A stretch of 32,181 bases of DNA from Oscillospiraceae bacterium (GTDB lineage: Bacteria; Bacillota; Clostridia; Oscillospirales; Oscillospiraceae): assembly GCA_017439425.1 (NCBI GenBank), contig JAFSJE010000018.1:1-32181 (forward strand), in the 5' to 3' direction. Shown in pieces: positions 1-32,181 of this stretch (positions within the stretch are counted from its first letter, which is position 1; the number at the start of each line of letters is the position of its first letter). The translations under genes and the position numbers were made by a program. Below the pieces are notes generated by a model, which worked only from the letters and a program-made list of their open reading frames with translations, made no database searches and had not been told where the DNA came from.

Positions 1-787
1 ACCTGTTTTCGGAAATAATAGCACCGCCCTTGTAAACTTTGGACGAACCGTCCGTTGTTACTATAGTTGCAATATTATCGATGCCGAAATCGATTACTGC
101 CTTATTGGTTGCAGTTCTTGAGATAATAGTTTCCTTAGTCTCAAAGGTTAAAAGAAGCAGATATTTGCCATAATAAGGCATAATCTTAACCTCTTTGAGC
201 TTTGCGTCTGCCGGAAGATGTGTTAAATTAAGCCGAGTCTTCATCATCGGAAGTTTAAGCTCCGTACCACGGTATTCTCCGGTGTCTTTATCCACGATAG
301 GGTAAAGTACAGCATCCTGATTGCTTACGGTAAAGGTGCAAATACTGCCTTTCTTTTTGTAGTGAGGCATTTTAGGCTTACCGAGGTATTTATCCGGAGA
401 GTGTTTATACTCCTTCAAAGATGCAAGCCAGTTTTTAAAGTCTCTTACCGCTTGCTTTACGACATTTTGAGCCGTTTGCATCGGCAAACCCGCAAAGAAA
501 TCCGGATTATTTGTTGCTCTCATAAGCTTCTCAAGCTGATGATAAGAGATTACTTTCCTTTGCGGTATGTAATTGGGAAAAGACTTTCCTAAAACATCTA
601 ACTCATTGAATATCTCGACTTCATTATCCGTACGGCATGACTTATCCCAACCGGTAAATATCTGGCGCACTCTAAACAGCGAGGCGTTATACAAGCTATT
701 GGATAGTAAACCAAGGCGTTGCAGATAATCGCAAAGTTCTGGTTGAGTAGTTGGCGAAATAACCGTTCTGTCTACCTTTCTTGAAGA
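1..787 (-). CDS. tnpB: TnpB-type RNA-guided nuclease of an IS200/IS605-family element, partial (runs off the left edge)
   Basis: The minus frame is open for about 260 codons from 787 to the window edge. It carries the TnpB order: an N-terminal segment beginning RKVDRTVIS, a central part with KPKMPHYKK, then AVIDFGIDNIATI, which matches the first RuvC motif (usual form GIDLGxxN) with its catalytic Asp. The remaining RuvC motifs, the zinc finger, the right end and any guide RNA lie outside the window. TnpB proteins are RNA-guided endonucleases that help maintain IS605-type elements. No ATG, GTG or TTG lies between the in-frame stop at 788-790 and the conserved N-terminus, so the start is either non-canonical or damaged. 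Family assignment is firm; whether it is functional is unknown. Confidence 0.85.
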
Positions 788-913
788 CTAAAATGCGTTA
801 AAGCTTTTGCTGTTGCAATATTATTATACTGAAACGGCAAGTGCGTGTCAATTTTTGGAGTGATAGTTATAATGCTACAACAGCAATTCAAGAGCACATA
901 CGCAATCAATAAG

Positions 914-976
914 TTAACGCATTCACCCCCGACCATGCGGTGCGGTGGCTCCTATGGGCGGGGAACTCTGCGTTAA
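914..976 (-). mobile_element. Probable left end of the IS605-like element: nested inverted repeats upstream of tnpB
   Basis: An imperfect 10 bp stem (927-936 with 954-963, one mismatch) is enclosed by TTAACGCA at 914-921 and its inverse TGCGTTAA at 969-976. A third copy of TGCGTTAA is at 794-801, next to the tnpB 5' end. IS200/IS605 ends are subterminal hairpins rather than terminal inverted repeats, and several members insert 3' of a TTAAC-like target. Read on the minus strand, TTAAC (976-972) directly precedes the hairpin, so this is a plausible boundary. The boundary is inferred. Confidence 0.45.
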
Positions 977-980
977 TAAT

Positions 981-1012
981 AGAAAAACACCCTTCAATCG
1001 CTTGAAGGGTGT
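981..1012 (-). terminator. Intrinsic terminator of the 1945-1020 operon
   Basis: A perfect 11 bp stem (987-997 with 1002-1012, loop of 4) is followed on the minus strand by TTTTTCT. It begins 8 bases past the stop codon of the flavoprotein gene. The IS element starts directly after its T-tract. Confidence 0.85.
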
Positions 1013-1019
1013 CAATTTA

Positions 1020-1556
1020 TCAGCAATTTCTGCCGAGCTCGCGCGCCTCTCCGATAGCCGGATGGTCAGGCTTCTCGCCTGCCTCGGTAACGCCGCCCAT
1101 AAATACTGAGCCGGAGAATTTCGCTCTCTCGAAGCATTCTATCCACCCGCCGAGGCCGTTTATTGCTCTGGCCGGAGTTCTCTCCTCCTCATCTGTCGCG
1201 GATGAAAGAAAATACACGTCCGTAAAGGCGTAGTCGCTCGGATAAAGCGGATTCATTCTGTCAAGGAGCGTTTTGAGCTGACCTGACATCTCATAATAAT
1301 ATATCGGCGTTGCAAAGACGAGAATGTTTGCGTTCAGCATCTTCTGACATATCTCGTCCGCATCGTCGCGGATAACGCAGCGCCCGGTTTTCTGACACGA
1401 AAAGCAACCGCGGCAGAAGTTTACAGTCTTGCCGCGCAGAGAGATGAATTCAACCTCGTTTCCGGCTTCCTTTGCTCCTTCCGCAAAGCTGAGGGCGAGT
1501 GATTCGGAATTGCTGTTTTTCCTCGGACTTGCCGAGATAATAAGTACCTTTTTCAT
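1020..1556 (-). CDS. NADPH-dependent FMN reductase / iron-sulfur flavoprotein-like protein
   Basis: A 178-residue flavodoxin-fold protein. It opens with a beta strand and the FMN phosphate loop SASPRKNSNS (about residues 8-17), and ATPIYYYEMSGQLKTLLDR supplies the second flavin-binding segment. Cysteines 48, 51, 54 and 60 form a compact CX2CX2CX5C cluster like that of archaeal and clostridial iron-sulfur flavoproteins, so it may carry a 4Fe-4S cluster as well as FMN and act as an electron carrier or reductase. Its ATG overlaps the stop of the upstream membrane gene (ATGA), and its GGAGG site lies inside that gene, so the two are translationally coupled. The partner substrate is unknown. Confidence 0.85.
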   Translation of the reverse strand: MKKVLIISASPRKNSNSESLALSFAEGAKEAGNEVEFISLRGKTVNFCRGCFSCQKTGRCVIRDDADEICQKMLNANILVFATPIYYYEMSGQLKTLLDRMNPLYPSDYAFTDVYFLSSATDEEERTPARAINGLGGWIECFERAKFSGSVFMGGVTEAGEKPDHPAIGEARELGRNC

Positions 1557-1945
1557 TTTTGCCTCCTGTTGAGTTCTTTTTCTATTTTATTCAGAGTACT
1601 GAAAAATCTGTGCGTTGCGACAGCAGGCCCGAAAAGCGGCAGCCCAATGACGTTCCACCAGAACATATGCCGCCATGATGTGTGCTTACCCGCTATTCCG
1701 AGCTCTTTAGCCTTTGCCTTGAGCTCCTCGGATATGCGCGCCATCCACACAAGCGTGTAAATGAACAGCGTCGGTATTCCCAAAAGATACGCCTGCCAGT
1801 ACGGCATCGTTTTATGCCCGAGAATGCAGTCTATCTCCTTTTGAAGTCCGCCGAGCGGCATATATACGAGGAAGAAAAGTCCGGCGGTAAAGAAATCTAT
1901 TAAGCCGAGCAGAAATCCCGGACGCGATGTGTGCCTGAAAGTCAT
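1553..1945 (-). CDS. Small membrane protein, DUF4234-like
   Basis: A 130-residue protein with two or three hydrophobic segments (about residues 10-32, 48-68 and 92-110) separated by charged stretches, including KAKAKELGIAGK. The arrangement resembles DUF4234-type small membrane proteins, but the match is by general pattern only. A GGAGAGG ribosome binding site precedes the ATG, and a sigma-A-like promoter lies upstream at 1974-2002. It is first in a two-gene operon with the flavoprotein, which hints at a shared membrane or redox job. No catalytic residues are visible. Confidence 0.6.
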   Translation of the reverse strand: MTFRHTSRPGFLLGLIDFFTAGLFFLVYMPLGGLQKEIDCILGHKTMPYWQAYLLGIPTLFIYTLVWMARISEELKAKAKELGIAGKHTSWRHMFWWNVIGLPLFGPAVATHRFFSTLNKIEKELNRRQK

Positions 1946-1973
1946 AAAAACCTCTCCGAATAGTACTGAGAAC

Positions 1974-2002
1974 AGTATATCCCATCTACGTTATGATTGC
2001 AA
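1974..2002 (-). promoter_or_regulatory. Sigma-A-like promoter of the membrane protein/flavoprotein operon
   Basis: On the minus strand TTGCAA (2002-1997) and TATACT (1979-1974) are separated by 17 bases, about 30 bases upstream of the ATG at 1945. Confidence 0.6.
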
Positions 2003-2027
2003 GATAAACGCATACTCATCAAAAAGC

Positions 2028-2056
2028 TTGAATATGACATAGAAAAATGATAAAAT
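2028..2056 (+). promoter_or_regulatory. Sigma-A-like promoter of the lipoprotein gene
   Basis: TTGAAT (2028-2033) and TAAAAT (2051-2056) with a 17 base spacer. The transcript would carry a short leader with AAAGGAGAG before the ATG at 2097. It diverges from the promoter at 1974-2002. Confidence 0.6.
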
Positions 2057-2096
2057 AATAAGAAATATCCAGAACATCAACAAAGGAGAGACCAAA

Positions 2097-4235
2097 ATGA
2101 AGAAAACAATAGCGCTTATTTTATCTCTGCTCATTGTTATGAGCGCTCTTGCCGGCTGCACAGCCGCGACTGAGAAACAGGCGGAAAATACACCTCCGAC
2201 TGAGGCAATCACTCCCGAAGAGGTTAAGCCCGCGGCAGAAGCCCCCGCAGAAGAGACTCCCTCTGAAGAGCCCACAGACGGTGTATTTTCCCCCGATGGC
2301 GACGTTATCTTTAACGAAAACGGCTTTAAGGTAACTACCGCGGGAACGGATATCGACCCGACAGATTCCGACGAGCCGACCATAATCTGGCTCGACGTTG
2401 AAAATACAAGCGACAAGTATGAGTATCTCGGAGTAGCCGCGGGTATGATCAACGGCTATATGGGTACCGTCGTCATTCCCGAGTTCTATGAGGAGGATGG
2501 CGAGTATTACGGCGCAAGCTACAATTTCGGCACGACCATTCCATCCGGTACATCAAAAAGAATCGCACTCGGCTACTACTCCATGGACATACCCGGTGTT
2601 GACTGCGATACTCTCAAGGAACTCACCTTCTCCTTCACCTGCGCTGAGGACGAGGACACCTGGTACGATTACTTCTCTGAGCCAGTCACTATAAGCCTCG
2701 GCGAAAAGGTTGAAAATCCCGACATAAAAACTCTCGGCGACGCAGTTCTTGATAACGATGAGCTGACCATAGTAATCGGCGAGCAGGACTACGACGATTA
2801 TTTCGGCCCGGTTGTTTCCTATTATGTAGAGAACAAGACTGATTCTTACTGCGCCGTCTATGCCGAAAGCGCAAAGGTCGACGATATAGACTGCGACTAC
2901 CTCTATGCCGGCGTGCAACTTGCGCCAAAGGCCTGTTCTTACAGCACTATAAGCTTCGACGGTGAGGCTCACGACCTGCCGGGCTTTGAAAATCTTACTC
3001 TCAACTTCAGCTTTGTAAAATTCGAGAACCCTCAGGAGATGAGCGAAGCTGATAATGAGATGCTTGACCCCGTCACAACCACATTTGCTCCGCAGGTATG
3101 GGGTAATTACGAGGTTGACGGCGTAAAATTCGACATCAAGCCGAAAGTCAACAGCCTTGTTACTGTTGAGCTTGCTGAGGAAAACGAAAACGGCCTGCTC
3201 TTCACCGTCTATGAGACCGCATCCAAGGAGGCTACCGGACTTGCAGGCGCAGGAGAGCTCTTCGGAATCGGTAAGGTCCCCGAGGATAGGCTTCATGCGA
3301 TGCTCTGCGGCGATATGTCCGGCGCTGACGTCTTCGCAAAGGACGAAGAAGATAACTACTACATCTTCTACCACCCTACCGACGTACGCTTTGACCGTGC
3401 TAATGACAGTGAATGGGAAGCCGGCTGGGCTCAGTGGACGATGCTTCAGGAATGGGCTGGCACGGTTACCGATAGTATCGAGAGCAAAAACAGCCTCGAG
3501 CACATATCCTTCAGCAACACTCCGGTCGATATTCTTCTTTCCCGCGCGGCATGGGATGGCGAAACTTCCTATACTATAACCGGCAGCGAATACGGCACTG
3601 TCGATACGAAGGATTTTGACGCCGCGCCGTATGTCGACTTCCTTCTCAGGCATATGTTCTATCTGACAGAAGATGAGGAGATGCCCGACACTGATTATAT
3701 CTCCATAAGCTTCCCCGATGATAATACACGTCTCGACTTCTTCGAGTATCCGGGAGGATACGTCCGCTACGTCAGCGGCGATTATGAGGAGCTTTACGGG
3801 GCCGCATGGGAGGACGAAGAACTCAACACGATATCCGTCATTGAAGCTATGTACCACGCCGCCTGCGAGAAGGCAGGACTAAAGGCAGCCGATCACAGTC
3901 TCGACGCGTTTGAGGGCGTGTGGTACGAGCAGATCGCAGGCCGCTGCGAGCTCGTTATCGAAAAGACCGTAGTCCCCGGCAAGGTCTACGTCACCGTCAG
4001 ATGGCCCGAGAGCTACAACATCATGAACACATGGAATATGACCGCAACGCTTCTCGATGGACAACTATCTTATCACAACGCTGAGTACGATCAGATCACG
4101 ATTGATGAGGACGGCGAGGAGTATGTCTCCGATTCGGACTGGGGTCTGAGCGGCACCATCTCGCTTGACGGAAACGAGCTTGTCTGGCACGACGACAGCT
4201 CTTCCGATACCGATGATACAAGATTCATTCACTGA
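2097..4235 (+). CDS. Large acidic secreted lipoprotein of unknown function
   Basis: A 712-residue protein. Residues 1-20 form a lipoprotein signal (KK, a hydrophobic core, lipobox ALAGC), so it should be anchored outside the membrane. A Pro/Glu/Thr-rich linker follows to about residue 60. Two similar beta-rich segments come next (about 70-205 and 215-335), each with a VENT- or VENK-like strand, a SGTSKRIALGY- or KACSYSTISF-like strand and a final LTFSF or LNFSF strand; they look like tandem Ig-like repeats. Later parts include a Trp-rich region (about 440-460) and a C-terminal 110-residue domain starting near FEGVWYEQIAGRCEL that resembles small beta-barrel domains. Asp and Glu are very abundant. 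The gene stands alone with its own promoter. No enzyme motif was recognised; a surface binding role is possible but unproven. Confidence 0.8.
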   Translation: MKKTIALILSLLIVMSALAGCTAATEKQAENTPPTEAITPEEVKPAAEAPAEETPSEEPTDGVFSPDGDVIFNENGFKVTTAGTDIDPTDSDEPTIIWLDVENTSDKYEYLGVAAGMINGYMGTVVIPEFYEEDGEYYGASYNFGTTIPSGTSKRIALGYYSMDIPGVDCDTLKELTFSFTCAEDEDTWYDYFSEPVTISLGEKVENPDIKTLGDAVLDNDELTIVIGEQDYDDYFGPVVSYYVENKTDSYCAVYAESAKVDDIDCDYLYAGVQLAPKACSYSTISFDGEAHDLPGFENLTLNFSFVKFENPQEMSEADNEMLDPVTTTFAPQVWGNYEVDGVKFDIKPKVNSLVTVELAEENENGLLFTVYETASKEATGLAGAGELFGIGKVPEDRLHAMLCGDMSGADVFAKDEEDNYYIFYHPTDVRFDRANDSEWEAGWAQWTMLQEWAGTVTDSIESKNSLEHISFSNTPVDILLSRAAWDGETSYTITGSEYGTVDTKDFDAAPYVDFLLRHMFYLTEDEEMPDTDYISISFPDDNTRLDFFEYPGGYVRYVSGDYEELYGAAWEDEELNTISVIEAMYHAACEKAGLKAADHSLDAFEGVWYEQIAGRCELVIEKTVVPGKVYVTVRWPESYNIMNTWNMTATLLDGQLSYHNAEYDQITIDEDGEEYVSDSDWGLSGTISLDGNELVWHDDSSSDTDDTRFIH

Positions 4236-4243
4236 TATACTGC

Positions 4244-4484
4244 AAAGTGCCTCCCCCAAAAAAAGGGGGGGCACTTTCAGTACGCCGGCAATCGCTTGAA
4301 TGGAATGAAAGCGATTGCACCTTAAGCGGGGAGGTCTGCGGGATACGCATTGTAGAATGTAACCCATGCCGCAAGGCATGGCTGAGCCCGCAGAAAGTTG
4401 CTCGAAAGAGGATGACTGCCAGAGGATAGGCGAGTGACCGCTTGAGCGGTGCTGTGGGAGGACGGGGTTAGCAACCCCCTCCTA
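4244..4484. other. Cluster of five hairpins between convergent genes: unclassified structured RNA or intergenic repeat
   Basis: The gap between two convergent stop codons is nearly filled with inverted repeats: 4244-4277 (12-13 bp stem with an A-rich loop), 4288-4318 (perfect 10 bp), 4336-4393 (7 bp stem CTGCGGG/CCCGCAG enclosing CATGCC-GCAA-GGCATG with a GNRA loop), 4437-4450 (ACCGC-TTGA-GCGGT) and 4464-4478 (GGGGTT-AGC-AACCCC, extended by outer pairs to 4455-4484). The first hairpin may help termination, but no U-tract follows on either strand. RNase P, tmRNA, SRP and 6S signatures were not found. Strand and function are undetermined. Confidence 0.5.
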
Positions 4485-4491
4485 CCCGATT

Positions 4492-5220
4492 TTAATCTAC
4501 CCTGTCGCCGTTGCCGTAGACCTCGCAGAAGCGCGCGGAGAAGCTCGGTTCCTCGCCTGCTGCATACAGATGCGAAATATCTCCGATTGCACTGGCTCGG
4601 AAGCTTGCGATGCCCGGTCTGCGCTCCTCGGAATAGACTGTCGTAACCGAGCTTGGCGCCATGGCGGTGCCGTGCCATAGTATCATCGGCGAAACATTCA
4701 TAAGGTGGCTCAGAAGCACGCAGGTTACTCCGAAATGGCAGAAAAACGCGAGCGTATCGGTGTTCGGACTTATCGCATCGTAATACAGGCTGTTCCTGAC
4801 GTAGCCATGCCCGGCTAATACCGCGTCAAACTCCTGCGTTACGTGCGCATACGAATCCCCTATTCCGGCATCTGCAAAAATCCCGTTTTCACTCCACGAT
4901 GTGCGGTCTAAAAGTCTCTCATCCTTGAGCCAGTCCTGCGGAAGCCAATCCCACGCGACTCCGGGGCGCATTTGCCTGTCCGGCCGCTTCACAAGAGGGC
5001 CGAACTCCCGAAGCCAATCGCATTGTTTCGCTTCCCTGCCCATCTTTTCAAGCGTCGGCAACGAAGTTGCCCGCGCTCTGCCCATAGTGGAAACGTAAAA
5101 CTCAGTAATATTCATTTTTGATATGCGGAAAGACAGCAGCTCAGCTTCTCTCTGCCCCTTTTCCGTCAGCCAATCATGCTCGTAGTCGGGATCGCCGTGG
5201 CGAATAAATAACAGCTTCAT
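4492..5220 (-). CDS. Histidine phosphatase superfamily protein (phosphoglycerate mutase-like)
   Basis: A 242-residue protein starting MKLLFIRHGDP; the RHG motif at residues 7-9 holds the phosphohistidine. The second catalytic His is probably in FFCHFGVT, in the C-terminal half. RAxxT-like residues after the first helix (GRARATSLPTLE) also fit the family. The ATG at 5220 is preferred over an upstream TTG because AAAGG sits 7-8 bases before it. It lies 4 bases after the membrane acyltransferase gene, so the two form an operon. The substrate cannot be told from sequence; small phosphomonoesters are usual for the family. Confidence 0.85.
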   Translation of the reverse strand: MKLLFIRHGDPDYEHDWLTEKGQREAELLSFRISKMNITEFYVSTMGRARATSLPTLEKMGREAKQCDWLREFGPLVKRPDRQMRPGVAWDWLPQDWLKDERLLDRTSWSENGIFADAGIGDSYAHVTQEFDAVLAGHGYVRNSLYYDAISPNTDTLAFFCHFGVTCVLLSHLMNVSPMILWHGTAMAPSSVTTVYSEERRPGIASFRASAIGDISHLYAAGEEPSFSARFCEVYGNGDRVD

Positions 5221-5224
5221 ATAG

Positions 5225-6325
5225 TTACCTTTCGACAAGGTCAAATCGGCTCAGCACCGTTTTAACCACCTTAAAATAGAAGAAATCAGATATTTTTCTT
5301 ATAAGCTTATTTATACCGAGAAACTCAAAAAGCAGTAATCTGAGCTTCTCAAGAATAAGGCAGCAGATGAGTATCACAAAAGCGGAGCCGATCACCGAAA
5401 TCGGCAGTAAAAGCGTTCTTCGCTCACCGATAACGTGAAACCTGCCGGCAAAAGAATATTGCCATGAGAGCGGATGAATGTGGATAAGATACACGCCGAA
5501 GGCCGCAGGTGAGAAAATCTTTGTGAGCTTCAGTGCCGCGCCGTTAATCCGAAGCCTTGCGAAGGCGCAAAGAAGCGTAAACCCGGGGATAAGCACAGTC
5601 GGGCTCAGATAGTTAACAAGCGTATTCGGATAATAGCCGGGTATAAACGTATGCCACGCCCAGGTTATTACTATGCAAATGGCTGAGGCAATAAAGAGAG
5701 CCGTAAGCTTTACTCTTGAAGCAATACCGCTCTTCTTCGCCCAGGCGCCTATGAGATACAAAATCAAAAGCCAAAGGAACGAATAGCCGTTATGCATCGT
5801 AAAAGGATCGGAGTACCGAGCGGAATACGTCGCAAAAACAGAGAAAATGATCACAAGCAAAGCGACCATCAGCGCGTTCTGCCTGTCAGTGCTGTTTCTG
5901 ACAAGTCTGTTGAGCAGCGGAGCGACAAACAAAAGTGGAAAATAAGCGGATGCGTACCAATAGACGTTTCTGCTTATCGGAAAGAAGCTGTCTGTAATTC
6001 TTTCCCTTGAAAATAATTCCGGGTGCAGAATTGAGAAGAACAATGTTACCGCTGCCGACCAGAACGCGACGGTTACCCAAAAGCTCAGGGCATTACGATA
6101 CGGTCTCTCCTTCTCGTGCTCAGAGTAGCCGACGTAGCCGCTGATAAGACCGTAGATGTTTACAGCGGAATAGGCGGAGATTTCCATAAACCATGCCGTC
6201 GCGCTCCTGAGCGCGGAAGGTGCGTCAAGAAGTCCTCCCGAGCCTAAAACGTGCAGAACTATAACCATGAACATTGAAACTATACGCAAAAGATCTACGC
6301 CGTAATTTCTTGACTGCTTTTCCAT
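5225..6325 (-). CDS. Membrane acyltransferase family 3 (OafA/WecH-like)
   Basis: A protein of about 366 residues with around ten hydrophobic helices. The N-terminus reads NYGVDLLRIVSMFMVIVLHV; the R and H at this position are the conserved Acyl_transf_3 signature. Such enzymes O-acetylate or O-acylate surface sugars or other envelope molecules across the membrane. The ATG at 6325 is preferred because GGTGA lies 5 bases before it; a GTG at 6337 is the alternative. A good promoter lies at 6356-6384. It is the first gene of an operon with the histidine phosphatase. The acceptor is unknown, and no polysaccharide cluster surrounds it here. Confidence 0.85.
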   Translation of the reverse strand: MEKQSRNYGVDLLRIVSMFMVIVLHVLGSGGLLDAPSALRSATAWFMEISAYSAVNIYGLISGYVGYSEHEKERPYRNALSFWVTVAFWSAAVTLFFSILHPELFSRERITDSFFPISRNVYWYASAYFPLLFVAPLLNRLVRNSTDRQNALMVALLVIIFSVFATYSARYSDPFTMHNGYSFLWLLILYLIGAWAKKSGIASRVKLTALFIASAICIVITWAWHTFIPGYYPNTLVNYLSPTVLIPGFTLLCAFARLRINGAALKLTKIFSPAAFGVYLIHIHPLSWQYSFAGRFHVIGERRTLLLPISVIGSAFVILICCLILEKLRLLLFEFLGINKLIRKISDFFYFKVVKTVLSRFDLVER

Positions 6326-6355
6326 TTCCTTCACCACTTCAAAAAACTGATACTG

Positions 6356-6384
6356 ATTTTAGCTTATTGCAGCGATCCAGTCAA
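6356..6384 (-). promoter_or_regulatory. Sigma-A-like promoter of the acyltransferase operon
   Basis: On the minus strand TTGACT (6384-6379), a 17 base spacer and TAAAAT (6361-6356). It is close to consensus and diverges from the promoter at 6396-6424. Confidence 0.7.
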
Positions 6385-6395
6385 CCCTTTTATGC

Positions 6396-6424
6396 TTGAA
6401 TAAAAGGATCTGGCGGTGTATTAT
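6396..6424 (+). promoter_or_regulatory. Sigma-A-like promoter of the exonuclease gene
   Basis: TTGAAT (6396-6401), a 17 base spacer and TATTAT (6419-6424), about 30 bases upstream of the ATG at 6455, which has GGAGA as ribosome binding site. Confidence 0.6.
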
Positions 6425-6454
6425 TGTAGAATAAAGCTTTATGGAGAAAGATAA

Positions 6455-7014
6455 ATGAAAAGATACATAGCTTTTGACGTTGAAACTCCGAATCATCTCA
6501 ACGACCGCATGAGCGCAATCGGTATTACGATCATTGACGACGGAGAAATAGCCGGTGAATACTACACGCTTGTTAATCCCGATACATACTTTGATGCCTT
6601 CAACGTCGAGCTGACGGGTATCACTCCCGAGGTGGTTATGACAGCGCCGAATTTCCGAGCGCTTTGGGACGAGATAGAGCCGGTTTTTTCAAGCGGAGTA
6701 CTCATAGCGCACAACGCGCCCTTCGATATGTCCGTGCTTGCAAAATGCCTGCGGGACTATGATATCGAATGGAAAGACTACGCCGCGTACGCCTGCACCT
6801 GCCAGATGGGTCGCAGACTTCTGCACAATCTCCCGAATCACCGGCTGAATACGATAAGCGACTACCTCGGAATAGCGCTTGACCACCACAATGCCGGAAG
6901 CGACAGCCGTGCCTGTGCGTCCGGTACTATATGAGTCTCGGCGTTGACATATCGAAATTTGAGCGAATCTACGATCTGCGCTACGGCCGCACACTCTCAT
7001 CCTGGGGTCGGTAA
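6455..7014 (+). pseudogene. DnaQ-type 3'-5' exonuclease (DEDD family), frameshifted near the C-terminus
   Basis: The first frame (6455-6934) encodes FDVET with the catalytic Asp8 and Glu10, then IAHNAPFD (exo II) and HHNAGSDSRACA (exo III, H-x4-D), so all three active-site motifs are intact. Right after RACA the frame ends in SGTI and a stop at 6932-6934. From 6925 another frame continues as YYMSLGVDISKFERIYDLRYG and ends at a TAA at 7012-7014, which is the expected continuation of the last helix. A single missing base near 6916-6925 explains this. It may be a real mutation or an assembly error. The truncated protein may still fold. Stand-alone exonucleases of this kind act on nucleic acid ends. 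Confidence 0.75.
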
Positions 7015-7143
7015 GGGCAGATAAAAGCATCCTGCCGCTGATATGCCTCGACTGTGTTCATAATGCAGACGGGAGGTCGCGTCCTATATTAACGTAATTA
7101 TTTGTAACTATTCAGTAGGCCGCAGGAAGATTGAACAGAGAAC

Positions 7144-7172
7144 TTGATGGCATGCCCACCATAAACTATAAT
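7144..7172 (+). promoter_or_regulatory. Sigma-A-like promoter of the pdaB-like gene
   Basis: TTGATG (7144-7149), a 17 base spacer and a perfect TATAAT (7167-7172). Transcription would start near 7179, about 10 bases before the hairpin at 7190-7225. Confidence 0.6.
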
Positions 7173-7189
7173 CATAATAGTCTAACAAT

Positions 7190-7225
7190 AATCCCTCCCG
7201 CATAAGCTTATATGCAGGAGGGATT
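7190..7225 (+). promoter_or_regulatory. Leader hairpin that encloses the pdaB-like ribosome binding site
   Basis: Nine perfect pairs (7190-7198 with 7217-7225), one mismatch (7199/7216) and five more pairs (7200-7204 with 7211-7215) close a 6-base loop. The 3' arm contains GGAGGG, the Shine-Dalgarno sequence for the GTG at 7230. No U-tract follows, so this is not a terminator. The structure would hide the ribosome binding site. Confidence 0.7.
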
Positions 7226-7229
7226 AATC

Positions 7230-8021
7230 GTGAAAATTATTGAAAAAGCTCTAAATAGTATTAAACAACTCAAAACTAAAGAGAAACGCACGCTGATCGG
7301 AATAACCGCCGCACTTTGCGCAGTCGCGCTTATCACATTCGCAGATACTCCGGAGTTCATCGCAGCATCGGCTGCAAAAAAGCAGCTTCCGATTTACTGC
7401 GTCGAGCGCGACCAGAAGATGATCTCAATATCCTTCGACGCGGCCTGGGGTAATGAAGATACACAGACACTGATCGACACCCTGGCGCAGTACAACGTCA
7501 AGGCGACGTTTTTTGTGATCGGTCAGTGGGCCGAAAAATACCCAGAGAGCGTAAAGGCTCTGTCAGACGCCGGTCACGAGGTAATGAATCACTCTAACGA
7601 TCACGCCCATTTCAACGCTCTCTCAACAGATGAGATAATCTCAAATCTAAACGCCGCTAATGATAAGATCGAGTCAATTACCGGCGTTCGCCCTACCCTT
7701 TTCCGTCCGCCTTACGGCGAGTATGACGATCACGTTATAGCCGCTGTCCGATCCATCGGCATGGAGCCGATTCAGTGGAGCGTCGACTCTTTAGACTGGA
7801 AGGATCTCAGTGCTAAGGAAATTACAAAGCGAGTAACATCTAAGGTTGAGCCCGGAAGTATCGTCCTATTTCATAACGCTGCCAAACACACGCCGGAAGC
7901 GCTGCCGGCGATACTCGAATACTTTGCAAGCGAGGGCTACACCGTAGTGCCGATCTCAGAGCTTATTCTCTCATCGCCTTATACAATCGATCACACCGGA
8001 AAGCAGATTGCAGCACGGTGA
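7230..8021 (+). CDS. pdaB: Polysaccharide deacetylase, PdaB-like sporulation type
   Basis: A 263-residue protein with an N-terminal membrane anchor (about residues 21-38) and a NodB-homology domain. Motif 1 is SISFDAAWG, with catalytic Asp70 in the PdaB variant of TFDDG. Motif 2 is NHSNDHAHF, with metal-binding His121 and His125. Motif 3 is RPPYGEY, followed by VDSLDWKD and LFHNAAKHTPE with His215. PdaB-type enzymes are needed for maintenance of spore cortex peptidoglycan, and the domain removes N-acetyl groups from cell wall sugars. GTG 7230 is chosen because GGAGGG lies 7 bases upstream; an ATG at 7212 would sit inside the hairpin and has no binding site. Expression may be limited by the leader hairpin. 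It is convergent with the next gene, with no bases between the stops. Confidence 0.85.
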   Translation: MKIIEKALNSIKQLKTKEKRTLIGITAALCAVALITFADTPEFIAASAAKKQLPIYCVERDQKMISISFDAAWGNEDTQTLIDTLAQYNVKATFFVIGQWAEKYPESVKALSDAGHEVMNHSNDHAHFNALSTDEIISNLNAANDKIESITGVRPTLFRPPYGEYDDHVIAAVRSIGMEPIQWSVDSLDWKDLSAKEITKRVTSKVEPGSIVLFHNAAKHTPEALPAILEYFASEGYTVVPISELILSSPYTIDHTGKQIAAR

Positions 8022-8885
8022 TCAGAACAGTGTCGTCTGCTCATATTTATCCGGGAAGTCGTTCAGATACGCAAAGCACTCATCCGGAGTCGAAAGAATT
8101 CCGTTCGTTTTACAGAAATCTCTGAAAATGCGCGATAACTTAGCCGTATTTGGGCTCGGCAGCTCATATGCCAAGCCGTATTTCTCAATATATTTCTCTT
8201 TTAGCCCCGGAAAGTACCTGTCCAGTGCGGCGTAGTAATACTCCCTGTCGCCGTCGCGCAGAGTAAGCCCCATGCCGAATGAGATCACGCCCTTTACTCC
8301 GGCTTCTTTGCAAGCTTCGAGAATCCGAACGACGTTCTCCTCAGTATCGTTTATATATGGAAGGATCGGCGAGAGCCAGACGATCGTAGGTATTCCCCTT
8401 TCTCGCATTTCTCGCAATACCTCGATTCGGCGCGATGTAGCGCACACATTCGGCTCGACGATTCTGCACAACTCGTCATCGAAGGTCGTGAGCGTCATCT
8501 GAACGACGCATTTAGCCGTTCTGTTTATTTCATCGAGAAGCTCGATATCGCGCATTATAAGATCGGATTTAGTCTGTATTGCCGCGCCGAAGCCGTAATT
8601 TCTGATAATTTCGAGGCATTTTCTTGTGAGCTTCAGTTCTTTTTCACAGTGCATATACGGGTCTGACATCGACCCCGTGCCGATCATACAGCGCCTGCGC
8701 TTAGCCTTCAGAGTGGCTTCAAGAAGCTCGGGAGCGTTGATCTTTACCTCGATATCCTCAAAGGGATGGGTAAATCCGTAGCATAGACTTCTGCTGTCGC
8801 AATAAATGCAGCCGTGAGTGCATCCGCGATAGATATTTATACCGTTTTTCGCCGAAAGAATGCTTTTCGCTTCAACAAAATGCAC
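8022..8885 (-). CDS. SPL-family radical SAM protein
   Basis: A 287-residue protein with CTHGCIYCD near the N-terminus: Cys22, Cys26 and Cys29 give the CX3CX2C site that binds the SAM-cleaving 4Fe-4S cluster. MIGTGSMSDPY and QTKSDLIMRD are typical of the family related to spore photoproduct lyase and the Rv2578c group. This subfamily lacks an assigned substrate; true DNA photoproduct lyases are usually longer, so a repair role is not claimed. The start is GTG at 8885, with GGAGG 7 bases upstream. It lies 15 bases downstream of the folC fusion gene on the same strand, so it is probably co-transcribed. Confidence 0.85.
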   Translation of the reverse strand: MHFVEAKSILSAKNGINIYRGCTHGCIYCDSRSLCYGFTHPFEDIEVKINAPELLEATLKAKRRRCMIGTGSMSDPYMHCEKELKLTRKCLEIIRNYGFGAAIQTKSDLIMRDIELLDEINRTAKCVVQMTLTTFDDELCRIVEPNVCATSRRIEVLREMRERGIPTIVWLSPILPYINDTEENVVRILEACKEAGVKGVISFGMGLTLRDGDREYYYAALDRYFPGLKEKYIEKYGLAYELPSPNTAKLSRIFRDFCKTNGILSTPDECFAYLNDFPDKYEQTTLF

Positions 8886-8900
8886 TGTGCCGCCTCCGTC

Positions 8901-10658
8901 CTAAAGCTCGGATTTAATAATTTCCAAAACTCGCCTCTCGCGGAGGATCATATCGGCATATCTGCCGCGGTACTCCGCGTTTATCTTTATCGCCTCGTCT
9001 ATCGTAAGCCACTCGGGCTCAAAGCCCTCCTCGCGCTCATAATCGTCGAGTCTGCGCTCACACTGGTCAGCGATCTCGCAGGTGTAGTAGAAATTGTCCT
9101 GGAGAAATATGTCGCCCATATCGCCCTTCTGAACTCTGTGTACCATCCCGAACGGCCGTACCGACTCTTTGGCAATCAGATAGCCGGACTCCTCGCCGAC
9201 CTCGCGCGCGAGCGCTTCAATATGGCTCTCTCCCGCCTCTATGCCGCCGCCCGGGAATTTGCAGAAGCCGAGCGTCTTAGAGCGAACCATAAGGATTTTG
9301 CCGTCCCTCGTAATTATAGCCCTCACGGACGGTCTGACAAACCAATTTTGTATCCCATCATAGTCGCGCTTGTCCATCGAAAAAAGCTCGCGCATTTCGA
9401 GTCCCTCGGTCGAAGCTCTAACATCGTTCTGGAAATACAGCGTTCCGAGGCAGCACACCACGCCGTCCTTTCCGGCAAGCTGCCGGGCGATGGATACACC
9501 TGCGCTGATTGAGTCCGCGGTAATCGCATTTCCTCCGCACTTCTTGATAAGCTTGCAAAGCTCGACCTTTGGCATAGCTCGAGGATAGTTGAGCGGAACG
9601 CATACAAACGTATCAGAGGCGCGAAGAAGCTCAGAAACGATACCGTTAACGTCCTTATCCGCCATCACGGCGATTACGAAAACGATCTTTTTGTCATTTT
9701 CCTTCTCAATAAGGCTGTCCACAGTTGCTTTGCACGCCTGAGGATTGTGTGCGCCGTCAAGGATGACGTCGGGCTTCTCGCTCAGAAGCTCAAATCTGCC
9801 CTTCCAGCTCATGCGCTCAAGTCCGTCGCGGATCGACTCGTCAGATACAAACCAGCCTATATCAGCCAGCACTCTGAGTGCGGTTACGGCATTTGCGGCG
9901 TTATAAGGCTGATACGCCCCCGCGAGCGGCAGTCGGATATTTTCGATCCCCGAGTATGAGAAAAGGCACGATTTCATCCCAGTCCCGAGTATTTCAAGGC
10001 TCGACATATTAGTTCTTATATACCTTGCTCCGACTTCGACACAGCGCGCTCTTAATACTCTCTCCGCCTCTTCCGAGTTGCCGAAGCTGACCGCAGCTGT
10101 TCCGGGCTTGATTATCCCGGACTTCTCGCGCGCGATCTCCGATACCGTACTGCCGAGGAGCTTCGTATGATCGAGTCCGATTGCAGTAAAAACACACACC
10201 TCCGGCGCGGGTATGACGTTTGTACAGTCGTTTCTGCCGCCGAGACCGCATTCGATGACAGCAATATTGCAGCCCCTGCGGGCAAAATACGTCAGTCCGA
10301 GCACCGTAACGAATTCAAACTCTGAAAGCGGCTCGCTCTCAGCTTCAACGATTGGTTTCAGCTCTGTCACAAGCTCAGCAAGGTCATTATCTCCTATATC
10401 CGCGCCGTCAACCCTTATTCTCTCATTGAAGCGCGTAACAAATGGCGAGGTAAACAGCCCCGTGCAGTACCCCGCAGCACGGAGAACCGATTCGATCATA
10501 GCCGAGGTCGAGCCCTTGCCGTTTGTGCCGGCGACGTGGACATAGCGCAGCTTCTTTTCCGGCGAGCCGAGCTTTTCAAGGAGCTTTTTGGTTGCCGAGA
10601 GCGGGCGCTTTGTACGCTGAAAAGAGTGTATGTATTCAATCGCTTCTTCGTAATTCAT
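8901..10658 (-). CDS. folC: Fusion of folylpolyglutamate/dihydrofolate synthase (FolC) with a C-terminal Nudix hydrolase
   Basis: A 585-residue protein. Residues 1 to about 414 are a full FolC: the start MNYEEAIEYIHS, the ATP loop GTNGKGS (about 44-50), TSPF, the GLGGRNDCTN segment, and a Mur-ligase-type C-terminal part with DGAHNP. It adds glutamate to dihydropteroate or folates. Residues about 440-585 are a Nudix domain with a complete Nudix box, G471-x5-E-x7-REVGEESGY. The join is in one open frame with no stop. One folate step, removal of pyrophosphate from dihydroneopterin triphosphate, is done by a Nudix enzyme in some bacteria, so the fusion could supply it (inference). ATG 10658 is chosen because GGTGA precedes it and an upstream ATG at 10688 lies inside a terminator. 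It is much longer than the usual 420-440 residues of FolC. Confidence 0.9.
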   Translation of the reverse strand: MNYEEAIEYIHSFQRTKRPLSATKKLLEKLGSPEKKLRYVHVAGTNGKGSTSAMIESVLRAAGYCTGLFTSPFVTRFNERIRVDGADIGDNDLAELVTELKPIVEAESEPLSEFEFVTVLGLTYFARRGCNIAVIECGLGGRNDCTNVIPAPEVCVFTAIGLDHTKLLGSTVSEIAREKSGIIKPGTAAVSFGNSEEAERVLRARCVEVGARYIRTNMSSLEILGTGMKSCLFSYSGIENIRLPLAGAYQPYNAANAVTALRVLADIGWFVSDESIRDGLERMSWKGRFELLSEKPDVILDGAHNPQACKATVDSLIEKENDKKIVFVIAVMADKDVNGIVSELLRASDTFVCVPLNYPRAMPKVELCKLIKKCGGNAITADSISAGVSIARQLAGKDGVVCCLGTLYFQNDVRASTEGLEMRELFSMDKRDYDGIQNWFVRPSVRAIITRDGKILMVRSKTLGFCKFPGGGIEAGESHIEALAREVGEESGYLIAKESVRPFGMVHRVQKGDMGDIFLQDNFYYTCEIADQCERRLDDYEREEGFEPEWLTIDEAIKINAEYRGRYADMILRERRVLEIIKSEL

Positions 10659-10670
10659 ACCTGTCACCAT

Positions 10671-10701
10671 AAAAAACGGCGGCGCCATAGGACGCCGCCG
10701 T
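10671..10701 (-). terminator. Intrinsic terminator after the xerD-like gene
   Basis: A perfect 9 bp GC-rich stem (10676-10684 with 10693-10701) is followed on the minus strand by six T (10676-10671). It starts 5 bases after the recombinase stop and ends only 12 bases before the folC start codon, so folC needs read-through or a promoter inside this stretch. Confidence 0.85.
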
Positions 10702-10706
10702 ATTAT

Positions 10707-11606
10707 TCATGCCATCGGGTGCGCCTTGTTGTAGACATCCCTGAGCTCTTTTGATATTACCTGAGTATAGACCTGAGTCGACGAGATATCAGCGTGTCCC
10801 ATCATCTCCTGCAGAGCGTGGATATCCGCGCCGTTTTCAAGGAGATGAGCCGCGAAGGAATGGCGCAGTGTATGAGGCGTGATATCCTTTTCAATACCCG
10901 CCTTCTCCTGGTAGACCTTAATAACCTTCCAGAAGCCCTGCCTCGTCATTCTCGTGCCGTTTACATTGACGAAAAGTGCGGTCTCGTCCGGTGAAGCAAT
11001 CATATTCTCACGCACGCTCTCCACATACTCGCTTAGCGCCTTGACAGCCGCGGGATACATCGGAACAAGCCTCTCCTTGCTCTCAGAGCGGATGCGCAGC
11101 ATTCCTGCGGAGAGTATCGCATCGTCAAGCTCGAGATTAATAAGCTCGCTCACCCGAATACCGGTAGCGTAGAGCACCTCGAGCATCGCCTTATCGCGGT
11201 AGCCCTTCATATCGGAGAGGTCAGGCTGCTTCAGAAGAAGCTCCACCTCCTTGCCGGTGAGGATCTGCGGCAGCTTTTTGACAGTTTTTTCAATAACTAC
11301 GTCGCGGACGGGATTTGAATAGCAATATCCGTTTTCAATTCCGAAGGCATACAGTGCGCGGAGAGAAGCGGCTGAGCGCGAGATTGTTGCGGAGCTCTTT
11401 CCGTTGTGGCGAAGCCAGTCCATATATGCGGTAACCGTAGAGTTATCCGCTTTTTCAAGAGCCGGACCGCCCGTCAGCTTGAGATAGTCGGAGAATTGGC
11501 GAATATCTCTCATATAAGAAGCGAAGGTATTGACAGAAGCGTGCTTAACGCCGCTGAGATACGCTCCGAAAGCGTCATAAAAGCTGAGCTTAGCCAATTC
11601 CTTCAC
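10707..11606 (-). CDS. xerD: Tyrosine recombinase of the XerC/XerD family
   Basis: A 299-residue protein, the normal XerD size. An N-terminal SAM-like DNA-binding domain (about 1-90) is followed by a catalytic domain with all expected residues: Arg151 (ATGIRVSEL), Lys177, His245 and Arg248 (HTLRHS), His271 (MGHADISS) and nucleophile Tyr280. The usual role is resolving chromosome dimers at dif. Position next to a SpoIIM-like gene recalls the spoIIM-xerD (ripX) neighbourhood of Bacillus and Clostridia, which supports a housekeeping XerD rather than a phage integrase. The start is uncertain: GTG 11606, or TTG 11597, which has GAGGTG 6 bases upstream. Confidence 0.85.
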   Translation of the reverse strand: MKELAKLSFYDAFGAYLSGVKHASVNTFASYMRDIRQFSDYLKLTGGPALEKADNSTVTAYMDWLRHNGKSSATISRSAASLRALYAFGIENGYCYSNPVRDVVIEKTVKKLPQILTGKEVELLLKQPDLSDMKGYRDKAMLEVLYATGIRVSELINLELDDAILSAGMLRIRSESKERLVPMYPAAVKALSEYVESVRENMIASPDETALFVNVNGTRMTRQGFWKVIKVYQEKAGIEKDITPHTLRHSFAAHLLENGADIHALQEMMGHADISSTQVYTQVISKELRDVYNKAHPMA

Positions 11607-11614
11607 CTCTCTTT

Positions 11615-12148
11615 CTAAATGATCATAGGCACGGAGAAAAATTCAAGCGCTCCGATCGCAATAATTATCGCAAACAGAAGCGCCGAGCTTTTTATGTATT
11701 CTCCAAAACCCGGAAAAGAACGAGCCTCCGGGATAAGTAAATTCTGAATAATACACGAAGACGATCTGAGAGCGAAAAATGCAAAAACAATAAAAATGCA
11801 GCAGGCCGCAGAGGAGCCCGCAAAGTAAATCCAGTAGACCGATTCCAGCCCGGAAGCACCGAGAATAACGCATGCGCAAAGAGCAGCCGCAAAGCCGCGG
11901 ATCACACATATAACCGGAATCAGCATAATACCGGAAGCAGAAAATCCGAGGAAGAAAACCGCAAGCGGAAAAAGAAGAGTTCCTATAATTATAGGAACAA
12001 ATCCGGAAGCGGTTAATTCAAAAGTAGCAGGAAGCGCAGAACCGGATGATAAGCAATAAACGGCTCCGCCGAAAACCCCGCCAGATAGAAAAGAAAGAAG
12101 AATAACGGCAAAAAAAGCCAACCCACGACTACCACAGCTTAAGCGCAA
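11615..12148 (-). CDS. spoIIM: SpoIIM-like integral membrane protein (probable stage II sporulation protein M)
   Basis: About 177 residues with five hydrophobic segments. The first hydrophobic stretch ends in LSGGVFGGAVY, and a later one reads LFPLAVFFLGFSASGIMLIPVICVIRGFAAAL, which has the glycine-rich, Arg-containing pattern of SpoIIM (DUF95). SpoIIM is part of the membrane complex that drives engulfment of the forespore. The gene lies 8 bases upstream of xerD, as expected for the spoIIM-xerD arrangement. TTG 12148 is chosen because AGGTG lies 6 bases upstream and the protein then begins directly before the first membrane segment; a TTG at 12208 has no usable binding site. Sequence similarity is modest, so context carries much of the weight. 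Confidence 0.6.
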   Translation of the reverse strand: MRLSCGSRGLAFFAVILLSFLSGGVFGGAVYCLSSGSALPATFELTASGFVPIIIGTLLFPLAVFFLGFSASGIMLIPVICVIRGFAAALCACVILGASGLESVYWIYFAGSSAACCIFIVFAFFALRSSSCIIQNLLIPEARSFPGFGEYIKSSALLFAIIIAIGALEFFSVPMII

Positions 12149-12217
12149 GCAAATCACCTCAGCTGTAATATACTGATGCGTGAGCCGGTTTATGCCAATT
12201 ATTTTCAATCCTCATAA

Positions 12218-12246
12218 ATAATAATACAACTGATTATTTTTTGCAA
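12218..12246 (-). promoter_or_regulatory. Sigma-A-like promoter of the spoIIM-xerD operon; rest of the AT-rich gap is empty
   Basis: On the minus strand TTGCAA (12246-12241), a 17 base spacer and TATTAT (12223-12218). The surrounding gap 12149-12480 is strongly AT-rich, with stops in all frames. Apart from this promoter and a weak AACCC/GGGTT repeat near 12337-12357, nothing is seen in it. Confidence 0.5.
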
Positions 12247-12480
12247 CTGATTTGACCGACTTTTTCAATTTTTGTGAATTATGCCGAAATATTATGTTAA
12301 CAGCATTATGTAAACATCAAAATGCAGTTAATAAAAACCCGAGCAATACCAAGGGTTTTCTGCAATATTTAGTTTACGATTTGTATTACAATACTATATA
12401 TAGGTTATCATTTATGCTTTATGTCAACTCATTAGTTTGATAACATTCTGTATTATCTATATATTGATTTACAAATTGTA

Positions 12481-12711
12481 TTACTTTTTTCGGCGTTTTG
12501 TACGGTTGCCCTTTTGCAGCCTCCAGACAGTCAGCCCGGCAGCAGCGCAAAGTACGGCGGCGCAGACCATCACCGCTTTGGCAGCGTCTGTTGAGAGCGT
12601 GCCTTTTTCCATTAAAACTGCGCCGGTGAGCACCGCGATTGTAAACGCCGCGACAGCAGCTCCGGCTATCCCCCCTGCCTTCTTTAGTTTTTTCAATGCA
12701 TCTTTGGACAT
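12481..12711 (-). CDS. Small two-helix membrane protein of unknown function
   Basis: 76 residues: a basic start (SKDALKKLKKAG), a first hydrophobic helix (about 13-35), a short polar turn (EKGTLSTDAAK), a second helix (about 46-65) and a basic tail (QKGNRTKRRKK). No family was recognised. The ATG at 12711 has GGGGAGGA 7 bases upstream. That binding site is the 3' arm of the terminator that follows yajC, so translation probably depends on read-through and on the hairpin opening. Codon use resembles its neighbours. A real gene is likely from the good binding site and the coherent helix-turn-helix topology. Confidence 0.6.
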   Translation of the reverse strand: MSKDALKKLKKAGGIAGAAVAAFTIAVLTGAVLMEKGTLSTDAAKAVMVCAAVLCAAAGLTVWRLQKGNRTKRRKK

Positions 12712-12761
12712 AAAAAATCCTCCCCTTTTCAATCCTATAATAAAGGATATTCAAGGGGAGG
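12712..12761 (-). terminator. Intrinsic terminator after yajC that overlaps the next ribosome binding site
   Basis: The stem CCTCCCCTT/AAGGGGAGG (12719-12727 with 12753-12761) has an inner 5 bp stem (12732-12736 with 12744-12748). On the minus strand it is followed by six T (12717-12712). The downstream arm carries the GGGGAGGA used by the gene starting at 12711. Confidence 0.8.
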
Positions 12762-12775
12762 CAGTTTATTCTTTT

Positions 12776-13165
12776 TTATTTGGAGGTATTATCCTCGTCT
12801 GATTCCTTCTGCTTGCCGACGGTGGAAACGCCCCACTTTGCAAGCTCGATGCGGACTCTGTCCTCGCTCGTCTCGATAGTGATGAAGTCATCCTTCATAT
12901 CGACGACCTTGCCGACGATGCCGCCGATGGTGGTAACAGTGTCGCCGACGGTGATGCTGCTGCGGAGCTCCTCAGCTTCCTTGCGGCGCTTGCGCTCCGG
13001 GCGGATCATGAGGAAGTACATGACAGCTACGATAACAACGAGATAGATGATGGTGAAAACCGGGCTGATGGTCGCCGCTTCGCCGTCGGCGCCTGCGGTA
13101 GCGCAGCCGGAGAGCGCAAGAGCGAGCATAAGTACGGAGATGAGTACTGCGGTAAATTTCTTCAT
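12776..13165 (-). CDS. yajC: YajC, Sec translocase accessory subunit, with a lipoprotein-like signal
   Basis: 129 residues. The YajC core is clear: a transmembrane helix (TIIYLVVIVAVMYFLMIRP), the conserved RPERKRRKE stretch, then the small beta-rich domain with VGDTVTTIGGIVGKVVDMKDD. YajC binds SecDF and helps protein export. Unusually, it begins with an extra signal-like segment ending in the lipobox LSGC (Cys21), which would make it a lipoprotein with a further membrane helix. The ATG at 13165 has GGAGG 7 bases upstream; an earlier in-frame start gives a much less likely protein. It follows the radical SAM gene by 32 bases on the same strand. Confidence 0.9.
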   Translation of the reverse strand: MKKFTAVLISVLMLALALSGCATAGADGEAATISPVFTIIYLVVIVAVMYFLMIRPERKRRKEAEELRSSITVGDTVTTIGGIVGKVVDMKDDFITIETSEDRVRIELAKWGVSTVGKQKESDEDNTSK

Positions 13166-13197
13166 ATTGTTGCCTCCAATGTTTTTTGACTTTCTTA

Positions 13198-14214
13198 TTA
13201 TACATATTCCCTGCGGATATTGCAAGGATTATTTATTTCATCGCACTCAATGAAAACTGCGTTTTTGATGCCGAATTCCGATTTGAGCGACTCTGCGTTG
13301 GCTCTTTTCTGACCGACTGCCTGACTCACCCGCCCCTTCGGGACGAGAAAGCGCGCAGTCTTTCCCCTGTCAGCTTCCGTCAAAAGCCTTCTCTCAGCCC
13401 TGAGATATCTCACGCTCTCGCATAGTTCGCGGAGCGCCGGATGATACGCGCCGCCGACCGCGTCGCCGCCGGACAAGTCCTCGGTCGGATTAAGTCCGAA
13501 GCGCACGACAGTAATTCCTGCGTTTTCAAAGATATCGAGAAGATCAGCGCCGAGCTCAATCGCATCCTGAACGCTGTGCTCGCGGTACTCGCCGCTCCTC
13601 CACTTATCGCAGAGCTCAGTATCTTTTATAATAACAGTGGGGTAAATCCTCACTCCGTCCGGATTCAGAGAGCAGAATTTCCGTGCAGTCTCTATGCTCT
13701 TTTTGGGCGTATCTCCGGGCAGTCCGGTCATCATCTGAAGAATAAGCTCAAAGCCTGCGGCTTTGATGAGCCTCGCCGCTCTCTCGGCATCCTGCGCGGT
13801 ATGTCCGCGTTTACTGAGCTGCAGTACCTCCTCATCCATTGACTGTACGCCGATCTCGACCGTACGCACGTTAAAGCGCTTAAGGCGCGCGATAGCTTCC
13901 GCGTCGACAGCGTCGGGTCTTGTGCTGAGGCGGATATCCTTTATTCTGCCGGCTTTTATATACGGCTGAACCGAGCCAAGAAGCTCCTCCTGCAAACCAG
14001 GGTCTATTGCAGTAAAGCTCCCGCCGTAAAACGCCACTGTTTTCCCGGTATTTTTCGGCAGAAAGCTCAGCGCTTCCTCAATGATCTCAACCGTCTTTTC
14101 GGCAGTTGCAGGCTCAGGAGAGCCTGAGATGCGCCGCTGATTGCAGAACACACAGTCCTGTGGACAGCCGAGATGCGGCACAAACACGGGTATTATGCTG
14201 CGCTTCGGGGTCAT
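13198..14214 (-). CDS. Elp3-like radical SAM protein linked to rnc
   Basis: A 338-residue protein. HLGCPQDCVFCNQ near the N-terminus holds Cys17, Cys21 and Cys24 (CX3CX2C), the ligands of the SAM-cleaving iron-sulfur cluster. AFYGGSFTAID and TVEIGVQSMDEEVL are core radical SAM strands shared with Elp3 and coproporphyrinogen oxidase-like enzymes. No acetyltransferase domain follows, so it is not a full Elp3. In Clostridia a gene of this type is often next to rnc; its substrate is not established, and RNA modification is a fair guess. The ATG overlaps the rnc stop (ATGA), so translation is coupled. Confidence 0.85.
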   Translation of the reverse strand: MTPKRSIIPVFVPHLGCPQDCVFCNQRRISGSPEPATAEKTVEIIEEALSFLPKNTGKTVAFYGGSFTAIDPGLQEELLGSVQPYIKAGRIKDIRLSTRPDAVDAEAIARLKRFNVRTVEIGVQSMDEEVLQLSKRGHTAQDAERAARLIKAAGFELILQMMTGLPGDTPKKSIETARKFCSLNPDGVRIYPTVIIKDTELCDKWRSGEYREHSVQDAIELGADLLDIFENAGITVVRFGLNPTEDLSGGDAVGGAYHPALRELCESVRYLRAERRLLTEADRGKTARFLVPKGRVSQAVGQKRANAESLKSEFGIKNAVFIECDEINNPCNIRREYV

Positions 14215-14882
14215 TTAAGCTTTCCAAGCGCCGCTTTTGCGGCGTCCTGCTCAGCAATCTTTTTGGATTTTCCAACTCCAACGGCAAGTGTCTCGCCGTT
14301 CAGAACGGCGGCGACAGTGAATACCTTGTCGTGGTCCGGGCCCTCCTCACCCATTTCCTCATACACGAGATGCTGACCTGCCTTGCGCTGAACAAGCTCC
14401 TGCAGACGGGTCTTGTAGTCAACGAGCAGTGCGTTATCGTCTATGACAAAGTTCGAGATTATGAGGTCGTTTATAAGTCTGTCGGCCTCGTCATACCCTG
14501 AATCGAGGAATATCGCAGCAATGACAGCCTCCATCGCGTCGGCGCTGATCGACGGGCGATTGCGGCCGCCGCCTTTTTCCTCACCCTTGCCGAGAAGCAG
14601 CTTTTCACCGAGGTCAAGCTCCTTTGCAGCCTTCGCAAGATTCTCCTCGCAGACCATTTCGGAGCGCAGGCGGGTCATCTTGCCCTCCGGCAGATTCGGG
14701 TAATTCTTATATAGATATGTAGCCACAGAGAAGCCGAGAACAGAATCGCCGAGAAACTCAAGTCTCTCGTTGCACTCCCCCTCTGACTTATTCTCGTTAG
14801 CGTAGGACGAATGCTTCAACGCCTTTTTCAGAAGCGATTTATCCTTGAATTCATATCCGAGCTTTTTTTGAAGCTCCTCCAT
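14211..14882 (-). CDS. rnc: Ribonuclease III
   Basis: 223 residues, normal length. The signature NERLEFLGDSVLG (about 38-50) carries catalytic Glu42 and Asp46, and SADAMEAVIAAIF holds the second acidic pair. The C-terminal about 70 residues form a double-stranded RNA-binding domain ending in KKIAEQDAAKAALGKLK. The enzyme cuts double-stranded RNA in rRNA precursor processing and mRNA turnover. It starts 2 bases after the plsX stop. The acpP gene that often sits between plsX and rnc is not present here. Confidence 0.95.
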   Translation of the reverse strand: MEELQKKLGYEFKDKSLLKKALKHSSYANENKSEGECNERLEFLGDSVLGFSVATYLYKNYPNLPEGKMTRLRSEMVCEENLAKAAKELDLGEKLLLGKGEEKGGGRNRPSISADAMEAVIAAIFLDSGYDEADRLINDLIISNFVIDDNALLVDYKTRLQELVQRKAGQHLVYEEMGEEGPDHDKVFTVAAVLNGETLAVGVGKSKKIAEQDAAKAALGKLK

Positions 14883-14884
14883 CG

Positions 14885-15904
14885 TTATTCTCCTACCTTC
14901 ATTAGTTCAACATTTTCTTCGATAGCGCCGCAGATATTATTCTCGGCACACTTCATAGCCTGATAGACTGCGGAACGGATGTCCTTCGCCTTGCTCGAGC
15001 CGTGGGCCTTGATAACGGGCTTTGCAATTCCGAGAAGCATCGTACCGCCGATCTCGGAGGCGTCAAAGAGCTTCTTGAATGCCTTTAAGCCGTCCTTAAC
15101 GATGAGAGCCGCAAGCTTTGTAAACGCGCTCTTTGTGAATATACCCTTTATTTCGCCCATAGCAAAAATTCCGAGTCCCTCGGCGCCCTTGAGTAGGACG
15201 TTGCCGGTAAAGCCGTCGGTCACGAGCACGTCGCAGTCGCCGTTAAAGGCGCCGCGCGCCTCCACGTTGCCGACGAAGTTGATTCTTCCCTCTTCGCCTG
15301 CCGTCTTGAGAAGTTTGTACGTCTCGCGCTGAAGCTCGGTGCCCTTAGTTTCCTCAGTGCCGATATTGAGAAGACCAACTCTCGGGTTTTTTATGCCCTT
15401 AAGCTTCGACATATAGAAGTGTCCCATATATGCGAACTGCATAAGATACTCCGGCGTGCATTCGGCGTTAGCACCGCAGTCGAGCAGAAGGAAGCCTCCG
15501 TCCTTTCCGGGCATAGCCATGCTGAGAACCGCGCGGCGCACGCCTTTGATGCGCTTTACAAGCAGCGTAGCGCCAGAGAGAAGGGCGCCGGTGGAGCCTG
15601 CGGATACCATGGCGTCTGCCTTGCCATCCTTAAGCATTTTAAGTCCGACGGTCATTGAGGAATCGGGCTTTGCACGGCACGCGGTCGCGGGATCGTCCTC
15701 CATCTCAACAACCTCGGTGGCATTCAGTATCTCCACTCCCGCCGGTATTTCGGAGTAGCCGAGCTCATTGAGACATCTGAGTATCTCTTCCGTCTTGCCG
15801 GCGAGAACTATCTCACAGGAAAACTCCTTATTCGCGTCTATCGCGCCCTTGACTATCTCAAGCGGGGCGTTATCTCCGCCCATCGCATCAACTATAACTT
15901 TCAT
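14885..15904 (-). CDS. plsX: PlsX, phosphate acyltransferase
   Basis: 339 residues. The start [14 protein letters not shown] and the internal SAGSTGALL and [15 protein letters not shown] segments are diagnostic. PlsX turns acyl-ACP into acyl-phosphate, the first step of phospholipid synthesis with PlsY. Its 5' end overlaps the trmFO 3' end by 17 bases, which fits tight operon packing. The expected ACP gene is not adjacent and must lie elsewhere. Confidence 0.95.
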
Positions 15905-17195
15905 TCTTCTTCTCCTCTATGATTGCAAGCGCTCTTTCCGAAATGGCGAGATTCTTGTTTCTCTTGCCCTTGACTCTGTGGTCAAGCGGTGTGATAATGC
16001 CGAAGTTTACGTTCATTGGCTGAAAATCTCCGACGCTTCCGCCGGAAACGTATAGGCTCAGCGCGCCGATAGCGGTCTCCTGCGGGAAATCCATCGGGGA
16101 AAGTCCAAGCAGCTCACGCGCGCACTCGATTCCCGCGAGCATACCGGAAGCCGCGGACTCTATATAGCCCTCTACACCGGTCATCTGACCGGCAAAGCTG
16201 ATGCGCGGGTCGCTTCTCAGTCTGTAATAGCGATCAAGAAGTCTCGGCGAGTCGAGATATGTATTTCTGTGCATAACTCCGTAACGCACGAACTGAGCGT
16301 TTCTGAGCGCGGGTATCATTGAGAACACGCGCTTCTGCTCCGGGAATTTAAGGTGCGTCTGAAAGCCGACGATATTATAGAGCGTGCCGTCGGAGTTGTC
16401 CATTCTGAGCTGAACTACGGCATACGGCTCTTTACCTGTTCTCGGATTCACAAGTCCTACAGGCTTTAACGGTCCGTAGCGCAGCGTGTCGATGCCTCGT
16501 CGCGCCATGACCTCAACCGGCATGCAGCCCTCAAATACGCCGCCGTCGTCAAAGCCGTGAAGCTGCGCCTCCTCTGCAGAGCAGAGCTCCTTCACAAAGG
16601 CATCGTACTCTTCGCGCTCCATCGGGCAGTTCACATAGTCAGCCGTACCCTTATCATAGCGCGAAGCCATCCACGCGGACTCCATATCCACGCTCTCGAG
16701 CGTGACTATCGGCGCAACTGCGTCGAAGAAGTGAAGCCCCTCGCCTCCTGTAAGCGAGGCTATCTTATCCGCCATAGCGCCGTCGGTAAGCGGGCCGGTG
16801 GCGATTATCACGCGCCCATCGGGAATATCAGTTATCTCATCGCACACAACGGTGATATTCGGGTGGTTCTTTATTTTTTCCGTTACCGCTCTGGAGAAAT
16901 CCTCTCTTGCGACGGCAAGCGCGCCGCCTGCCGGCACCTTATTTGCGTCAGCTGCGGTCATGATAACGCTGCCAAGTCTGCGCATCTCCTCCTTAAGAAG
17001 TCCGATGGCGTTCGTAAGCTCATCAGAGCGCAGAGAATTTGAACAGACGAGCTCGGCAAAATCGTCTGATACGTGAGCCGGAGAGTGACTCTTCGGCTTC
17101 ATCTCGCATAGTGTAACTTTAATTCCGCGCTCGGCAAGCTGCCAAGCCGCCTCACAGCCGGCAAGTCCGGCTCCGACTACCGTAACGCTGTTCAT
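15888..17195 (-). CDS. trmFO: TrmFO, folate- and FAD-dependent tRNA (uracil-5-) methyltransferase
   Basis: 435 residues, normal length. An N-terminal FAD-binding fold ([19 protein letters not shown]) is followed by CEMKP and CSNSLRSD, with Cys51 in the position of a conserved functional cysteine. [15 protein letters not shown] and the late [16 protein letters not shown] motif fit the GidA/TrmFO family, and the length excludes the longer MnmG. The enzyme uses methylenetetrahydrofolate to make T54 in the tRNA T-loop. Its start overlaps the topA stop by 4 bases, matching the topA-trmFO order of Bacillus. Confidence 0.95.
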
Positions 17196-19468
17196 TCCGT
17201 CTTGGACGACTTGCGTGAGGTCGTTTTCTTCGCGGTCGTGGTTTTCTTCGCGGTCGTGGTTTTCTTTGTAGCAGTATTTTTTCCTGCGGTTTTCTTAGCA
17301 GTCTTTTTCGCGGTTTCCTTCTTCTCCGGCTCCGCAGCGGCATCAGCAGTTGCAGTCTTGCGCTTGTAGCCGCGCTTGTCCTCCGGAAGGAAGCGGCTGC
17401 ACTCCTCGTTTATGCAGAAGGGCTTGGACGCGCCTCTCCCGCTGCGCTTGAAGAGCGTTTTCCCACACTCAGGGCAGTTATCCTTCGTCGGAACGTCCCA
17501 GGTCATAAAGCCGCAGTCCTTGCCTCTCTCGCAGGCATAATATTTATATCCCTTCTGGCTAGTGCGCTGAAGGATGCGGCTGCCGCACTTCGGACATTTG
17601 CCGGGCATTTCAACGACGATAGGCTTTGTGAATGTGCACTCCGGGAAGCCCGGGCAGGCGAGGAACCTGCCGAATCTGCCGGTCTTTACGACCATCTTTC
17701 TGCCGCAGACGTCGCACACCTCGTCCGACTCCTCAGCCGGAACCTTGATATACTCGCCCTCGAGCGCTTTCTCGGCATTGGTGAGTGCAGAATCGAACGG
17801 CCCGTAGAACTCTCTGAGAACTTCCTTCCACGGCTTTTCGCCCTTTTCAACGGAGTCGAGCTCGCCCTCCATCCTCGCGGTAAAGCCGATATCGACGATA
17901 TCGTTGAAGCGATCCTCCATAAGCTTCGTCACGACCTCGCCAAGCGGCGTCGGACGGAGCGCTTTGTTCTCTTTTACAACATACTCGCGGTCAAGAATCG
18001 TGGAAACAGTCGGAGCGTAGGTACTCGGGCGGCCAACGCCGGACTCCTCCATCGCCTTGACGAGAGTCGCCTCAGTATATCTCGCGGGCGGCTGAGTGAA
18101 TTTCTGCTCCTCGATAAACTTCACAAGGCTCAGCTTTTCACCCTCGTGGAGCTCCGGAAGCGGTATTTCGCGCTCGTCGCTCTCCTCATCTCTGCCCTCC
18201 TCGTAAATCGCGGTGAAGCCCGCAAACTTTACGCTTGTGGCATTGGCGCGGAATGTATGACCCTTTGCCTCGCAGTCGACAGTCACGCTGTCATAGATTG
18301 CAGGCGACATCTGGCTTGCGATAAAGCGGTTCCATATAAGTCTGTATAATCTGTACTGCTCGGGTGTAAGGCTCGTCCTGACCTTCTCCGGTGTAAGGAA
18401 CGGATCGGAGGGTCTGATCGCCTCATGCGCGTCCTGAGCGGAATTTTTCGATTTGAAGCGGCGCGGAGAGCCGGGATAGTATTCATCTCCGTAGCGAGAA
18501 GTAATAAGCTGACCTGCCGCCTTGAGAGCCTCCTCAGAAATTCTCAGGGAGTCAGTTCTCATATAGGTAATAAGGCCGACAGTGCCCTCTCCCTCGACGT
18601 CAACGCCCTCGTAGAGCTGCTGCGCAACGCTCATTGTGCGGCGGGTGGTCATCGAAAGCTTTCTCGACGCCTCCTGCTGGAGCGTGCTCGTTATGAACGG
18701 GGGCGCGGGGTTGCGGCTCTTATCCTGCTTTTTTACGCTCTTAACGATAAATTCAGCGCCTTCAAGCTCTCGCTTGACGCTCTCGACCTCTTCAAGGCTC
18801 TTAAGCTCGCGCTTTTTGCCGTTAAAGCTGTAATACCTCGTCAGAAATTCAACGCTCGCACCGTTTCTGAGCCTTGCGTCGAGGTGCCAATACTCCTGCG
18901 GCACGAAATTTCTGATCTCATTCTCTCTGTCAACTACCATTCTCGTGGCGACAGACTGCACTCTGCCGGCGCTGAGACCGCGGCGGATCTTCTTCCATAG
19001 AAGCGGAGAGAGCTTGTAGCCGACGATGCGGTCAAGTATCCTTCGCGCCTGCTGAGCGTCAACAAGGTCAATATCGATCTTTCTCGGATGGGTAATAGAA
19101 TCCTGCACTACGCGCTTTGTGATCTCGTTGAAGGTTACTCTGTAAACCTCGCTGTCCGGAATTCCGAGCAGCTTCTGAAGATGCCAGCTTATCGCCTCGC
19201 CTTCGCGGTCCGGGTCGGTCGCAAGATAGACGGTCTTTGCGCTCTTCGCCGCCTTCTTTAGTTCGCTTATCGTATCCTCTCTGCCCTTGACCGGGATATA
19301 CTGCGGCTCAAAGTCGCCCTCGATATCCACGCCCATAGTGCTCTTCGGCAGATCGCGAAGGTGTCCCATGGATGCGACGACCTTATAATCCGGTCCGAGG
19401 TATTTCATAATAGTCTTCGCCTTTGCCGGCGACTCGACTATAACAAGATTTTTTGCGCTTGGTGCCAT
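17192..19468 (-). CDS. topA: DNA topoisomerase I
   Basis: 758 residues. The Toprim domain has [13 protein letters not shown] and [13 protein letters not shown]; the active-site Tyr302 lies in [10 protein letters not shown]. Three C-terminal zinc fingers follow (CDVCGRKM...C...C, CPKCGSR...C...C, CPECGKT...C...C), then a Lys/Thr/Ala-rich tail of about 45 residues with repeats of TAKKTT. The enzyme relaxes negative supercoils. The tail probably binds DNA non-specifically, as in other TopA proteins with basic tails. GTGAGG precedes the ATG. It sits between dprA and trmFO, the usual order in Firmicutes. Confidence 0.96.
17221..17266. repeat. 18 bp tandem repeat inside the topA tail
   Basis: Two perfect 18 bp copies (17231-17248 and 17249-17266) are preceded by a partial copy at 17221-17230. 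They encode the TAKKTT repeats of the basic C-terminal tail. Copy number may vary between strains. Confidence 0.8.
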
Positions 19469-19481
19469 TATTAAGCCTCAC

Positions 19482-20711
19482 TTATGATATTTTAATATGC
19501 GCCGTATATCTCTTTCCGGCGTTCTGTGTAACATAGCCGCTGAGCTCCATCATCGTCATCGCAGCCATGACGTCCTCGGCAGGAAGTCCTGTGCGCTCGA
19601 TAATGGTATCAATATGGATATTCGGCTCATTCATAGACTTGATTATAGCGGTTTCCTCAGGATTTAATTCCTCTGGAGCCACCGATATTTCAATATAATC
19701 CTCGCTATCGGGCTTGTCAACCGCTTTTTTCTCCGGTTTATGCTTATTTTTGTTCGTTTCGTCCTTTTTGGGAAGCTCCTCGTCAATAAGGCGCTTCTTC
19801 CCGTAGTCATCAAGCTCGTAGATCTTTTTCGGTCTTCCGAGCTTCTGCGGAAACTTCAGAAGGTACTCCTCAAGCACGTCCTTGCCCTCGAATACCGGGG
19901 TCGCTCCCTCTCTTATAAGATTGTTCGACCCGATAGAAGCCCTGCTGTCCGGTGAACCTGGCAGCACAAAAACGTCGCGTCCCTGATCAACTGCTCTGCG
20001 CGCGGTTATTAACGCGCCCGAGAGTTCAGGAGCCTCGATAACGAGAACACCGACGGCAAGTCCGCTCATTATTCTGTTTCTTATCGGAAAGTTCTTTCCC
20101 TCCGGCGGCGTACCGGGAGGAAACTCCGAAATGAGGCATCCGCAGTGGATAACGCTCTCATAAAGATCTTCGTTGAACTTCGGATAAACGACATCTATCC
20201 CGTTTCCGAGCACTCCGATTACCTTGCCTCCGGCGCGAAGAGCGCCCTTCGCCGCGGCGGAATCTATCCCCCGCGCAAGACCGGTAATCACAAGTCCTCC
20301 TCCACGGGCAATCTCGTAGCCGAAGCGCTCGCTCATCATAACGCCGTAGCTTGTGCAGGCGCGTGTTCCGACAACGGTGATTGCCGCCTCCTCATCGATA
20401 AGCGGCAGCCTGCCCTTAACGTAGAGCACCATTGGCGGATCATAAATCTGCTTTAGTCTGTGCGGATAAACGCCGTCGGCGCAGGTGATAATGTCAATAT
20501 ATTTTTCTTCGCAATCACCGATTATCTTATTGACCGGCGCCATGCTCTTGTCGAGAATCGGTGAGCAGTCGAAATCAAATTTCTTAAGGTCATCCTCGCG
20601 TGTAAAATACACTTTCTCAGGACTGCCGAAGTAATCAATAAGAGCATACCTGTTCGGAAGCGAAATACCGCGCTTCTCCGCGAGCCATATCCAATACTTC
20701 AGCTCTGCCAT
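19482..20711 (-). CDS. dprA: DprA/Smf, DNA-processing protein
   Basis: 409 residues. The N-terminal helical region is followed by the Rossmann core: YPHRLKQIYDPPMVLYVKG, VVGTRACTSYG, ITGLARGIDSAAAKGAL, LGNGIDVVYP and FPIRNRIMSGL, all diagnostic. A Lys/Glu-rich linker (about 300-330) leads to a C-terminal winged-helix-like domain (DTIIERTGLPAEDVMAAMTMMELSGYV). DprA protects incoming single-stranded DNA and loads RecA in natural transformation, and it is kept in many species not known to be competent. It lies 13 bases upstream of topA and 12 bases after the SpoU gene. Confidence 0.95.
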   Translation of the reverse strand: MAELKYWIWLAEKRGISLPNRYALIDYFGSPEKVYFTREDDLKKFDFDCSPILDKSMAPVNKIIGDCEEKYIDIITCADGVYPHRLKQIYDPPMVLYVKGRLPLIDEEAAITVVGTRACTSYGVMMSERFGYEIARGGGLVITGLARGIDSAAAKGALRAGGKVIGVLGNGIDVVYPKFNEDLYESVIHCGCLISEFPPGTPPEGKNFPIRNRIMSGLAVGVLVIEAPELSGALITARRAVDQGRDVFVLPGSPDSRASIGSNNLIREGATPVFEGKDVLEEYLLKFPQKLGRPKKIYELDDYGKKRLIDEELPKKDETNKNKHKPEKKAVDKPDSEDYIEISVAPEELNPEETAIIKSMNEPNIHIDTIIERTGLPAEDVMAAMTMMELSGYVTQNAGKRYTAHIKIS

Positions 20712-20723
20712 AACCCCAGCTCC

Positions 20724-21470
20724 TTAAAGATTATCTTTTGTCATTTCCCACATAAGAACAGACGCGGCTACCGACGCGTTGAGCGACTCACAGTACGGAG
20801 TCATCGGGATAATGATCGTACCGTCGCAGGAGGCAATCATCTCGCTTGTCAGCCCTCTGCCCTCGTTGCCTACGGCGACAGCGCAGTTTCTGAGACTAAT
20901 GCTTCTGATATCCGAGGCTTCGTCGCTCAGCGCCGCGGCATATATCGGCGTTGTGCCCTTAAGCTCTGTCAGCTCATCGAGCGTTAATCTGTAAACCGGC
21001 TTTTTGAACGCCGCGCCCATTGTGGCACGGATCGTTTTGGGACTGTACGCGTCAGCGCAGTCGCCGACGAGCACTACCCGCTTTATACCGAAGGCGTTTG
21101 CCGTTCGTATGACAGTTCCCACGTTGCCGGGATCCTGAATATTCTCGAGGATAATCGAGCCCTCAAGCGATCCGAGCGCGCCGAACTCCGGCATTTTAGC
21201 GGAGAACACCACGCTCTGCGGGGTTTTCTGCTGACTTATCGCCTCGATGATATCCCGCTCCGTTTCATAGAGGGTCGTACCCTTAGGCAGATCAACCGGC
21301 AGCTCGCCAGCTGCGAAAACCTCATGAAGCTCCAGTTTGGAAGCAATCGCCTCCCCAAGAAGCTTATATCCGTCGCACAGAATCTCTCCGCACTCGGCTC
21401 TGTACAATGCGTCCGCGCCGAGGCGCTTTAGATGCTGAACGCGCTCATTTTTGCGCGAGGTTATCTTCAT
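20724..21470 (-). CDS. TrmH/SpoU-family RNA 2'-O-ribose methyltransferase
   Basis: 248 residues. An N-terminal substrate-binding domain (about 1-90) is followed by the SPOUT knot with its three motifs: LENIQDPGNVGTVIRTA, VAVGNEGRGL and IPMTPYCESLNASVAASV. These enzymes methylate the 2'-OH of rRNA or tRNA with SAM. The exact target (for example a 23S rRNA site, as in RlmB) is not readable from sequence. Its ATG overlaps the LURP-one stop by one base (TGATG), and it precedes dprA by 12 bases. Confidence 0.9.
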   Translation of the reverse strand: MKITSRKNERVQHLKRLGADALYRAECGEILCDGYKLLGEAIASKLELHEVFAAGELPVDLPKGTTLYETERDIIEAISQQKTPQSVVFSAKMPEFGALGSLEGSIILENIQDPGNVGTVIRTANAFGIKRVVLVGDCADAYSPKTIRATMGAAFKKPVYRLTLDELTELKGTTPIYAAALSDEASDIRSISLRNCAVAVGNEGRGLTSEMIASCDGTIIIPMTPYCESLNASVAASVLMWEMTKDNL

Positions 21471-21979
21471 CAGCTGCCCGACGAAACGGATGCTGAGGAC
21501 GCTGCCGCCGCCTGAGAGGCGAGAACGGCGTCGATTGCAAGCACCGCACCGAGAGCTGTAAGCGTGTCTGCGCTGTCGGAAAGGTCGAGCTCATAGCTGT
21601 CGCCCCAGCTCATCCACTTTTTGTGTACGGATACAACAGAGAAGCCCTTCGCGTCGATGATATTATAGTCATGCTCCCAGAAGCTTCCCTCGATTTTCCA
21701 GTCAAGGCCGACGATCTCATACTTCGGCTTGAACCACGAAAAGAGCTGATGGATCTCGAAAAGATACTTCTCTCCCTGATAGACATAAAATCTCGGGAAA
21801 AGCGTCCAGAGCTTCTGCTTGAGAAAGAGCACCTCGTTGCCGGCTGTATCGTAAACATGGAACTTCTTTCCGATAGTCCAGAACTCGCCCTCGACGTTAT
21901 ATACGGGGTTGCCGAGCTCATCGGTAACGGAGAACTTATCCTTAAGTGAAAAAACCTTCTGTTTAATAAACAGCTTCAT
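21470..21979 (-). CDS. LURP-one-related (YxjI-like) protein
   Basis: 169 residues. The repeated short strands (KQKVFSLKDKFSV, VEGEFWTIGKKFHVY, LKQKLWTLFPRFYVY, IVGLDWKIEGSFWEHDY) match the LURP-one/Tubby-like beta-barrel pattern with a central helix near the C-terminus. A Ser/Ala-rich tail follows. Bacterial members have no firm function; a ligand- or membrane-linked role is only guessed from the fold. AGGAGGTCC is a strong binding site before the ATG. A TATAAT-like box (minus strand, 22005-22000) has no good -35 partner. It is the first gene of the run leading into the SpoU, dprA and topA genes. Confidence 0.8.
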   Translation of the reverse strand: MKLFIKQKVFSLKDKFSVTDELGNPVYNVEGEFWTIGKKFHVYDTAGNEVLFLKQKLWTLFPRFYVYQGEKYLFEIHQLFSWFKPKYEIVGLDWKIEGSFWEHDYNIIDAKGFSVVSVHKKWMSWGDSYELDLSDSADTLTALGAVLAIDAVLASQAAAASSASVSSGS

Positions 21980-22109
21980 AATAGGACCTCCTATAATAAA
22001 TTATAAAATTTTACCCCGATCCTCACCCTCGCCCGCGGGTCAATGCATGGTAGTAAGGATACGCAAATAGTATGCAAGTATACGATGTCGGAGCATAAAG
22101 CGTAAGAAC

Positions 22110-22190
22110 GGGGATTCGAACCCCTCCCTGCTCATCAGGCACCATACAGTGTCTGTAATAACTCACAGACGGGAGTTTTGCATTCGCTCC
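22110..22190 (-). other. Four-hairpin stretch with a tRNA T-arm-like hairpin; unclassified
   Basis: Read on the minus strand, GGGG-TTCGAAT-CCCC (22124-22110) looks exactly like a tRNA T-arm. Upstream of it are CCTG/CAGG (22127-22139), an 8 bp stem with 4-base loop (22151-22170) and GGAG/CTCC (22172-22190). No acceptor stem, D-arm or 7-base anticodon loop can be drawn, so it is not a working tRNA. It could be a tRNA remnant, an integration scar or an unknown structured RNA. The flanks 21980-22109 and 22191-22212 hold no gene. Confidence 0.4.
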
Positions 22191-22212
22191 TGCGGGTTAC
22201 CAACTTAATTAT

Positions 22213-22665
22213 TTATTTAAGCTCCGTAATCCAGTTTGCTTCCTGAATTGCGTTATCGGTGACTCTCAGCTCCTTTGCAAGCTCGTCGGCCTTTTTCTGA
22301 ACAGCCTTGACATCAACGGCGGGAAGGAGCTTTATCTCAGTGCGCGAGGCTCTTCTTGCGATCTGACTTGCCGCGCCTACAAGGTCGCGGTATACGGCGA
22401 GCTGAACCTTAAGCACATCGCGTGAAGCGATCATATCGGTGATCGTTACGCCGTTAATTACAGTTTCGCAGTTTGTGCGGTTTATTTTTGCAATAAGAGT
22501 TCGGAGTCTGTCCGTGCACTCGTCAAGCTCGCGGATAAGTTCACCGGGATCCTCGGCAGGGCTCTCTCCCTCCTGAACTATCGCGTTATTATATAATCTT
22601 GACCGCAGAGATTCAATTTTAGCATTGAGATCAGCCCTCTCCTGGAGCGCCTCTGCCAGCTTCAT
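22213..22665 (-). CDS. DIP1984 family protein (septicolysin-like name in databases)
   Basis: 150 residues, mostly helical. The start MKLAEALQERADLNAKIESLRSRL, the NNAIVQEGESPAEDP segment, LIAKINRTN and the end KILP-like LLPAVDVKAVQKKADEL...IQEANW are the conserved blocks of the DIP1984 family. The family is widespread but lacks an assigned function; its coiled-coil-like helices suggest a structural or binding role. ATG 22665 is chosen because GAGGTG lies 6 bases upstream. Its promoter at 22718-22746 diverges from that of the membrane protein operon. Confidence 0.85.
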   Translation of the reverse strand: MKLAEALQERADLNAKIESLRSRLYNNAIVQEGESPAEDPGELIRELDECTDRLRTLIAKINRTNCETVINGVTITDMIASRDVLKVQLAVYRDLVGAASQIARRASRTEIKLLPAVDVKAVQKKADELAKELRVTDNAIQEANWITELK

Positions 22666-22717
22666 AGGAAACACCTCATTTCAGAATTATGCAGGCATAA
22701 AAACCCAATTTGAAAGG

Positions 22718-22746
22718 ATTATACCATATTAAATAGAAATTTACAA
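22718..22746 (-). promoter_or_regulatory. Sigma-A-like promoter of the DIP1984-family gene
   Basis: On the minus strand TTGTAA (22746-22741), a 17 base spacer and a perfect TATAAT (22723-22718). Confidence 0.65.
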
Positions 22747-22763
22747 GGCGCGAATACAATATA

Positions 22764-22792
22764 TTGAAAATGTTTTCATTGTGTGGTAAAAT
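22764..22792 (+). promoter_or_regulatory. Sigma-A-like promoter of the membrane protein/UbiA/GNAT operon
   Basis: TTGAAA (22764-22769), a 17 base spacer and TAAAAT (22787-22792), giving a leader of about 17 bases before the ATG at 22816. Confidence 0.65.
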
Positions 22793-22815
22793 CCCATACA
22801 AAGAGGTTTTTTATT

Positions 22816-24033
22816 ATGGATAAAAGAAAGAAAAAGATTTCCGTTATCGCCTTCTTTACCATTCTGGCGGTTTTATATCTTGCGGTCTTTATATATCTTG
22901 CTTTCTTCACAAATATCTACGATATTTCGTCAGCGCATAACGACAGATTCTTCTCCTCTGACGATATATACTTTGTGACGAGCTTTTTCTCCACCGCACC
23001 GGAGCCGTCGCTGCGTGTTATAAAGCACCCGCTTCTTTGCGCCTTCGGCTGGCTCTTTACAAATCTTGAGCACATCGTTTTCCCCGGCGGTCTGTCGCTC
23101 ACGCATCACTACGAAGCTATCGTTCTTTTTCAGATGGCGCTGAGCTGGCTTAGCAGTCTTTTCCTCTTCAGAACCGTCACCGAGCACCACGGAGTCGAGC
23201 ACAATCTCGCGCTCTCCGCCACCGCTCTCTATGCTTTAGCGTTCTCGACTGTATTTTATACCTTTATCGCGGAGAGCTTCATTTTCTCCTCATTTGCTCT
23301 GATCCTCACATATTACTTTGCGCGAAAGGGAAACTATGTTGTAACCGCCCTCCTCGGCGCTCTATGCGCCGGCATTACTATCACAAACTCTGTCGCCTGG
23401 GCGCTCATAGTATTCTTCACTTACCGCGATAGTATATGGAAGCGTCTTGCGCTTCTCATTTCCGGCGGCGCCGCGTTCTGTTTGCTCGTTTATATCACGC
23501 CCTTCCGTGAGACATTCTTTCAGAACATCATCTCCGGTGGGCTTCGCAGCGCAGAAAACTATTCTGACAGCTTCCCGATTGCCGAGCTTGTGCCGAGAGT
23601 ATTCTACGTTCTCTTCGGTTCAACTCTTTTCTACCTTGACACCTTCAACGCCTCGCCCTTCGGCGATTTTCAGGGCGACGCGCTCTCCTTTGCGCCAAGT
23701 GCGCCATATTACGTGACCATCGCCTGCATTATTTGGCTCGCGCTGATCGTTACTGCCATAGTGCTTAGCGCAAAAAGCCGTCTCTCCTGGGCTCCGATCG
23801 CCGTCATTCTTTTCAATCTCGTTCTCCACGGAGTGATTCAGTATGGTCTCAAGGAGGGCTTTCTCTACTCCCTGCACCATCTTTCAGGCGAAATTCTGCT
23901 CGTTTCCATGCTGCTCTCCAAAAAACATGGCGCCGTGCGATACGCTGTCTTTGCCGCGATAATTGCGCTGTGCGCCTGCGAAATAGTATTCAATCTGCCG
24001 GGCTATATTGAGATGCTCGGCACTGTGAGGTGA
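22816..24033 (+). CDS. Polytopic membrane protein, possibly a GT-C-type glycosyltransferase
   Basis: 405 residues with about ten transmembrane helices and a short basic N-terminus (MDKRKKK). After the first helix comes an outside loop with FFSSDDIYF and a conserved-looking IKHPLLCAFGWLF, an arrangement seen in GT-C enzymes, which carry acidic residues in the first loop and use polyprenyl-phosphate sugars as donors. No named family was recognised, so the enzyme call is inference helped by the neighbouring UbiA-type gene. ATG 22816 is preferred (AGAGG upstream) to a GTG at 22783 that lies within the promoter. The next gene starts 4 bases after the stop. Confidence 0.55.
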   Translation: MDKRKKKISVIAFFTILAVLYLAVFIYLAFFTNIYDISSAHNDRFFSSDDIYFVTSFFSTAPEPSLRVIKHPLLCAFGWLFTNLEHIVFPGGLSLTHHYEAIVLFQMALSWLSSLFLFRTVTEHHGVEHNLALSATALYALAFSTVFYTFIAESFIFSSFALILTYYFARKGNYVVTALLGALCAGITITNSVAWALIVFFTYRDSIWKRLALLISGGAAFCLLVYITPFRETFFQNIISGGLRSAENYSDSFPIAELVPRVFYVLFGSTLFYLDTFNASPFGDFQGDALSFAPSAPYYVTIACIIWLALIVTAIVLSAKSRLSWAPIAVILFNLVLHGVIQYGLKEGFLYSLHHLSGEILLVSMLLSKKHGAVRYAVFAAIIALCACEIVFNLPGYIEMLGTVR

Positions 24034-24037
24034 TACG

Positions 24038-24877
24038 GTGAAGTATTACTTTAAGCTTCTGCGCCCCAAGCACTACATAAAAAATCTGATAATCTTTATC
24101 CCGCTCGTCTTTGCCGGAAAGCTGCTCGACGCACCGATGATACTCTCCTGCCTCGGAGCTTTCGCGGTTTTCTCACTCATCAGCAGCGTTATTTATATCA
24201 TAAACGACCTGCGCGACGTGGAGAAGGATCGCCAGCATCCGACGAAGTGCAACCGTCCGATAGCTTCCGGAAAGGTAAAGCCCGCGGGCGCGATTATCGC
24301 CGCGGCGATAATACTTGTGTTATCCGTCGTGATTGGAATTCTCTGCCGCTTCGGATTGGCCGCGTGGATTATTCTCGGAGCATATTTTGCTCTCAATCTT
24401 GCATATTCTCTAGGACTGAAGCGCATTCCGATACTTGATGTTACCATCCTCGCTCTCGGCTACATTCTGCGCCTTATGCTCGGCGGCGCCGTGACCGGAA
24501 TCGAGATCTCCGGCTGGCTCTATCTCGTTATTATTTCAGTCAGCTACTATATGGGTCTCGGAAAGCGCCGCAACGAGATGCGCAGCACCTCGACAGAGTC
24601 GCGTGAGGTGCTTCGCCACTATAATTACAGCTTTCTCGATAAATCCATGCAGATGTTCCTCACCCTCGCAATCGTTTTCTACTCTCTCTGGGCGGTTTCC
24701 GCAGAAAAGAATATGCTGTGGACGATTCCGCTCGTTATCTGCATCGCGCTCAAATACTCGCTCACCATTGAGGGCGACTCTGACGGTGACCCCGTCGAGG
24801 TCATTCTCAGAGATAAAATACTTATTTTGTTAGCTTCCGCCTATGCCGCGCTTGTCGTCTGGCTGATTTATATTTGA
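24038..24877 (+). CDS. UbiA-family prenyltransferase resembling decaprenyl-phosphate phosphoribosyltransferase
   Basis: 279 residues with about eight transmembrane helices. The first aspartate motif is NDLRDVEKDRQHPTK (Asn56, Asp57, Asp60, Asp64), followed by NRPIASG. The second region reads YSLGLKRIPILDVTILALGY. The HP-x-K and RP-x-ASG pattern matches the subgroup of mycobacterial Rv3806c, which moves 5-phosphoribose from PRPP to decaprenyl phosphate; quinone- and heme-type UbiA enzymes differ here. GTG 24038 has AGGTGA 5 bases upstream. The product might be a lipid-linked ribose or arabinose donor used by the upstream membrane protein (inference). Confidence 0.75.
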   Translation: MKYYFKLLRPKHYIKNLIIFIPLVFAGKLLDAPMILSCLGAFAVFSLISSVIYIINDLRDVEKDRQHPTKCNRPIASGKVKPAGAIIAAAIILVLSVVIGILCRFGLAAWIILGAYFALNLAYSLGLKRIPILDVTILALGYILRLMLGGAVTGIEISGWLYLVIISVSYYMGLGKRRNEMRSTSTESREVLRHYNYSFLDKSMQMFLTLAIVFYSLWAVSAEKNMLWTIPLVICIALKYSLTIEGDSDGDPVEVILRDKILILLASAYAALVVWLIYI

Positions 24878-24882
24878 GGATT

Positions 24883-25488
24883 ATGGAAAAGATAGATTAT
24901 ATTAAAGAGCCCGCAAGGGCGTGCTTTCTGAGCTATCACAAAAATGAAAATACGGAGATCCCATCAAGCATGCTTGTAGTTCGCGGCGACGACTACAAGC
25001 CCGAGCTATATAAGAGTTACGACGATACGATCTACACGAAGCTTATATCCCGCTCAAAGGATATCTCAGAGCCGACCTTCCCGGAGGGTTTCAAACTCGC
25101 CACTCCCACAAAGGAGCAGCTCACGGCGCACATAAGCCAGTGCTTTCCCGACGGTGAAACGCCTGACAGCGTTGATCTCTGGCGCTATATGGAGTACTTT
25201 ATGGTCGCGCTTATAGATTCCTCAACCGGCAAAATTGTCGCCTCCGCCGCCGCTGACATAGATTTTGGGATCAGAGAGGGCTATATCGACTGGATTGCCG
25301 TATCTCCGCGCTATCGCAGGAGGGGGCTTGGAACGTATCTTGTAAACGAGCTTCTCTATCGCTTCCGCAGACTGTCCGACTTTGTTTCCGTCTCGACAAA
25401 GGCGCCGGAGGCGCTGGCGCTCTTTCAGAAGTGCGGCTTCGGCGAGGAATGCGAGTGGCACATTCTCAAGCAGAAAAAGATCATATAA
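24883..25488 (+). CDS. GNAT-family N-acetyltransferase
   Basis: 202 residues. The GNAT core is in the C-terminal half: YIDWIAVSPRYRRRGLGTYLVNEL contains motif A with RRRGLG binding acetyl-CoA, and ALALFQKCGF is the usual last helix-strand turn. The N-terminal about 90 residues are not assigned. The start overlaps the UbiA-type gene region (ATG 24883, six bases after its stop; GAGGA at short spacing), and it is the last gene of the operon, ending at a strong terminator. The acceptor is unknown; with these partners a sugar amine is possible. Confidence 0.8.
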   Translation: MEKIDYIKEPARACFLSYHKNENTEIPSSMLVVRGDDYKPELYKSYDDTIYTKLISRSKDISEPTFPEGFKLATPTKEQLTAHISQCFPDGETPDSVDLWRYMEYFMVALIDSSTGKIVASAAADIDFGIREGYIDWIAVSPRYRRRGLGTYLVNELLYRFRRLSDFVSVSTKAPEALALFQKCGFGEECEWHILKQKKII

Positions 25489-25493
25489 ATAAC

Positions 25494-25523
25494 GGGCTGA
25501 GTCACAGACTCAGCCCATTTTTT
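25494..25523 (+). terminator. Intrinsic terminator of the membrane protein/UbiA/GNAT operon
   Basis: A perfect 9 bp stem GGGCTGAGT/ACTCAGCCC (25494-25502 with 25508-25516) is followed by A and six T. The stop codon of the convergent GNAT gene (25510-25512) lies inside the stem. Confidence 0.9.
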
Positions 25524-25977
25524 CTTCCATTATCATCGACAAAGGCTTTAACCCGAGCGATTTATAGAACGCAACGGCGCTCTCGTTGAACGCCCAGACA
25601 TTCAGCTCGACGCTATTGCAGCCGCAGCATTTTGCATATTCGCAGACATATCTGTACAGCGCTGTGCCTATTCCCCTGCCCCTGGCGCTCCCGAGAACGC
25701 AGAGATCGTGGATAAAGAGGAACCTCCTTGCGTATGTGTTTCCTGTCTCACGCATAGAGCGTATCTCGCAAAACACGTGACCAAGCACTCTGCCGCCGTC
25801 ATCGTAGACGAAAACGGGTTTGGAATCGTCTGTGATGATCTCTCTGAGCTCTTCCGTTGTGAATTTCTTTGCGCCGGGCTTGAAGATATCCGGTCTTCCT
25901 TCCGCGTGCACCGCGTGAACCTCAAAAAGCAGCTCGTTCAGCGCGTCGATATCCGCTTCCGTCGCACGTCTTATCAT
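25510..25977 (-). CDS. GNAT-family N-acetyltransferase
   Basis: 155 residues, a single GNAT domain. It starts MIRRATEADIDALNELL; LFIHDLCVLGSARGRGIGTALY is motif A with RGRGIG for the acetyl-CoA pyrophosphate, and NVWAFNESAVAFYKSLGLKPLS is the typical end of the fold (motif B). The layout fits small protein or amino acid acetyltransferases. ATG 25977 is chosen because GGAGG lies 5 bases before it; it overlaps the upstream stop as ATGA. It is the third gene of a coupled operon with the unknown protein and the hydrolase. Confidence 0.88.
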   Translation of the reverse strand: MIRRATEADIDALNELLFEVHAVHAEGRPDIFKPGAKKFTTEELREIITDDSKPVFVYDDGGRVLGHVFCEIRSMRETGNTYARRFLFIHDLCVLGSARGRGIGTALYRYVCEYAKCCGCNSVELNVWAFNESAVAFYKSLGLKPLSMIMEEKMG

Positions 25978-26624
25978 GTTATCCTCCACTTCCCGTCGGG
26001 ATACAGGTCAAGACAGCCGGACTCCTCACTCAATAGGTATCCGTCAAAATCCCTGACCCTGAATTTATTGTAATACCGGTAATCCTCTCCCATCGCGCCG
26101 CCCTCAACACCATCCTCAAACCACGCGCTGAGGTAAATTCTGCCATTTTCGATAAACTCAAGGCTCTCGTTCGGCTCAAGTGGGATCTCAAAACGCTCCG
26201 GATAGTATGAAATAAGCTTGTCGTGCTGGCTCACGATATGCACGGGATAGCCGCAGAGCGAGAGATTGTAGAGCTCAACTCCATCGAGACTCATTTCATA
26301 TATGCACTCCGGCTCGCTGCCGAATGAGTATTTCAGAAGAAACACTTTGTTCGCATTAAAGTCTCCGCGGAGCAAATAAATAACTCCGTTGATGATTATC
26401 GGATTGCTGAAAAGCACGTTTTTTGTCTTTTCAAACGGGCAGTCGATTTCTCCGGTTTCCGTATCGAAAAAGGTGATGACCGCGCCCTTGTAAGCTCCGT
26501 TTTTCAATATCTCCGGCATATCGTAAAAATCCTCGTATCCGGATTTGTGGTAAAAATACCTCGTCTGACCGCGAATCGGGTCAAATGCAGAGCCGTTGGG
26601 TGACTTTATTCTAAAAAGCTTCAT
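25974..26624 (-). CDS. Conserved-looking protein of unknown function, beta-rich
   Basis: 216 residues. No family was recognised. The sequence alternates short strands and turns (GAVITFFDTETGEIDCPF, NPIIINGVIYLLRGD, KVFLLKYSFGSEPECIYEM, ENGRIYLSAWFEDG), as in beta-propeller or repeat proteins that bind ligands. There is no signal peptide or membrane segment, so it should be cytoplasmic. Both ends overlap their neighbours by 4 bases (ATGA), so it is translated together with the alpha/beta hydrolase and the GNAT enzyme. This strict coupling suggests shared work, but none can be named. Confidence 0.7.
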   Translation of the reverse strand: MKLFRIKSPNGSAFDPIRGQTRYFYHKSGYEDFYDMPEILKNGAYKGAVITFFDTETGEIDCPFEKTKNVLFSNPIIINGVIYLLRGDFNANKVFLLKYSFGSEPECIYEMSLDGVELYNLSLCGYPVHIVSQHDKLISYYPERFEIPLEPNESLEFIENGRIYLSAWFEDGVEGGAMGEDYRYYNKFRVRDFDGYLLSEESGCLDLYPDGKWRIT

Positions 26625-27622
26625 TTCAGATTATCTTTGAAAAACTTATCAAGTCTGTCAAACGGTATCGCATTTGTCCTGCCGCCGTCATACAGGTCGG
26701 TATGCGACGCGCCCGGAATCACAAGCAGCTCCTTGTTCTCGGTATATTTGCTGTTGCGGATCATGTCTGCGTAAGCGTCCTTTCCGAAGTAGAAGGAATG
26801 CGCCTTGTCGCCGTGAACTACGATTACTGCTGAGCGGATCTCGCTTGAATACTTCAGAATCGGCTGATTTATAAAGCTCTCGCAGCCGATAACATTCCAG
26901 CCGGAATTTGAGTTCAGCGACCTTGCGTGATATCCGCGCGGAGTCTTGTAATAGTCGTAGTAATCCTTGACAAAATACGGCGCGTCCTCCGGCAGCGGAT
27001 CGACAACTCCGCCACCGAGCTTATATTCTCCCGCTCTGAGATCGTCAAGTCTCTGCGCGCACACAGCCTTTTTCTTCTCGTATCTGGCTTCCTCGCTGTC
27101 CTCGGAGTCGAAATACCCCTTTGCGTTAACGCGCGTCATATCGTACATAGTCATAACAGCGGTCACCTTCACGCGCGTATCAAGCGCCGCGGTGTTCAGC
27201 GCCATTCCGCCCCAGCCGCAGATCCCGATTATTCCGACGCGCTCCGGGTCGACCATCTCGCATAGCGAGAGAAAATCCACAGCCGCCATAAAGTCCTCGG
27301 TGTTTATATCCGGCGACGCCATATAGCGCACGTTGCCGCCGCTCTCGCCCGTGAATGACGGATCAAAAGCGATCGTCACATAGCCGCGCTCCGCCATGGT
27401 CTGCGCGTAAAGTCCGGAGCACTGCTCCTTGACTGCGCCGAAGGGGCCGCACACGGCAATCGCCGGCATTTTTCCCTCCGCGTTCTTAGGAACGTACATA
27501 TCCGCCGCAATGGTAATGCCGTAACGGTTTGCAAAGGTCACCTTGCAGTGATCGACCTTTTCGCTCCTCGGAAAGGTCTTATCCCATTCCTGAACTAAGG
27601 TCAGCTCTTCCTTTTTTATCAT
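26621..27622 (-). CDS. Alpha/beta hydrolase with atypical nucleophile elbow
   Basis: 333 residues. The fold is shown by YGITIAADMYVPKNAEGKMPAI, VTIAFDPSFTGESGG and VDPERVGIIGICGWGGMALNTA, with a late VVVHGDKAHSFYFG and PGASHTDLYD; Asp in HGDKAHS and His in ASHTDL fit the acid and base of the triad. The elbow reads GICGWGG, where GxSxG is expected; a Cys nucleophile, as in dienelactone hydrolase, is possible. Similar xylan-esterase-like and YcjY-type hydrolases are common in gut Clostridia with unknown substrates. ATG 27622 has AAAGGAG 8 bases upstream, and a perfect promoter lies at 27656-27684. Confidence 0.85.
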   Translation of the reverse strand: MIKKEELTLVQEWDKTFPRSEKVDHCKVTFANRYGITIAADMYVPKNAEGKMPAIAVCGPFGAVKEQCSGLYAQTMAERGYVTIAFDPSFTGESGGNVRYMASPDINTEDFMAAVDFLSLCEMVDPERVGIIGICGWGGMALNTAALDTRVKVTAVMTMYDMTRVNAKGYFDSEDSEEARYEKKKAVCAQRLDDLRAGEYKLGGGVVDPLPEDAPYFVKDYYDYYKTPRGYHARSLNSNSGWNVIGCESFINQPILKYSSEIRSAVIVVHGDKAHSFYFGKDAYADMIRNSKYTENKELLVIPGASHTDLYDGGRTNAIPFDRLDKFFKDNLK

Positions 27623-27655
27623 CGCAGGTACTCCTTTTCTGAGTATTATAGGCTT

Positions 27656-27684
27656 ATTATATTGTAATAATTTTCTTGTGTCAA
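27656..27684 (-). promoter_or_regulatory. Consensus sigma-A promoter of the hydrolase operon
   Basis: On the minus strand TTGACA (27684-27679), a 17 base spacer and TATAAT (27661-27656). Both boxes and the spacing match the consensus exactly, so strong constitutive expression is expected unless a repressor acts. Confidence 0.85.
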
Positions 27685-27691
27685 TAAGTAT

Positions 27692-27719
27692 CAAGGGCGG
27701 CGCAAAAGTGCCGCCCTTG
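27692..27719. repeat. 10 bp inverted repeat just upstream of the hydrolase promoter
   Basis: CAAGGGCGGC/GCCGCCCTTG (27692-27701 with 27710-27719) with an 8-base loop, ending 7 bases from the -35 box. No T-tract follows on either strand. It may be an operator or a weak terminator from upstream. Confidence 0.5.
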
Positions 27720-28000
27720 TGGATTATTACAATTAACACAGCTTCGCGCCGGCGTGGATGTGGAGGTCGACCGGCAGAAGATGGAGCATTTCTTTCTCTC
27801 TTTCATAAACCGGGAGCCATCTTCTTGACTCCCGGTCTATCTCATTTTTCTGGGAATGTGATAGAATAGTAACGACCTCAAAGAAGGACTTGGGTCATCT
27901 CAAACTCTATAAACGTAATTCGCCTTTCTCGGCGCGGCTTCGACTGCGGGTTTTCAACGTGGTAAGGGTTTCCGTAAGTGTAATACCTCCAAAATATAAT
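27720..28000. other. Gap without a recognised gene
   Basis: Between the hydrolase promoter and the decayed radical SAM gene no convincing gene was found. The gap holds a hairpin at 27809-27836 (ACCGGGAG/CTCCCGGT) followed on the plus strand by CTATCTCATTTTTC, a weak terminator. A 53-codon minus frame (27733-27894) has no good start. Confidence 0.5.
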
Positions 28001-28487
28001 TTATCTGTTTATGATCGAACCTTCTCCGCCACGAACGGGATATTCGTCCAGCTTGCTTTGAAGTTCTTTTTTTGTTTCTCGCACAATTCGGAGCATCTCA
28101 TTTTTATGCTTCGGGAGGAGTGCCAAGATCGCAGAGGCGGCGAAGCTCCGCGTCCGTCTTGTGCTTGATATTCTGAATGGAAGCATACATGGCGATGGTT
28201 TTCACTTTTGACAGTTTTCTGTGTATGGCTTCCGCAATTGTTGTTAGTTTATCAGCAGAAAGCACGAATGCGTCGCCGTGCTCGAGAAAAACCCGATCGA
28301 TGTCCGGACATACCCGCGCTGCTTCTTCGATATCCTCTTCGATCTGCTCCATTTGGCACACAGTGAACTGAATGTCCGGGTACATGTGGCAGAATGTGCA
28401 TTTGTTATGGCTGCAGCCGAGCGTGACATGCAAGAGGAGCGAGTTTGCCTCATACGGTGGTCTGTAAACCATTCCGGTCAGATTCAT
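28001..28487 (-). pseudogene. Radical SAM gene with internal deletion
   Basis: The first 120 codons are well kept: YRPPYEANSLLLHVTLGCSHNKCTFCHMY with the iron-sulfur cysteines 25, 30 and 33, then VFLEHGDAFVLSADKL and YASIQNIKHKTDAELRRL. The frame then ends in PPEA and a stop. From about 28124 down to 28003 another frame encodes LLPKHKNEMLRIVRETKKEL...YPVRGGEGSIINR, the expected C-terminus of the same family. Since intact members have close to 300 residues, about 130 middle codons are missing, with a frame change at the joint near 28112-28124. The protein is almost surely inactive. The start has GGAGG upstream and overlaps the stop of the decayed HxlR-type gene (ATGA). Confidence 0.85.
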
Positions 28488-28835
28488 TGTTTTCCGCCTC
28501 CGTTCATCTGCGCGATATACTCGCTGCCGAAGGTCTCCATTGCCGCGATCACCTGGTGGAACTTTTTGCCGATCTCGATAAGAGAGTATTCCACTCTCGG
28601 CGGGATCGCTTCAAACTGTTCCCGTTTGACCAGCCCGTATTCTTCAAGGGATTTGAGCTAAACGGAAAGCGTTGCGTGCGTCATCTTCGGCATCTTTCGG
28701 AGAAGCTCATTGAAACGGATCGGACCGTCCTCCATAAAACAGGATCAGCATCGCCCACTTGCCGGATATGAGGCTCTGCGCCGTTGCATACGGGCATAAT
28801 CCGAAGCGCTCCTCTAATGTAGTTTGTCTTTCCAT
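28484..28835 (-). pseudogene. HxlR-type transcriptional regulator, broken by a frameshift and an amber codon
   Basis: The product would begin MERQTTLEERFGLCPYATAQ and continue SLISGKWAMLIL, the HxlR start with its Cys before the winged helix. One extra base in the TTTT run (plus-strand AAAA, 28736-28739) shifts the frame; removing it gives MEDGPIRFNELLRKMPKMTHATLSV, then TAG at 28658-28660 where the family has Gln, then LKSLEEYGLVKREQFEAIPPRVEYSL up to the TGA at 28484-28486. HxlR proteins sense reactive electrophiles or redox stress through the N-terminal Cys and usually control the adjacent gene, here the radical SAM gene. Confidence 0.85.
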
Positions 28836-28865
28836 ATCTCAACCTTACAGTCATATTATCGAACC

Positions 28866-28900
28866 GGTATAATTATATTACCGCTCTTGAGGTGCGTTAA
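28866..28900 (-). promoter_or_regulatory. Promoter with overlapping operator-like dyad of the HxlR/radical SAM pair
   Basis: The minus strand has TTAACG (28900-28895), a 17 base spacer and TATAAT (28877-28872). The -10 box lies in an imperfect palindrome, GGTATAATTATATTACC (28866-28882), of the kind bound by HxlR-type regulators. The site seems intact although both genes are broken. Confidence 0.5.
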
Positions 28901-28929
28901 GTACAATTTTCAAAGATGCTCGGTATATT

Positions 28930-28969
28930 AAAAACGCCCTCGGCTTTGGCTGTCTGCCGCTGCCGAGGG
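28930..28969 (-). terminator. Intrinsic terminator of the SirTM operon
   Basis: The stem CCCTCGGC/GCCGAGGG (28937-28944 with 28962-28969) is followed on the minus strand by GCGTTTTT. It lies about 32 bases past the sirtuin stop codon. Confidence 0.8.
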
Positions 28970-29001
28970 ATAATATTATAAGGTTTTGTATTTGTGCCTC
29001 T

Positions 29002-30018
29002 TCATTTCAGACCGCTCTGACCACGATTCCATTTCAATTCTTCGAGCAATTCCGCGGTGTCGCCATCGAGGCAGATAGACTGCTTCTCGATTTCCCTCGG
29101 GCAATACGCTTCGCCGTAATTCAGGCAAGCGTATATTGCCTTCTTGTTGTCTCTCGTCATCTGCCAGAAGGGATACTTGATGATCACCGGAGTGTTGGCG
29201 CCGACGCCTATCTCCAGATACAGCACGTGCAGGTTTTCGTGCCTGCGCAGAAAATCGGAATACGCAGCCGACGCCCTGCGCCAGCCTGCATCCTCGACAA
29301 AGCTGTCGTCCGACCGCAGATTCATAGTTACCGGATCGCCGTTTGGAGCGGTGGGGATCAGTTCTGTCGGCAGAGCCATTGACACGGCGCCGTTTTCCGG
29401 AATACGGAATATGCCGTTTTCATCTCTGATAAAGCCCTGCGCTTCCATAGCCCGCATCGTCCACTCCTCGTTGTCGAAGGTTTCCTGCACCTTCGGATCG
29501 ACGCTCTGGAACAGACCGTAATCTCCCTGCGTATAGAACAGCCGCTTTTTGTCGAAGCCCGCGCGCTGGAACTGGTGATCCACGTTTGTCGTGATCACAA
29601 AATAGTCTTTTCCATCCAGTAGGCTCAGCAGATTCTGATAAACGGGCTTTGGGGCAGACACATAGCGGTTGAAGTAGATGTTTCTTGCCCAATAGGCCCA
29701 CATAACCTCCGGCTCTACATTCATTACAACAAAGCCGCCGGTGTACATATCGTGAAAGCCGAAGGCCTTTTCAAAATCGGAAAAATATCTTTCGAAGCGT
29801 TCGCCGGAATAGATCATGCCTGCCGCCGTGGAGAGCCCCGCTCCGGCACCGACAACGATGGCGTCCGCGCTTTCAAGCTCCGCCTTCAGCCTTGCAAGCT
29901 TCTCCTGGCGGGTTCCGGTCCCGCGGGAAACGTGAAGGTCATAATTACGCACTGCGAAGAGACCTTTTTGTATGGATTCAAGATAGCCGTTTTGCTGATT
30001 ATTGTAAGAGTTCTTCAT
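29002..30018 (-). CDS. Class M sirtuin (SirTM), putative NAD-dependent protein ADP-ribosyltransferase
   Basis: 338 residues. The NAD-binding sirtuin start is VVGAGAGLSTAAG (about 55-67), and TTNVDHQF supplies the conserved Asn145. Ordinary sirtuins next have a catalytic His; here the segment reads FYTQGDYG, with Gln164 in its place. That Asn/Gln pattern and the adjoining macrodomain gene mark class M sirtuins, which in Staphylococcus and Streptococcus ADP-ribosylate a lipoylated GcvH-like protein. No GcvH-L or LplA2 gene is seen here, so the target is open. ATG 30018 is chosen with GAGGA about 11 bases upstream; it overlaps the macrodomain gene by 20 bases. An ATG at 30048 is the alternative. 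It is the last gene of the operon. Confidence 0.88.
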   Translation of the reverse strand: MKNSYNNQQNGYLESIQKGLFAVRNYDLHVSRGTGTRQEKLARLKAELESADAIVVGAGAGLSTAAGMIYSGERFERYFSDFEKAFGFHDMYTGGFVVMNVEPEVMWAYWARNIYFNRYVSAPKPVYQNLLSLLDGKDYFVITTNVDHQFQRAGFDKKRLFYTQGDYGLFQSVDPKVQETFDNEEWTMRAMEAQGFIRDENGIFRIPENGAVSMALPTELIPTAPNGDPVTMNLRSDDSFVEDAGWRRASAAYSDFLRRHENLHVLYLEIGVGANTPVIIKYPFWQMTRDNKKAIYACLNYGEAYCPREIEKQSICLDGDTAELLEELKWNRGQSGLK

Positions 30019-30805
30019 AGTATGCTTTATCCTCGTCTTTGAACACATTGAAAATCACCCGGTCGACCTGTCCTGTGTGTTCATCCAGCCATTTGCTTAC
30101 GGTTTTGACCGCAATTTCTGCCGCCCGCTGGTTTGGAAAGCGGAATACGCCCGTTGAAATACAACAGAAAGCCACACTGCGCAGTCCGTTCTCGGCGCAG
30201 AGGTCAAGAGAATTCCGATAGCAGTCTGCCAATTCCTGTTCAAGTGCCTTTGTCAACCGCCCCTCAACAATCGGGCCGACGATATGAACGATCTTCTTCG
30301 CTGGAAGGTTGTAGCCATCCGTCAGCATGGGGACAGCGGTCGGCTGCTCGTAATCTCTGCCATAGCGGATGCGAAGCTGATTCATCTGCCGATTGCATTC
30401 AGCCCGCAACTGCACGCCCGCAAAGGTATGGATGCAGTTGTCGATGCAGGTGTGCATCGGGACGAAGCATCCCAGCATCTGCGAGTTGGCGGCGTTCACA
30501 ATGGCGTCAACGGCAAGCCGGGTGATGTCACCCTGCCAGATGGACATGCAATTCCGAATAACGGGAATCTCCGAAAGCGTGACAATCCCGTTTTCACGGA
30601 TACGCTCCCGCAGGTATTCATCCTGAACGGCAAGCACCGAATCGTCCAGCTTCTTCGGCATACGAATGTTCATCAGAGAGCGGAGGATTCGCCGTTTGCC
30701 CTCGTTATCCTCCGGCGTCTGTAAATTCTTATATTGAACGGAATCGGCCTTAAACGCTTCAACCAGCGTATCGAGCCGTTGTTCCTGTGTCATTTTCTCA
30801 GTCAT
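29999..30805 (-). CDS. Zinc-type macrodomain protein, protein-ADP-ribose hydrolase
   Basis: 268 residues. A helical N-terminal extension (about 1-85) precedes the macrodomain: WQGDITRLAVDAIVNAANSQMLGCFVPMHTCIDNCIHTFAG, with the three zinc ligands Cys113, His118 and Cys120 expected for the SirTM-linked class, and CCISTGVFRFP as the phosphate-binding loop. The family removes ADP-ribose from proteins, reversing the sirtuin modification. AAGG lies 7 bases before the ATG. The gene starts 4 bases after the ferredoxin-like gene and overlaps the sirtuin start by 20 bases, so the hydrolase and transferase are made together. Confidence 0.92.
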   Translation of the reverse strand: MTEKMTQEQRLDTLVEAFKADSVQYKNLQTPEDNEGKRRILRSLMNIRMPKKLDDSVLAVQDEYLRERIRENGIVTLSEIPVIRNCMSIWQGDITRLAVDAIVNAANSQMLGCFVPMHTCIDNCIHTFAGVQLRAECNRQMNQLRIRYGRDYEQPTAVPMLTDGYNLPAKKIVHIVGPIVEGRLTKALEQELADCYRNSLDLCAENGLRSVAFCCISTGVFRFPNQRAAEIAVKTVSKWLDEHTGQVDRVIFNVFKDEDKAYYEELLQ

Positions 30806-30809
30806 GAAG

Positions 30810-31430
30810 CTACCTTCTTTCTACCGCTCCCATAGGGCACGCCTCTATGCAGTTTCCGCAGTGCAGGCAATGCTCCTGTTCGATCACGTGAGGAACACTG
30901 TCTGTGACAATACAACTTTGAGGGCAAACAGCCGCGCAGCTTCCGCAGCCGATGCAGGAATCTGTAATGAAGTATCCTTCCGGTTTCTGTTCTGCTCCTC
31001 CGAAGGTGAAGGAGGCTCGCTCAATCGGCTTTTTCGAGAGATCAAACCACTCGCCGGTGCCTTCGTAAACCTGAAAGACGGTCAGAACTTTCATGGATTC
31101 CTCCGTCGGATAAATCTCTTTCATGTACGGATTCTTCGCAAACAGTTCCGGTATTTTGTCATATCCAAGCTCGCGCACCCTGCCTCTGATCGACACCGCT
31201 ACGCTGCTCATCGTATCCTTGCCTTTCATAGCGGTCAGCGCAAGAAAACCTCTCTTGATGAGTCGGTCATAGAAGCCCTTGCCCTTCGCCGTCAGAAAGT
31301 ACAGGCTGTTTTCATCACAATCCATCATGTCGATGGCAGCGGTGACGGGAAGCCCCTCATCGTCCACGGTTGCTACAATCGTTGTATGTATTTCATTTAC
31401 GATGTAGGAAAGATAATCTGATGTTTTCAT
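30810..31430 (-). CDS. Pyridoxamine-phosphate-oxidase-fold flavoprotein fused to a 2x[4Fe-4S] ferredoxin domain
   Basis: 206 residues. Residues 1 to about 140 form a flavin-binding split barrel (TTIVATVDDEGLPVTAAIDMMDCDENSLYF then FLTAKGKGFYDRL, as in PNPOx-like proteins). The last 50 residues hold two full clusters: Cys159, 162, 165, 169 and Cys188, 191, 194, 198, each CX2CX2CX3CP. It can therefore pass electrons between flavin and iron-sulfur centres and may sense redox state. True PNPOx activity is unlikely. It lies between the Rrf2 regulator and the macrodomain gene (4 bases apart). How redox connects to ADP-ribosylation is not known. Confidence 0.88.
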   Translation of the reverse strand: MKTSDYLSYIVNEIHTTIVATVDDEGLPVTAAIDMMDCDENSLYFLTAKGKGFYDRLIKRGFLALTAMKGKDTMSSVAVSIRGRVRELGYDKIPELFAKNPYMKEIYPTEESMKVLTVFQVYEGTGEWFDLSKKPIERASFTFGGAEQKPEGYFITDSCIGCGSCAAVCPQSCIVTDSVPHVIEQEHCLHCGNCIEACPMGAVERR

Positions 31431-31451
31431 AATAGCGCCTTTCGCAAAAGA

Positions 31452-31477
31452 CTCCGGAAGAATGTTATCCTCCGGAG
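31452..31477 (-). terminator. Weak terminator or attenuator between rrf2 and the operon enzymes
   Basis: A 7 bp stem CTCCGGA/TCCGGAG (31452-31458 with 31471-31477) is followed on the minus strand by GTCTTTTGC. The short T-tract suggests only partial termination, which would lower expression of the enzymes relative to the regulator. Confidence 0.45.
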
Positions 31478-31485
31478 CCTTGGAT

Positions 31486-31926
31486 TTATTTATCCTCTGC
31501 CAGAAGCTCAGTCATGCCGCTGCGAAGATCGAGAAGCGTGTATTTCCGCAGTTCGTCCTCCATCGCGTTCTGAATCGCTTTCAGCTTGTCATCAAGCAAT
31601 GCATGGATGTTCCTGCCAACCGGGCATTCGGGGTTGGGACTTTCGTGGAAATGGAACAGATCTCCGTTTTCTACTGCTCCGATCGCCTCATACACATCGT
31701 AAAAGGTGATTTCCGACAAGTCCCTTGTCAGTTCGATGCCGCCCGTGCCTCTCGCCACGCTGATCAGCCCGGCGTTTTTGAGCTGCGTCAGGATCTTCCG
31801 TATGATGACCGGATTGGTGTTGATCGATCCTGCTAAGAATTCGCTGGTGACCTTGTGCTCATCCTTGAACACATCCACGCAGGTGAAAATGTGCAAGGCT
31901 ATTGTAAACCTGCTTGAAATCTGCAT
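31486..31926 (-). CDS. Rrf2-family transcriptional regulator
   Basis: 146 residues. MQISSRFTIALHIFTCVDVF is the standard Rrf2 start, followed by a winged helix with TSEFLAGSINTNPVIIRKILTQLKNAGLI and VARGTGGIELTRD. Only Cys16 and Cys101 are present, so the three-Cys iron-sulfur site of IscR and NsrR is missing; Cys101 (PECPVG) may act as a single thiol sensor, as in CymR/YwnA-type members. ATG 31926 has GGAGG 7 bases upstream. It is the first gene of the SirTM operon and is probably its repressor, acting at the promoter just upstream. Confidence 0.9.
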   Translation of the reverse strand: MQISSRFTIALHIFTCVDVFKDEHKVTSEFLAGSINTNPVIIRKILTQLKNAGLISVARGTGGIELTRDLSEITFYDVYEAIGAVENGDLFHFHESPNPECPVGRNIHALLDDKLKAIQNAMEDELRKYTLLDLRSGMTELLAEDK

Positions 31927-31946
31927 AGCCATTCCTCCCGAAGAAC

Positions 31947-31975
31947 ATTTTATCACGGAATGACTGTAATTTCAA
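31947..31975 (-). promoter_or_regulatory. Sigma-A-like promoter of the rrf2-SirTM operon
   Basis: On the minus strand TTGAAA (31975-31970), a 17 base spacer and TAAAAT (31952-31947). It ends 20 bases before the rrf2 ATG. A weak dyad with TTAC and GTGATAA overlaps the spacer and could be the Rrf2 site. Confidence 0.65.
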
Positions 31976-31983
31976 TGGTTACA

Positions 31984-32181
31984 TTAGAATTTGCCATTCT
32001 CGTTTGCCCAAGTCTCCTTGGCAGCAAGAGTCTCCATCACGTCCCAATGCTCAGCGATAAAGCCGTTTTCAACACGGAAGAGATCGTAATAGGTGGTGGG
32101 CACGCCGCCAAAGGAACCTTCGCTGCAGGCGAGAGCATAGTCGCCGTCGGCAAGAACCATATGCGTCTTGTCATAGACCAT
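31984..32181 (-). CDS. SnoaL/NTF2-like protein, C-terminal part (cut by the right edge)
   Basis: 65 residues are visible, ending in HWDVMETLAAKETWANENGKF. The strand pair VLADGDYALACSEGSFGG and YYDLFRVENGFIAEHWDV is typical of SnoaL-like members of the NTF2 fold, small cytoplasmic barrels with varied ligands or enzyme roles. The N-terminal half lies beyond 32181, so size and start cannot be given. It is on the same strand as the SirTM operon, but the rrf2 promoter lies between them, so it may belong to a separate transcript. Confidence 0.75.
   Translation of the reverse strand: MVYDKTHMVLADGDYALACSEGSFGGVPTTYYDLFRVENGFIAEHWDVMETLAAKETWANENGKF

Follow-up and report, generated by a model that had tools for sequence, protein, structure and literature searches.

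The right end of the window (the whole 32,181-nt stretch analysed here) carries what is very probably a co-regulated redox-stress unit, built of an Rrf2-family regulator, a putative iron-sulfur flavoprotein (hereafter flavo), a zinc-dependent macrodomain (Zn-Macro) and a class M sirtuin (SirTM). We read it as an operon for thiol/electrophile stress, with flavo being switched by SirTM and Zn-Macro, and give this reading as a whole a probability of about 0.45. It builds on the genes and their layout, their recurrent linkage, a palindrome, a hairpin, and intact catalytic and zinc-loop motifs, all taken from the sequence. Profile and PDB matches confirmed each of the four minus-strand genes named in the first-pass annotation. 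The features of the locus are:

29002..30048 (or from an ATG start at 30024), minus strand: SirTM, class M sirtuin; best PDB match 5a3a
29999..30805, minus strand: Zn-Macro, zinc-dependent macrodomain, predicted protein-ADP-ribose hydrolase; NF003163, PDB 8rsi
30810..31430, minus strand: flavo, PNPOx-type split barrel with a C-terminal 2[4Fe-4S] ferredoxin domain; PF01243 and two Fer4 sites
31448..31481, minus strand: hairpin of 14 bp with a short U tract behind it, in the rrf2/flavo spacer; conserved and covarying
31486..31926 (GTG alternative start at 31956), minus strand: Rrf2-family regulator; PF02082
31947..31975, minus strand: promoter-like TTGAAA-17-TAAAAT, from a promoter scan of the region
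31965..31983, minus strand: operator-like palindrome TGTAACCATTGAAATTACA, from a pattern search with shuffles
31984..32181, minus strand: truncated SnoaL-like gene, C-terminal part only, running into the contig end; 20.2 bits, below the Pfam cut-off

The gap between flavo and Zn-Macro is 4 nt, and the Zn-Macro/SirTM overlap is 26 or 50 nt long, depending on the SirTM start. The contig stops at 32181, so the content past the right edge cannot be read from the window. In the nearest relatives (L125, L126, L127 and L193) the SnoaL gene is complete and adjoins rrf2. More SirTM loci, not mentioned in the first-pass annotation, lie elsewhere in the host genome (C28 holds two copies, C41 one and C25 a fragment), and clusters of the operon type were found across many gut and rumen bacteria.

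The earlier proposal is partly borne out: in the survey flavo recurs as a partner of SirTM and the macrodomain, and the genes often adjoin, though its part as their target or trigger is only putative. The 295 genomes surveyed in the order gave 30 flavo matches, of which 22 lie next to Macro and/or SirTM. The same is true of 39 of the 46 flavos with enough flank in the named loci; as these loci were the top 80 among at least 575 relatives and were collected with flavo as bait, this count, like the 47/53 obtained from them, is conditional on flavo. Overall, 85 of 100 scorable flavos are linked (mostly the same loci as in the other counts), and ten more were left unscored because their contigs end too soon. 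Neighbouring genes at the loci were called with tblastn.

Seven arrangements occur among the flavo loci (FMS, FS, SF, MSF, MFS, FSM and FM, by the initials of the three genes), and a quick tree of 110 flavos (112 before short rows or rows with inner stops were dropped) implies 16 changes of gene order and 10 changes of Macro presence. Flavo is found beside SirTM with no Macro within 3 kb in ten FS and three SF loci, one of which (L203) is cut by a contig end. The flavo of L177 is close to those of L174 and L178 (path 0.11–0.12), and they stand beside SirTMs of different groups (path 1.28–1.33). The flavo-SirTM link thus outlasts gene-order change, Macro loss and SirTM exchange. Strict co-evolution of the two proteins was rejected, since exchanges are seen and the correlation of their distances is only moderate (r 0.44, a value also reached by the largest of 500 shuffles). 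Gene fusion, considered as proof of coupling, was found in none of the 296 neighbouring pairs of core or partner genes.

Flavo scores 32.2 bits against PF01243 (cut-off 28.1). Its split barrel spans residues 1 to about 145 and shares the fold of PDB 2hhz, both by sequence and in a structure model (E 2.5e-10); presumably it binds flavin (FMN). The barrel is followed by two sets of [4Fe-4S] cysteines, C159/162/165/169 and C188/191/194/198. A SirTM-specific acidic acceptor on flavo was sought and rejected: no acidic residue tells the SirTM-linked flavos apart from the lone ones, and the best conserved, E127 and D39, are equally conserved in the lone proteins.

SirTM finds its best PDB match in 5a3a, the SirTM of Streptococcus pyogenes (E 3.9e-46). 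The catalytic His of the HG motif is replaced by Gln (YTQGDYG), as in class M, the GVGx[NT]TP motif is present as GVGANTP, and N147, Q166 and R237 align with SpySirTM Asn118, Gln137 and Arg192, which are reported to be important there. The gene also adjoins a zinc macrodomain gene, as expected of the class. The product can be predicted to be a class M protein ADP-ribosyltransferase.

All four structural-zinc cysteines of this SirTM are replaced, leaving its small domain without a zinc site, a loss absent from the first-pass annotation. Despite it, 5a3a remains the closest overall fold. A zinc-coordinating small domain is seen in 5a3a and is not stated as a class M requirement in the excerpts of PMC4518038 and PMC11490716 used here. 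The four-cysteine ribbon is missing in 53 of the 122 SirTMs of a quick tree (134 before removal of short rows or rows with inner stops; a second tree left out 16 divergent SirTMs), with one or two origins, which suggests that a sirtuin can do without its structural zinc. A comparison of flavo linkage with zinc loss offered no contrast, the zinc state being identical within all 11 independent pairs. Only two of the eight zinc-less SirTMs found without flavo as bait are flavo-linked, one of them being that of the window itself, a point against the flavo reading.

Zn-Macro scores 308.9 bits against NF003163 (cut-off 272) over residues 5–268 and matches PDB 8rsi with E 4e-66. It has the compact zinc loop and the N-terminal three-helix part of its family. 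The loop, CFVPMHTC, is intact, with C, H and C within eight residues, and the C-x4-6-H-x-C pattern is kept in 107 of 107 Macros. Judged by these motifs, the protein is a predicted zinc-binding protein-ADP-ribose hydrolase. For the Macro counts in the order set we used 68 macrodomain matches and omitted 21 weaker ones aligned only from query residue 76; no flavo or SirTM match shares a contig with any of the latter.

The Rrf2-family regulator (110.9 bits against PF02082) has two cysteines, C16 and C101, the latter in a CPVG motif (numbered from the ATG at 31926). A CP[VI] cysteine is present in all 60 operon-linked Rrf2 proteins and a cysteine near residue 16 in 44 of them. The window protein has no Cys33 and hence not the Cys33-Cys99' sensing pair of HypR, and it scores only 44.5 bits against the HypR equivalog NF041852, whose cut-off is 180. 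The palindrome was matched once in the window region and never in 100 shuffles. With up to two mismatches it occurs upstream of 37 of 55 operon-linked rrf2 genes and is missing from the other 18, the pattern having been drawn up after the sequences were seen; at two mismatches it also has 118 matches on the two strands of the named loci, which total 712,772 bases. The -35 hexamer TTGAAA falls inside the palindrome, before rrf2, and by eye this arrangement is similar in many relatives. The promoter scan itself, with six sites in the region for 3.3 expected, is weak alone.

The hairpin between rrf2 and flavo (z -5.8 in the window) went uncalled by a simple terminator scan. A stem of at least eight pairs is present in 37 of the 39 non-empty rrf2-flavo spacers, and 33 of the 39 beat all but at most two of 60 shuffles; L164, L169 and L200 give little signal. 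In an alignment of 19 of 40 spacers, chosen by eye, six of ten pairs have changed on both sides. The element appears to be attenuator-like or partial-terminator-like.

We propose the following course of events. The Rrf2 protein, whose CPVG cysteine resembles that of HypR, would act as a repressor: it would sit on the palindrome across its own -35 box, presumably sense redox changes, and release the palindrome once oxidised, allowing expression of the operon. Flavo, being ferredoxin-fused and NimA/PNPOx-like, could hand low-potential electrons to a toxic acceptor. The SirTM/Zn-Macro pair would reversibly ADP-ribosylate a client of the operon, most likely flavo, and the modification would gate its electron flow, flavo thus filling the role of lipoyl-GcvH-L in the Staphylococcus/Streptococcus operon. 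That flavo is the direct SirTM substrate is a tentative idea, somewhat short of an even chance. An unlikely extension is a metal-based redox switch, in which the writer, having shed its zinc, would tolerate oxidants and the eraser would lose its oxidant-ejectable catalytic zinc-thiolate. Oxidant stress alone might then tip the balance to flavo ADP-ribosylation, with no dedicated sensor on the enzymes.

It is also quite possible, though well short of probable, that flavo and SirTM/Macro work independently within a single stress regulon, flavo detoxifying in parallel and SirTM/Macro acting on a target elsewhere, such as a nitroreductase, a dehydrogenase for lactate or alcohol, or a substrate that is not a protein. 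The neighbour families are indeed mixed: nitroreductase, SnoaL, NAD-binding_10, PNPOx133, aldo-keto reductase, FMN reductase and both D- and L-lactate dehydrogenase. The oxidoreductases and RrpB-like HxlR regulators among the operon neighbours fit the redox-stress reading. In one genome (G071) the same palindrome precedes a SirTM with no adjoining Macro. Considering the 36 SirTM/Macro pairs of the order set with 4.5 kb of upstream sequence, 19 have no flavo within 4.5 kb; the closest pair to that of the window (G032) has an Rrf2 gene, and a flavo search of its genome returned no match. Flavo stands alone in 15 of the 100 scorable cases, for instance as a divergent neighbour of a SirTM/Macro pair (L103), beside HxlR and PNPOx133 (L122), or before a canonical CobB-type sirtuin and a nitroreductase (L160). 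What speaks against independence is that flavo keeps its SirTM neighbour through rearrangement and Macro loss, and that, among the families counted, only HxlR (24/36 pairs) matches flavo (17/36) in constancy, the next family reaching 6/36.

The extended SirTM operon of Lactobacillales and Staphylococcaceae comprises GcvH-L, Zn-Macro, SirTM and LplA2, often with OYE/LLM (PMC4518038 and PMC11490716, in excerpt). GcvH-L and LplA2 were not found in the present operon, either in the host or in the fetched flanks of relatives, and its gene content is not that of the extended type. Neither refuting condition set in the first-pass annotation was borne out: these genes turned up neither beside the operon nor in the host genome, and the four genes are frequent neighbours. 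Their absence is not new in itself, since lone SirTM/Zn-Macro pairs were already described, e.g., in Enterococcus faecalis and Treponema pedis (same excerpts). The host genome, 95.5% complete, has no match to GcvH (the sensitivity of PF01597 for GcvH-L being uncontrolled) and none to an LplA/LipB-type ligase. Ten ORFs were scanned in the operon flanks of L125 and L126; eight have Pfam matches, none to GcvH or LplA, and two have no match at all. No OYE/LLM gene was seen in the part of the flanking ORFs scanned. Across the loci included in this search, tblastn with one GcvH query gave no match beyond its source locus, and with one LplA query a single weak match (L245, E 0.001). GcvH-L or LplA2 concealed nearby was accordingly rejected, none having been found beside the operon.

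A hidden lipoyl carrier, either a GcvH-like protein that has diverged beyond the reach of PF01597 or one encoded in the ~5% of the genome that is missing, is a very unlikely target. In its favour, no published SirTM target other than GcvH-L is known (PMC11490716, in excerpt), the sampled loci include no extended operon that could serve as a true GcvH-L control for PF01597, and the genome of L126, a close relative of the window operon, carries both GcvH and LplA outside the fetched flanks. On the other hand, among the 62 genomes of the order that have a SirTM, just 8 carry full-length GcvH (counted only above 100 bits, partial PF01597 matches of 19–32 bits being set aside) and 15 a ligase above cut-off; GcvH and SirTM share a contig within 20 kb once, 7.1 kb apart. 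In the twelve named genomes that carry a flavo locus belonging to the window family, full-length GcvH occurs in two and a ligase in two. PF01597 exceeds 100 bits in 26 and the family cut-off in 53 of the 295 genomes, and the cut-off in 4 of the 12 named ones. Moreover, Macros of lone pairs and fusions fail to demodify GcvH-L (PMC11490716, in excerpt).

An anti-phage or toxin-antitoxin module made of a NAD-consuming sirtuin and a reversing macrodomain is highly improbable and was set aside: sirtuins and macrodomains are known in defence and DarTG-like systems, but PADLOC models match none of the four proteins, the neighbours are redox and metabolic genes, and the same cluster recurs in many species.

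The recurrent flavo neighbour hints at a protein partner for a predicted ADP-ribose writer/eraser pair and, often with the common palindrome, narrows the target question to one named protein. A zinc-free writer with a zinc-dependent eraser would also be a natural pair for studying redox control by metal loss.

Among known systems, the locus resembles the extended SirTM operon in its SirTM with adjoining zinc macrodomain, its redox carrier and flavoenzymes and its oxidative-stress link (PMC4518038 and PMC11490716, in excerpt); it differs in that neither GcvH-L nor LplA2 was found, and in having the PNPOx-ferredoxin protein before Macro, Rrf2 or HxlR genes alongside, and a zinc-less SirTM. HypR-MerA of S. 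aureus (PMC10715087, in excerpt) likewise combines an Rrf2-family regulator, a cysteine in the CPVG region and an adjoining flavin-type enzyme gene, but the second cysteine of the window regulator is C16 rather than Cys33 and flavo is unrelated to MerA. Flavo shares its fold with the PNPOx-like general stress and NimA-type split barrels (PDB 2hhz, 2ig6), to which it adds the C-terminal 2[4Fe-4S] ferredoxin domain. With its adjacent SirTM and Zn-Macro, and neither GcvH-L nor LplA2, the window locus is a lone operon. No partner is named for such pairs in the excerpts of PMC4518038 and PMC11490716, whereas here a flavoprotein recurs as the partner of many pairs, and a common palindrome goes with many of those linked to Rrf2. 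To the lone SirTM/Macro operons already known, the present work thus adds the flavo partner, the palindrome and the hairpin.

The operon lies at the right end of the window, one entire contig (32181 nt) of the 2.3 Mb, 95.5% complete host genome, and includes the following features:

right end, minus strand: partial SnoaL-like gene (end)
31965-31983, minus strand: operator-like palindrome TGTAACCATTGAAATTACA (1 in the window, 0 in 100 shuffles; the pattern was drawn up once its sequence had been seen)
31486-31926, minus strand: rrf2, regulator gene
between rrf2 and flavo: hairpin (z -5.8)
30810-31430, minus strand: flavo, predicted flavin-type PNPOx-like split barrel with a C-terminal 2[4Fe-4S] ferredoxin domain
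29999-30805, minus strand: Macro, zinc macrodomain (Zn-Macro)
29002-30048, minus strand: SirTM, class M sirtuin

Gene, family and structure matches confirm the first-pass annotation, which had placed rrf2, flavo, Zn-Macro and SirTM together on this strand. flavo is separated from Macro by 4 nt, and the Macro and SirTM genes overlap. The S. pyogenes enzyme (SpySirTM) aligns to residues 46-338 of the window SirTM, and the structure nearest to the SirTM model is 5a3a (TM 0.87 by target, 0.73 by query). The three residues reported in PMC4518038 to cause a dramatic loss of SpySirTM activity when mutated are kept, by alignment, as N147, Q166 and R237. Macro scores over the threshold of the NCBI protein-ADP-ribose hydrolase model. 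The flavo product is a split barrel with 8/8 ferredoxin cysteines; its model has a mean pLDDT of 95 and the PNPOx-related protein 2hhz as top structural match, and its family membership suggests flavin binding. Downstream of SirTM are a short HxlR-like stretch (28511-28732, minus strand) and a short radical-SAM-like ORF with no Pfam match (28104-28487, minus strand), the latter resembling by eye a 298-aa radical SAM protein (L165:2717-3610). Since HxlR and radical SAM genes are also found near flavo in loci L165-L167, these pieces (28104-28732) look like remnants of an alternative neighbourhood.

The cluster recurs beyond chance. A survey of neighbours in 295 genomes of the order Oscillospirales, the check proposed earlier, has shown that 22 of 30 flavo matches (21 of 27 genomes) have Macro and/or SirTM as a same-strand neighbour; 21 of these 22 lie within 68 nt of Macro. 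In a phylum sample of 249 genomes SirTM was present in 12 and flavo in 7, the two being adjacent in the host, G361, G437 and G513. Scanning a species-genome collection with the flavo alignment gave at least 575 relatives; titles of the best 80, which were fetched, include Hornefia, Pseudoramibacter, Shuttleworthella, Oribacterium, Kandleria, Eggerthia and Eubacterium oxidoreducens, and many of these 80 loci come from rumen or gut metagenome genomes. In 46 named loci where sequence extends at least 1.5 kb ahead of flavo and at least 2.6 kb beyond it, the layouts, conditional on flavo as bait, were flavo-Macro-SirTM (29), flavo-SirTM (5), Macro-flavo-SirTM (2), flavo-SirTM-Macro, flavo-Macro and SirTM-flavo (1 each) and neither partner (7), with Rrf2 near 38 and HxlR near 5.

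Linked cases require at least 16 gene-order changes and at least 10 changes of Macro presence on the flavo tree, and the SirTM tree needs at least 23 changes of flavo linkage; near-alike flavos are found beside SirTMs of different groups (L177 vs L174/L178). Such repeated assembly points to a joint function of flavo and SirTM/Macro. Together with G032 it also means that flavo is not obligatory for adjacent SirTM/Macro pairs: this genome carries the pair closest to the window (SirTM 67%, Macro 78% identical) as rrf2-Macro-SirTM, and a flavo search of it gave no match. In L160 (7084-8600) flavo is followed, about 0.5 kb on, by a canonical CobB-type sirtuin and a nitroreductase in place of Macro/SirTM. 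L119, L120 and L121 each have two or three divergent SirTM-like genes in tandem, next to a divergent Rrf2 gene and with no Macro found alongside; one member per array has EG, not the catalytic QG.

The window SirTM has other residues at all four zinc-ribbon cysteine positions (4/4). Of 122 SirTMs in the tree, 53 lack the four-cysteine ribbon, a loss that maps as one change (support 98), or two without the zinc columns, and the zinc loop is kept in 107/107 Macros. Forty-seven of the 53 zinc-less SirTMs are flavo-linked, but only 2 of the 8 fetched without flavo bait are, the window among the two. The host has other SirTM loci. L004 (G000:C28, 246-3622) codes for a DUF1848 protein, Zn-Macro and a tandem pair of SirTMs; both have an intact zinc ribbon, and the first is shortened at the C-terminus. 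L065 (G000:C41, 47-4517) includes radical SAM, zinc-type alcohol dehydrogenase and type-B flavo genes and a divergent SirTM (37%) without Macro, followed by a ferredoxin-like ORF (by eye). L066 (G000:C25, 6009-6182) is a C-terminal SirTM fragment with a D-2-hydroxyacid dehydrogenase cluster member within 5 kb.

GcvH-L and LplA2, the lipoyl carrier and ligase of the known extended SirTM operon, had been noted as absent from the locus, and a search of the host genome (95.5% complete) also gave no match to GcvH or to an LplA/LipB-type ligase; the GcvH search was run without a true GcvH-L as positive control, and a highly divergent GcvH-L could escape it. SirTM is present in 62 of the 295 genomes of the order, 8 of these 62 having GcvH above 100 bits and 15 a ligase over the cut-off. 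GcvH was located within 20 kb of SirTM on the same contig only once in this set, 7.1 kb from a divergent SirTM. Among 12 named genomes whose flavo locus belongs to the window family, GcvH (above 100 bits) and ligase (over the cut-off) each occur in two, the same two (L131, L126). As L126 is closely related to the window operon, one genome can hold the operon together with GcvH and ligase.

Neighbours were counted for the 36 order-set pairs whose upstream sequence spans 4.5 kb or more: HxlR (24), flavo (17), MBL-like (6; our own label for a gene without Pfam match) and SnoaL, nitroreductase, radical SAM and a second split barrel (5 each), while 8 pairs have none of the counted families upstream. 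The top score of one HxlR representative was for the redox regulator RrpB (123 of 175 bits, below the cut-off). ORFs within 5 kb were clustered and one representative per cluster was scanned, giving aldo-keto reductase (17 loci), FMN reductase (13), flavodoxin (10) and D-2-hydroxyacid dehydrogenase (8), as well as genes of a more general type, including LysR-like regulators (18) and ABC ATPases (11), both by eye. Some flavo/Macro/SirTM clusters contain a D- or L-lactate dehydrogenase-like gene inside (L178, L179, L181, L198, L201; called by Pfam for L198 and for L153, which clusters with L178, L179 and L181). A DUF5131 gene directly follows SirTM in L072 (by Pfam) and in L076, L078, L174, L178 and L179 (by tblastn). 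Overall, the wider neighbourhood of SirTM/Macro pairs looks like a redox-stress one.

The promoter-like site before rrf2 has its -35 hexamer inside the palindrome. With up to 2 mismatches the palindrome is found before rrf2 in 37 of 55 operon-linked cases vs 0/55 shuffled controls; the other 18 upstream regions miss it, several showing another TGTAA...TTACA palindrome nearer -10 (by eye). At least two exact copies are present in 18 loci, and an exact copy lies within 160 nt before the SnoaL gene in 23 of 35 SnoaL-bearing loci. In L071 (G071:C17, 8784-8802) the same palindrome and promoter precede a SirTM without adjacent Macro or Rrf2, which suggests a regulon acting in trans. A stem of at least 8 pairs is present in 37 of 39 rrf2-flavo spacers. 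In an alignment of 19 chosen hairpin sequences, one of them from the window, both-side changes affect 6 of 10 pairs and 95% of cells pair, vs 29-64% in slid controls. We read this hairpin as a putative partial terminator or attenuator; a simple terminator scan of the region did not call it. The CP[VI] cysteine is found in 60/60 operon-linked Rrf2 proteins, with a further cysteine near residue 16 in 44. Since HypR of S. aureus senses oxidants via Cys33-Cys99' (PMC10715087), a thiol switch is likely by analogy, although the second cysteine differs from that of HypR as described there.

The best-supported part of our interpretation is that the operon is one co-regulated redox-stress unit. The first-pass annotation went further, proposing a variant system with flavo as its target or trigger. 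The recurrent flavo partner and the lack of detected lipoyl partners in the host agree with this; that SirTM and Macro would act on flavo is suggested by linkage and by analogy with the GcvH-L operon, in which, according to PMC4518038 and PMC11490716, the client is a lipoyl carrier and flavoenzymes lie nearby. Flavo-free pairs and lone flavos speak against flavo as the client, as does the comparison of linked and lone flavos, in which no linkage-specific acidic residue was found on flavo. Almost as likely is a shared regulon in which SirTM/Macro have their target elsewhere.

No description of a zinc-less SirTM, or of this flavo/Macro/SirTM operon, was found in the accessible parts of open-licence papers, supplements aside. 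SirTM/Zn-Macro operons are already known as a kind; what sets the present one apart is the recurrent iron-sulfur flavoprotein partner. The window-type operon is further distinguished by its own operator-like palindrome and by a SirTM predicted to lack the structural zinc.
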